From positions 1-40,855 of IMG/VR virus record IMGVR_UViG_3300005340_000054: 40,855 bases of DNA; one strand, given 5' to 3'. Below, piece by piece: positions 1-40,855 of this stretch (the stretch's first letter is position 1; the number at the start of each line of letters is the position of its first letter). Under the pieces are notes generated by a model that saw only the letters and a program-made list of their open reading frames with translations, searched no databases and had not been told where the DNA came from. The DNA comes from a virus. The position numbers and the translations under genes were made by a program.

Positions 1-90
1 ATCGAGAAAGCGATGGAAGGCATGCCGGAGCAGGCCAAGAACATCATCGGCGCGCTACAGCAGCAGTTGCAGCAGCAGCAGAAGGTCATC
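1..90. repeat. Terminal direct repeat, left copy
   Basis: Bases 1-90 are identical to 40766-40855. The reading frame of the portal gene continues in register across the join, so the repeat marks where a circular sequence was cut. It may be an assembler overlap or a short terminal redundancy. P22-like headful phages are circularly permuted and do not need a fixed terminal repeat, so an assembly overlap is the simpler reading. Confidence 0.95.
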
Positions 91-342
91 GAGCAGCAGA
101 ATCTCGAAATTAAGTACAAGCAGGGCGTCGAACAGATGCGCGTGCACGGCAGGCTGGAAGAGACCGACCGCAAGAGCGAGACACAGATTCGCGTCGAGGA
201 CATGAAGGGCGCGACCTCGCGCGATGTCGCAGAGATCGGCGCCGCGGCTCAGCTGCTGAATACCAAGGCCGAGAGCGACGAAGCCGAAAAGGCATCGCAG
301 CGCCTCATCAAAGCCGGAACAGAAGATCGAAAGGCGGAATAA
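1..342 (+). CDS. Portal protein, C-terminal part (continues from 38981-40855)
   Basis: This is the last 113 codons and the stop (TAA at 340-342) of the portal gene that starts at 38981. It is in frame with that gene through the 90-bp terminal repeat. The segment is rich in glutamine and charged residues, with runs such as LQQQLQQQQKVIEQQN. It should form a long helix, like the C-terminal helical barrel of the P22 portal. The whole protein is about 708 residues, close to the 725 of P22 gp1. Read alone, this piece looks like a separate 109-residue ORF starting at 13, but that start is internal and has no upstream stop. Confidence 0.9.
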   Translation: MEKAMEGMPEQAKNIIGALQQQLQQQQKVIEQQNLEIKYKQGVEQMRVHGRLEETDRKSETQIRVEDMKGATSRDVAEIGAAAQLLNTKAESDEAEKASQRLIKAGTEDRKAE

Positions 343-347
343 TCCGC
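334..347 (+). promoter_or_regulatory. Hairpin at portal stop / scaffold ribosome site
   Basis: GCGGA-ATAA-TCCGC is a perfect 5-bp stem with a 4-base loop that contains the portal stop codon. The scaffold Shine-Dalgarno AGGAG (348-352) begins right after the stem. The hairpin may shape translation of the scaffold gene. There is no T-run, so it is not a terminator. Confidence 0.5.
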
Positions 348-357
348 AGGAGCACAC

Positions 358-1416
358 ATGGCGACGGTAGTGGATTCGGGGAACCTGGTGGAGTTTGTGA
401 GCACGGGCAAGGTGGCGGATTTCAAGCCGCCGGAAGGCGCAGCGCCCGCGGCAGAACAGCAGTCATCCGCCAAGCAAGACGCCGCTGCCGAGCCGGCAAA
501 GGCTGCAGATGCCGACAAGGGCTTGCAGGATCGCAACGCCGATGGTACTTTCAAGGCCGCGGCAGATACTGCGTCAGAGAAATCTAACGACAAGTCGGCC
601 GAGAGCGGTGAAGTTGACGACGCAGCGCTGCCAGAGATCGTGCGGCGCAAGATCGGCAAGAAACACCGCCAGATGATGGAGGCGCAGGAGTTCGCGCGCG
701 AGCGCGACGCTGCAGCAGAGATCGCCGAAAAGCGGGCAGCCGCCGCGGAACGCGAGTTACAGCGTATTCGTGGCACGAAGTCAGATGGCCCAGACTCGAC
801 TACGGCAGAAGCAGGAGATCCTGCGGAGCCGAAGCCCGAGGACTTCAAAACGGTCGGCGAATACACCCGAGCCCTCACCAAGTACGAAGTCGCCAAGGCG
901 GCCGCGCAATCCGCATCCGAAGCACAAACACGGACGCAGGAACAGCAGCAGCAAGCCCAGGCGGCAGAAACGGCAAGGCAGTTCGCGGAACGTCAGTCCG
1001 CATTTATCAAGCTGACCCCTGACTATGAAGAGGTCATTGAGAATGCGAACTTCGAAGTTCCGCAACTGGTAACCCAGTACTGCGTCGAGAGCGAGATGGG
1101 GCCGCAACTGGCCTACCACATCTCGAAAAATCCGAGTGAAGCCGAGCGTCTGTCCAAGTTGAGCCCAACCCGCATGCTGGCGGAACTGGGAAAACTGGAA
1201 TCCAAGCTGGCCCCATCGGCCGCGCCCGCAGCACCTGCCGCGCCCGCGCCGTCCAAGGTCCCGCAAGTTTCCAAGGCTCCCGCTCCGACCGAAGCACTGA
1301 ATGGCGACTCCGCGCGCGTGGTTACGAAAGACCCATCGCAGATGTCATTCGCAGAGCTTCGAGAACACCGCCGCGCCGAACAGATGGCGGCAGCAGCATC
1401 CGGCAGAAGGCACTAA
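358..1416 (+). CDS. Capsid scaffolding protein (predicted)
   Basis: The protein has 352 residues and is rich in Ala, Glu, Lys and Gln. It has low-complexity acidic segments, a coiled-coil region around residues 100-145 (many E/R/A heptads) and a second helical region around 180-220. An Ala/Pro linker lies at about 285-315, followed by a charged C-terminal end (FAELREHRRAEQ). Basic helical C-termini bind coat protein in P22 gp8. The position directly between portal and coat is the classic place for the scaffold, which chaperones procapsid assembly and then leaves. AGGAG lies 5 bases before the ATG. No sequence motif proves the family, so the call rests on position and composition. Confidence 0.75.
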   Translation: MATVVDSGNLVEFVSTGKVADFKPPEGAAPAAEQQSSAKQDAAAEPAKAADADKGLQDRNADGTFKAAADTASEKSNDKSAESGEVDDAALPEIVRRKIGKKHRQMMEAQEFARERDAAAEIAEKRAAAAERELQRIRGTKSDGPDSTTAEAGDPAEPKPEDFKTVGEYTRALTKYEVAKAAAQSASEAQTRTQEQQQQAQAAETARQFAERQSAFIKLTPDYEEVIENANFEVPQLVTQYCVESEMGPQLAYHISKNPSEAERLSKLSPTRMLAELGKLESKLAPSAAPAAPAAPAPSKVPQVSKAPAPTEALNGDSARVVTKDPSQMSFAELREHRRAEQMAAAASGRRH

Positions 1417-1435
1417 CCCCGCTTCACGGTAGTTA

Positions 1436-1467
1436 CCGGGAGGCGGAACTGAAACCGCTTCTCGGAG
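1436..1467 (+). promoter_or_regulatory. Hairpin that pairs with the coat-gene ribosome site
   Basis: CCGGGAGGCGG (1436-1446) pairs with CCGCTTCTCGG (1455-1465) over 11 positions, nine Watson-Crick and two G-U, with an 8-base loop. The last two stem bases are the first two of the coat Shine-Dalgarno GGAG (1464-1467), seven bases before the TTG start. It could stabilise the coat mRNA or set its translation rate. No T-run follows. Confidence 0.55.
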
Positions 1468-1474
1468 AACTGCC

Positions 1475-2830
1475 TTGTCTAACAATTTGCTCACCATGTC
1501 CTACATCACCAACGAGGGGTTGGTGGTGCTGGAAAACACCTGCGTCTTTTCAGACAAGGTGAACCGTCAGTACAGCGATGAATTCGCTGTCAAAGACGCC
1601 AAGATCGGCTACACCTGCAACGTGCGCCGCCCGCCTCGCTACCTCGGCACCTTCGGCCCGCAGCTGAACGTCGAGGACACCAACGAGACGTACATTCCCG
1701 TCACGCTGAACTACCAGTTCCACGTCGACGTGCAGTTCACGACCGCGGATCTGCTGCTGTCGATGGATCTGTTCCGCAGCCGCGTGCTGAAGCCCATCAT
1801 GGCCACGATCGGCAACCGCGTCGATTCGGACGGCCTGTATTTCTTCTACCAGAACACCGCGCTGTCAGTCGGTACGCCAGGCGTGAGCCCGGCGAGCTAC
1901 AAGCTGTTCAGCGATGCGCGCGCGCTGCTGGCCTTCGAGGCTTGCCCTCCCGGCGACAAGAATGTGATCCTGGATCCGCTGTCGATGTCGGCGGCAACCG
2001 ATGCGGTGAAGGGCCTCTTCAACCCGCAGGCGCAGCTCGGCGACTACGTGAAGAACGGCATGGTCGCGAAGCAGTTCGCAGGCCTCGACTGGTTCGAAGA
2101 TCAGAACGTGGTGGCCTTCACCACGGGCGCACAGGGCGGCACGCCGCTGCTGACCGCCAACACCGGCGGCGCCTTCCTGACCTCTGGTTGGGCGCAGTCC
2201 GGTTTCATCCAGACCAACGGCTGGACGGCCTCCACCGGTGTCGTGAAGGTCGGTGACATCATCCAGATCGCGGGCGTGTTCCCGGCCAATCCGCAGAGCC
2301 GCACACAGTACGGCAACCAGCTGAAGCAGTTCGTGGTGTTGCCACCGGGCGGCTACACGCAGAACCCGATCGGCGCGGCAACACCAGGCCTGGCCTTCGC
2401 AGCGGCGACCCTCACCAGCGGCACGTTCAACCCGGCAACGGGCGTGTACACCTCTGGCGGCGGCGCAGGCGCGCTATCCATCGCCATCGGCGAGTGCTGC
2501 ATCACGGGCGGCCAGTTCCAGAACGCAGTGACCACCGCGGCCTTCACCGCCACCTCGGCGATCACGGTCAACGGCGGCACGGCGAATGCGGCCAAGGTCA
2601 GCCCGCAGGGCGCGGTGCTCCATCGCAACAAGATGGCGCTGGCATTCGCGGATCTGCCGCTGCCTCGCGGTGTGCACGAAGCGGCACGCGCCAATGACAA
2701 CCAGGTCGGCATGTCGATGCGCGCGGTGACCCAGTACACCATCAACAACGATGCGCTGCCCACCCGTATGGACGTTCTGTACGGTTACGCGGACCTCTAT
2801 CGCCAGCTCGGCGCTCGCATTGCCGGTTAA
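1475..2830 (+). CDS. Major capsid (coat) protein, P22 gp5-like
   Basis: The protein has 451 residues; P22 gp5 has 430. Its opening (LLTMSYITNEGLVVLENTCV, then VNRQYSDEF) matches the P22-type coat pattern of an N-terminal arm followed by the HK97-fold core. The middle (about 215-350) is Gly/Thr-rich beta sequence, likely the inserted I-domain. The C-terminal part (PTRMDVLYGYADLYRQLGARI) matches the usual coat ending in which an archival protein is said to be cured by rank of purification. The start is TTG at 1475, because GGAG lies seven bases upstream. The in-frame ATG at 1496 has no ribosome site. It follows the scaffold gene. Confidence 0.9.
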   Translation: MSNNLLTMSYITNEGLVVLENTCVFSDKVNRQYSDEFAVKDAKIGYTCNVRRPPRYLGTFGPQLNVEDTNETYIPVTLNYQFHVDVQFTTADLLLSMDLFRSRVLKPIMATIGNRVDSDGLYFFYQNTALSVGTPGVSPASYKLFSDARALLAFEACPPGDKNVILDPLSMSAATDAVKGLFNPQAQLGDYVKNGMVAKQFAGLDWFEDQNVVAFTTGAQGGTPLLTANTGGAFLTSGWAQSGFIQTNGWTASTGVVKVGDIIQIAGVFPANPQSRTQYGNQLKQFVVLPPGGYTQNPIGAATPGLAFAAATLTSGTFNPATGVYTSGGGAGALSIAIGECCITGGQFQNAVTTAAFTATSAITVNGGTANAAKVSPQGAVLHRNKMALAFADLPLPRGVHEAARANDNQVGMSMRAVTQYTINNDALPTRMDVLYGYADLYRQLGARIAG

Positions 2831-2843
2831 GGAGTAAAGCAAC

Positions 2844-3269
2844 ATGCCTTCAGTCAATCCGGGTCCTGCCACTACCACGGCAGTCAATACCCAGTCTCCC
2901 TCGGCAGTCGAACTGGCCGTATTCACCATCGCGGTGAACCTGACGCCTGTATCGGTCGCGACCATCACCACGGCCGAGCAGTCGTTCGGCCTGAATGGCG
3001 TCACGCAGGTGACGGCGGCCACCGGCATTCGTGCCGGCGATGTCGTGCTGGGGTTCAATCCCCCCGGCATGACCACTGGCGTTGTGGCGGCCAATGTGCG
3101 CGTCGACCCCGCGACCGACGACAAGTTCTACATTCAGTTCGTCAACCCGACCGCTGGCGGCGTCGTGCCGCTCACCGGGTTGTACATCCTGCATGTGGGC
3201 CGTCCGAACCAGAGCACGCGTCCGCCGGGCTCGACGACCTACGCGTACCTGCCGACCGCCATCGCATAA
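2844..3269 (+). CDS. Small virion protein, first of a tandem pair
   Basis: This 141-residue protein is rich in Thr, Val and Ala and predicted all-beta, with no signal peptide or membrane segment. It aligns by eye with the next gene. Shared blocks are VxVATxTTAEQ / VSVAANTTAQQ, then NG-(V/L)-x-GD, VxAANVRVDP / VSAANTLRVTF, and GGVVP / GGIVP followed by VxRP. Position right after coat suggests a head decoration or head-completion protein, but no known family was recognised. AGGAG lies upstream of the ATG. Confidence 0.7.
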   Translation: MPSVNPGPATTTAVNTQSPSAVELAVFTIAVNLTPVSVATITTAEQSFGLNGVTQVTAATGIRAGDVVLGFNPPGMTTGVVAANVRVDPATDDKFYIQFVNPTAGGVVPLTGLYILHVGRPNQSTRPPGSTTYAYLPTAIA

Positions 3270-3278
3270 GGAGCTGAC

Positions 3279-3614
3279 ATGCCAGGTCCAGCTGATATCG
3301 CACGCGGGAACTTGCAAGGCACGTTCCTGCTGCAGATCGTGAACTCATTCGTCAGCGTGGCGGCCAATACCACAGCTCAGCAGACCGTGACCGTCAACGG
3401 TCTGCAGCTGGGGGATCAGATTTCGGCTGTCAGCAAGGCGACGTTTCAGGCAGGCCTGATCGTCGTCGGTGCTGATGTGTCGGCGGCCAATACGCTGCGC
3501 GTGACGTTCGGCAACTTCACGGGCGGCGGCATTGTGCCGACTGCCGGAGATACCTACACGGTTGAGGTGAACCGGCCCTCGAATCAGGGCACGCAGCCCT
3601 CCGCGATTGTATGA
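3279..3614 (+). CDS. Small virion protein, second of a tandem pair
   Basis: This 111-residue beta-rich protein is related to the product of 2844-3269. It lacks the longer N-terminal and C-terminal ends of that copy but keeps the TTAQQ, NGLQLGDQI, VSAANTLRVTF and GGGIVPTAGDTY blocks in the same order. The stop overlaps the next start (ATGA at 3611). It is probably a structural protein of the head surface. This is inferred from position and from the duplication. Confidence 0.7.
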   Translation: MPGPADIARGNLQGTFLLQIVNSFVSVAANTTAQQTVTVNGLQLGDQISAVSKATFQAGLIVVGADVSAANTLRVTFGNFTGGGIVPTAGDTYTVEVNRPSNQGTQPSAIV

Positions 3615-4006
3615 ACGAAATCCGGCCGTTCGCGCCGTTCTACCTGCGTACGCAGATGACGTCCACCGGTCAGGGGACGTCATCGCAGGCATTTCAGGGG
3701 CAGCAGGCCGCCAGCGTTACCGTGGCGGCATCGGGTACCGCGGCATCCAGTACGCAGTTCCCAGGCATGCCTTCGAACAGCATCGCCTACCAAGTGCAGA
3801 TCGCGAACCTGACCGACAAGTGGGCGTTCGTGAACTTCGGCGCGTTTGGCAACGTGCGCGCGGCGACAGTCACCGACTACCCGGTGGGGCCCGGCATGGT
3901 GCAGGTGGTGACCGTGGATCCGGAAGTGTCCGGCGCATCGGTCATTCTGACCGGCGCGGCCGGTGGCTCGACCTCTGTTATCTTCACCCGAGGGGCCGGC
4001 TCATAG
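3611..4006 (+). CDS. Hypothetical virion protein
   Basis: This 131-residue protein is rich in Ser, Thr, Val and Gly. The N-terminus (MNEIRPFAPFYLRTQM) is followed by a predicted beta domain. A block near residues 60-90 (QIANLTDKWAFVNFGAFGNV) resembles small phage surface proteins in overall style only. ATGA overlap with the preceding gene indicates co-translation with the head genes. No family was recognised. Confidence 0.65.
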   Translation: MNEIRPFAPFYLRTQMTSTGQGTSSQAFQGQQAASVTVAASGTAASSTQFPGMPSNSIAYQVQIANLTDKWAFVNFGAFGNVRAATVTDYPVGPGMVQVVTVDPEVSGASVILTGAAGGSTSVIFTRGAGS

Positions 4007-4022
4007 GGCCGGAACATGGCCC

Positions 4023-4448
4023 ATGAATCTTAAGTCAGGCGGCGGTCTTTCTTCATCGCAGGTCAATGATCAGATCATGGCCTGCATGTGCGCAATGGTG
4101 CAGCCGCCAGTCGCAAGGTCGCTGCTGTTCGATATGGCCTACCAGGCCAGCGACCCGACGAAGCCGACCGCCATCAGCATCGTGGTAGGTCTGGTCACCA
4201 ACATCACCATTGGCTCTGCTTCCAACACCGCAGAGCTTGTGATCGGCGCGACATCCGCCGTTTCTTCTGGAACGGGAGTACTCGCCGATACCTTTCGGAA
4301 TGATCTGAGCGTCACGCTGATCACGATCGGACTGACGCAGCGGCAAAAACTCATGGCATTCATTCCTGCCGGCTACTTCTTTGCGGTGCGCCGTACCGTT
4401 GGCACCGGAATCAGCATCATCTCCGCTTACGATCAGGCACTTTGCTGA
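4023..4448 (+). CDS. Hypothetical virion-associated protein
   Basis: This is a 141-residue protein starting MNLKSGGGLSSSQ. I chose ATG 4023 because it lies after the preceding stop and has a GGA element nine bases upstream. An in-frame GTG at 3963 would run far into the upstream gene. The product is beta-rich (residues 50-130, many T/I/V) and ends in cysteine. It is co-directional with head genes and its stop (TGA 4446-4448) shares a base with the next ATG. Its function is unknown. Confidence 0.65.
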   Translation: MNLKSGGGLSSSQVNDQIMACMCAMVQPPVARSLLFDMAYQASDPTKPTAISIVVGLVTNITIGSASNTAELVIGATSAVSSGTGVLADTFRNDLSVTLITIGLTQRQKLMAFIPAGYFFAVRRTVGTGISIISAYDQALC

Positions 4449-5401
4449 TGGCTACGCGCACGACCGCTCAGGAAATCATCACTGGCGCCCTTCGCTTCAT
4501 CAACTCCTACGCGCCAGGGGAATCCCTCGATGCCAGCGACTCGGCCGATGCGCTCGCGACGCTGAATGATGTGCTGGAATCACTGTCGACGACAGAAAAC
4601 AGCGTCTATGCCTCCGATGAGGACGTATTCACGTTCACAGCAGGGCAATACCAGTACAGCATCGGCAACTACGATGCGGGCACCTTCGCCGGCACGCTGA
4701 CCAATGGCTCGCCCACCATCACGCTGGCCACGGTGCCATCCGACATGGTGGTCAATGGCGACCTGACGGGCACTGGAATCCCCGCGGGCACCACGATCCT
4801 GTCGTTCAATGCGATCGCCGGCACGGTCACGATGTCGGCCAATGCGACCGTCAATGTCCCGCCGCAGCAGATCGCCTACACGATTCCCGGCGACTTCAAG
4901 ACCACGCGCCCGCTGCGAATCACCAATGCGTTCACGCGCATCACGGGCAGCAGCACGCAGGGCCTGGATTACGCCATCGAACTGATCGACCAGTCGCGCT
5001 ATTCGAACATCGGGTACAAGCGCCTGCCGGCTCCGTGGCCGATCTACCTCTGGTACAACCCGACGTATCCGCTGGGTCAGTTGAATTTCTATCAGACGCC
5101 CTCGACGGCCGGCGAACTGCATGTCTATTCGGACCTGATCCTGACCAGCATGGCGAGCCTGACCACCACTGTGCTGTTGCCGCAGGGCTATTCGCTGATG
5201 CTGAAGCGCATGCTCGCGCGCGCGCTGGCACCGGAATATGGCGCGATCTGGACAACGATGCGCGAGCGGCTAACCCAGGAGGCCTACAACAACGTCAAGG
5301 CGCTGAATGCCAACCCGGTGCCCGTGTCGACCTATGACTCAGCGATCCTGAATCAGAACCAGACCGACGCGGGCTGGATCTTGACCGGGGGCTTCCGCTG
5401 A
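4448..5401 (+). CDS. Head-completion / tail accessory protein, P22 gp4-like
   Basis: The protein has 317 residues. Residues 1-55 (TTAQEIITGALRFINSYAPG, then DALATLNDVLESLS) are two helices of the kind that start P22 gp4, which forms the ring under the portal. The C-terminal third (SLMLKRMLARALAPEYGAIW) matches the gp4 helical core. Between them is a long beta insertion (about 75-140) with a GTGIPAGTTI motif, which makes the protein nearly twice the length of P22 gp4 (166). ATG 4448 is preferred over TTG 4442 because it forms a stop-start overlap. It sits just before the gp10-like gene, as in P22. Confidence 0.75.
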   Translation: MATRTTAQEIITGALRFINSYAPGESLDASDSADALATLNDVLESLSTTENSVYASDEDVFTFTAGQYQYSIGNYDAGTFAGTLTNGSPTITLATVPSDMVVNGDLTGTGIPAGTTILSFNAIAGTVTMSANATVNVPPQQIAYTIPGDFKTTRPLRITNAFTRITGSSTQGLDYAIELIDQSRYSNIGYKRLPAPWPIYLWYNPTYPLGQLNFYQTPSTAGELHVYSDLILTSMASLTTTVLLPQGYSLMLKRMLARALAPEYGAIWTTMRERLTQEAYNNVKALNANPVPVSTYDSAILNQNQTDAGWILTGGFR

Positions 5402-6939
5402 TGGATGCCGGGGATTTCGGCTTTGTCGGCGGCGCGTACGAAGCGCCTGACATGTATCAGGACTCGCAGCGCTGCATCAACTGGTATGTCGAGGTATCCG
5501 CGAATGGTGCCTCGAAAACTCCCACCGCGCTGCTCGGCACGCCCGGACTGGATCGCATCCTGAATTTTGGCCTCATCAGCGACGACATCGCAGTGCCCTA
5601 TTCCGGCGGTCACCGCGGCGCATGGGTGCTGCCCGGCGGCACGACGGCGCTATATGTCGTCGGGAATCGTCTGTTCCTGGTCACGATGATCGTGCCGGCG
5701 ACCAGCAGCAGCATCGCACAATTTCGCGTCGGGCTCGCCACAGGCGGTACGCTGCTGACCAATTCCGGCCCGGTGTGCATCCGCGACAACGGCAACGGCG
5801 GCTATGCGGTGATCGTGGATGGTCCTAACGGCTACCTCTACAACATCGCCACGAACACCATGACGCTGATTGTAGATCCGGCGTTCTATGGCGCGGATCG
5901 CGTGGCATTCATTGATGGCTGGTGGATCTTCAACAAGCCCGGCACGCAGATTTTCTATACCAACGCGCCGACGCCATACACGACCACCTTTGCCGGAGCG
6001 TTCTTCGCGCTGAAGGACTCCAACAGCGACAACCTCATCACGCTGCATGAGCTAAATCGCGAGGTGTGGCTGATCGGCGAGCGCAGCTATGAGGTTTGGT
6101 ATAACGCGGGGGGCGCGAACTTCGCGTTCTCGCGCGTGGCCGGCGTCTCGCCGAATGTGGGCTGCGCGGCGGTCAATTCGATCTGTCGCGTGGGCTCCGG
6201 CGCGCTGGTGTGGCTCGCGCGCAATGAGCAGGGCGAGAACTACGTGGTGCGCTCGGTGCAGTACGGAACGGAGGTGATCTCCACGCCTGCAATCAACAAG
6301 GCGATCGCCAGCTACCCGCTGGTGTCCGATGCCTATGCCATGTCCTATGAGGAAGATGGCCACGTGTTCTACGTGCTCACCTTTCCGACGGCCGACAAGA
6401 CATGGGTGTTCGATGCGACCGTGCCAGCCGAGTATGCCTGGCATCAGCGCGCGTCCTACGACAACAACGGCACGCCGCACTGCTGGAAGGTTGGCACGCT
6501 GGTTAACTTCCAGAACATCCGCATCGGCGGGGATCGCGCTTCGCAGAATGGCTACCAGGTCTCGCGCCAGTTCTTCACCGAATACGACACGCCGCTGATT
6601 TCCAGCCGGCGCTGCCCACACATCTGGAGCCGGGAGGATCGAAAGCGCATCTTCGCCGCAGCGCTGCAGATTGAGTTCGCGCCCGGTGTCGGCGCAGCGA
6701 CCGGCCAGGGCGTGAATCCGCAGGCCATGCTGCGCGTCAGCTACGACTATGGCGCCACCTTCGGAACGCAGTATTTCATGTCGGTAGGGCGGCAGGGCGA
6801 GTTCAAGAATCGCTGCATTCGCCGCAAGCTCTCTGTCGGTCGTGACATCGTGTTCGAGGTGACGTTCAGCGACCCGACGAACCGGGATGTCATTGGCGCC
6901 ACGCTCACCGGCAGCCGCGAAGAGTCCGAGGCCGCATGA
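5401..6939 (+). CDS. Tail hub / packaged-DNA stabilisation protein, P22 gp10-like
   Basis: This 512-residue protein resembles P22 gp10 (472 residues), which forms the hub between the gp4 ring and the tailspikes. It opens with a CINWYVEVSANG block and a TPGL turn typical of the family. Repeated beta-propeller-like segments follow, such as VVGNRLF, AVIVDG and VWLIGERSYEVWYN. It then has the conserved FSRVAGVSPNVGCAA stretch and VISTPAINKAIASY. Its place after gp4 matches P22 order. The ATG follows the preceding stop directly. Confidence 0.85.
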   Translation: MDAGDFGFVGGAYEAPDMYQDSQRCINWYVEVSANGASKTPTALLGTPGLDRILNFGLISDDIAVPYSGGHRGAWVLPGGTTALYVVGNRLFLVTMIVPATSSSIAQFRVGLATGGTLLTNSGPVCIRDNGNGGYAVIVDGPNGYLYNIATNTMTLIVDPAFYGADRVAFIDGWWIFNKPGTQIFYTNAPTPYTTTFAGAFFALKDSNSDNLITLHELNREVWLIGERSYEVWYNAGGANFAFSRVAGVSPNVGCAAVNSICRVGSGALVWLARNEQGENYVVRSVQYGTEVISTPAINKAIASYPLVSDAYAMSYEEDGHVFYVLTFPTADKTWVFDATVPAEYAWHQRASYDNNGTPHCWKVGTLVNFQNIRIGGDRASQNGYQVSRQFFTEYDTPLISSRRCPHIWSREDRKRIFAAALQIEFAPGVGAATGQGVNPQAMLRVSYDYGATFGTQYFMSVGRQGEFKNRCIRRKLSVGRDIVFEVTFSDPTNRDVIGATLTGSREESEAA

Positions 6940-7277
6940 GCCAGCAGTTCAACAGTCTGCCGACGTACGAAATTCCGCTGATGCAGCAGGGACGCAACAC
7001 GGCGACGTGGTTTCGATTTTGGGCGAACTTATTCCAGGGATTAGCGCCTGGTGGTGAATTTCCCGTCGTGGGCACCGGTTCGCCCTTTACCTATACAGCC
7101 CCGCAAGGCGGCTTTATCATTCTGACCGGCGGCGCAGTCTCCGCAGTCGAGTTCTCCCGCGATGGTGTGACGTTCTACAACTACGGCACCACGACGGGCG
7201 CGTTTCCGCTTTCTTCGTCTGATCGCATTCGGGTCACTTACACAGTGGTGCCCGTGATGACGTTCGTTCCGACATGA
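6936..7277 (+). CDS. Hypothetical tail-associated protein
   Basis: This 113-residue protein has an N-terminus with NSLPTYEIPL and WFRFWANLFQGLAP, followed by a small beta domain (SPFTYTAPQGGFIILTGGAV, FSRDGVTFYN). Proteins with this layout are common in podovirus tail regions. From memory they lie between the gp10-like hub and the ejection proteins, and no function is established. The start overlaps the gp10-like stop (ATGA). Confidence 0.65.
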   Translation: MSQQFNSLPTYEIPLMQQGRNTATWFRFWANLFQGLAPGGEFPVVGTGSPFTYTAPQGGFIILTGGAVSAVEFSRDGVTFYNYGTTTGAFPLSSSDRIRVTYTVVPVMTFVPT

Positions 7278-7284
7278 GGTTCAT

Positions 7285-8085
7285 ATGGGCTGGCTAGGAA
7301 AAGCGCTGAAGTCCGTCGCCAAGGTGGCGCTCCCGGCCGTCGGTACGTTGGTGGGCAGCCCCATTCTAGGCGCGGCGCTGGCCGGCGCTGGCAGTTCATT
7401 GCTGGGAAGCAAGGCACAGGCCAAGGGAGCCAAGAAAGCCTCCCAGATGAACATGGACATGTTCGGCACGCTGCAGCAACAGCAGCAGCCGTTCTTGCAG
7501 TCCGGCTATGGCGCGAATGCGAAATTGTCTCAACTGCTCGGCGTGGGAGGTGATCCAGGCGGTGCGGACTATGGCTCCCTGACGAAATCCTTCACGCCGG
7601 AGGACTATCTGGCGAACAAGGACCCCGGCTACGAATTCCAGCGCCAGCAGGGCGAGCAGGCACTGCGCAACGCCGCGGGCGCAGGCTCCGGTGCGATCGG
7701 TGGGGCGGCGCTGAAGGACTTGCTCAAGTACAACCAGGACTATGCCGGCACTGCCTATCAGAACGCGTTCAACCGCTACCAGACGCAGCAGGGGAACATT
7801 TTCAGCCGCCTGTCGGGTCTGCTGGGGGTCGGACAGAACGCCGCCAATACGAACGCACAGGTCGGCACAGCGCTGACCGGAAACGCTGGCAACTTCACCG
7901 CAGGCGCGGGAGCGGCGACCGGTGCGGGCATCGTGGGCGCGGGCAATTCGATCTCGGACGGTCTGGTGAATTCCTGGCTGATGAAGCAGTTCGGCACGCC
8001 GGGTGCTGCGGCGCCGAAGCCTGCGGCGGCCACATCCGGACAGGGATCATATGACTTGGCCGATCCCTTGATGGCTGGAGGCTAG
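7285..8085 (+). CDS. DNA ejection protein, gp7-like
   Basis: This 266-residue protein begins with an amphipathic, Gly/Ala-rich hydrophobic region (about residues 10-45, LPAVGTLVGSPILGAALAGA), as expected for a protein that enters or crosses the host membrane. A Gln-rich helical middle (YEFQRQQGEQALRNAAGAG and NRYQTQQGNIFSRLSGLL) is typical of small internal virion proteins. A Gly/Ala-rich tail follows. It is the first of three ejection genes, in the P22-like order gp7, gp20, gp16. It likely leaves the capsid with the DNA and helps build the channel across the cell envelope. Confidence 0.75.
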   Translation: MGWLGKALKSVAKVALPAVGTLVGSPILGAALAGAGSSLLGSKAQAKGAKKASQMNMDMFGTLQQQQQPFLQSGYGANAKLSQLLGVGGDPGGADYGSLTKSFTPEDYLANKDPGYEFQRQQGEQALRNAAGAGSGAIGGAALKDLLKYNQDYAGTAYQNAFNRYQTQQGNIFSRLSGLLGVGQNAANTNAQVGTALTGNAGNFTAGAGAATGAGIVGAGNSISDGLVNSWLMKQFGTPGAAAPKPAAATSGQGSYDLADPLMAGG

Positions 8086-8086
8086 C

Positions 8087-9508
8087 ATGGCTGATCTTGT
8101 TGGCCTCAATGCCCGGCCGCCGGACTATCTCGGCAAGCTCTCGCAGCTGCTGAATATCAAGGGCCAGCAGACGGAATTGGCCGGCGCACAACAGTCGCAG
8201 CGTCAGCGCGCCGCGCTCGCCGCTTATGACTTCAATCAGCACGTCGGCGAGGACGGTACGCTCGATCTGAACGCGCTGTCGACCGATCCGACGCTGCGCG
8301 CTGCCGCGGGCGATCAGTACCTTGACGTGCTGACGCATGCAGCGGCGGCCAAGCAGCAGCAGCTGGAGGCAAAGTCGAAACTGTTCAGTCTGCGCGGCCA
8401 GCAGGTGGAAGGGCTCGGCCAGATGCTGTCTCCGCTGCTGCAGGATCCGGATGTCGTGAACGACACGGAGAAAGGGCGCCAGAAACTCAACCAGGCATGG
8501 ATGCAGTACGGCCAGCTGCATGGCGATGAGGCGCTGCCGGTGCTGCAGACCTTCGCAGCTCCCTTGCGCAATGTGCCCAAGGGCAAACTCGCCAGCGCAC
8601 TGCGGATGATCCAGCTGCAGGCTGCTGATGTGAACCAGCAGCGGGCGGCGATGATGCCGAATCTGGTGAACACCGGCCGTCAGCTGCAGAACGTCAATCC
8701 GAACGTCGCCGCCGATGTGCCGCAGTCGATGGGGCTGTCGATGCCGCCGACAGCGCAGGTTCTGACCGATGCCGCCGGCCGGTCATACATCGTCGACCCG
8801 GTTACGAATCAGCCGCGCCTGGTCGGGGGCGGCCGTGGCGCTGCGCCGAGCGCATCCCCATCCGCACCGGCCTTCCAGCAGCCGGACTATCAGGGGCAGC
8901 CAGCGGATATCGAATCAAACCAGGCCGAGGTGAAAGGCATTCGCGCCGTGGCCGACCGCGCGCCGACGAATCGCAACATCTATAAGCGCATTCTGGAATT
9001 GTCCGAGCAGACCAACACCGGCCCGCTGGTGAAGCTTGCGCAGAGTTTCGGCGCTGTCGGGCAGGTGGCGGGTGACAACTTCCAGGAGCTGGCCAAGTAT
9101 TTGGAAAAAAACGCCATCGAGAACATGACCGCGATGGGCGGTCCGCCATCCGATGCGCGCCTTTCCGCTGCCGTGGCCGCCAATGGGTCGACCGGTTTCA
9201 ACAAGAAAGCTCTGCAGGCCGTGACGCGGTTCAACTATGCCACCAACACCGGCATGGAGATGTACCGCAAGGGCATGGATCAGGCGGTTGGGCTCGAAAA
9301 GCCGAACTACCTGAAACTGCCGGCCTTCAAAGCGGCTTGGGCGCAGAATTTCGACATCGACGCGCTGCGGATGGAGAACGCCATTCGTGACGGCGATGAC
9401 GACGCGCGCGCCGAGATCCTGCGCGGCATGAGCAAAGAGCGCGCCGCCGAACTGGCGCAGAAGATGCGCAACCTGGAGGCGCTCTCCAACACCGGAAAGT
9501 TGCCCTGA
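8087..9508 (+). CDS. DNA ejection protein, gp20-like
   Basis: The protein has 473 residues (P22 gp20 has 471) and is largely alpha-helical and Gln/Ala-rich over residues 1-210, with a Pro/Ser linker at about 250-270 (PSASPSAPAFQQ). A second helical domain follows (RAVADRAPTNRNIYKRILEL and onward). No signal peptide or membrane span is seen. The position between gp7-like and gp16-like genes, the size and the composition support an internal virion protein ejected into the host. The start follows the preceding stop by one base. Confidence 0.7.
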   Translation: MADLVGLNARPPDYLGKLSQLLNIKGQQTELAGAQQSQRQRAALAAYDFNQHVGEDGTLDLNALSTDPTLRAAAGDQYLDVLTHAAAAKQQQLEAKSKLFSLRGQQVEGLGQMLSPLLQDPDVVNDTEKGRQKLNQAWMQYGQLHGDEALPVLQTFAAPLRNVPKGKLASALRMIQLQAADVNQQRAAMMPNLVNTGRQLQNVNPNVAADVPQSMGLSMPPTAQVLTDAAGRSYIVDPVTNQPRLVGGGRGAAPSASPSAPAFQQPDYQGQPADIESNQAEVKGIRAVADRAPTNRNIYKRILELSEQTNTGPLVKLAQSFGAVGQVAGDNFQELAKYLEKNAIENMTAMGGPPSDARLSAAVAANGSTGFNKKALQAVTRFNYATNTGMEMYRKGMDQAVGLEKPNYLKLPAFKAAWAQNFDIDALRMENAIRDGDDDARAEILRGMSKERAAELAQKMRNLEALSNTGKLP

Positions 9509-11463
9509 TGCCCGGCGCGGCCGAAGCCTTCGAGGAATACGCCAAGCGCGCGCCGGCAGGGAAAGCCGCGCCCGCTCAGAGCGCCGCAGATGTGTTCGAT
9601 GCGCGCGCGGCCGGGCAACTGCCGGATGAGACGCTGCCGGGCTACCGCGAGCCGCCGCCAACCATCGGTCAAGCGATGTACGACATTCAGGCCGATCGCG
9701 ACCAGGGCGGCGGTGCCGAGATACTGGCGAATATGGCTACCGCGGGCGCTGCGGCACCAGTCGCAGGCCTGCGCGGCCTCTGGCACCTGCTGACACAGGA
9801 CAGCACCACTGACATCCATGCGGCCATGGAAACGGCCGCGCAGAAGGTGAACCAGACGCAGGAGGCGCTGACCTACCGGCCGCGCGATCCATTGGAGGCG
9901 GCAGCGGCGCAAGCCGGCGGCGAGGTGATGGCCGCGCCGGGCCAGTTCGTCGGTCGCACCGCACAGGACATGGGCGCCCCACCGTGGCTCTCTGCCTCGT
10001 TGCAGGCTGGAACCGATGTATTCGGCCCTGCGGCACTGTTCAAGGGTCTGAAAGCGGGAGGCGCGAAGGTAGCCCCTCTTCTGGAACGCTCGCCCACAGA
10101 GCCCGTCATGGACCCGCAGAACATGGGCGCGGCGGCGGCTCACATCGACACCAGCCGGTTCTCCGCACCTCTGCAGCAGGCCGTGGAGATCGCCAAGCGC
10201 GAGGGTCCGCTGAATCGCGAGGTGCTGGAGCGCCATGCCGATGCCGATACGTTGCCGATCCCGATTCGACTGACGGAAGGGCAGGCGACGCTGAATCCGA
10301 CGCTGATCTCGAATGAGACCAACCTGCGCGGCAAGAATCCGGAGCGGGCGAAGTTCTACCAGGAGCAGAACGAAGCCCTGCGCGACAACCTCGACGAAAT
10401 CCGCGCACAGACCGGGCCCACCGTCGTGCACCGCGACCACGTGCAGAACGGACAGGCGCTGATCGATGCATACAAGGAAATGGATGCGCCGATCGTGGCG
10501 GACATCAATGCCAAGTATCAGGCCGTGCGAGATGCCGCTGGCGGTGAGTTCCCGATAGACACGCCGACGCTGCTGAACAACGTCAAGGCGGCGCTTAAAA
10601 AGGATCTGGCCACCAGCAATGCGCCGCCGGATGTGATGGCCGCGCTGGAGGAATCCGCCGCGGCCGGCAGCATGTCGCTGGAAGCCTTCGAGAACCTGCG
10701 CACTTCACTGGCGCGCATCCAGCGCTCGGCCTCAGATGGTCAGGTGCGGCATGCGGCTGGCGTGATCCGCCAGCAGATCGAAGAGCTGCCGATGCAGGAA
10801 TCATCCGCGCAGCTGAAGAAAATTGCCGACGTGGCGCGGCAGGCTTCAAAAGCGCGCTTCGAACGACTGAAAGCGGACCCCGCCTATCGGGCAGCTGTCG
10901 AGGATGGGGTAGCCACTGGTGAACTATCGCCAGAGGCCGACGCATTCGTGCGCAAATACGTGATCAACGGCAAAGGCGCGAACCTGCAGCGCATGCGCGA
11001 GAACCTGGCCGCCAACGAGGAAGCCGGGCAGACCATCGCCGTCTCGGCGCTCAACTACCTGAAGGACAGTTCCGAAGGCAAAGCCAAGTCCGGAAATTTC
11101 TCGCAGGCTGGCTACAACTCAGCGCTGAATCATCTGTCGCCGCGGCTACAGTTCCTGATGCCCGAGACGGTGGCCGAGCAGGCGCAGCAGCTGGGACGCG
11201 TCGCAAACTATACTCAGTTCCAGCCGCGCGGGTCGTTTGTGAACAACTCGAACACGTTCGTCGCTGCAGCTGCAGAAGGCGCGAAATCGACGCTGGAGGG
11301 AATGGTGAACATGAAAATGGGCGGCGTGCCAGGGGGCACCTTCGTGCGCAAGAAACTGGAAGGCAAAGCCGAGGCGAAGGAATGGGAGCGGGCCACAGCC
11401 CCCGGCGCAGGCGTGCGTCTGAGTGATCTGCTGAAGGTCGGTAAGGACAAGGCCAAGAAGTGA
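9508..11463 (+). CDS. DNA ejection protein, gp16-like
   Basis: The protein has 651 residues (P22 gp16 has 609). The N-terminal third contains Ala/Gly-rich hydrophobic stretches (ILANMATAGAAAPVAGLRGL) and the rest is helical and charged. Residues about 270-330 (NPTLISNETNLRGKNPERAK) resemble segments seen in long ejection proteins. In P22, gp16 is needed for DNA to cross the inner membrane. It is third in the ejection gene set. The ATG shares bases with the preceding stop. Confidence 0.72.
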   Translation: MPGAAEAFEEYAKRAPAGKAAPAQSAADVFDARAAGQLPDETLPGYREPPPTIGQAMYDIQADRDQGGGAEILANMATAGAAAPVAGLRGLWHLLTQDSTTDIHAAMETAAQKVNQTQEALTYRPRDPLEAAAAQAGGEVMAAPGQFVGRTAQDMGAPPWLSASLQAGTDVFGPAALFKGLKAGGAKVAPLLERSPTEPVMDPQNMGAAAAHIDTSRFSAPLQQAVEIAKREGPLNREVLERHADADTLPIPIRLTEGQATLNPTLISNETNLRGKNPERAKFYQEQNEALRDNLDEIRAQTGPTVVHRDHVQNGQALIDAYKEMDAPIVADINAKYQAVRDAAGGEFPIDTPTLLNNVKAALKKDLATSNAPPDVMAALEESAAAGSMSLEAFENLRTSLARIQRSASDGQVRHAAGVIRQQIEELPMQESSAQLKKIADVARQASKARFERLKADPAYRAAVEDGVATGELSPEADAFVRKYVINGKGANLQRMRENLAANEEAGQTIAVSALNYLKDSSEGKAKSGNFSQAGYNSALNHLSPRLQFLMPETVAEQAQQLGRVANYTQFQPRGSFVNNSNTFVAAAAEGAKSTLEGMVNMKMGGVPGGTFVRKKLEGKAEAKEWERATAPGAGVRLSDLLKVGKDKAKK

Positions 11464-12419
11464 GCACCGTCAACTCACCGCAGGCGAAGCAGCAGTTCTT
11501 CGACAGCAATGGCAATCCGGCTGTCAATTATCGCGTGTTCACCTATGTGGCGACCACCAGCACGAAGCTCGCGACCTATACCGACTTCGGTGGCCTGTCT
11601 GCGAATACAAATCCGATCGTTCTTGACTACAGGGGCGAGTGCAACCTGTGGATTCCGCCCAACGTCAAATACAAGTACGTTTTCGCATTGCCCGGCAGCG
11701 ATGACCCGCCGACGAATCCTATCTGGACCGTCGACAACATGGTCAACAGCCAGCTGGTGACGCTTTATGGTGGCGTGGATACCGGAACGGCGAACGCCTA
11801 TGTGCTGAACTTCACGGCGAATTTCACCGCCTACACAGATGGCATTGTCATCTACTGGATACCAGGCAACACGAACACGGCAGCGAGCACCGTCAATGTG
11901 AACGGTCTCGGCATCGTCAACATTCAGAACTATGACGGCTCATCGCTGACTGCGAATCAGATCGTCGCCAACTCTCCCACGGAGATGATCTACATCGGTG
12001 GCGCATTCGTGCTGCTGTCGAATCCCGCGACCGCCACCGCCTATAGCAGTTCCTTCACGCCGACATGGGGCGGATTTGGCGGCACGCCACCGACCGGGAC
12101 CATGTACTTTCAGGTCGTCGGCACTGTCGTGACGCTCAACTGGGTATTGAGCGGAACGGGCGTGAGCAATGCCACTTCGCTGTCGATCCTGAACCTGCCA
12201 GTGGCCATACGCCCCCTGCATAGCAGTGGCGTGGTGGATGGCGCGACCATTCCTTGCATGTTGCTCGACAACAATATCGCGAAGATCGGCGGCGCACGCA
12301 TCACGACCAGCGGAACGATCAATTTCGGACTCGGCGCAACACCTACGGAGTCCGGATTCACGAATCCTGGCAATAAGGGCCTGCTCAATGGCTGGTCGAT
12401 CACCTACGGACTGAAATGA
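11460..12419 (+). CDS. Tail fibre protein with shared virion adaptor
   Basis: This is a 319-residue protein with a GTG start overlapping the preceding stop. Residues 10-95 form an adaptor also present in the next gene, with FFDSNG, FTY, NTNPIVLDYRGE, DPPTNPIW and TVDN at matching spacing. The middle (about 100-190) is Asn/Thr-rich beta. The C-terminal domain (about 195-319: GTMYFQVVGTVVTLNWVLSG, then LNLPVAIRPLHSSG) has the look of a fibre tip. No enzyme motif is visible, so it is probably a binding fibre rather than a depolymerase. Confidence 0.78.
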   Translation: MSTVNSPQAKQQFFDSNGNPAVNYRVFTYVATTSTKLATYTDFGGLSANTNPIVLDYRGECNLWIPPNVKYKYVFALPGSDDPPTNPIWTVDNMVNSQLVTLYGGVDTGTANAYVLNFTANFTAYTDGIVIYWIPGNTNTAASTVNVNGLGIVNIQNYDGSSLTANQIVANSPTEMIYIGGAFVLLSNPATATAYSSSFTPTWGGFGGTPPTGTMYFQVVGTVVTLNWVLSGTGVSNATSLSILNLPVAIRPLHSSGVVDGATIPCMLLDNNIAKIGGARITTSGTINFGLGATPTESGFTNPGNKGLLNGWSITYGLK

Positions 12420-14188
12420 ACCTCTCGCCGCTCCCCATTCAGAAGTTTTTCGACAGCAACGGTCGACCGCTGGTCGGTGGACTGCTGTTCACCTACGCGG
12501 CGGCAACTTCATCAAAGCAGACCACCTATGTCGACCAGGCTGGAAGCCAGCCGAATACGAATCCCATTGTGCTTGATTATCGCGGTGAGGCCAACGTATG
12601 GCTCGACATCACGAAGGTCTACAAATTTGTTTTGAGCCCCGCAGGGGACACGGATCCGCCGACGAAGCCTATCTGGTCGGTGGACAATATTGCAGCGCCT
12701 GTGTCGTTGGTGGATCTGACGCAGCAGATCATCGGGCAAATACTTTACCCGCAAACGCAAGCAGAGATCGATGCCAGTGTGACGCCGACTGACTATGCCG
12801 TCCCAAGCCATGACGCGGGCGGAACGATCATTGTTCGCCGTTACGGCGGCGCCACGGGGTCCGGCGACAACACCGCAGCGATGGATTCTGCTGAGGCTGT
12901 GGCGGCTCAACTCGGAGGCGGAGTAATTCTTCTAGATCGCCCTGGCATCTGGAAAATGAACTGGACGCTAATGACTAAGGGCGTCACGGTTCGCGGCGCC
13001 GGAGGACAGGGAGAGTACGACCTCTTTTGCATTCGACCTTTCAGCATTGCAAGCGCCCCGATAACCATCGGAGATGGCACCGGAAGCACGGCCGGCAGTG
13101 TCGATGTGCGCTACTGGTCGTTTGAAAACGTACATATCAGCGGAAGTGATGGCACCGCGAGCGGCGTCACACAATCAGCGCACAATTCACCGCAGTGCGT
13201 GCGAATCCGCGGCGGCGCTGGATTCGGTCAATTCTTCAATACCGTGCTTTACAACGGCCTTGTAACACTGAGCTTCGAGCCAAGCGCAACCAATCCGGTA
13301 ACGCAGGTATTTTTCGGCGAAGGCTGCACGGCACGAAATGACATCACGGATAGCGCCAACGCTCGCACAATTAAGGGAACGCGCCTTGCTGATCCTGGCT
13401 ACCTCACGGCTATTGGATTCAACCAGTGCAAGCTGAATGGTCCGGGCAGCAGAACTGCCGCGACGCTGGGATATCTTGCCGAGTTCGATGGAACTATTAC
13501 CGGCATCACCGCATCGTTCACCGATGTCTATACCGATTTCCCTGCTGATTTCGTCAGCCCGACGACAGGATGTCATGGAATTCTGCTTAAAGGCGGAAGT
13601 GGATTGGTCGTCAAGAACCTTCAGCTTGACCCAGGTGCAACGGGGGTCCCTGTGATCGAGTGCGATGCCACAGCGGCGCCTACTCGATACATCGTTGGCA
13701 ATCTGCGCCACGGCGGCCAGCTGATGAAGTTCCCGGCCTCCTATATCACTCTGCCAGCAGAAGCCGACACCTTTTCATATAAACCATTGATGCAGACCCC
13801 GTATGCAGTATTGCCGCTGACTTTCGGAACCACGGCAGATCCGTATGACGCGGGCAGTGCTTTGCCTTACTTCGATGAAGATGGCCCAAATGGGCCAATC
13901 ACAATGAACCGGGCCGATTTGTCGGTAAAAACTGCAGGTAAAGGTTTGCGCGTTGCGGAAGGGTCTAATGCACGCCAAGGCTTGGCTGTATTGGTTGCGG
14001 GCAGCAAGGTAGTCGCCACCACGGTGGTAACGGCGAACAGCCGTATTTTCCTGACCAGCAATGTGGATGGCGGGACCCCTGGGTTTCTGCGCGTTTCTGC
14101 GCGGTCGGCGGGAACTTCATTCACGATCACCTCCAGTAATGCAGCGGATACCAGTTCCGTGGCGTGGGAAATATTCGAGCCAGCATGA
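12416..14188 (+). CDS. Tailspike with beta-helix (pectate-lyase-like) domain
   Basis: The protein has 590 residues. Residues 8-100 are the same virion adaptor as in the preceding gene. A linker (SVTPTDYAVPSHDAGG) leads to RYGGATGSGDNTAAM and VAAQLGGGVILLDRPG, the typical entry of a right-handed beta-helix spike. Repeated beta turns fill the middle (residues 160-440), and a compact C-terminal domain follows (about 490-590). Spikes of this design bind and often cut surface polysaccharide. The catalytic residues cannot be assigned by eye. The start overlaps the fibre gene stop (ATGA). Confidence 0.82.
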   Translation: MNLSPLPIQKFFDSNGRPLVGGLLFTYAAATSSKQTTYVDQAGSQPNTNPIVLDYRGEANVWLDITKVYKFVLSPAGDTDPPTKPIWSVDNIAAPVSLVDLTQQIIGQILYPQTQAEIDASVTPTDYAVPSHDAGGTIIVRRYGGATGSGDNTAAMDSAEAVAAQLGGGVILLDRPGIWKMNWTLMTKGVTVRGAGGQGEYDLFCIRPFSIASAPITIGDGTGSTAGSVDVRYWSFENVHISGSDGTASGVTQSAHNSPQCVRIRGGAGFGQFFNTVLYNGLVTLSFEPSATNPVTQVFFGEGCTARNDITDSANARTIKGTRLADPGYLTAIGFNQCKLNGPGSRTAATLGYLAEFDGTITGITASFTDVYTDFPADFVSPTTGCHGILLKGGSGLVVKNLQLDPGATGVPVIECDATAAPTRYIVGNLRHGGQLMKFPASYITLPAEADTFSYKPLMQTPYAVLPLTFGTTADPYDAGSALPYFDEDGPNGPITMNRADLSVKTAGKGLRVAEGSNARQGLAVLVAGSKVVATTVVTANSRIFLTSNVDGGTPGFLRVSARSAGTSFTITSSNAADTSSVAWEIFEPA

Positions 14189-14457
14189 GCAACGAATACC
14201 GCAACGGACTTCAGATCACGCCGCTGACCCTATGGGTCGCTGGCGGATTGGGTGCTGCGTTGTGGGGAATCCTCTTTGCCCAGAACATGCGCGGCCAGTC
14301 AAAGCAGGACGCCATGAATGACAACATCATCGCTGTGATGACCAGTCAGAAGTATGACCGGGCAGAACTGGATAACGTCAAGGGCGATGTTAAGCAGGTG
14401 CAGTCGGACGTTAGGGTTCTTTCTGATCGACTGGGAAGGGTTGAGGCGCGCAAATGA
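14185..14457 (+). CDS. Small membrane protein with coiled-coil tail
   Basis: This 90-residue protein has one membrane span at residues about 11-30 (PLTLWVAGGLGAALWGILFA), then a charged helical tail with heptads (DNVKGDVKQVQSDVRVLSDR). The ATG at 14185 overlaps the tailspike stop. It starts the lysis-region cluster. It may be a membrane partner in lysis or superinfection control. Its shape would also fit an inner-membrane spanin subunit. The function is not established. Confidence 0.65.
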   Translation: MSNEYRNGLQITPLTLWVAGGLGAALWGILFAQNMRGQSKQDAMNDNIIAVMTSQKYDRAELDNVKGDVKQVQSDVRVLSDRLGRVEARK

Positions 14458-14834
14458 GACGCGAGCCGGAGCCTTTGGAGCAGATTGACTACGGCGCGAA
14501 TTACAAGGCCCGTGGTAGCGCGGCCTCGCACTCGGAATCACATGCAGAAGGCGGCAATACCGCCATGTGCATCATCGCGCTGATAATTTCGGTGGTGATG
14601 TTTACGGTTGTCTGCATGCAGTCCATGCAGCATGACAAGGACAAGGAAGAGCTACGCCGCGAGTTCGAGCAGGGCATTGCCGCTGTCGAGAAAAGAATGA
14701 TGGACCGCACCGCCAGCACCGAGGCGCGGCTGATGGATCATTCCTATCTCGCAAAGCAAGAGGCGAGGGTTGCGCAAGACGATGTGCAGAAACTGAGAAC
14801 CGATTTCGAGATCCACAAAAGAGGTAGCCAATGA
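14454..14834 (+). CDS. Membrane-anchored coiled-coil protein (possible i-spanin)
   Basis: This 126-residue protein has a charged N-terminal segment of about 36 residues, a single membrane span (about 38-57: MCIIALIISVVMFTVVCM) and a long charged coiled coil (60-125). Inner-membrane spanins have one membrane span followed by a periplasmic coiled coil, which this resembles apart from the long N-terminal part. It lies in the lysis cluster with ATGA overlaps on both sides. The spanin role is inferred from topology only. Confidence 0.6.
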   Translation: MRREPEPLEQIDYGANYKARGSAASHSESHAEGGNTAMCIIALIISVVMFTVVCMQSMQHDKDKEELRREFEQGIAAVEKRMMDRTASTEARLMDHSYLAKQEARVAQDDVQKLRTDFEIHKRGSQ

Positions 14835-15025
14835 GTCGTCCAATTATCATCGATCCACCGCCGCCCCCTCCCCCGCCGCCTGGTGATGGCTTGCGTGCGG
14901 CGCGACAGGCGCCGTATATCAGCGGGCCAATCAAGATTTACGTGCCGGATGACGCGACACCGGAGGAAGAGGGGCACGCAGTGACCAAGGCATTGAAGAT
15001 GGTGCAGCACTTCTACGGTGAGTAA
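14831..15025 (+). CDS. Small polyproline protein
   Basis: This 64-residue protein has nine consecutive prolines at residues 9-17, a stretch that normally needs elongation factor P for efficient translation. After it come ARQAPYISGPIKIYVPDD and a helical end. No membrane span or signal is seen. Both ends overlap neighbours (ATGA at 14831, TAATG at 15025), so it is translated within the lysis-region operon. Its function is unknown. Confidence 0.6.
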   Translation: MSRPIIIDPPPPPPPPPGDGLRAARQAPYISGPIKIYVPDDATPEEEGHAVTKALKMVQHFYGE

Positions 15026-15156
15026 TGGAAGCGGCTCTGGTAACCATCGTGGTGGCACTGATTGGATGGATTCTCTACCACTCCAGTCAGTGCGCCGATG
15101 TGCATGAGCGATTGGCGAAGCTGGAACAGTGGAAACGTGACTTGGAGAGTAAATGA
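15025..15156 (+). CDS. 43-residue single-span membrane protein
   Basis: The start codon overlaps the preceding TAA (TAATG) and the stop overlaps the lysozyme ATG (ATGA at 15153). The product has one membrane span (residues about 4-19: ALVTIVVALIGWILYH) and a charged helical tail (VHERLAKLEQWKRDLESK). Its place directly before the lysozyme fits a small holin, pinholin or antiholin. No family can be assigned. Confidence 0.6.
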   Translation: MEAALVTIVVALIGWILYHSSQCADVHERLAKLEQWKRDLESK

Positions 15157-15629
15157 ACATCGGCAGCAACGGCATCGCGCTGATCAAACATTTCGAGCAG
15201 TGCCGGCTGGAGGCATATAAGCCGGTGCCGACGGATCCGCCAACGATAGGTTGGGGCCACACTGCTGGCGTCCGCGAGTACGACACCTGCACGCAGGCCG
15301 AGGCCGATGACTGGCTGGCGCACGATCTGGCCAATACCGTGTTCGCGGTCAATCTACTGGTCAAGGTGCCGGTGAGCCAGAACGCCTTTGATGCGCTGTG
15401 CTCGTTTGCTTTCAACGTCGGTCCTGACATCGATGCTGACGACAAGGCCGAAGGGCTGGGGGACTCCACGCTGCTGCGCAAGCTCAACGAGGGTTTTCTG
15501 ATGTACGCCGCCGATGAATTCCTGAAATGGGACAAGTCCAAAGGCGTGAAGCTGGCCGGGCTGACGCGGCGACGCGAGGCCGAGCGGAGACTGTTTCTGA
15601 CCCCTGACGCTGAGAAATTTCTACTCTAG
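15153..15629 (+). CDS. Endolysin, GH24 (T4/P22-type) lysozyme
   Basis: The protein has 158 residues (P22 gp19 has 146). It cuts the glycan strands of peptidoglycan. The catalytic Glu is E15 (IKHFEQCRLEAY). The TIGWGHT motif (31-37) holds the catalytic Thr. The Asp usually placed nine residues after the Glu is replaced by Pro; D28, three residues before the TIGWGHT Thr, may take its place. The conserved C-terminal block FNVGP...STLLRKLN and GLTRRREAERRLF completes the family pattern. There is no signal-anchor, so release should need a holin. Confidence 0.9.
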   Translation: MNIGSNGIALIKHFEQCRLEAYKPVPTDPPTIGWGHTAGVREYDTCTQAEADDWLAHDLANTVFAVNLLVKVPVSQNAFDALCSFAFNVGPDIDADDKAEGLGDSTLLRKLNEGFLMYAADEFLKWDKSKGVKLAGLTRRREAERRLFLTPDAEKFLL

Positions 15630-15638
15630 GAGCACTCC

Positions 15639-15959
15639 ATGGCTGACCCTACCAATTCCGCGCCGCTCGCCGCCCCATGGTGGCAAAGCGCCGTGCAAGT
15701 GAACGCCGTCATCGCTGCGGTCGCGCAGATCGCCTCCATCGTTCTGCGCATCGTGGCGCGCTATACTGACATCAGCGTGTCCGATGCGGATATTCAACTG
15801 CTGGTGGCCGACATCACGCAGGTGGCCGCGATAGGCTTCGGCATCGTCGCCATCGTGAAGCGGCAGCGCAGTGAGATTCAGCCTTTGACCTTGACTACCA
15901 AGGGCGCAGAGGCTAAGGCTAAGGAAATCGCCAGTCAGGTGGGCAACTTGAACCCGTGA
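15639..15959 (+). CDS. Putative holin
   Basis: This 106-residue protein has a WWQS motif at 14-17 and two hydrophobic helices (about 20-40 VNAVIAAVAQIASIVLRIVA and 56-73 LLVADITQVAAIGFGIVAIV), then a charged tail. This WxQS, two-helix layout is shared by a group of predicted phage holins. It sits ten bases after the lysozyme gene with its own AGGAG. A two-helix holin would make the membrane permeable to the signal-less lysozyme. Confidence 0.68.
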   Translation: MADPTNSAPLAAPWWQSAVQVNAVIAAVAQIASIVLRIVARYTDISVSDADIQLLVADITQVAAIGFGIVAIVKRQRSEIQPLTLTTKGAEAKAKEIASQVGNLNP

Positions 15960-16087
15960 TAGAAGCCACCGCTATAGTTGTGATGCGCAACGCGGCCGGT
16001 TTTACCCGGCTCGCGTGCGAATCCACTTTGCTTGGCCTTTCGGCGATCTCGGCGCGTCTGAAGTTTTCGAGACTTCTTGGCGGCCAT
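15935..16087 (-). CDS. Small basic protein, second gene of a leftward pair
   Basis: This 50-residue, strongly basic protein (MAAKKSRKLQTRRDRRKAKQ) has a Gly/Tyr/His-rich end. I chose ATG 16087, two bases after the stop of the gene upstream (TGA at 16091-16089). An upstream in-frame ATG at 16120 lies inside that gene and has no ribosome site. The last 25 bases overlap the end of the holin gene on the other strand. It may bind nucleic acid, judged only from charge. Confidence 0.5.
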   Translation of the reverse strand: MAAKKSRKLQTRRDRRKAKQSGFAREPGKTGRVAHHNYSGGFYHGFKLPT

Positions 16088-16088
16088 A

Positions 16089-16394
16089 TCAGAGCTGGAT
16101 TTTATCGATGGTCTTGCCATGCTCGTTCATGACATAGACTCGCTCGAAGTTTTGCAGATACCCGATGAAAAGGGTGCGGCCTTCTGGGAAGGTTTGGCCG
16201 TGATCCAGAAGGGAAAGCTGGATGACCCGCGTATCCATTGGCTCGGAACTGCCGACACGATTGCCGCCCTCAAGGCGGTTGTAGTCGGTATGGCGAATCT
16301 CGTAAGACTCTGCTTGAGTCACGAAATATTCTTCAGGGCTTGGCGCCGCTGCCAGATGGTCAGGAACGCGCAGAACTGCTTTGAAAATGAACAT
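16089..16394 (-). CDS. Hypothetical protein, first gene of a leftward pair
   Basis: This 101-residue protein begins MFIFKAVLRVPDHLAAAPSP. I chose ATG 16394 because AGGAG lies seven bases upstream; longer in-frame starts lack one. The sequence is mixed alpha/beta with no membrane span (EEYFVTQAESYEIRHTDY, RTLFIGYLQNFERVYVMNEH). It is isolated on the opposite strand between lysis genes, which is the pattern of a late insertion ('moron'). No family was recognised. Confidence 0.65.
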   Translation of the reverse strand: MFIFKAVLRVPDHLAAAPSPEEYFVTQAESYEIRHTDYNRLEGGNRVGSSEPMDTRVIQLSLLDHGQTFPEGRTLFIGYLQNFERVYVMNEHGKTIDKIQL

Positions 16395-16429
16395 GTGTCT
16401 ACTCCTTGGGTTCGATCTACTTTCAGTCA

Positions 16430-16445
16430 CACGGTTCTCACCGTG
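16430..16445. promoter_or_regulatory. Dyad between diverging late genes
   Basis: CACGGT-TCTC-ACCGTG is a perfect inverted repeat in the 89-bp space between the leftward gene starting at 16394 and the rightward lipoprotein at 16484. It may be an operator or an RNA hairpin. A TAATAT element at 16452-16457 lies next to it and could be a -10 box, but no good -35 box was found. Confidence 0.35.
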
Positions 16446-16483
16446 CCCGCGTAATATAGCCCACCACTGCCGGAGGTTCCACC

Positions 16484-16840
16484 GTGAAACGCCTACTGAT
16501 CGCATCCGCCCTGCTACTGCTGACGGCCTGCGCCACCTTCGGCCCGGCGCCCAAGACCTTCAACCAGCGCCTGGCTGTCGGCATTACCACCGTGACCGCC
16601 GCGCGTACCACCGCACTGACGCTGCTGACGGCCGGCAAGATCAACGCCGACGACGCCACCAACGTCAACAAGCAGGCCGACGTGGCGCGCGAAGGCCTCG
16701 AACTGGCGCGCACCATCCACGCGTCGCTGCCAGAGCAGGGAGACGCCAAACTGCTGGCGGTGCAGCTCGGCATCGATGGCCTGAAAAGTTACCTCTGTTC
16801 CCGTGACAAGTCGCAGCCCCTCTGCGTAGGTGCCCCATGA
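16484..16840 (+). CDS. Phage lipoprotein
   Basis: This 118-residue protein has a type II signal peptide (MKRLLIASALLLLTAC), with the lipidated cysteine at position 16. The mature part is helical (TFNQRLAVGITTVTAARTTA, then DDATNVNKQADVAREGLELA). Similar lipoproteins are often found near phage lysis genes. It could act as an outer-membrane spanin partner, but it lacks the proline-rich linker of typical Rz1. The GTG start has GGAGG seven bases upstream, so it begins a new rightward unit after the leftward pair. Confidence 0.7.
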   Translation: MKRLLIASALLLLTACATFGPAPKTFNQRLAVGITTVTAARTTALTLLTAGKINADDATNVNKQADVAREGLELARTIHASLPEQGDAKLLAVQLGIDGLKSYLCSRDKSQPLCVGAP

Positions 16841-17028
16841 ACAACATCCTCGTTGCCCTCACCCTGCTGGATCAGTTCCTGGCGCGCGCACAGGGCATTG
16901 GAGCGCTACTGCAGAAGGCCCAGTCCGAAGGTCGCGACCTGACTGAAAGCGAGCTGGATGGCCTCCTGCAAGCCGATGCGGCGGCACGGGACGCGCTGGC
17001 TGCGGCTATTGCACGGGTGCGGCCATGA
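16837..17028 (+). CDS. Small helical protein downstream of lipoprotein
   Basis: This 63-residue all-helical protein (LVALTLLDQFLARAQGIGAL, then ESELDGLLQADAAARDAL) has no signal or membrane span. ATGA overlap with the lipoprotein gene and with the next gene shows one operon. A partner role for the lipoprotein is possible. Its function is unknown. Confidence 0.6.
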   Translation: MNNILVALTLLDQFLARAQGIGALLQKAQSEGRDLTESELDGLLQADAAARDALAAAIARVRP

Positions 17029-17594
17029 AGGCGCTGGCGGGCCTCCTGCTGGCGCTGGTGGCCACGGCGGTACAGGCCGCCCCCTCCATGTCCTTCAGCG
17101 TCGCCACCGGCAATACCCCGACCCTGACGTGGGACTGCGGGGCCGGCGCCACCGGCGCCACGGCCTCGGGATCATGGACTGGCAACAAGGCGGTCAGTGG
17201 ATCGCAGGTGGCGGCAGCGATCACCGATACGGCCAATTACTCGCTGGCCTGCAACTTCGCCGGCAAAAGCTCCATCGCGCTGAATTGGAGCCTGGTCACG
17301 AAGAACACGGATGGCTCGACCATCACCGACTTGGCGGGCTACAAGATCTACCGCGGCACATCGGCGGGTAATCTGACTCTGTTGACGACGGTGGCATCGC
17401 CCAGCACGCTGACGTACACGGATGCAGGCCTTGCGCCGGGCACGTACTTCTACGGCATCACGGCCTACACCACGGCAGGCGTGGAGTCTCAGCAGGCGAT
17501 CCTGGGTAGCAGCGTTGCATCGGGCACCTCGACGCTGACGGCATCGGTGAAGATCACGGTGCCGGCGGCGCCGACGGGCGGGACGGTAAACTGA
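17025..17594 (+). CDS. Secreted protein with fibronectin type III domain
   Basis: This 189-residue protein has an N-terminal signal peptide (residues 1-19) with a VQA-A cleavage site, so the mature form is exported. Residues 20-80 are Ser/Thr/Gly-rich with one pair of cysteines (C33, C67). Residues about 88-165 have the Fn3 pattern ALNWSLV, YKIYRGTS, YTDAGLAPGTYFYGITAY. Fn3 domains act in binding or as spacers. It may modify the cell surface or block superinfection. Its 3' end overlaps the leftward gene 17554-17895 by 41 bases. Confidence 0.72.
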   Translation: MKALAGLLLALVATAVQAAPSMSFSVATGNTPTLTWDCGAGATGATASGSWTGNKAVSGSQVAAAITDTANYSLACNFAGKSSIALNWSLVTKNTDGSTITDLAGYKIYRGTSAGNLTLLTTVASPSTLTYTDAGLAPGTYFYGITAYTTAGVESQQAILGSSVASGTSTLTASVKITVPAAPTGGTVN

Positions 17595-17895
17595 CGCCTC
17601 GATCCTCATAAGCTGGGCCAAGCATCGCAGCGTATTGATCCATGGTGGTACGGGGAGGCAGGCGACCTCCCCACCAGTCAAGAATGCAGTCCCATAGCGT
17701 ACGTCTCGGCTCTGGCTCATCGTAGCCGAGACTGCAGTTCCACTGGTTTTCGCTGCGTGAAACTTCCTTGCCATCGCGGCCATAGGTGATCGAATACCCG
17801 CCGAGATAGAGCCGGCCATTTTCGACCTTTCGCGTCTGCACGATCTCGACATAGCCGTAGAGAATGTTGAGCATGATTGGTGTGTCGTCGTTCAT
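17554..17895 (-). CDS. Hypothetical protein, last gene of the leftward operon
   Basis: This 113-residue protein is beta-rich at the start (VEIVQTRKVENGRLYLGGYS) and has a Trp-rich middle (LWDCILDWWGGRLPPR) and a Pro/Ser/Ala tail. GGGGAGG precedes the ATG, which overlaps the upstream stop. Its 3' end runs into the convergent Fn3 gene, with no clear terminator between. Its function is unknown. Confidence 0.65.
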   Translation of the reverse strand: MNDDTPIMLNILYGYVEIVQTRKVENGRLYLGGYSITYGRDGKEVSRSENQWNCSLGYDEPEPRRTLWDCILDWWGGRLPPRTTMDQYAAMLGPAYEDRGVSLPSRPSAPPAP

Positions 17896-18080
17896 GTTCC
17901 CTCCCCATCAGAGCGAAGCTTGCGGACAAACTCTTTGCGAGTACGCTTAAGTCCCATGGCGGCAATTTCCTTTGGGCTTAGGATGTTGTTCCCGGCTGGG
18001 TTATGAATCCAATCTAAGTGCCACCGCATATGGCGGATGCGCGCGCGCAGGTTGCGGATCGTTTCCTGATCTTTGTTCAT
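17892..18080 (-). CDS. Small basic helical protein
   Basis: This is a 62-residue protein rich in Arg, Lys and His (NLRARIRHMRWHLDWIHNPA, then GLKRTRKEFVRKLRSDGE). It could bind nucleic acid, judged by charge and helix content only. It is joined to both neighbours by ATGA overlaps. Confidence 0.6.
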   Translation of the reverse strand: MNKDQETIRNLRARIRHMRWHLDWIHNPAGNNILSPKEIAAMGLKRTRKEFVRKLRSDGEGT

Positions 18081-18298
18081 GGCGTTTCTGATTCAGCGGG
18101 GCGCTCACGTTCCAGTAGGAACAGATACAAGGGTGCTTCATGGCCGCAGATTCCCGGCCTAATCGCCGTAGAGATTACGGACCATCCATTCTTCAAATGC
18201 TCGTCGAGTGTTCCATGCCTGGAATCAGGGTAGTCCGGGCCTTCCAATTGACCGCCATAGCGTATTTCAGTCAGACGCAAGGATGCGTATTGCTTCAT
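18077..18298 (-). CDS. Hypothetical protein
   Basis: This 73-residue protein starts MKQYASLRLTEIRYGGQLEG. ATG 18298 was chosen because GGGAG lies just upstream; a longer frame extends to 18424 but runs through the previous gene. It looks like a small alpha/beta fold (DEHLKNGWSVISTAI, then LYLFLLERER). No family was recognised. Confidence 0.6.
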   Translation of the reverse strand: MKQYASLRLTEIRYGGQLEGPDYPDSRHGTLDEHLKNGWSVISTAIRPGICGHEAPLYLFLLERERPAESETP

Positions 18299-18597
18299 AG
18301 CTTCTCCCTTGGAGTATTCTGTAAGCACAGCTCCTGCAATTCTTGACGCGCGCGCTTCCGCCAGTCGCCTTCGCTGCATGAAGGCGACTCGCCCCAAGTG
18401 ATGTGACCATTGAGCAGCGAACATTTGTAATAGCTTTCTTCGGGATCGTTCTGAACTTCCCAGCGCGGAATTGGTTTCCCAATGTTGTTCGTGGGAGTGT
18501 CCCCATTGAACGGGCAGTGAGCGCAGCCGAAACCGGGTCCGTACGATGAGTGCTCATCACGAACCACGTAATCGAGGGCGGGCGTAGTCCTATCCAT
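18295..18597 (-). CDS. Cysteine-containing hypothetical protein
   Basis: This 100-residue protein has a CAHCPFNGD motif near residue 26 and further cysteines (YYKCSLLNGH, SPSCSEGDW, ELCLQN). The set CxxC...C...C could hold a metal. ATG 18597 has GGAG seven bases upstream and overlaps the previous stop by eight bases. A GTG at 18603 is too close to that site. Its function is unknown. Confidence 0.62.
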   Translation of the reverse strand: MDRTTPALDYVVRDEHSSYGPGFGCAHCPFNGDTPTNNIGKPIPRWEVQNDPEESYYKCSLLNGHITWGESPSCSEGDWRKRARQELQELCLQNTPREKL

Positions 18598-18832
18598 GTT
18601 CACTCTCCCTGGGCGTAGGCGGAACCCTTCCTTTCAGCACGACAGAATCCCAGCTCAAGTCTTGCATGTAACTGAAAATGGCAATGCAAAGGAAGATGGG
18701 ACCCATCGCAGGCGTGAAAAGGATAATGACAGCATCGCGAAGCGTGATCGGATAGCCATCCCACCAATGCTTTGCAGCAAGGGGAATCGCAGGCACGACT
18801 CCGAGCAGCGCCCAAAGAATGACGTACATCAT
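18590..18832 (-). CDS. Small membrane protein, two predicted spans
   Basis: This 80-residue protein has two hydrophobic helices (about 3-17 YVILWALLGVVPAIP and 30-50 AVIILFTPAMGPIFLCIAIF) and a short charged C-terminal tail. ATG 18832 has GGAG seven bases upstream and overlaps the preceding TGA. It is probably an inner-membrane protein. Small early membrane proteins sometimes block superinfection or alter host physiology, but nothing here shows which. Confidence 0.65.
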   Translation of the reverse strand: MMYVILWALLGVVPAIPLAAKHWWDGYPITLRDAVIILFTPAMGPIFLCIAIFSYMQDLSWDSVVLKGRVPPTPRESEHG

Positions 18833-19188
18833 TTCTGCTCTCCGCCGTCTGCAGCCGATAGTGCGGCATCCACGTAAGTTCTCACGCGTTCGGCGGCATC
18901 GCTTGTAAGTGTGCTGTATTTCATTAGCGCATCCGTCCACGCCTTGTATCGCGCCGCACCCGTCCTCGATACTTCAAGGTGAGCCTTCAGGGCTTCAATC
19001 TCGCCACGCGATGACTGGCATCCATACCAGAACGGGTGCCAAGCCTTGCGCACCTCAAGCACACAGCTGTTGTCCTGCATGCTGGTCTCGTAGAGATAGG
19101 TTGCGAACTCGCGGCGGGTAGCGTCAGGCGCATCCTTCCAGCCGGCAGTGCCTTCCATCATCTCCAGCAGATCGTAGTGCACGCTCAT
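18829..19188 (-). CDS. Hypothetical helical protein
   Basis: This 119-residue protein starts MSVHYDLLEMMEG at ATG 19188, where the codon overlaps the preceding stop. It is mostly helical, with two cysteines (C48, C61) and a charged middle (RGEIEALKAHLEV). No family was recognised. Confidence 0.62.
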   Translation of the reverse strand: MSVHYDLLEMMEGTAGWKDAPDATRREFATYLYETSMQDNSCVLEVRKAWHPFWYGCQSSRGEIEALKAHLEVSRTGAARYKAWTDALMKYSTLTSDAAERVRTYVDAALSAADGGEQK

Positions 19189-19409
19189 GGCTTCTCGCCT
19201 GCGGTAGGCGCGAGCTTCGGGCATTGAAGATTCCCATGTTCTTCTCCGCAGATGAAACACTTGCCATCGAAGGCGAGCTGCGGAAACGTCGGTATTGGCG
19301 CTCTTGGGCGTAGTGGGTCAAAGATATCAGCCACCCTCTGCTCCAGGTTTGCGAGGCGCAATTCCAGCGCGTGGACCTTCTCTGCCATTCCAGGATCAAG
19401 TGTGGTCAC
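19185..19409 (-). CDS. Small coiled-coil protein with zinc-knuckle-like motif
   Basis: This 74-residue protein has a GTG start at 19409 overlapping the upstream stop (GTGA). Residues about 8-30 form a short coiled coil (MAEKVHALELRLANLEQRVA). The C-terminal part has CFICGEEHGNLQC, spaced C-x2-C-x3-H-x4-C. Retroviral zinc knuckles are C-x2-C-x4-H-x4-C, so this is one residue short of the canonical form. It could bind zinc and single-stranded nucleic acid. The coiled coil suggests a dimer. Confidence 0.6.
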   Translation of the reverse strand: MTTLDPGMAEKVHALELRLANLEQRVADIFDPLRPRAPIPTFPQLAFDGKCFICGEEHGNLQCPKLAPTAGEKP

Positions 19410-19744
19410 GGCTGCCCCGCGTCGGTAGTGAGGGATTCCCTGTACGTCTTCAAGCTCTGCGCCTCCGCGAACCACTGGCCATTGATGACACCACCCACCG
19501 GGTCCAGCCATCCCGCGCGCTTGATAGCCGCGATCTCATCCTTTTCGGTAACGACCACGTAGCGAGCCTTGGGGTCTTTCGGCGGGTCGGGGATGCGATA
19601 GCTGGCCTTGGTGATGCCGTTCGACAGCGAGTCGCCCCCAAGCTTTCGCAGGCGCTTGCTGACCGATACCGGCAGGGACACTTGCGAACGCTCCACGGGC
19701 TCGGTGTGCAGCTTGGGGCGGCCTCGGCCGCGCTTGGCGGTCAT
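19406..19744 (-). CDS. Possible DNA-binding protein with AT-hook-like and RHH-like parts
   Basis: The protein has 112 residues. The N-terminus has KRGRGRPKLH, which matches the AT-hook core GRP flanked by basic residues. Residues about 17-45 (ERSQVSLPVSVSKRLRKLGG, then DSLSNGI) look like a short beta strand plus helix of ribbon-helix-helix proteins. The C-terminal part is mixed (KARYVVVTEKDEIAAIKRAG). The combination points to a DNA-binding regulator of phage or host genes. The function is inferred. Confidence 0.55.
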   Translation of the reverse strand: MTAKRGRGRPKLHTEPVERSQVSLPVSVSKRLRKLGGDSLSNGITKASYRIPDPPKDPKARYVVVTEKDEIAAIKRAGWLDPVGGVINGQWFAEAQSLKTYRESLTTDAGQP

Positions 19745-20031
19745 TTGCCGATACTCGCTAGCATGGCGCTACCCTTAAAGCCGGCCTCATCAGCCAGCTT
19801 CTGCGCCGGACTGTCGGGCTGCAGACTGGTGGCGAGTTGAGATAGCGCGTTAACGGCATCTGTCAGGGCACGTACCAGATCGTCAGTAACACGCAGGAGA
19901 CCTACTCGGTCTCGCAGAATCTGCTGCATCCTATAGTACTCACGCGGGTTTGCCACAATCTCCGTGATCGGCTGCGATGTACGGGCGCGAATAGCCTCGA
20001 TGTCCACTGGCTCTATGGAGGACGCGCTCAT
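19741..20031 (-). CDS. Hypothetical helical protein
   Basis: This is a 96-residue protein starting MSASSIEP. I chose ATG 20031 because GAGGG lies seven bases upstream and the codon overlaps the previous stop. The ATG at 20037 is too close to that site. Helices dominate (EYYRMQQILRDRVGLLRVTD, then LVRALTDAVNALSQLATSLQ). No family was recognised. Confidence 0.6.
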   Translation of the reverse strand: MSASSIEPVDIEAIRARTSQPITEIVANPREYYRMQQILRDRVGLLRVTDDLVRALTDAVNALSQLATSLQPDSPAQKLADEAGFKGSAMLASIGK

Positions 20032-20330
20032 GCCCATTCCCTCACATCGCCCGGCTCCGGAAAGTCGTCAGTCTCGCGCTCGCCGCCCTCGTGGTACTCG
20101 CCGTCAACACGGGAGTAGGTGTAGCCGTCCGTGCGGGCTGCGGCATCGAACCCGCTGCGGAATGCCTGTGCCGGAGGGTTATTCCATTCGTCACCATACG
20201 GATTACTGGGGAACTCCAGCGGAGAATTCTCCTGATCCGCAAATACTTCGCGCCATGCGCGGCGACCAGCTTCAAAGGCAGCGACCTTAGCGCTGCCTGA
20301 CTCGGTGAGGACGATGGGCGACAGTTTCAT
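20028..20330 (-). CDS. Hypothetical protein, first gene after the internal promoter
   Basis: This 100-residue acidic protein (SKVAAFEAGRRAWREVF-type helix, then DEWNNPPAQAFRSGFDAA and a Glu/Asp-rich end) is small and soluble. The pattern 'aF.aGr.a....fA....NPY....w..aFrsGF.aa' is common in small phage proteins thought to cap or decorate. AGGAG lies six bases before the ATG. It follows the promoter/operator region 20340-20410. Confidence 0.62.
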   Translation of the reverse strand: MKLSPIVLTESGSAKVAAFEAGRRAWREVFADQENSPLEFPSNPYGDEWNNPPAQAFRSGFDAAARTDGYTYSRVDGEYHEGGERETDDFPEPGDVREWA

Positions 20331-20344
20331 TTGAGGCTCCTAGC

Positions 20345-20359
20345 GCCGGTAAATCCGGC
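20345..20359 (-). promoter_or_regulatory. Leader hairpin upstream of gene 20028-20330
   Basis: GCCGG-ATTTA-CCGGC (leftward strand) is a perfect 5-bp stem with a 5-base loop. It sits between the predicted transcript start (about 20361) and the ribosome site AGGAG (20341-20337). It could protect the 5' end or modulate translation. Confidence 0.45.
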
Positions 20360-20360
20360 A

Positions 20361-20410
20361 TAGGAATATCCTACACATTTATTCAGGCTGTGCAAGGAAT
20401 ATTTGTGTAG
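20361..20410 (-). promoter_or_regulatory. Internal leftward promoter with two dyads
   Basis: On the leftward strand TTGCAC (20395-20390) and TAGGAT (20373-20368) are spaced by 16 bases, a plausible sigma70 promoter. The -10 box lies inside the perfect dyad TAGGA-ATA-TCCTA (20361-20373). A second inverted repeat has arms 20371-20384 and 20397-20410 (12 of 14 positions match, 12-base spacer) and encloses the -35 box. The octamer AGGAATAT occurs at 20362 and 20395, 33 bp apart, about three helical turns. Together they look like a regulated promoter. Confidence 0.55.
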
Positions 20411-20427
20411 ATAAATAGTGCAGTGCG

Positions 20428-20613
20428 TCATGGCTGAATCTCATCCGCTGGCATCCACTCTGACTGACGTTTCCCTTCATCCCACCAGGACACAAAGTAG
20501 TCGCAGTGAGTGCCATCAAATCGCAGCAGGCGAACGACGCCAGGGCGTTCCAAGGCTGTAATCCGCACCTTCTGACCTACTGCGAACGCGAAAGGTACGG
20601 TCGATTCACTCAT
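20428..20613 (-). CDS. Small SH3/KOW-like protein
   Basis: This 61-residue beta-barrel-like protein (FAFAVGQKVRITALERPGVV, then RFDGTHCDYFVSWWDEGKRQ and SEWMPADEI) resembles small tudor/YodC-type folds, where VGQKVR starts a strand and W at the end marks the core. ATG 20613 overlaps the upstream stop by eight bases. It is followed leftward by the intergenic promoter region. Its function is unknown. Confidence 0.6.
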   Translation of the reverse strand: MSESTVPFAFAVGQKVRITALERPGVVRLLRFDGTHCDYFVSWWDEGKRQSEWMPADEIQP

Positions 20614-21121
20614 GTTTCTCGCTTCCAGGTTGGGAGAGGCGTCTGAATTCATCGAGCCGCGCTACATACTCGCAATCGTTCTCAGGCGACCAGAAGCCGT
20701 GTCCGCTCGCTTCCTCATAAAGTTGGCGCATCTGGCGCAGCGTGGCATCCATTGCTGCCGGCGTGACCGCAGGACGGAACGTATTTCCTGGGGCCAGTAG
20801 GCCATGGTCGTAGCGCAGTGCCATGCTGATCAGAAGGCCCTGCGATGGCTCCTTCGGCAGCTTGCCAGCATTGGCCTCCAACTCAGTCACACGCGCCTCT
20901 AATGCGGCTATACGCTCAGGTGCACCTGCAATGTAGTGGGCAATCTCATCGCGCGTGCCTCGCGGCGGGGAAGTGTAGGTGCTGTTCAGACTCGCCTTGC
21001 CAGTCACCTGGGCGATTGCAAGGCAGTCTCCATCCTCGGGATCGCGGCCGATGACATCACTGCCGCGCACTTCCCACTTGCGTTGCAGCCACCAATACGT
21101 CGGGAACAGCGGGTCTTTCAC
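20606..21121 (-). CDS. Hypothetical protein
   Basis: This 171-residue protein has a GTG start at 21121 overlapping the nuclease stop (GTGA), with AGGA eight bases upstream. The N-terminal region is aromatic and basic (FPTYWWLQRKWEVRGSDVIG). The middle is a coiled coil (ERIAALEARVTELEANAGKL) and the end is helical. No family was recognised. Confidence 0.62.
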   Translation of the reverse strand: MKDPLFPTYWWLQRKWEVRGSDVIGRDPEDGDCLAIAQVTGKASLNSTYTSPPRGTRDEIAHYIAGAPERIAALEARVTELEANAGKLPKEPSQGLLISMALRYDHGLLAPGNTFRPAVTPAAMDATLRQMRQLYEEASGHGFWSPENDCEYVARLDEFRRLSQPGSEKHE

Positions 21122-21666
21122 TTTTCGCTTCCTTGGAGGGGGAGTGCGCGAGTGCGGTCGTATCGCGCCCAATAGCGCACGGTCAGGACGCGGGCAATAT
21201 CCATCACTTCCTCTAGACCGATCTTGTCGGCGTTCTTCGACGGCTTGGCTTGCCGCTTTACATGGATGCCGACAGAGCCATCAGGCCGCAGGCGCATGAA
21301 CAGGACGCCGCTGGTGGGCGGTATGCACTCCTCCAGGCCGTCTTTCCAGATCGCCTCTGGCAGCGCGTAGTAGTGCTTCCAGATCTTCCGTGGATGGCTG
21401 CGACGCTCGACCTTGCGTAAGGCAGGCGGTATCCAGTGGCCGGCGTCAGTGTAGGCGCTGGTGTCGATCCACTTGTCTTTGCCGGCATCGGCTTTCAAGT
21501 CGGCGCGACTTATCTTTACTTCTACGTCCACCAGTCGCAGATCGTTGCGCACCACCAGCAGATCGCATTCGTCTCCGGTCCACTTGCAGTTCGGCACCAT
21601 CACCAACGCGCGACGGTCGAACACCATCACGGCGAGCGCGCGGGCAATGGCTTCCTCGGTCCACAT
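21118..21666 (-). CDS. PD-(D/E)XK nuclease-like protein, MmcB-type
   Basis: This is a 182-residue protein. The core is E33-C-D35-LLVVR followed by VDVEVKISRADL with E49-V-K51, which fits the D-(x)n-E-x-K signature of PD-(D/E)XK enzymes. MmcB-like proteins of this kind are predicted DNA-repair nucleases. The C-terminal half (RKIWKHYYALPEAIW, GVLFMRLRPDGSV) is conserved in style with that group. A TTG at 21669 has GGAGG eight bases upstream and may be the true start; I list ATG 21666. It could act on phage or host DNA. Confidence 0.68.
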   Translation of the reverse strand: MWTEEAIARALAVMVFDRRALVMVPNCKWTGDECDLLVVRNDLRLVDVEVKISRADLKADAGKDKWIDTSAYTDAGHWIPPALRKVERRSHPRKIWKHYYALPEAIWKDGLEECIPPTSGVLFMRLRPDGSVGIHVKRQAKPSKNADKIGLEEVMDIARVLTVRYWARYDRTRALPLQGSEK

Positions 21667-21670
21667 CAAG

Positions 21671-22072
21671 TCAACCGCCTCCGCTAGACGGCTGCTTGCG
21701 AATCAAGACAGGCTCCTCGGATTCCTCGTAACGATGGAAGCCGAGGAAATCCCCCTCAAATGCGTCCACGTACGGATTCATCCAATCAATGAACTTTTCG
21801 ATCTCGCCGCAGTAGTTCTTCAGGTTGCAGCGAACGCACAGATAGTACGAATTGCCGATGTCATCGAAACGCAGAGTGCTGTGCGTATCGGCGGCGAAAT
21901 AGTAGCTATCGGAACGAAGCATTGAGCCCCACCGGCTGGCCTCAAAGAGCGGGTGATTCGGCAGGGCTCCAGGCTCCGGCCCTCCAAGCATGTGCTGCAG
22001 CACAGCTATGACGTTCTCCGGCGTGTCCTCGCGGAGTTCGACGTTGTAGTGCAGTTCGGTATACATGCCCAT
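21671..22072 (-). CDS. Hypothetical phage protein, MGMYTEL family
   Basis: This 133-residue protein opens with MGMYTELHYNVELREDTPEN and continues with HMLGG, LPNHPLFEASRWGSM, a SYYF block and LKNYCGEIEKFIDWMNPYV. From memory this pattern recurs in small early proteins of many unrelated phages, always with unknown function. It is a soluble alpha/beta protein. GAGGG lies seven bases before the ATG, and a two-base gap separates it from the upstream stop. Confidence 0.75.
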   Translation of the reverse strand: MGMYTELHYNVELREDTPENVIAVLQHMLGGPEPGALPNHPLFEASRWGSMLRSDSYYFAADTHSTLRFDDIGNSYYLCVRCNLKNYCGEIEKFIDWMNPYVDAFEGDFLGFHRYEESEEPVLIRKQPSSGGG

Positions 22073-22074
22073 TG

Positions 22075-22269
22075 CTATTCCCTCTCACTAAGGGCAGCAC
22101 GCCCCTTTTCAGTAATGCCATGCGGCGCAGGTGTGCAGAGTCCCAGCATCACCATGCGACGAAACATCTGTCTCTGCGCAGATCGGGCGCGACATCCTGT
22201 ACTCCATGCCGTCCAGCCGTGGTCACGAATCCGCGTCAATCCAGCGCGCTGCGCCTTTGTCAGTTTCAC
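22075..22269 (-). CDS. Small winged-helix-like protein
   Basis: This is a 64-residue protein with a GTG start overlapping the upstream stop. LTKAQRAGLTRIRDHGWTAW, then QRQMFRRMVMLGLC and HGITEKGRAALSERE follow the helix-turn-helix-wing order of small winged-helix proteins (LTxxQ...L...G......T.KG...L). It may bind DNA or a protein partner. There is no further evidence. Confidence 0.62.
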   Translation of the reverse strand: MKLTKAQRAGLTRIRDHGWTAWSTGCRARSAQRQMFRRMVMLGLCTPAPHGITEKGRAALSERE

Positions 22270-22493
22270 GTACTCTCCCTCCTGCTCGACGGGCGGCGAA
22301 CCCGCGCGACTGCATTAATAGCCCGTGCATAGTTCCTGGCCGCCTCCATCAGCGCCTTGCGATGGACGCGGGTGTCCCACAAAGAGCGATTCTGCAGGGA
22401 CCAGTTCTCAGCCTCACGGATCAGATCGACAGCGGCTTCCTCCGCACGATTGATAGCCGTCTCGATGCGCTCGCCTTTCGTCATGATGGTCAT
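22266..22493 (-). CDS. Small helical protein
   Basis: This 75-residue all-helical protein (ERIETAINRAEEAAVDLIRE, then HRKALMEAARNYARAINAVA) has a basic end. GGGAG lies six bases before the ATG, which overlaps the upstream stop (ATGA). No family was recognised. Confidence 0.62.
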   Translation of the reverse strand: MTIMTKGERIETAINRAEEAAVDLIREAENWSLQNRSLWDTRVHRKALMEAARNYARAINAVARVRRPSSRREST

Positions 22494-22777
22494 GCGTCAC
22501 TCCCGCGCCCGTTCAGGGATAGGCCGAACTTGGCAGCAACCTTCGGCTTCCATTCGTCGTTCTGCATGTTGATGGTGTCGGCCACGGACTCCCACGAGCG
22601 CGGCTCAGGCGGGCTGTAGTAGGTGGTGCAGTCGCATGCCGGATGGAAGAACAGTTGGTCACCTTGCCGGCTGTAGAAGATCGTGGAGCCGCACAAGCTG
22701 CACTCACGCAAGTCCACATGCACCAGATTCGCTGCGATCATTGCGTCGCGGACTTGATCGCCAGTGACGTTATCCAT
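22490..22777 (-). CDS. Small zinc-ribbon-like protein
   Basis: This is a 95-residue protein. CSLCGSTIFYSRQGDQLFFH followed by PACDC gives CxxC...CxC, the layout of a small zinc ribbon. The N-terminal helix and C-terminal part (NDEWKPKVAAKFGLSL) flank it. ATG 22777 overlaps the upstream stop (ATGGATAA). A longer frame extends to 22933 inside the upstream gene and is rejected. Function unknown. Confidence 0.65.
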   Translation of the reverse strand: MDNVTGDQVRDAMIAANLVHVDLRECSLCGSTIFYSRQGDQLFFHPACDCTTYYSPPEPRSWESVADTINMQNDEWKPKVAAKFGLSLNGRGSDA

Positions 22778-23150
22778 GCTTCGTGTCCTTCGTTGGGGAT
22801 GTCGTTTCGACGGCCCCGCCGCAGTGCGGGCAGAAGTCGTACAGCTCCATGCCCGAATCCAAGTAGAACTCGTGCCCGCAGCCCGTGAGGTACAGGCTCG
22901 GATTGTCATGGTCATGCTCATATTCGCAGGCATGCACCGCCGCTGGTTCGTGCGGTTGCTCGCGTAGCAGCTTCACGCAGGCCAGCAGTTCATCGGCAAA
23001 GCTGGGATTCATGCCGCGCCACTCAGGCCAACCCCATCCCATGTTCTGCACGTCCTTGCGTTCGGCCCACAGTTCAAGGATGCACAGCGCTTCGCCGCGA
23101 CTCTTCGGAAGTCGCCCTTTCTCTTCTGTAGGCGGCAAAGTACCGCTCAT
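22770..23150 (-). CDS. Hypothetical protein with C-terminal zinc ribbon
   Basis: This is a 126-residue protein. The N-terminal 70 residues are helical (GEALCILELWAERKDVQNMG). The end has CEYEHDHDNPSLYLTGCGHE and then FCPHCGGAV. These cysteines and histidines suit a rubredoxin-like zinc site. ATG 23150 overlaps the upstream stop. No enzyme motif is visible. Confidence 0.65.
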   Translation of the reverse strand: MSGTLPPTEEKGRLPKSRGEALCILELWAERKDVQNMGWGWPEWRGMNPSFADELLACVKLLREQPHEPAAVHACEYEHDHDNPSLYLTGCGHEFYLDSGMELYDFCPHCGGAVETTSPTKDTKHG

Positions 23151-23350
23151 GACAGCACCAGATTCAGCCACTGCCGGACGCGGCGGACCTCTTCAATCGT
23201 CCACACTGCCTGCGGCTTGAAGTCGTTGTTGCTCGACCGGAACCAGCGACCGTCCGTCAGTTCGACATGGATACCCTGCGGCTTGATCTTGGCGGCTTCA
23301 CGCATCGCCTCCGCATCAACCGTATTTGCAGGACGGGATTCGGTGGTCAT
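23147..23350 (-). CDS. Hypothetical protein
   Basis: This 67-residue protein has an acidic N-terminal helix, a strand (GIHVELTDGRWFRSSNNDF) and a C-terminal helix (TIEEVRRVRQWLNLVL). ATGA overlaps join it to both neighbours. No family was recognised. Confidence 0.6.
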   Translation of the reverse strand: MTTESRPANTVDAEAMREAAKIKPQGIHVELTDGRWFRSSNNDFKPQAVWTIEEVRRVRQWLNLVLS

Positions 23351-23625
23351 TTCAGCACCTTCTCAATCTCTGCCCTGGCGAATTCCAGGTTGTGAGCGAT
23401 GGTCGAATCCGTAGTGCGTGGGAGTCCGTGAATGCGGGCATGCGCCTGCGCCATCGTGTTGTATGCCAGCCGCAGAGCCTCTTCCCTGGCGGTCAGGGCG
23501 CTGCGCAGGGCACGGAGAACGACTGCTGCATGGTTGGCATCGTCAGACGCTACAACGTACTGCTCGCAGTCGGATGCGATCCGATCCACCGCTGCTTCGG
23601 TTATATCGACGGGGGAAAGCGTCAT
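23347..23625 (-). CDS. Hypothetical helical protein
   Basis: This is a 92-residue helical protein (HAAVVLRALRSALTAREEAL, then NLEFARAEIEKVLK) with one cysteine. It starts at ATG 23625, overlapping the upstream stop. Its function is unknown. Confidence 0.6.
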   Translation of the reverse strand: MTLSPVDITEAAVDRIASDCEQYVVASDDANHAAVVLRALRSALTAREEALRLAYNTMAQAHARIHGLPRTTDSTIAHNLEFARAEIEKVLK

Positions 23626-23828
23626 GGCGCGACCCCCTGATTGCCGTCAATGCGGCCCTGAATTCCAGCAGGTTCCACGATGTGGGACATTCCGCCGCCA
23701 CCGTCCACTTCCTCTATTACATCCACCCAATAAGCATCCTTGCCGCGGGTGCCTACTTCCACGGCCACGATGAATCGACCGTTCTCCTTTCGGAGCCAGA
23801 TCGCCGGATACGTCATCTGCTCAGTCAC
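23622..23828 (-). CDS. Small beta-rich protein
   Basis: This 68-residue protein (YPAIWLRKENGRFIVAVEVG, then DAYWVDVIEEVDGGGGMSH) has a GTG start overlapping the upstream stop (GTGA). An in-frame ATG four codons later is possible. A strand-rich fold is likely. No family was recognised. Confidence 0.6.
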   Translation of the reverse strand: MTEQMTYPAIWLRKENGRFIVAVEVGTRGKDAYWVDVIEEVDGGGGMSHIVEPAGIQGRIDGNQGVAP

Positions 23829-24058
23829 AGTTTTTCTCCACAGATCGGGCAGTAGCTCGCCAGTAGGCGCGGCAGAGGCTTTCGATTTCGCGAGTCCAGC
23901 TTCACCGTAGGAACCTCCAACGCGTACCCTGGCTCGCCAGTTATGCGATTGATGGTCTCGACTACGGACAGACAGGCGTTTCTCTCCGCAAGGGCCTTGT
24001 CTGCCTTGATCCAGCAGTCATGCTTGCTGCGCCTCTTCGTCACCCGCGAAGCACTCAC
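23825..24058 (-). CDS. Small basic protein with C-terminal CxxC
   Basis: This 77-residue protein has a GTG start at 24058. The start is basic (SRVTKRRSKHDCW), then helical (LSVVETINRITGEPG), and it ends YCPICGEKL. One CxxC alone would give half a zinc site, so a dimer or a partner (or C15) may complete it. Function unknown. Confidence 0.6.
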   Translation of the reverse strand: MSASRVTKRRSKHDCWIKADKALAERNACLSVVETINRITGEPGYALEVPTVKLDSRNRKPLPRLLASYCPICGEKL

Positions 24059-24246
24059 GGCACCACCGTTTCTGGCAGTTCATAGACCTCGCGAATTGCG
24101 ATGTTCGTCCAACCTTCCTTCTTGGCGTACGCCTCAGCCTTGGCAATCGCTTGCTTTGGCCCATTGGCGACAACAAGCAGGTTGTCGATCAGCGAGAACG
24201 TCGGAATGTTCTTCTTGTCGAATACCTTTACCTTGTAAGCCTTCAT
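24055..24246 (-). CDS. Small alpha/beta protein
   Basis: This 63-residue protein (MKAYKVKVFDKKN, then NLLVVANGPKQAIAKAEAYA and WTNIAIREVYELPETVV) has a beta-alpha-beta order like small ferredoxin-type or double-psi folds. It is rich in lysine. ATGA overlap with the upstream gene. No family was recognised. Confidence 0.62.
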   Translation of the reverse strand: MKAYKVKVFDKKNIPTFSLIDNLLVVANGPKQAIAKAEAYAKKEGWTNIAIREVYELPETVVP

Positions 24247-24449
24247 GCCGCCCTCCGATCCTTCGACATCTGCTCGTAAGCCTTGGACACGACGCCGACC
24301 GTGCGAGCGCCTACGCGGCCCTCTGCGGCCTTGCGTGACAGCTTGCCGCTGGTGGTCTGACCCACTCCGAACGCACGGCCCCAGCCACCGGGAGGCGTGT
24401 CTCCGCTCGCGCGCATCCGGCAGTAGCGTTTGTATTCTGATTTCTTCAT
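24243..24449 (-). CDS. Small basic protein
   Basis: This 68-residue basic protein (MKKSEYKRYCRMRASGDTPP, then GKLSRKAAEGRVGARTVGVV) has AAGGG seven bases before the ATG. It starts a run of overlapping genes after a 26-base gap. Nucleic-acid binding is possible from its charge. No family was recognised. Confidence 0.6.
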   Translation of the reverse strand: MKKSEYKRYCRMRASGDTPPGGWGRAFGVGQTTSGKLSRKAAEGRVGARTVGVVSKAYEQMSKDRRAA

Positions 24450-24475
24450 GTAGGTGCCCTTGAGTTATCGGAAGA

Positions 24476-24907
24476 CTATCGACTGATGAGCTTCATCATG
24501 CGGAGGGTCATATCGCCCTCCGACTGCTCCGGCAGGGTCTCGACTTCAGGCGGTCCCACGGTCACAGCGCCATCGGCAGCCGTGATAGTGGCAACGCACT
24601 TCTTGTCCTCGTAGTCGCCGCCGCAGTGAACCTTGACGTTCAGGGAGGGCGCGGCCTTCTGCACAATGCGCAGCGCCTCGGCAATGTCCTCGACCTCGAA
24701 ATCGCGCTCGTAGCAGTTGCCTGTGACGTTCATGCGCGGGGCCATCCATTCGTCGATGCCGCACAGTGAGCCAGGAGGGCTAAAGGCCAGCGCGTGATAG
24801 GGCTGCTCGCCTGCCGCCCTGTAATCGCTCAGGCATGCCTTCCGCGCCGCTGCAACCTGGGCCGGGTCAATCGTGCCGTCGATATTCACTGCTCTCCAAT
24901 TCCCCAT
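24476..24907 (-). CDS. Hypothetical protein
   Basis: This 143-residue protein has four cysteines before residue 105 (KACLSDY, SLCGIDEW, GNCYERDF, HCGGDYEDKKC). The end is acidic and helical (LPEQSEGDMTLRMMKLISR). GGGAG lies six bases before the ATG. It lies just downstream of the HNH gene, separated by 64 bases. No family was recognised. Confidence 0.65.
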   Translation of the reverse strand: MGNWRAVNIDGTIDPAQVAAARKACLSDYRAAGEQPYHALAFSPPGSLCGIDEWMAPRMNVTGNCYERDFEVEDIAEALRIVQKAAPSLNVKVHCGGDYEDKKCVATITAADGAVTVGPPEVETLPEQSEGDMTLRMMKLISR

Positions 24908-24971
24908 GTCTCTCTCCCTTGTTCCTATCAGGTAGCTTTGTATGCGCCAGTCAGCGGGTGGCTGAAGCGCG

Positions 24972-25475
24972 CTACGTTCTAGACCATTGATTCATAATTT
25001 GGTACTTATGAATGCGCGGACCCATAGCGATGGCTCCTTGTTCTCCATGGACTTTGATTCTCCAGTCCATGGTCGCAAGCTTGATGCCAAGCCTATCCGC
25101 CCAATCGCACGTAGATAGTCGAAGGCCGTCGTAGGTGATGAATCTCGTCACCCGTCTATTGCGGCACTGCTCAAATCTGGTTGACCACCGACAATTCCCA
25201 GGCTCGTAGTTGCCATCATTATTGATGCGATCAAGAGTTGTTCCGGGAGGTCTTGGCCCCATGTCACGGACAAAGGTATCGAAACTGCCTGCCCACTCCT
25301 TACATACGCAAATACCACGGCCGCCATAGTTGGCATACTGCTTTACACGGCTGTCAGTACACCGTCTCCGCATATCAACCCATACTCCGTATAGCGGATG
25401 CCGAGTGCGCCTGCTTTCGTACTTGCGCTCATAGGATCTTTGCCGTTCTCGCCATTTTCCATCTCTCAAGATCAT
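24972..25475 (-). CDS. HNH homing-type endonuclease
   Basis: This is a 167-residue protein. Residues 26-72 have HPLYGVWVDMRRRC, YGGRGICVCKEW and FVRDMG, the usual lead-in. The HNH core is at 81-97 (LDRINNDGNYEPGNCRW), with D82, N94 and neighbours in the expected positions. Residues 112-145 (FITYDGLRLSTCDWADRLGI) look like the DNA-recognition helix-turn-helix of free-standing phage homing enzymes. Such genes cut allelic sites and spread by repair. It sits inside the leftward operon, with a gap only on its downstream side. AGGTG lies eight bases upstream of the ATG. Confidence 0.85.
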   Translation of the reverse strand: MILRDGKWRERQRSYERKYESRRTRHPLYGVWVDMRRRCTDSRVKQYANYGGRGICVCKEWAGSFDTFVRDMGPRPPGTTLDRINNDGNYEPGNCRWSTRFEQCRNRRVTRFITYDGLRLSTCDWADRLGIKLATMDWRIKVHGEQGAIAMGPRIHKYQIMNQWSRT

Positions 25476-25476
25476 T

Positions 25477-25605
25477 CTATTTACACCTGTAAGACCTACT
25501 CCAGGCTCGGAACCAGTTCAGCTCTTTCAGCATCCTCCGCATCGCAAACCGTCGGCGCCATTGCAGGATCAGCAGCATCAGGCGGGTGCGGCGGGTGGCC
25601 ATCAT
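25477..25605 (-). CDS. 42-residue basic protein
   Basis: The start overlaps the upstream stop (ATGATG at 25605). The product (MMATRRTRLMLLILQWRRRF, then MLKELNWFRAWSRSYRCK) has a short hydrophobic patch among many arginines. The stop lies one base before the HNH start. The overlap supports translation, but the size leaves doubt. Confidence 0.45.
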   Translation of the reverse strand: MMATRRTRLMLLILQWRRRFAMRRMLKELNWFRAWSRSYRCK

Positions 25606-25781
25606 GGCGTCACCGGCTTCGGTGCCAACACATCGCGAAACTTCTTTGCGAGGCGCTTCAGTTCACGCTTCCCGACGCTGGCCGAGTAATACTCCACTGT
25701 TGCGCTGTAGCCGGCGTGAGTTTCCAGCGCGCCTGCCACGGTCTCGATCTCATGCGCCTCAAGGTAGATAGCTCGCTTCAT
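25602..25781 (-). CDS. Small hypothetical protein, 59 residues
   Basis: The protein reads MKRAIYLEAHEIETVAGALE, then GYSATVEYYSASVGKRELKR and a basic helical end. ATGA overlaps occur at both ends (25781 and 25605). The balanced alpha/beta composition suggests a folded protein. No family was recognised. Confidence 0.6.
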   Translation of the reverse strand: MKRAIYLEAHEIETVAGALETHAGYSATVEYYSASVGKRELKRLAKKFRDVLAPKPVTP

Positions 25782-25942
25782 ACATTTTTCCTCGCAAAGT
25801 CGCTCTCATTCGCCCGGTGGTTCAGTTCGCGCACGATCTCGGCAGGCTCGCGGCACGCTTCGCACAGGTAGCCGTCATGCACGCAGGCTTCGGGGTCGGC
25901 GTCGGTGTCGATCAGGGCGCGACAGCCTTGGCAGAGAACCAT
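25778..25942 (-). CDS. Small double-CxxC zinc-finger protein
   Basis: This 54-residue protein has C4-x2-C7 and C27-x2-C30 around an acidic loop (ALIDTDADPEACVHDGYL), with a helical tail (AEIVRELNHRANES). The arrangement matches a compact treble-clef or DksA/TraR-like zinc fold. GGAGG lies ten bases before ATG 25942; a GTG six bases earlier, overlapping the upstream stop, is an alternative start. A DksA/TraR-like role on RNA polymerase is only a guess. Confidence 0.6.
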   Translation of the reverse strand: MVLCQGCRALIDTDADPEACVHDGYLCEACREPAEIVRELNHRANESDFARKNV

Positions 25943-25944
25943 GC

Positions 25945-26235
25945 TCACTTCGCCTCCCTCGCCATCGCCGACAGCTTCAGCGACAGCGACAGCGACAGCG
26001 AAGTCCAGCGCGTGTGCTCATCCGCCGTCCGCGCGTCCTGCTCCTTCAGATTGCGCCAGTGCAGCGCAGTCCTGAGTGCCATCTCGGCCAGATCGCACAG
26101 CTCCTCGCGCGTCAGTTCGGGCTTGCGAATGGGGGCGCTGGGGAAGCGGGTGGTGGCTTCTATGGTGGCGAGCTGGGCGCGGTTCATGGCGAGGCCCATA
26201 TTGAAGATATCGTCGCTGAGGTTGGGGGTGGTCAT
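25945..26235 (-). CDS. Hypothetical protein, first gene of the leftward operon
   Basis: This is a 96-residue protein starting MTTPNLSDDIFNMGLAMNRA. ATG 26235 has GGAG six bases upstream (26245-26242). It is helical, with PELTREELCDLAEMALRTAL in the middle and an LSLSLSLKLS run near the end, encoded by the CAGCGA repeat at 25978-26001. It lies directly behind the early leftward promoter, so it should be among the first proteins made. Function unknown. Confidence 0.68.
   Translation of the reverse strand: MTTPNLSDDIFNMGLAMNRAQLATIEATTRFPSAPIRKPELTREELCDLAEMALRTALHWRNLKEQDARTADEHTRWTSLSLSLSLKLSAMAREAK
25978..26001. repeat. Hexamer tandem repeat, CAGCGA x4
   Basis: Four perfect copies of the unit CAGCGA are present on the top strand. 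On the leftward strand they encode alternating Leu-Ser in the gene 25945-26235. A change in copy number would keep the reading frame and only lengthen the run. Confidence 0.9.
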
Positions 26236-26259
26236 GCGGGTCTCCGTGTTCATGGGGCG

Positions 26260-26289
26260 TATCTAAGCACACGCAACTTTCCTGCGCAA
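26260..26289 (-). promoter_or_regulatory. Early leftward promoter
   Basis: On the leftward strand TTGCGC (26289-26284) and TAGATA (26265-26260) are spaced by 18 bases. The predicted start is about 26253, giving an 18-base leader with GGAG before ATG 26235. The -35 box overlaps the left arm of the dyad at 26286-26298. Confidence 0.55.
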
Positions 26290-26298
26290 GCACCTTGC
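26286..26298. promoter_or_regulatory. Shared operator-like dyad over both -35 boxes
   Basis: GCAAG-CAC-CTTGC is a perfect inverted repeat. Its left arm overlaps the leftward -35 box (26284-26289) and its right arm overlaps the rightward -35 box (26295-26300). A protein bound here would control both early promoters at once. The HTH protein encoded at 26331 is the natural candidate. Confidence 0.55.
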
Positions 26299-26323
26299 AG
26301 AAATATTTTTGCGTTCGTATACT
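26295..26323 (+). promoter_or_regulatory. Early rightward promoter (leaderless transcript predicted)
   Basis: TTGCAG (26295-26300) and TATACT (26318-26323) are spaced by exactly 17 bases. The -10 box ends seven bases before ATG 26331, so transcription should start at or next to the A of the ATG. No Shine-Dalgarno precedes that codon, which agrees with a leaderless message, as for lambda cI from PRM. Confidence 0.65.
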
Positions 26324-26330
26324 GCGTCAC

Positions 26331-26504
26331 ATGAAAGATTCCCAATTGCTCACTCAGGCGCTGGCTTCGTGTGATGAAAATCGCACGAAAATGGCTGAAA
26401 AACTAGGTGTTTCGCGGCAGGTTGTGCAGGGATGGCTCAAACGCAAATGCCTCCCAGCGTGGCGCCGTGATGCAGTTCGCAAGCTGGCCGGCAAGTCGTT
26501 ATGA
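26331..26504 (+). CDS. Cro/YdaS-like helix-turn-helix regulator
   Basis: The protein has 57 residues. SQLLTQALASC, then TKMAEKLGVSRQVVQGWLKR is a clear helix-turn-helix: the first helix carries AEKLGV and the recognition helix SRQVVQGWL. It lacks any dimerisation or cleavage domain, so it is Cro-like rather than CI-like. I chose ATG 26331 because a TTG at 26295 would lie within the -35 box. It likely binds the dyad at 26286-26298 and sets the balance of the two early operons. Its stop overlaps the exonuclease ATG. Confidence 0.8.
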   Translation: MKDSQLLTQALASCDENRTKMAEKLGVSRQVVQGWLKRKCLPAWRRDAVRKLAGKSL

Positions 26505-27184
26505 CAATTAGCTATCACCCCGAAGTTGTACAGGGCAGTGATGACTGGCTCGCCCTTCGCCGCGGCCTCATTACCGCCAGTGAGATGTGCCTGCTGCTGA
26601 CTCCCACGCTCAAAGTGGCGGCCAATGACAAGAGCCGCGCCCATATCTGGGAGCTGGCAGCGCAGCGCATCAGTCACTATACGGAGCCGACCTATATCGG
26701 CAGCGACATGCTGCGCGGACAGGAAGATGAAATTCTGGCCCGTGCGCTGTATGCCGAAAAGATCGCGCCCGTGAAAGAGTGCGGCTTCGTCACGAACGAC
26801 GAATGGGGCTACAGCATTGGCTATTCGCCCGATGGACTGATTGGCGATGACGGCCTCATCGAGTGCAAGTCGCGCCGGCAGAAGTTCCAGATCCAGACCA
26901 TCGCCGAATACCTGCCTGCAGGCCTGATCCCCGAGGAATACATCCTCCAGGCGCAGACGGGCCTGCTGGTGACGGGGCGCAAGTGGCTGGATTTCGTCAG
27001 CTACTGCGGCGGATTGCCCATGGCGGTGATTCGCGTGCTACCGGATCCGCTGATTCAGGCCGCCATCATCGCTGCGACCTCAAACGCTGAAAAGCAGATC
27101 GTGGCGAAGATGGCCGATTACATCGTGAACGCACGCGGCCTATTTCCAACCGAACGACGAATCGAAGAGGACATGCACCTATGA
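26501..27184 (+). CDS. Phage exonuclease, YqaJ/lambda-exo type
   Basis: This is a 227-residue protein, the size of lambda Exo (226). The N-terminal DDWLALRRGLITASEMCLLL is the family opening (W..LR.G.iTaS). The active site is D111 (YSPDGLIGDDG) followed by E121-C-K123, the D-E-x-K core. VAAQTG-type residues follow (EEYILQAQTGLLVTGRKWLD). Such 5'-3' exonucleases make 3' single strands for annealing-type recombination. It starts at ATG 26501, overlapping the HTH gene stop. Confidence 0.85.
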   Translation: MTISYHPEVVQGSDDWLALRRGLITASEMCLLLTPTLKVAANDKSRAHIWELAAQRISHYTEPTYIGSDMLRGQEDEILARALYAEKIAPVKECGFVTNDEWGYSIGYSPDGLIGDDGLIECKSRRQKFQIQTIAEYLPAGLIPEEYILQAQTGLLVTGRKWLDFVSYCGGLPMAVIRVLPDPLIQAAIIAATSNAEKQIVAKMADYIVNARGLFPTERRIEEDMHL

Positions 27185-28203
27185 GTGAGTCGAAAGAACT
27201 GACCCTTCCGCAACGTGTCGCTGGACTGCTGAAGTCTGCAGAGCGCGAGGCCGTACTGAAAGAGATGGCGGCGAAGTCCGTCACCATCACGGCCATCACC
27301 AACCAGGCAGGCTATCAGCAGTGCCACTCTGCACGGATGGTGCTGAAGAATCAGCGCATCATCATCGAGAAGGATGGCAAGGCTGCGCGCGATGAGGCCA
27401 ATCGCTTTCGCGAAGCTGTGATCTCTGAAGAAAAACGTCTCATTGGGCTGATTGATCCGGAGGAAACGCGCCTGAAGGGCATTCAGGATGCATGGGATGA
27501 TGAGCAGAAGCGTATCAAGGAAGCCAAGGAGGAGGCCGAACGGCAGCGCATTGCGGCTATCCAGGCTCGCATTGCGCGAATCGCTAACTCACCCGTTGGT
27601 GTGACAGGCAAGGACGCAGCGCAGATCCAGGTGCAGCTGCAGGCGGTCGCGGGCATCATAATTGATGATGCCTTTGCAGAATTCCAGGCAGAAGCGGCGA
27701 AGGCGAAGGATGAGGCCGTCGCTACCCTGACGGGAATGCATGCCGAACGCGTGGCATTCGAAGAGGCTCAAGTACGGGCCGAAGCCGAGCGCCGGCAGCG
27801 GGAGGCTGAGGAAGCGGCAGAGCGAGAGCGGATTGCCGCGGAGCGGGCGGAGTTGGCGAAACTGCGGGCAGAGCAGGAGGCGCGCGAGAAACTTGAACGC
27901 GACCGCATTGCCGCTGAAGAAACGGCGGCGCGCCAGCGTATCGAGACCGAACAACGTGAAGCGCGGCGTCTCCAGCAAGAGGTGGACGACAAGGCGCGTA
28001 AAGAGCGCGATGCAGCTGCTGCGGAATTACGACGCCAGCAAGAGGCTTTTGCTGCGGAGCAGGAGGCCGCGCGACGCAAGGCAGAGCGGGAACGCACGGC
28101 AGCGCAGAACCTGAAGCGCGAAGAAATCATCAAGCTGGTCGCGGACCACTACAAGGTCAGCGCGGATGATGCGGTTTCTCTGTTGCGGGAGTTGTTCTCA
28201 TGA
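27181..28203 (+). CDS. Long coiled-coil protein of the recombination operon
   Basis: This is a 340-residue protein. Residues 1-90 (LPQRVAGLLKSAEREAVLKE, then SARMVLKNQRIIIEKDGKAA) form a globular start like that seen in phage proteins encoded next to exonucleases. Residues about 95-320 are an almost unbroken charged coiled coil with E/R/A heptads. The end is a compact helix pair (IIKLVADHYKVSADDAVSLL). It may tether or load the recombination proteins. Its role is inferred from location. Confidence 0.68.
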   Translation: MSESKELTLPQRVAGLLKSAEREAVLKEMAAKSVTITAITNQAGYQQCHSARMVLKNQRIIIEKDGKAARDEANRFREAVISEEKRLIGLIDPEETRLKGIQDAWDDEQKRIKEAKEEAERQRIAAIQARIARIANSPVGVTGKDAAQIQVQLQAVAGIIIDDAFAEFQAEAAKAKDEAVATLTGMHAERVAFEEAQVRAEAERRQREAEEAAERERIAAERAELAKLRAEQEAREKLERDRIAAEETAARQRIETEQREARRLQQEVDDKARKERDAAAAELRRQQEAFAAEQEAARRKAERERTAAQNLKREEIIKLVADHYKVSADDAVSLLRELFS

Positions 28204-28808
28204 GTGTCAACATGGCTGAATTCACAGCTCCAAAGACGGACCAGCTGAATGCGGATTCGCTCATTGGCGGGCCGATCACCGTGACGATTACTGGCGTGCG
28301 CGCAAATGAAGGTAGCGCCGAGCAGCCGATCTCCATCGGCTATGAAGGCGATGACGGCAAGCCGTATAAGCCCTGCAAGAGCATGAGGCGCGTGATGGTG
28401 CATGTGTGGGGCGCTGATGCCAAGGCCTATGTGGGCCGCAGCATGACGCTGTACTGCGATCCTGAAGTGCAGTTCGGTGGCTTGAAGGTCGGCGGTATCC
28501 GCATCTCGCATATGAGCCACATCGAGAAGGCCCAGGTGATGGCGCTCACCGCAACCAAGGCCAAGCGCAAGCCGTTCACAGTGCAGCCATTGGTCAGGGG
28601 AGCGGATATTCAGCCCACCATCGATATCGCTGCGATGCTCAAAGCGTATGAATCCGCCGCAACGCGTGACGAGCTGACCATTGCGGAGGCTAATCGTGCT
28701 GGGGTATGGGGAAAGTTGTCGGCCGCTCATAAGGCTGATCTCAAAGCGGCTAGCGATGCGGCAAAGAAGCGCCTCGAATCGGCGTCTGCTGCGGAGCCGA
28801 CGCTGTGA
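28200..28808 (+). CDS. Possible OB-fold ssDNA-binding or annealing partner of the exonuclease
   Basis: This 202-residue protein has a beta-rich N-terminal domain (residues 20-115: GGPITVTITGVRA, YKPCKSMRRVMVHVWG, VGRSMTLYCDPEVQFGGLKV, GGIRISHMSHI). That order of strands with a conserved PCKSMRR and WG is typical of phage proteins placed beside Exo-type genes. The C-terminal half is helical with Ala/Lys. An OB-type single-strand binding or annealing role fits both fold and neighbours, but no family was confirmed. Confidence 0.6.
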   Translation: MSVNMAEFTAPKTDQLNADSLIGGPITVTITGVRANEGSAEQPISIGYEGDDGKPYKPCKSMRRVMVHVWGADAKAYVGRSMTLYCDPEVQFGGLKVGGIRISHMSHIEKAQVMALTATKAKRKPFTVQPLVRGADIQPTIDIAAMLKAYESAATRDELTIAEANRAGVWGKLSAAHKADLKAASDAAKKRLESASAAEPTL

Positions 28809-28984
28809 CGCTCACGGACGTGGAAATCTTATCTCTCCTCCATAGGCTTGATAAGGCCAGCAAGAACGACAACGGGTACCCGCCATTCGGCTTGGATCTG
28901 CACGGACCATACTCACGCTCGCAGCAGCTCATCGAAGTGGTGCGCGAATGGCTCAGGCAGGCGAGTGCGGAGGCGCAGCGATGA
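28805..28984 (+). CDS. Small hypothetical protein, 59 residues
   Basis: The GTG start overlaps the preceding stop (GTGA at 28805) and the stop overlaps the next ATG (28981). The product is helical at both ends (EILSLLHRLDKASKND, IEVVREWLRQASAEAQR) with a central loop (GYPPFGLDLHGPYS). No family was recognised. Confidence 0.6.
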   Translation: MTLTDVEILSLLHRLDKASKNDNGYPPFGLDLHGPYSRSQQLIEVVREWLRQASAEAQR

Positions 28985-29277
28985 CGCGGCAATACCGCCG
29001 CACCACGTTCTCTCGCATCGCTGAAGAGAGCAAGGCGAAAGCGCTGGAGATGATTGCGGCCGGCGCCTATCGCGTTGATATCGCCCGCGCGTGCAGCATC
29101 AGTCCGAATAGCGTGGATGGCCTGGCCAAGCGCGCAGGGTTGAAGCTCTCGAAAATGAAGCGAGGGCGGCGCACAACTTGGCGCTCGCTGCCGCCAAAAG
29201 CCAATCCGGTGGAGGGCGTGAACTGGCGCGCGATTGCTGCAAACTTGCGATGGGGTGGGGGCGGCTTTCATGGATGA
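28981..29277 (+). CDS. Helix-turn-helix DNA-binding protein
   Basis: This is a 98-residue protein. ATG 28981 overlaps the previous stop. Residues 20-46 (KALEMIAAGAYRVDIARACS, then ISPNSVDGLAKRAG) have the A..i...GAyR.dIA...isp.sV pattern of a transposase/resolvase-like HTH. The basic segment KLSKMKRGRRTTWR follows. It may be an early regulator or a replication accessory. Confidence 0.65.
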   Translation: MTRQYRRTTFSRIAEESKAKALEMIAAGAYRVDIARACSISPNSVDGLAKRAGLKLSKMKRGRRTTWRSLPPKANPVEGVNWRAIAANLRWGGGGFHG

Positions 29278-29500
29278 GGCCGCACTGCTGAAGCGCCTCG
29301 GCATCACCGAAGGCCCGATCATCGCCTTCAATGTCAAAGGCGGCGTCAAGGAATTCCTGCGCGCGCAAATCAAGGCGCATGGAGAGATGAACATCTGCGC
29401 CAGTGAGGACGGGAAGGTGATTCGCTACGGGGAAATGTTCGAGCGGATCTATGGCGAGAGTTTGGAAGGGAAGAAGAAGCGTGCTAGTCGTAGAACTTGA
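29270..29500 (+). CDS. Hypothetical protein
   Basis: This 76-residue alpha/beta protein (MDEAALLKRLGITEGPIIAF, then VKEFLRAQIKAHGEMN and a basic end) has ATG 29270 overlapping the preceding stop by eight bases. An upstream in-frame ATG at 29234 lies deep in that gene. No family was recognised. Confidence 0.6.
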   Translation: MDEAALLKRLGITEGPIIAFNVKGGVKEFLRAQIKAHGEMNICASEDGKVIRYGEMFERIYGESLEGKKKRASRRT

Positions 29501-29873
29501 CTGGCCGCATCGGGACTTGTCACCCAATAGCCGCAAGCACTGGGCGAACAAGGCGAAGAAAGCGAAGCTCGCACGTCAGGCAGCGTTCCTGCTGACCAAG
29601 CAACGCCTGGCGCAGATTCATCTGACCATCGCACGCGAGAGCAAGCAGTTGCAGATCGGACTGGCGTTCTATCCCAAGGACAAGCGCCATTACGATCTCG
29701 ACAATTTGATTGCGCGCATGAAGTCGAGCCTCGATGGCATCGCTGATGCGCTATGCGTGAATGATCGCAAATTCGGCTATGGCCAGATTACATTGGAAGC
29801 CGCGCAGAAGCCGGGGAAAGTCATCGTGACGGTGCAAGAGCGCAATAGCTCTATTGACGCAGGACTGAAGTAG
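29481..29873 (+). CDS. rusA: RusA-like Holliday junction resolvase
   Basis: This 130-residue protein (RusA has about 120) has the family layout LSPNSRKHWANKAK near the start. The acidic set D72-L-D74-N follows in HYDLDNLIARMKSSLDGIAD, with D95 in LCVNDRKF. RusA uses three such aspartates to bind metal and cut branched DNA. The GTG start at 29481 lies inside the previous gene's end with an AAGGG-like site upstream; an ATG at 29451 has none. It works with the exonuclease pathway to resolve recombination junctions. Confidence 0.85.
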   Translation: MLVVELDWPHRDLSPNSRKHWANKAKKAKLARQAAFLLTKQRLAQIHLTIARESKQLQIGLAFYPKDKRHYDLDNLIARMKSSLDGIADALCVNDRKFGYGQITLEAAQKPGKVIVTVQERNSSIDAGLK

Positions 29874-29885
29874 GAATATACCTAC
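29870..29885. promoter_or_regulatory. Dyad GTAGG-AATATA-CCTAC after the resolvase gene
   Basis: This is an inverted repeat with perfect 5-bp arms and an AT-only centre, overlapping the resolvase stop codon. It carries AGGAATAT, the same octamer found twice in the internal leftward promoter (20362 and 20395). A shared regulator is possible. Confidence 0.45.
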
Positions 29886-29930
29886 GTTCGGCTCAGTGAA
29901 CGGGCCGATTGACAGACTCACTCACCATAG

Positions 29931-29952
29931 TCCCCGTGCCTATTCACGGGGA
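29931..29952 (+). terminator. Terminator-like hairpin
   Basis: TCCCCGTG-CCTATT-CACGGGGA is a perfect 8-bp, GC-rich stem with a 6-base loop. It is followed by TTCCCTTTCT, a broken T-rich run. It lies between the resolvase gene and the next gene and could end or attenuate the early transcript. The weak T-run makes it a moderate candidate. Confidence 0.55.
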
Positions 29953-29960
29953 TTCCCTTT

Positions 29961-29981
29961 CTGCAAATAGGTGCAGTTTTG
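29961..29981 (+). promoter_or_regulatory. Hairpin that contains the ribosome site of a TTG gene
   Basis: CTGCA-AATAGG-TGCAG (29961-29976) is a perfect 5-bp stem. The Shine-Dalgarno AGGTG (29969-29973) lies partly in the loop and partly in the right arm, five bases before TTG 29979, so folding would hide it. A TTTT run follows, so the same stem could also act as a weak terminator. Confidence 0.45.
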
Positions 29982-30191
29982 GAACAACAAGAACGAACAC
30001 GCTCGACCCTCCGACTTCCGCCGCCTGTCATAACGTGGTGTGTCTGGCGCGTCGATACCAGTCGAGTCAAGAAAGGCCATCCCACATTTGAAGCCGCATT
30101 GAGCGAAGCCCGGCGCCTGGCCAATGAGAATCCTGGCAAGCGATTCCTCGTGATGCAGTCGGTGAAGACCGTGCGCAAGGTGATGGCGTGA
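29979..30191 (+). CDS. Small hypothetical protein (TTG start)
   Basis: This 70-residue basic protein (STLRLPPPVITWCVWRVDTS, then ALSEARRLANENPGKRFLVM) has no usable ATG near its beginning. TTG 29979 has AGGTG five bases upstream. The alternating strand-helix-strand looks like a small folded domain. It starts the run leading to the VapE gene. Confidence 0.6.
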   Translation: MEQQERTRSTLRLPPPVITWCVWRVDTSRVKKGHPTFEAALSEARRLANENPGKRFLVMQSVKTVRKVMA

Positions 30192-30412
30192 GCGCCGCCG
30201 AGAAGTGGCCACCTGATGCCTATCACCTCGCGCAATTGCAAGCGCAGCACCAGCACCTGACGCTGATGCCGGAGCTGGAACGCAAGCTGTGGGAGCTGCT
30301 GTTTGTGCGCGAGCTGGTACACAGCGTGCAAGGCAACGAGAGCCACCCGGCGTTGTTGCAGCGGCAGGATGAGATCAGGCGGCTGCTGACGGCGTATGGG
30401 GTGACGCTGTGA
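30188..30412 (+). CDS. Small helical protein before the helicase
   Basis: This 74-residue helical protein (HLAQLQAQHQHLTLMPELER, then LWELLFVRELVHSVQGN) has a GTG start overlapping the previous stop and a stop overlapping the VapE GTG. It may work with the helicase as a loader or accessory; this is inferred only from tight linkage. Confidence 0.6.
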   Translation: MSAAEKWPPDAYHLAQLQAQHQHLTLMPELERKLWELLFVRELVHSVQGNESHPALLQRQDEIRRLLTAYGVTL

Positions 30413-32076
30413 GCCTGGGCCATCTGCTCTCCGAGCGGCCCGAAGCCCCGATCCTGATCGTCAGCGACAATGCCTATGAGGCCGCCGCCAAGACCCTTTC
30501 GGGCTATATCGTCATCAGCCCGAGTCAATGGAATGGGGATGGCCTGGGCGCGCTACGCGGTCGCAAGGTGGATTTCTGGCCTGATGCGAACAGCTTGCCC
30601 GCCGCCCATGCGATGGCGCAGGAGATCGTCGCGGACTGCCAAAAGGTGCGTATATTGCGGCCGATCGATGCGCCAAGTTCCACGTGGAACATTGCCGAGG
30701 CCATTGCCGCGGGGTGGACCGTGGCGCAGATCAGGGAATGGGCGAAGGATCGCCTCACCCCCATCAGCGCGCTGGTCCGCCAAGTGCCCGCCTCGCGCAA
30801 GGTCTCGGCGGTCATCAAGGCCGAGGACCGGACCAAAGAGCAGCTGTGGGAGCAATTGGATCTGGCGCGCAATGAGCGCGGGCCTTACGCCACCGAAGCC
30901 AATGCGCTGAAGATCATCACCGCGCATCCGGCCTATGCCGGGAAAATCTGGTACGACGAGTTTGCCAACCGCCTCATGCTGGAAACAGAGCAGGGCGATG
31001 AGTCGTTAGATGAAATCCGCATGATCCAGATGCAGGTCTGGATGCAGCAGGCGCTGTGGCTGCCGAAGATGCCGCTGGTGGCGATTGAGCGGGCCTGCCG
31101 GATTGCGGGAGCGGCGAATCCCGTTCATCCGGTCCGGGAATGGCTTCAGGGCCTTGTATGGGACCAAACCGAGCGCCTGAGCACCTTCATGGCGGATGGC
31201 TTCGGCGCCGCCCAGAACGACTATACGGCGGCTGTGGGGCGGTGCTGGATTACGGCCATGGTGGCGCGCGTGATGCATCCGGGCTGTCAGGCAGACAACA
31301 TGCCGGTTTTCGAGGGGGCGCAGGGCATCCACAAGTCCACGGCGATGCGGATATTGGGCGGACCGTGGTTCACGGAGTCGAGCGAGGATCCGCTGAATGG
31401 CCGCAAGGATTTCCTGCTCGCGCTGCAGGGCAAGTGGCTGGTGGAGATTCCCGAGATGCACGCCATCGCCAGCCGCTTCAGCGGCATCGAGAAGATCAAG
31501 GCCATCATCAGCATCCGGGTGGATAGCTACCGCGTGCCCTACGGCCGCAATACCGAGGATTACCCGCGGCAGTGTGTGTTCGTCGGCACCACCAACGCCG
31601 ATGAATGGAACGCGGACCCCACCGGAGGACGGCGCTTCTGGCCCATCCGCTGCGGTGCAATCAACACCGAATACCTGACCCGCGAGCGCGAACAGTTGTT
31701 CGCCGAAGCTCTCGCCCGTTACCAGCGCGGCGAATCCTGGTGGGATGTGCCCGTCACCGACGCCGCCAAGGAGCAGGAGAATCGCCGCCAAAGCGATGCG
31801 TGGGAAGAGGTGATCGAACGCTACGTCACCCACTACCCAGACCGCCACGACATGAGCGTCGGATTGCGCTGGCATCCGCGCACACAGGATCTGGAAAAAC
31901 TGACCCTTCCGGAGCTACTGGGAGAGGCTTTAGGACTGCCAGAAGGACGTTGGGACAGAGCTTCGCAAATGCGCGTCAGTTCTTGCCTGACAGCTCTCGG
32001 ATGGCGTCGCGCACGGGTTACTACTGACACAGGCAGGAAATGGGCGTATGTCAAATATCCAAAACTGTTCGATTAG
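30409..32076 (+). CDS. VapE/VirE-type primase-helicase
   Basis: This is a 555-residue protein. The N-terminal 90 residues contain APILIVSDNAYEAAAKTLSG and SPSQW, like a reduced Toprim-type domain. The ATPase core has a Walker A at 302-311 (EGAQGIHKST), a Walker B near 350 (KWLVEIPEM), and the sensor/arginine region TTNADEWNADPTGGRRFW. This is the VirE pattern found in phage replication proteins. The C-terminal end (ASQMRVSSCLTALGWRRARV) is a winged-helix-like domain. It should unwind, and perhaps prime, phage DNA at the nearby origin candidate (32077-32285). Confidence 0.85.
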   Translation: MSLGHLLSERPEAPILIVSDNAYEAAAKTLSGYIVISPSQWNGDGLGALRGRKVDFWPDANSLPAAHAMAQEIVADCQKVRILRPIDAPSSTWNIAEAIAAGWTVAQIREWAKDRLTPISALVRQVPASRKVSAVIKAEDRTKEQLWEQLDLARNERGPYATEANALKIITAHPAYAGKIWYDEFANRLMLETEQGDESLDEIRMIQMQVWMQQALWLPKMPLVAIERACRIAGAANPVHPVREWLQGLVWDQTERLSTFMADGFGAAQNDYTAAVGRCWITAMVARVMHPGCQADNMPVFEGAQGIHKSTAMRILGGPWFTESSEDPLNGRKDFLLALQGKWLVEIPEMHAIASRFSGIEKIKAIISIRVDSYRVPYGRNTEDYPRQCVFVGTTNADEWNADPTGGRRFWPIRCGAINTEYLTREREQLFAEALARYQRGESWWDVPVTDAAKEQENRRQSDAWEEVIERYVTHYPDRHDMSVGLRWHPRTQDLEKLTLPELLGEALGLPEGRWDRASQMRVSSCLTALGWRRARVTTDTGRKWAYVKYPKLFD

Positions 32077-32285
32077 GTTGGGACAGGTTGAGACTGGTAT
32101 GGACGCAATGGGGCGAAGTGTCCCAACGTCCCAACGTCCCAACGGGGGTCTAAAACTCTGGCCCTGCGCGCGGGCGTGCGCATGGCAGACATCTATTATG
32201 GATAGGACAGGTTGGGACACTTTAGGACCGATGCTATGAAACAAGGCATTTGCGATGCGTCCCAACCTTGCACCCCGTTGGGACA
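32077..32285. other. Candidate replication origin with GTTGGGAC repeats
   Basis: Within 209 bp the motif GTTGGGAC(A) occurs at 32077-32085, 32211-32219 and 32277-32285. Its complement GTCCCAAC occurs at 32120-32127, 32128-32135 and 32136-32143 as three exact head-to-tail 8-bp copies, and again at 32259-32266. A degenerate copy lies at 32087-32095. An AT-rich TATTAT block (32194-32199) and a TGCGC-N8-GCGCA dyad (32165-32182) lie between the groups. Direct placement after the VapE helicase fits an iteron-type origin. The part from 32236 is also coding. Confidence 0.6.
32120..32143. repeat. Three tandem copies of GTCCCAAC
   Basis: Three perfect 8-bp units are joined without spacers. The 8-bp period is shorter than one helical turn, so neighbouring copies face different sides of the helix. 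They form the core of the candidate origin. Confidence 0.9.
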
Positions 32286-32460
32286 GGTGCCAGATGAGAT
32301 TGCAGAGGCCGCACGAGCGTTGCGTACCGCATTCGGCCCCTCGGTGCGCCTCCTCCGCGTCACCGGCTCAGTGGACTTAGGCAACCCCGCCTGGGACTGG
32401 TACTGCAGGGAGGTGGATGGTGAGAACGACAACAAACCGGGAGAGCGAAATGACGACTGA
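32236..32460 (+). CDS. Small hypothetical protein overlapping the repeat cluster
   Basis: This is a 74-residue protein starting MKQGICDASQPCTPLG, followed by VPDEIAEAARALRTAFGPSV and a strand (VRLLRVTGSVDL). Two copies of the GTTGGGAC motif (32259 and 32277) lie inside its first codons, so the coding sequence is constrained by the repeats. An in-frame TTG at 32212 is unlikely. No family was recognised. Confidence 0.55.
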   Translation: MKQGICDASQPCTPLGQVPDEIAEAARALRTAFGPSVRLLRVTGSVDLGNPAWDWYCREVDGENDNKPGERNDD

Positions 32461-32725
32461 CGACTTCGACGAGCAGCACATCCGCGAGCGCGGCGAGACC
32501 GACCCGCGGGCATCTCGCTTGGTGCTGGTGGGACTGTTGGTGTTTTGGGCGCTGGTGGCGTGGGTGTTGAGCGGCTGCCAGACCATCCGCGAGCACCCTC
32601 GCCTAGCGGCAGGTGCTGCGGCCGTGGTGGTCACCAGCATCGCGCTGTCGACCAACCACCGCGACTACCAGCCGGCGCCGGACATCAGGCTGCCCATACC
32701 ACCGACACGGGAGCTGGCGCGGTGA
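32450..32725 (+). CDS. Small membrane protein with lipobox-like end of span
   Basis: This 91-residue protein has an acidic N-terminal segment (TTDDFDEQHIRERGETDPRA), a membrane span (about 24-42: LVLVGLLVFWALVAWVLSGC) ending in a lipobox-like LSGC, a second weaker hydrophobic patch (LAAGAAAVVVTSIALS) and a Pro-rich tail. The long N-terminal lead makes normal lipoprotein processing uncertain. ATG 32450 follows GGAG. A spanin-type role is one option. Confidence 0.6.
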   Translation: MTTDDFDEQHIRERGETDPRASRLVLVGLLVFWALVAWVLSGCQTIREHPRLAAGAAAVVVTSIALSTNHRDYQPAPDIRLPIPPTRELAR

Positions 32726-32739
32726 CGTAGCGACTGCCA

Positions 32740-32768
32740 TTGCATCCACTGCCGGCTCCGACTACTCT
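32740..32768 (+). promoter_or_regulatory. Weak candidate promoter before the right-hand virion genes
   Basis: TTGCAT (32740-32745) and TACTCT (32763-32768) are spaced by 17 bases in the 90-bp space before the 33-residue ORF. Both boxes match the consensus only partly. A new transcript here would suit the switch from replication genes to virion genes. Confidence 0.3.
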
Positions 32769-32815
32769 CGCGCCATGACACGATCCGATCGGACCATGGC
32801 CGTCACGGTGCGCGC

Positions 32816-32917
32816 ATGAGCTGGCGCCGCTTTGGCGTGCTGGTCGTTCAGGGGTTGGTCGCATGGTTGCTGTGGGTGCTACTTAGCCCAGTGAAGCCTG
32901 GGATCGGGGAGGGTTAA
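32816..32917 (+). CDS. 33-residue single-span membrane peptide
   Basis: The peptide MSWRRFGVLVVQGLVAWLLW continues with VLLSPVKPGIGEG. It has basic residues before one hydrophobic span, as in inner-membrane peptides. Its stop overlaps the next start (TAATG at 32915-32919). No strong ribosome site is seen, so it may be translated weakly. Confidence 0.4.
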   Translation: MSWRRFGVLVVQGLVAWLLWVLLSPVKPGIGEG

Positions 32918-33345
32918 TGGCCACATTCCAGGTTACCGATGAGTTCGCCAATTTCGTCGGGCAGAAGCGCGACAATCTCGCCACTGACACGATCAAGGCC
33001 GCGCTGACCAATACGGCGCCCACCAAGGCCGGCACACAAATCCTCGCCGACATCACGCAGATCGCCAGCACCGGCGGCTATGCCGTCATCACGCTGTCTG
33101 GCGTCTCATGGGTGGAGACGGGCGCCGGCACGGGTATCTGGCAGTTCAGTTCCAGCGCGTTCGCATGGACGGCATCCGGCGCAGACTTTGCCACCGCGCG
33201 CTATGTCGTGATCTACGACGACACCTCGACGAACAAGGACGTGATCGGCTTCGTCGACTACGGCACGACTTTCGTGGTCACCAATGGCTCGACGTTCACC
33301 GTGACGCCGGGCGGCAGCGGCATTTTCCGCATGACGGTTTCCTGA
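32917..33345 (+). CDS. Phage virion-type protein, beta-rich
   Basis: This is a 142-residue protein. ATDTIKAALTNTAPTKAGTQ, then ILADITQIASTGGYAV and YVVIYDDTSTNKDVIGFVDY give the order seen in small virion-associated proteins of many phages (KxALTNT-P...LADITQIA.GgY). It is probably part of the tail or head surface. GGAGG precedes the ATG, which overlaps the mini-ORF stop. Confidence 0.7.
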   Translation: MATFQVTDEFANFVGQKRDNLATDTIKAALTNTAPTKAGTQILADITQIASTGGYAVITLSGVSWVETGAGTGIWQFSSSAFAWTASGADFATARYVVIYDDTSTNKDVIGFVDYGTTFVVTNGSTFTVTPGGSGIFRMTVS

Positions 33346-33356
33346 GGTAACGCACC

Positions 33357-33932
33357 ATGGCATCCAATGGATTTTGGGAAAACCGGCTGCTCATCGGCAC
33401 CGCAGGCTCGGCGCTGGCCAACAGCACGACCGAGACCAGCATCATGCCGTCCTCACAGCTCACGCTGTACACGCCGGCCGGGTTCTTCAGTCGCACTCAG
33501 GTGGCATTGCGATTCCGCCTCAGTGGTCTGATCAGCAACATCGTCACGACACCGGGCACGTTGACGCTGAAGCTGTACCTCGACAGCGTGGCCATGTTCA
33601 GTACTGGCGCGATGGCGCTCAACGCGACAGCGAAAACAGCCGTCACGTGGTGCCTCGATGGCGAACTGATCTGCCAGGCCATCGGCGGCGGAACGGCGAC
33701 GCAGTTGATGCCCAATGGGTGCGGGTTCCAATCCGAATCCTACGTGGGCTCTGCAGCGGCCACGGCAGGCGGAAGCGGACGTATCCTGCTTCCCTACAAT
33801 ACCTCGCAGGCGCTCGGCAGCGGCTTCGACAATGGCCCTTCGCATCTCTTCGACGTGAAGGCAACATGGTCGATCGCCAATGCGGGCAACAGCATCCAGC
33901 TGCTGGCTGGATCCGTAGACTTGCCGGTTTGA
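33357..33932 (+). CDS. Hypothetical virion protein
   Basis: This is a 191-residue, Ser/Thr/Gly-rich, beta protein (ENRLLIGTAGSALANSTTET, then GTLTLKLYLDSVAMFSTGAM and SHLFDVKATWSI). A jelly-roll-like fold is likely, of the sort found in phage fibres and decorations. GAGGT lies eight bases before the ATG. No family was recognised. Confidence 0.65.
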   Translation: MASNGFWENRLLIGTAGSALANSTTETSIMPSSQLTLYTPAGFFSRTQVALRFRLSGLISNIVTTPGTLTLKLYLDSVAMFSTGAMALNATAKTAVTWCLDGELICQAIGGGTATQLMPNGCGFQSESYVGSAAATAGGSGRILLPYNTSQALGSGFDNGPSHLFDVKATWSIANAGNSIQLLAGSVDLPV

Positions 33933-33933
33933 T

Positions 33934-34644
33934 ATGCCAATCAGGCGCTCATCGGGCGCCAATATATGGGCACCCTCGACGGCGGCCGTCAGCTACTCGA
34001 CCAATTTTTCCGCCAACGAGAATCCGATCAGCGAGGGCGGCAACTGGACGCGCCCCGGATCTTCGGTATTCACCAATGACATGTTCACGACAGGCGGTCG
34101 CGCATTCGGCGCGGCGGCTGCGAGCGGGACGAATGATGCCGTGGCCTGCTTGGTCGGTGCGTATCTGCCGAATCAGGATATCACGGGCGTTTTCTACTCC
34201 AATGGCGGCGCCATTGGTGCGACCGAGGTGGAGCTGCATTCCAACGTAGCGTTCACTTCGACGACCATTCGGCTCTACGAAACCGACGTCATCAATGGCC
34301 AGTCGGTGAATCTGGTCAAGTGGAAGGGCGCGCAGTCGGACATCTTCATCTTCAGTTTCGAGGCGGGGACCACTGGCGTCGCCGTGACCGGATCGTTCCT
34401 CAACGGCGATGAGATCCGCATGCTGGTGACCGGCCTTGCCGCCAGCCGCCTGATCCAGGTCTACCATCGACGTCCCGGCGTATTCGCCAGCACACTGATC
34501 GCGCAGACGCATGACACCGCGGCTATCAGCGGCGATGCGCCATTGATCACGGGAACGCCTGGCATGGGCGGCGATAACGGTGGAGCGAACTTCCAGAACA
34601 TCGGCTGGGATAGTTACTCCGTCATCACCACGCCGCTGGCCTGA
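33934..34644 (+). CDS. Hypothetical virion protein
   Basis: This is a 236-residue beta-rich protein. The part from residue 20 on (SYSTNFSANENPISEGGNWT) has the F...E.pis..g.W start of lectin-like beta-sandwich domains in phage and cell-surface proteins. Later strands include IFIFSFEAGTTGVAVTGSFL. It may bind sugars on the cell surface. It follows the previous stop by one base. Confidence 0.65.
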   Translation: MPIRRSSGANIWAPSTAAVSYSTNFSANENPISEGGNWTRPGSSVFTNDMFTTGGRAFGAAAASGTNDAVACLVGAYLPNQDITGVFYSNGGAIGATEVELHSNVAFTSTTIRLYETDVINGQSVNLVKWKGAQSDIFIFSFEAGTTGVAVTGSFLNGDEIRMLVTGLAASRLIQVYHRRPGVFASTLIAQTHDTAAISGDAPLITGTPGMGGDNGGANFQNIGWDSYSVITTPLA

Positions 34645-34647
34645 CGC

Positions 34648-36042
34648 ATGTTCATCACCTTCATCAAGGAATGGGCTCAGTTCCGCGCCGCAAGCCCAGC
34701 GAGTAGCGCATCCACCACGCCGGGGGCTGCGGGCAATGTGCTGGTCATCTACGGCCAGAACGAATCCGCAGGCGTCATCACGCCAAGCGCTGCGGCGGGT
34801 ACACAGGTCAATCCGCCCGCATTGGTGCTGGATGGTGTGGGTGACTCGCACGCGATCAGCGTCAATCTGTCCCTCACTGCCGGCGCGCAGGTCGCAACGC
34901 TCACGGGAGCCAGCGGCGCGCAGACAATGGAAGGCGAGGGGGTTGAATATAGCGGCGTAGGCAACCGATCTAACGGCGCTTCGGTCACGCGAACCAATCC
35001 CGGCAACGGTGCTGGGGCGATTGCAGGCCCTGCGGTCACGGTAGCAATCGGCGATGTGCTGGTCGTCAACGTTAAGTGCGTGACGGCGATCACCTCGAAT
35101 CCGATCCTATGCGTCGGCGGCACAATCCGCGGACACAGCGAGAACAACAGCCCGTTTGTGACCTATGTCACGGCTGAATATGCCGGCACGGGCGGCTCGA
35201 TTACGCCCACGTTCACTGACGGCACCAATGGCAGTTCCCAGACCTACGAAGTATCGCAGGTCGTCCTGAATGCATCGGGTGGTGGTGGAAGTAATTTCTA
35301 CCCGACCGACATCGATGAGCGCCCACGTCCAGGCCGCGGTCCCTACAGCTTGGGGTTGTACTTCCGCCCATCGATCGATGCGACATGGGCGCGCAATTCA
35401 GGTCTCGCGATCGACTCACCAGGCGCGATCACGCTTGCCGGCCAGGCACTCAGCCTCGGCATGGGCATCCCACTGGTGGGTGGTGCGGTGTCTATTGCCG
35501 GTCAGGCGTTCAGCTTCTCGCAGAACCTGCCAGTCGCCAATGGCAACGTAACGCTCGCCGGTCAGTCGATCGCCTTCAATCGCAATCTGCCGCTGAGCAA
35601 TGGTGCGATCACCATCAACGGCCAGAGCATGACGCTGATCAATGGCGGCTCGCTGGTGATTGATACAGCGGGTGCCATTGGGCTTGCGGGGCAGTCCGTA
35701 TCGCTGTCGCTGAGTGGCCCGATCGCGATGACGATCAACGTGCCCGGCGCGATCACCATCACGGGCCAGAATGTCGCATTGAGCAATGGCGACACTGAGG
35801 GGCTGATTCAGGTGCCGCTGTTCGTCGGCATGTTTTTGACGGATGCCGCGCAGCAGGCATCTGACTTGGGCTTCACGAACATCCGCGCCTATCAGCAGAT
35901 CAGCACGCGGTTCCAAGGCATCGTGATCGCACAGAATCAGACTTACGGAAGCTTCGTATTGCCGGGGATTGATCTGGCGCTGGTGGTGGCCGAGGGCTCA
36001 GTCCCGTCCAATACCATCGATGAAAGGCTGATCCCGCCATGA
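34648..36042 (+). CDS. Repeat protein with GQ repeats and a PASTA-like end
   Basis: This is a 464-residue protein. Residues 1-235 are a Ser/Thr/Gly-rich beta region. A linker DERPRPGRGPYSLGLYFRP leads to six repeats (about 253-375) with the core AITLAGQ-x-h-S-(L/F), the first three spaced by exactly 20 residues. The last 70 residues (VPLFVGMFLTDAAQQASDLG, then GIVIAQNQTYGSFVLPGIDL) follow the PASTA pattern P..vG....dA......G....G.v..Q....G..v..g. It is likely an extended virion or surface adhesin. Confidence 0.75.
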   Translation: MFITFIKEWAQFRAASPASSASTTPGAAGNVLVIYGQNESAGVITPSAAAGTQVNPPALVLDGVGDSHAISVNLSLTAGAQVATLTGASGAQTMEGEGVEYSGVGNRSNGASVTRTNPGNGAGAIAGPAVTVAIGDVLVVNVKCVTAITSNPILCVGGTIRGHSENNSPFVTYVTAEYAGTGGSITPTFTDGTNGSSQTYEVSQVVLNASGGGGSNFYPTDIDERPRPGRGPYSLGLYFRPSIDATWARNSGLAIDSPGAITLAGQALSLGMGIPLVGGAVSIAGQAFSFSQNLPVANGNVTLAGQSIAFNRNLPLSNGAITINGQSMTLINGGSLVIDTAGAIGLAGQSVSLSLSGPIAMTINVPGAITITGQNVALSNGDTEGLIQVPLFVGMFLTDAAQQASDLGFTNIRAYQQISTRFQGIVIAQNQTYGSFVLPGIDLALVVAEGSVPSNTIDERLIPP

Positions 36043-36137
36043 GCAGGAGAGTTGCGGCGGATGTCACCTTCGAATACATTCGGCGCGTAGTCCGAATGGA
36101 TCACGTTGGCGGAACGAAACCGCAGGGAGCCCGATGA
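36039..36137 (+). CDS. 32-residue basic peptide
   Basis: This short ORF (MSRRVAADVTFEYIRRVVRM, then DHVGGTKPQGAR) starts within the preceding stop (ATGA) and ends within the next start (ATGA at 36134). The two overlaps support translation. The size leaves doubt. Confidence 0.4.
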   Translation: MSRRVAADVTFEYIRRVVRMDHVGGTKPQGAR

Positions 36138-36427
36138 GCGCGAATCGCCTATTCCTGATCTGCGAACACCACCAGCAGCCCGAGCATGCGCTGCTCATTG
36201 CGGATCGTCAGGCCAATGACGTGCCGTACCTGATGGCTGTCAGCACCGTCGCCAAGGCGCATCGCGCCGACGAATGGTTCACCAAGCACATGGCCTGCGG
36301 GCATGGGTGTGATCACTTCAAGCTCGCCTACGGCAACACCATGGACTGGGACGTGGCGCCCATTGATGCCGTCGGCTCTGGCGTGCGCCTCGCGCTGATC
36401 AATGGAGGCGAAGATGCTGCTCATTGA
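36134..36427 (+). CDS. Hypothetical protein
   Basis: This 97-residue protein has cysteines and histidines (LICEHHQQPEHALLIADRQA, MACGHGCDHFKLAYGN) that could bind metal. It is a soluble alpha/beta protein. GGGAG lies a few bases before the ATG. No family was recognised. Confidence 0.62.
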   Translation: MSANRLFLICEHHQQPEHALLIADRQANDVPYLMAVSTVAKAHRADEWFTKHMACGHGCDHFKLAYGNTMDWDVAPIDAVGSGVRLALINGGEDAAH

Positions 36428-36620
36428 ACACGCCGACTATGCGCCGAAGGAATACCACTACACCTGGCAGCGCAATCCCGATGAAGCGCTTGACACGGCA
36501 GAGCAGTACCTGCAGCGCCAAGGCTGCACGAAGGTTGTCCACTGCCTCTATGTGAGCTATGGCGTCATCGAGCACTGCGACGTGGTGAATCAGCGCGCGC
36601 GGGAGCCGAGGTATGACTAG
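36414..36620 (+). CDS. Small hypothetical protein
   Basis: This 68-residue protein (MLLIEHADYAPKEYHYTWQR, then ALDTAEQYLQRQGCTKVVHC) has ATG 36414 with GGAGG five bases upstream; an in-frame ATG at 36402 lacks a site. It overlaps both neighbours. No family was recognised. Confidence 0.6.
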   Translation: MLLIEHADYAPKEYHYTWQRNPDEALDTAEQYLQRQGCTKVVHCLYVSYGVIEHCDVVNQRAREPRYD

Positions 36621-37038
36621 CGGCGTCACCCTCTCCCTGTCGCAAGAGGAAGTCGTCAACGGCCGCATGCGCATGACGGGCGACCGGCTGCTGATCAAAC
36701 CGCTGGAGTGGAACGAGCATGGAGACGTCAGCAAAATCATCGCTGTTGAGCGGCGCGGAAACGTTCTACGCGGGCGAGTTGTCGAAGCTGGTCCGGGACA
36801 TCACCCGGTCAGTAAACGAACGAAAAGGTCGGATGGTCAGGCAGTGCGTGTTGACTATTCTCGCCGCTTCCGACCGACCGAAGTCCGCCCCGGAGACATC
36901 GTCGAACTCGGCGGCCTGAACCAGTTCGATGGCAAGGGCTACAACTTCCCGACCGTCATCTATAACGGCGAGCGGCATCTGATCGTCACGGAACGCGATG
37001 TGGCGCTGGTGCGGGATGATCTCAGTGTGGCGTCGTGA
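36613..37038 (+). CDS. GroES-like co-chaperonin
   Basis: This is a 141-residue protein. TGDRLLIKPLEW is the GroES opening (DRvlvkp). GNVLRGRVVEAGPGHHP matches G.VvavG.G, and VRPGDIVELGG matches vk.GD.V. The end FPTVIYNGERHLIVTERDVA matches the last strands of GroES. The loop at residues 30-50 (NEHGDVSKIIAVERRG) is in the place of the mobile loop that touches GroEL. T4 gp31 is a known phage co-chaperonin that helps GroEL fold the coat protein. It lies next to the packaging genes, which suits that job. Confidence 0.72.
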   Translation: MTSGVTLSLSQEEVVNGRMRMTGDRLLIKPLEWNEHGDVSKIIAVERRGNVLRGRVVEAGPGHHPVSKRTKRSDGQAVRVDYSRRFRPTEVRPGDIVELGGLNQFDGKGYNFPTVIYNGERHLIVTERDVALVRDDLSVAS

Positions 37039-37403
37039 GCGACTACGTCGACAACGGCACACTCGATCCTCTCCCCGGACAGGAACTGCCATCCATCACG
37101 CTCGAAGAACTGCTCGGCAAGAAGCTCCCCAGCGCCGATGCGACGCTGCAGCACATGCTGGAGTTGAGCATCGACACAGATCTGGAGCCGCGAGACCGCA
37201 TTGCCGCCGCGCGTGTCGCGATGGCCAAGATCATCCCCGACAAGAAAGCCGTCGATGTCGTGCACACGCATCAACTGGCGGACCTGACCGATGCTGAACT
37301 TGACCGCCGAATCGCTCAAATCCTTGCCAACCGAGAGCAAGGCGGAACTGCTGGATCTGCTGTCGGAACAGGCGCGCCGACAAGCGCGTCGAAGGCTCAC
37401 TAG
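37035..37403 (+). CDS. Terminase small subunit candidate
   Basis: This 122-residue protein has a GTG start overlapping the previous stop. It is acidic and helical (SITLEELLGKKLPSADATLQ, then RDRIAAARVAMAKIIPDKKA), with a flexible Ser/Ala/Gly end. Its position directly before TerL and its size fit a small subunit that marks the packaging site. Its last 113 bases overlap the start of TerL in another frame. No helix-turn-helix could be placed with certainty. Confidence 0.6.
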   Translation: MSDYVDNGTLDPLPGQELPSITLEELLGKKLPSADATLQHMLELSIDTDLEPRDRIAAARVAMAKIIPDKKAVDVVHTHQLADLTDAELDRRIAQILANREQGGTAGSAVGTGAPTSASKAH

Positions 37404-38742
37404 CTATGCGCCTTATGCCAAGCAGCGCGAGTTTCACGCCGCCGGGCTCACACACCGTGAGCGCATGCTCATGGCGGGAAACCAGCTCGGCAAGACATGG
37501 GCTGCAGCCTATGAAGTCGCCATGCACCTCACGGGCCTGTATCCCGAGTGGTGGGCGGGGTATCGATTCAACCGCGCTGTTCGCTGGCTCGCTGGTTCAG
37601 AGTCTGCTGAACTCACCCGCAAAGGCATCCAGCGCCTTATGCTCGGGCCACCTGAAGTTGAGGCCGAGTGGGGCACCGGAACAGTCCCGGCCGATCGTTT
37701 ACTCGACTGGTCTCGACGTCAAGGTGTGGCTGATGCTGTTGCTTCCTTCACGGTTCGACACATTGACGGCGGCATAAGCTCCATGCAGCTCGCCACCTAC
37801 GACCAGGGACGCACGAAATGGCAGGCCGATACCGTTGACGGCATCTGGTTCGACGAAGAGGCGCCAGAGGACATCTACTTCGAAGGCCTGACGCGCACGA
37901 ACCGCGTGATGGGCCCGGTCATGATGACGATGACCCCGTTGATGGGCATCTCGAACGTGGTGAAGCGGTTCTATCTCGACAAGCCCGAGTCGACCAGCCT
38001 GACCATGATGACGATCGATGACGTGGATCACTACACGCCTGCCGAGCGCGCCGCGATCATCGCAAGCTACCCAGAGCACGAGCGCAACGCGCGCACCAAG
38101 GGTATCCCGCAGTTGGGGTCCGGTCGCGTGTTCCCGATCGATGAGGACGAACTGCGCTGCGATCCGTTCACCATCCCCGCGCACTGGGTGCAGATTTGCG
38201 GCATCGACTTCGGATGGGATCACCCGTCAGCCGGCGTGCGCATGGCATGGGATCGCGACAACGACACGCTGTACGTCATTTCCGCGTTCCGGCGCCGTGA
38301 GGCCACGCCGATTGTGTTTGCGGGCGCTGTGAAGCCGTGGGGCGGCTGGCTACCGTGGGCATGGCCCCATGATGGTCTGCAGCACGACAAGGGTTCAGGT
38401 GAGCAGCTGGCGGCGCAGTACCGCGCGCAGGGTCTGAACATGCTGCCGATGCGCGCCACCTTCGAGGATGGCAGTAACGGTGTCGAAGCGGGCATCCAGC
38501 ACATGCTCGACCGCATGCAGACCGGCCGCTTCAAGGTGTTCAGCACGCTGACGCAGTGGTTCGAGGAGTTCAATCTCTACCATCGCAAGGATGGGCTGAT
38601 CGTCAAGGAAGGCGACGATTTGCTCTCTGCGACGCGCTACGCCGTGATGATGCGCCGCTTCGCCATCGTTCAAAACAAACCAGCGCCGCGCCAGACCGTT
38701 GTGGTCCCGCGTCCCGGCGGAAATCAATGGATGGGATCATGA
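37291..38742 (+). CDS. Terminase large subunit, P22 gp2-like
   Basis: The protein has 483 residues (P22 gp2 has 499). The lead-in YAPYAKQREFHAAG and Walker A at 63-69 (GNQLGKT) match gp2. Walker B is IWFDEEAPED (D188, E189). LTRTNRVMGPVMMTMTPLMG and ASYPEHERNARTKGIPQLGS are strongly gp2-like. The nuclease domain has CGIDFGWDH (D306), AWPHDG and LLSATRYAVMMRRFA. It powers headful DNA packaging and cuts the concatemer. The long overlap with the preceding gene is supported by the conserved N-terminal residues. Confidence 0.95.
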   Translation: MLNLTAESLKSLPTESKAELLDLLSEQARRQARRRLTSYAPYAKQREFHAAGLTHRERMLMAGNQLGKTWAAAYEVAMHLTGLYPEWWAGYRFNRAVRWLAGSESAELTRKGIQRLMLGPPEVEAEWGTGTVPADRLLDWSRRQGVADAVASFTVRHIDGGISSMQLATYDQGRTKWQADTVDGIWFDEEAPEDIYFEGLTRTNRVMGPVMMTMTPLMGISNVVKRFYLDKPESTSLTMMTIDDVDHYTPAERAAIIASYPEHERNARTKGIPQLGSGRVFPIDEDELRCDPFTIPAHWVQICGIDFGWDHPSAGVRMAWDRDNDTLYVISAFRRREATPIVFAGAVKPWGGWLPWAWPHDGLQHDKGSGEQLAAQYRAQGLNMLPMRATFEDGSNGVEAGIQHMLDRMQTGRFKVFSTLTQWFEEFNLYHRKDGLIVKEGDDLLSATRYAVMMRRFAIVQNKPAPRQTVVVPRPGGNQWMGS

Positions 38743-38984
38743 GCCGCAACGAAATGGAACGCGAGATCAACGACTGGCGCACCTTCGGGGATGACGCGAT
38801 CCAGATCGTCGACAACATCCTCTCCCAGCGAGTCAGTTACACCATGACCGAGCATCGCGCGGCGGAGATCGTCGCCGAGAACAATCGCGCGGTGGCCATG
38901 ATCGGCATGCGCCTGCGCGAAATCATGGATCAGCACGTGCGCAAGCCGCTGACGAATGGCAGCGCGCAGCAGGTTGCGCTGTGA
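38739..38984 (+). CDS. Small helical protein between TerL and portal
   Basis: This is an 81-residue helical protein starting MSRNEMEREINDWRTFGDDA. ATG 38739 overlaps the TerL stop, and its stop overlaps the portal GTG. Longer upstream reading in this frame passes through TerL and is rejected. It may be a packaging accessory. No family was recognised. Confidence 0.62.
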   Translation: MSRNEMEREINDWRTFGDDAIQIVDNILSQRVSYTMTEHRAAEIVAENNRAVAMIGMRLREIMDQHVRKPLTNGSAQQVAL

Positions 38985-40855
38985 GCAGCGATCGCCTGGA
39001 GCCGGGAGTGCCGGCAGAGACCGATGAGCAGATCTGGCGCGAGTGTGCCGAGCGGCTGCGCATCTCGGAATCGGTCGAATCCGAGAACCGCAAGCGCGGC
39101 ATGGAGGCGATCCGCTTTCGCTGGGGCGAGCAGTGGCCGGATGACATCAAAAACGACCGCCTCGACCGCCCGACGCTGACGATCAATCACACGAATGTGC
39201 ACTGTCAGCGCCAGGAGAACATGCTCCGGCAGCAGCGGCCACGCATCAAGGTTCATCCGGTGGGCGATGGCGCTGACATCGACACGGCGAAGGTGGTGCA
39301 AGGGCTGATCCGGCATATCGAAAATCGCTCTTTTGCCTCAGTCGCGTATGACCGCGGCGGCAAGGGTGCGATTGACAACGGCTGGGGATACTGGCGCATC
39401 CAGTCGGAATACATCGACCAGAAAAGCTTCGATCAGGAGCTGTGCATCAAGCCGATCCGCAATGCGTTCAGCGTATTCGATGATCCTTCGGCGAAATTTC
39501 CCGACGGGCGTGACCGCGATTGGCTGATTCTGGCCGAGCCGATGAAACGCGAGGCCTACAAGCGCACGTATCCGAAGGCCACCAACGTCAACTACACGTT
39601 TGATGCGGCCGTGGGCCTAGATGCGCTGCTCAATACGCAGTGGGAAGGCACCGAAGAGGTGATGCTCGCGGAGTATTACCGCATTCATGAAGTCGCCGAC
39701 GTGTTGTGCCTGATGAACGACGGGCAGAAGGTGTTCAAGTCGGAAATTCCGCGCAAAATGGCCAAGATCCGCGATGCAGCGGGCTGGCTGCAGGCCACTG
39801 GCGAGGATGACAGGCCCATCGAGCGTCCGACAACGCGTCGCATCGTGCAGTGGTTCAAGCTGAACGGTAAGCAGATCGTCGATCGACGCGAATTCCCTTT
39901 CGAACACATCCCGGTCGTGCGCTGTGAGGGCAATGTCGAGGAAATCGCCGGCCGCATCGTGCGCAAAGGCATGGTCACGGATCTGATGGATCCCGCGCGG
40001 CAGTACAACTACTGGCGCAGCTCGCAGACTGAGCGCTACGCCTTGGCGCCGAAAGCACCGTGGGTGATGGCCGAGGGGCAGGATGACGGGCATCCGGAAT
40101 GGAACGACGCGAACAAGAAAAGCTATTCGCGCCTGATCTACAAGCCGGTTGCAGGCCCCGATGGGTCAACGCCGCTACCGCCGCCACAGCGCCAGCCGCC
40201 CGCGCCTGTGGAGGATGGCATGGCATCGGCCGCTGCAGGCGCCGAGCATGACCTGATGTCGGTGGCCGGCATGCCGCAGGAGAATCCTGAAATCTCCGCG
40301 CGCATCGTCGGTGGCAACAAGTATCTGCAGCGCCGCCAGGGCATGCAGGACATGGCTCACTACCAGTATTACGACAACCAAACGTTGGCGATCGCATGGA
40401 CCGGATGCCTGCTGCTGGAGATGATCCCGCACTACTACGACACCGCGCGCATGCAGCGCATCATCGGCGAGGATGGCGTCCCGAAAGTGGTGCCGATCAA
40501 TCAGCCGGCGACCGAGATGACCGGCGAGAGCGCCATCGAGAAAGTCAAAAACGACATGACGGTAGGCCTGTACTCGGTCGTGATGGACACGGGCCCTGAC
40601 TACCTCACCCAGCGCCAGGAGGGCGCCGAGAACATGGTGGAAATGCTGAACACGCCGCTCGGGGAGATGATGGTGCAGAAGGGCGGAGACATCGTTCTGC
40701 GCAACATGGACTTCCATGGCGCGGATCAGATGGCCGACCGCATTGCGGCCGACATTCCCGAGGCTATCGAGAAAGCGATGGAAGGCATGCCGGAGCAGGC
40801 CAAGAACATCATCGGCGCGCTACAGCAGCAGTTGCAGCAGCAGCAGAAGGTCATC
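38981..40855 (+). CDS. Portal protein, P22 gp1-like, N-terminal part (continues at 1-342)
   Basis: GTG 38981 overlaps the previous stop (GTGA). The frame stays open to the end of the window and continues at base 1, giving about 708 residues. It matches the P22-type portal: the N-terminal helix region (RLRISESVESENRKRGMEAI, then WPDDIKNDRLDRPTLTINHT), an EADIDTA-like block at VGDGADIDTAKVVQGLIRHI, the conserved AIDNGWGYWRI, and GPDYLTQRQEGAENM near the end. The portal ring is the entry point for DNA and the base for the tail. Confidence 0.93.
   Translation, partial: MSSDRLEPGVPAETDEQIWRECAERLRISESVESENRKRGMEAIRFRWGEQWPDDIKNDRLDRPTLTINHTNVHCQRQENMLRQQRPRIKVHPVGDGADIDTAKVVQGLIRHIENRSFASVAYDRGGKGAIDNGWGYWRIQSEYIDQKSFDQELCIKPIRNAFSVFDDPSAKFPDGRDRDWLILAEPMKREAYKRTYPKATNVNYTFDAAVGLDALLNTQWEGTEEVMLAEYYRIHEVADVLCLMNDGQKVFKSEIPRKMAKIRDAAGWLQATGEDDRPIERPTTRRIVQWFKLNGKQIVDRREFPFEHIPVVRCEGNVEEIAGRIVRKGMVTDLMDPARQYNYWRSSQTERYALAPKAPWVMAEGQDDGHPEWNDANKKSYSRLIYKPVAGPDGSTPLPPPQRQPPAPVEDGMASAAAGAEHDLMSVAGMPQENPEISARIVGGNKYLQRRQGMQDMAHYQYYDNQTLAIAWTGCLLLEMIPHYYDTARMQRIIGEDGVPKVVPINQPATEMTGESAIEKVKNDMTVGLYSVVMDTGPDYLTQRQEGAENMVEMLNTPLGEMMVQKGGDIVLRNMDFHGADQMADRIAADIPEAIEKAMEGMPEQAKNIIGALQQQLQQQQKVI
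40766..40855. repeat. Terminal direct repeat, right copy
   Basis: This is an exact copy of bases 1-90. Removing one copy gives a circle of about 40,765 bp. Confidence 0.95.

Follow-up and report, generated by a model that had tools for sequence, protein, structure and literature searches.

Short repeats beside a VapE-family helicase gene form a candidate phage replication origin

In the window, by which we mean the whole 40,855-base stretch of phage DNA analysed here, a cluster of the 8 nt word GTTGGGAC starts at the first base past the stop codon of a VapE-family helicase gene. This cluster is very probably the site at which the helicase docks to start genome copying. We assign a probability of roughly 0.85 to the following reading of the sequence: positions 32077-32284 would be the replication origin of the phage, and VapE, encoded immediately upstream, would use its C-terminal winged-helix-like domain to bind the GTTGGGAC iterons. 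The inverted arrays that flank a 57 bp spacer (32144-32200) would position two helicase rings, and these rings would melt the spacer and self-load for replication. Physical binding, melting of the spacer, the two rings and origin activity are all proposed by analogy with the SaPI Rep helicases. As one amino acid in the helicase tail changes in step with the word in one large group of relatives, the comparison, which covered ~300 related loci, suggests that this tail reads the word.

Results

The word cluster in the window

Eight exact copies of GTTGGGAC fall within 336 bp (31949-32284) and none in the rest of the 40,855-base record. In 100 dinucleotide shuffles of the whole record the mean was 0.99 copies, and no shuffle reached eight. 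The first-pass annotation had described seven exact copies after the helicase gene, in both orientations and at a density far above chance, and had proposed concentration of the word here as a check; the counts bear it out on each point. The seven copies within 32077-32284 start at 32077, 32211 and 32277 on the + strand and at 32120, 32128, 32136 and 32259 on the - strand. One-mismatch matches to GTTGGGAC in the rest of the record are at chance level (24 matches in all versus 27.5 expected). A relaxed pattern derived from the cluster copies is ~67-fold denser in the cluster than in the remaining record, a ratio that is descriptive only because the pattern was fitted to the same copies.

The first exact iteron (32077-32084, + strand) is followed by the degenerate copies GTTGAGAC (32087-32094, +) and GTATGGAC (32097-32104, +), which complete a run with a 10 bp period. 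The inner left array consists of three perfect tandem iterons with an 8 bp period on the - strand (32120-32143), exactly as annotated before. Across the spacer, the candidate unwinding region, the inner right array contains the degenerate GATAGGAC (32201-32208, +), a word shared with the relative L384, an exact iteron (32211-32218, +) and the degenerate TTTAGGAC (32221-32228, +), a second run with a 10 bp period. Two distal exact iterons, at 32259-32266 (-) and 32277-32284 (+), lie inside the possible ORF at 32236-32460, in agreement with the first reading, which had counted a single degenerate copy where we find four. The remaining exact copy (31949-31956, +) spans the codons R-W-D in the 3′ end of vapE and may be incidental. 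An internal R-W-D copy is also present in the vapE gene of L384 (GTTGGGACAGAGCC), which may point to a function or merely to conserved coding.

The spacer has a G+C content of 61% overall, equal to the record average, and is not AT-rich as a whole; its last 22 bases are 45% G+C versus 74% for the first 38. A turn of the cumulative GC skew at 32.1 kb had been proposed as a further check. No such turn was found there, so that the skew lends no support to the origin reading; the minimum lies at ~26 kb, where it coincides with a flip in gene orientation.

Arrays beside VapE genes in other phages

In many phage lineages, short repeats are arrayed soon past the stop codon of the VapE helicase gene, with copies in both orientations flanking a spacer, and the word varies by lineage (GTTGGGACA, GTGGGACA, GGTGACA, GTTGGACA, TGTTGACA and others). 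Scanning viral sequences for three GTTGGGAC at short distances yielded 78 stretches, compared with 26 for the reversed word used as the control. Many of the 78 harbor 7-12 copies on both strands, either immediately past a VapE gene or ~2 kb from it. Part of the 78 matches (e.g. L001, L004 and L036), with single-orientation or dispersed copies, was set aside as probably unrelated. In L004 and L036, the copies of GTTGGGAC have a single orientation and are several hundred bases apart, and no VapE relative was found there.

A search seeded with the helicase instead of the motif recovered other VapE lineages with other words in the same place. An enriched 7-mer array was located within 550 bp past the stop codon in 26 of 35 VapE clusters, a fraction that is not an unbiased estimate because some of the 35 were fetched through the motif; the controls within the gene and upstream gave one each. 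When loci from viral contigs and bacterial genomes were added, the set comprised 301 loci with considerable redundancy, and 233 of these had an array within 4 kb. Since only exact words were scored, degenerate arrays such as that of L384 were missed; by this exact-word method, no array was detected for the relatives L110, L117, L175, L376 and L397 or for the weak relative Mica. Relatives of VapE were retrieved with alignment queries; single-protein queries of viral and genome contigs returned no VapE relatives, and no DNA similarity to phage records was found for 31900-32500.

We also inspected twelve annotated phage records individually, with hosts ranging from Staphylococcus to Bacteroides, and ten of them carry an array after vapE, each with its own words; VarioGold was weak and Mica, a poor relative, had none. 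Arrays lie in or near the noncoding gap past vapE in phages of Staphylococcus, Bacteroides, Listeria, Corynebacterium, Clostridioides, Paenibacillus, Yersinia, Pseudomonas and Marinobacter. A large alphaproteobacterial group (L007, L017, L034, L150 and similar loci) has its array 1-3.5 kb downstream with genes in between. A general rule that all words end in ACA was dropped because CGTTTAC and GTTGCATC do not fit.

The layout of the arrays is recurrent as well. The arrangement + / about 33-47 / - / about 20 / + was present in 64 of 108 loci, compared with a mean of 11.9 and a maximum of 21 after strand shuffling, and the distal iterons of the window show this spacing again as + / 47 / - / 19 / +. 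A step of 55-140 bp from - to + was found in 93 of the 108 relatives. The iteron-origin layout suggested by the first-pass annotation is thus supported by both the confinement of GTTGGGAC and the recurrence of arrays beside VapE. Its expectation that related phages with the same helicase would share the repeats holds for the presence of arrays; the word itself often differs, and some arrays are displaced by 1-3.5 kb.

The VapE protein and its C-terminal domain

VapE owes its name to an association with virulence, and primase is a frequent annotation for it; no recognisable primase domain was found in the window protein. The vapE gene (30409-32076, + strand) ends one base before the first iteron and encodes a 555 aa AAA+ helicase of the VapE family (PF05272; 1e-71, 241 bits with the Pfam cut-off at 25), which also matches PHROG 256, DNA helicase (4.5e-91). 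The structure 7PDS, entitled 'The structure of PriRep1 with dsDNA', is its only sequence relative in the PDB (1e-40) and its top fold match as well (2.8e-27). By homology to PriRep1, VapE may form hexamers and load itself. Genes for head, head-closure, DNA-ejection and terminase proteins are all present in the record, which therefore represents a phage rather than a satellite.

The AlphaFold2 model of the whole protein has a pLDDT of 90.7, and that of the C-terminal domain alone (residues 464-555, encoded at 31798-32073, +) has 88.1. In the model, this domain consists of helices and, after them, a beta hairpin, an architecture consistent with a winged helix; R536 is placed on the first strand of the hairpin. 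Its best match when searched alone is the equivalent part of PriRep1, a weak one (Foldseek E 0.08, probability 0.95). The model and the covariation in relatives described below make this domain the proposed reader of the iterons. For residues 1-118, sequence and model suggest a degenerate TOPRIM fold.

One helicase residue changes with the word

The alphaproteobacterial clade has two main word classes, GGTGAC versus GGGAC/GGAC. The first clue was that three helicases with GGTGAC have Q after W-x-R-Y near the C-terminus, where the others have R or K. L150, which has Q, was expected to have GGTGAC, and a GGTGAC array was found 1.8 kb downstream. Leaving aside 13 loci with words of neither class, all classifiable loci follow the rule without exception: 28 with Q have GGTGAC, and 114 with R or K have GGGAC/GGAC. 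The loci fetched after the rule had been formed (24 Q and 77 R/K) gave no exceptions either. The window VapE fits the expectation with R at the aligned position (R536) and GTTGGGAC as its word. The rule is limited to this clade, as Marinobacter PS3 (L081) has an apparent R in the column together with GGGGTGACC.

Among 48 non-redundant helicases, this column carries 0.98 bits of mutual information with the word, the highest of ~900 columns. On a helicase tree built from the core, with the C-terminal domain excluded, the residue changes nine times and the word nine times, and the six pairs of changes on supported branches all agree (sign test p 0.03). The helicases of L338 and L340 are 95.6% identical, and they differ in both the residue and the word.

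Such covariation could arise from a single exchangeable segment that carries both the residue and the array, with no direct contact between the two, which we regard as improbable. In most loci the array starts ~100 bp or less from the C-terminal codons, and since the two usually adjoin, recombination, common in phages, could swap them together. Were this so, the assignment of VapE as the reader would be weakened, but not that of the array as the origin. However, neighbouring columns of that segment show no such association with the word, the next best having 0.50 bits, and the link persists for arrays at a distance of 1-3 kb (e.g. L150/L227 and L233). In addition, R or K with G and Q with A are chemically sensible pairings.

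Which protein binds the repeats

The repeats might also constitute an origin bound by another phage or host protein, with VapE merely the helicase that is loaded there. Lambda-type systems, in which initiator and helicase are separate proteins, provide a precedent. We consider this distinctly improbable here. VapE was found by tblastn in 330 of 436 fetched loci, but none of seven other proteins of the window was found by the same search at the array loci. For the small protein encoded next to the array, the other binder suggested earlier, none of the fetched loci contains a relative, so that of these two the evidence points to VapE. Moreover, the word tracks one VapE residue, and the structural relative PriRep1, which has a similar C-terminal part, was solved with dsDNA.

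In our estimate, it is very improbable that a transcription regulator uses the repeats as operators or that they serve as arm sites for integration or packaging, although they lie between genes, with two copies overlapping the possible ORF, and attachment and cos sites can also carry repeats in both orientations. A scan of the region for promoters and terminators, the promoter search covering sigma-70-like sequences, detected nothing. Moreover, the common neighbour of the arrays is VapE, whatever lies downstream, and the large terminase gene is ~5 kb from the array.

The cluster strand folds better than its shuffles (z -5.4), which is to be expected of any set of inverted copies, and we rejected the hairpin as a real feature in favor of a by-product of the inverted copies. 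This folding would be the one argument for regarding the cluster as a hairpin artefact, as low-complexity repeats or as a product of chance, a view of negligible probability that is already contradicted by the absence of exact copies elsewhere in the record, the conservation across unrelated phages and the reversed-word control.

Discussion

Taken as the docking site of VapE, the array can be compared with known initiator systems. In phage lambda, the iterons are located inside the O gene, and O is not a helicase but recruits the host DnaB. The window resembles lambda O and its origin in combining iterons with a phage initiator, if VapE binds as proposed, but differs in that seven of its eight exact copies lie downstream of vapE and not inside it. 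PriRep1 (7PDS, deposited as 'Similar to D. nodosus vapE') belongs to the same helicase family and was solved with dsDNA; the C-terminal domain of the window protein, taken alone, matches it only weakly.

Of the known systems, the nearest is that of the SaPI Rep helicase, whose iterons also lie downstream (PMC7581432). In SaPI Rep helicases, the C-terminal domain recognises iterons that immediately follow the gene for the helicase (Ubeda et al., 2007, as cited in PMC7581432); SaPIbov1 Rep (DUF927) and SaPI5 Rep (Primase_Cterm/D5) are assigned to other helicase families (PMC7581432). In both SaPI and the window, the gene for an initiator-type helicase directly precedes an array of short iterons. 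Unlike the SaPI module, which sits on a phage-inducible satellite island, the window belongs to a tailed phage and has another word with copies in both orientations. The specificity for the origin resides in the C-terminal domain of SaPI Rep; the corresponding evidence here is covariation in relatives from the alphaproteobacterial clade. The SCCmec helicase Cch2 likewise binds repeats located past the gene that encodes it, and its isolated C-terminal domain binds specifically in vitro; its putative origin has three 5 nt iterons only, and its family is D5_N/Primase_Cterm (PMC7581432). Cch2 thus differs from the window in helicase family, in iteron number and length and in belonging to a host element instead of a phage.

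The part that may be novel is the one-residue specificity switch, the rest resembling the known SaPI Rep type. We lean slightly towards the broader view that VapE helicases together with their origins are a very widespread phage replication module. In this view, a few residues of the C-terminal wing would serve as a code, and a single change between Q and R/K would repeatedly have re-targeted the helicase to a new word. If so, the origin word, and hence the origin, would be predictable from the helicase sequence. Searches of the literature available to us, in which subscription papers were largely absent, found no description of iterons in VapE phages and no mapped origin for any VapE phage; the matches listed for GTTGGGAC were unrelated by title. 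A candidate origin is now offered for most of the VapE phages examined, with a word that the comparison ties to the C-terminal domain of the helicase itself. Origin recognition can be put to a direct test with natural pairs such as L338 and L340, and the compatibility of co-resident prophages or satellites that share a word could perhaps be predicted.

Two of the loci have peculiarities of their own. L264 (CP059262.1), titled Exiguobacterium profundum (MAG), contains a Rhodobacterales-type VapE, and this record may be misnamed or contaminated. In L429 (Staphylococcus phage vB_SauS_PHM), the region at 4001-4341 after vapE contains four copies each of GATGCAAC and GATACAAC, possibly representing one relaxed word or two sites.
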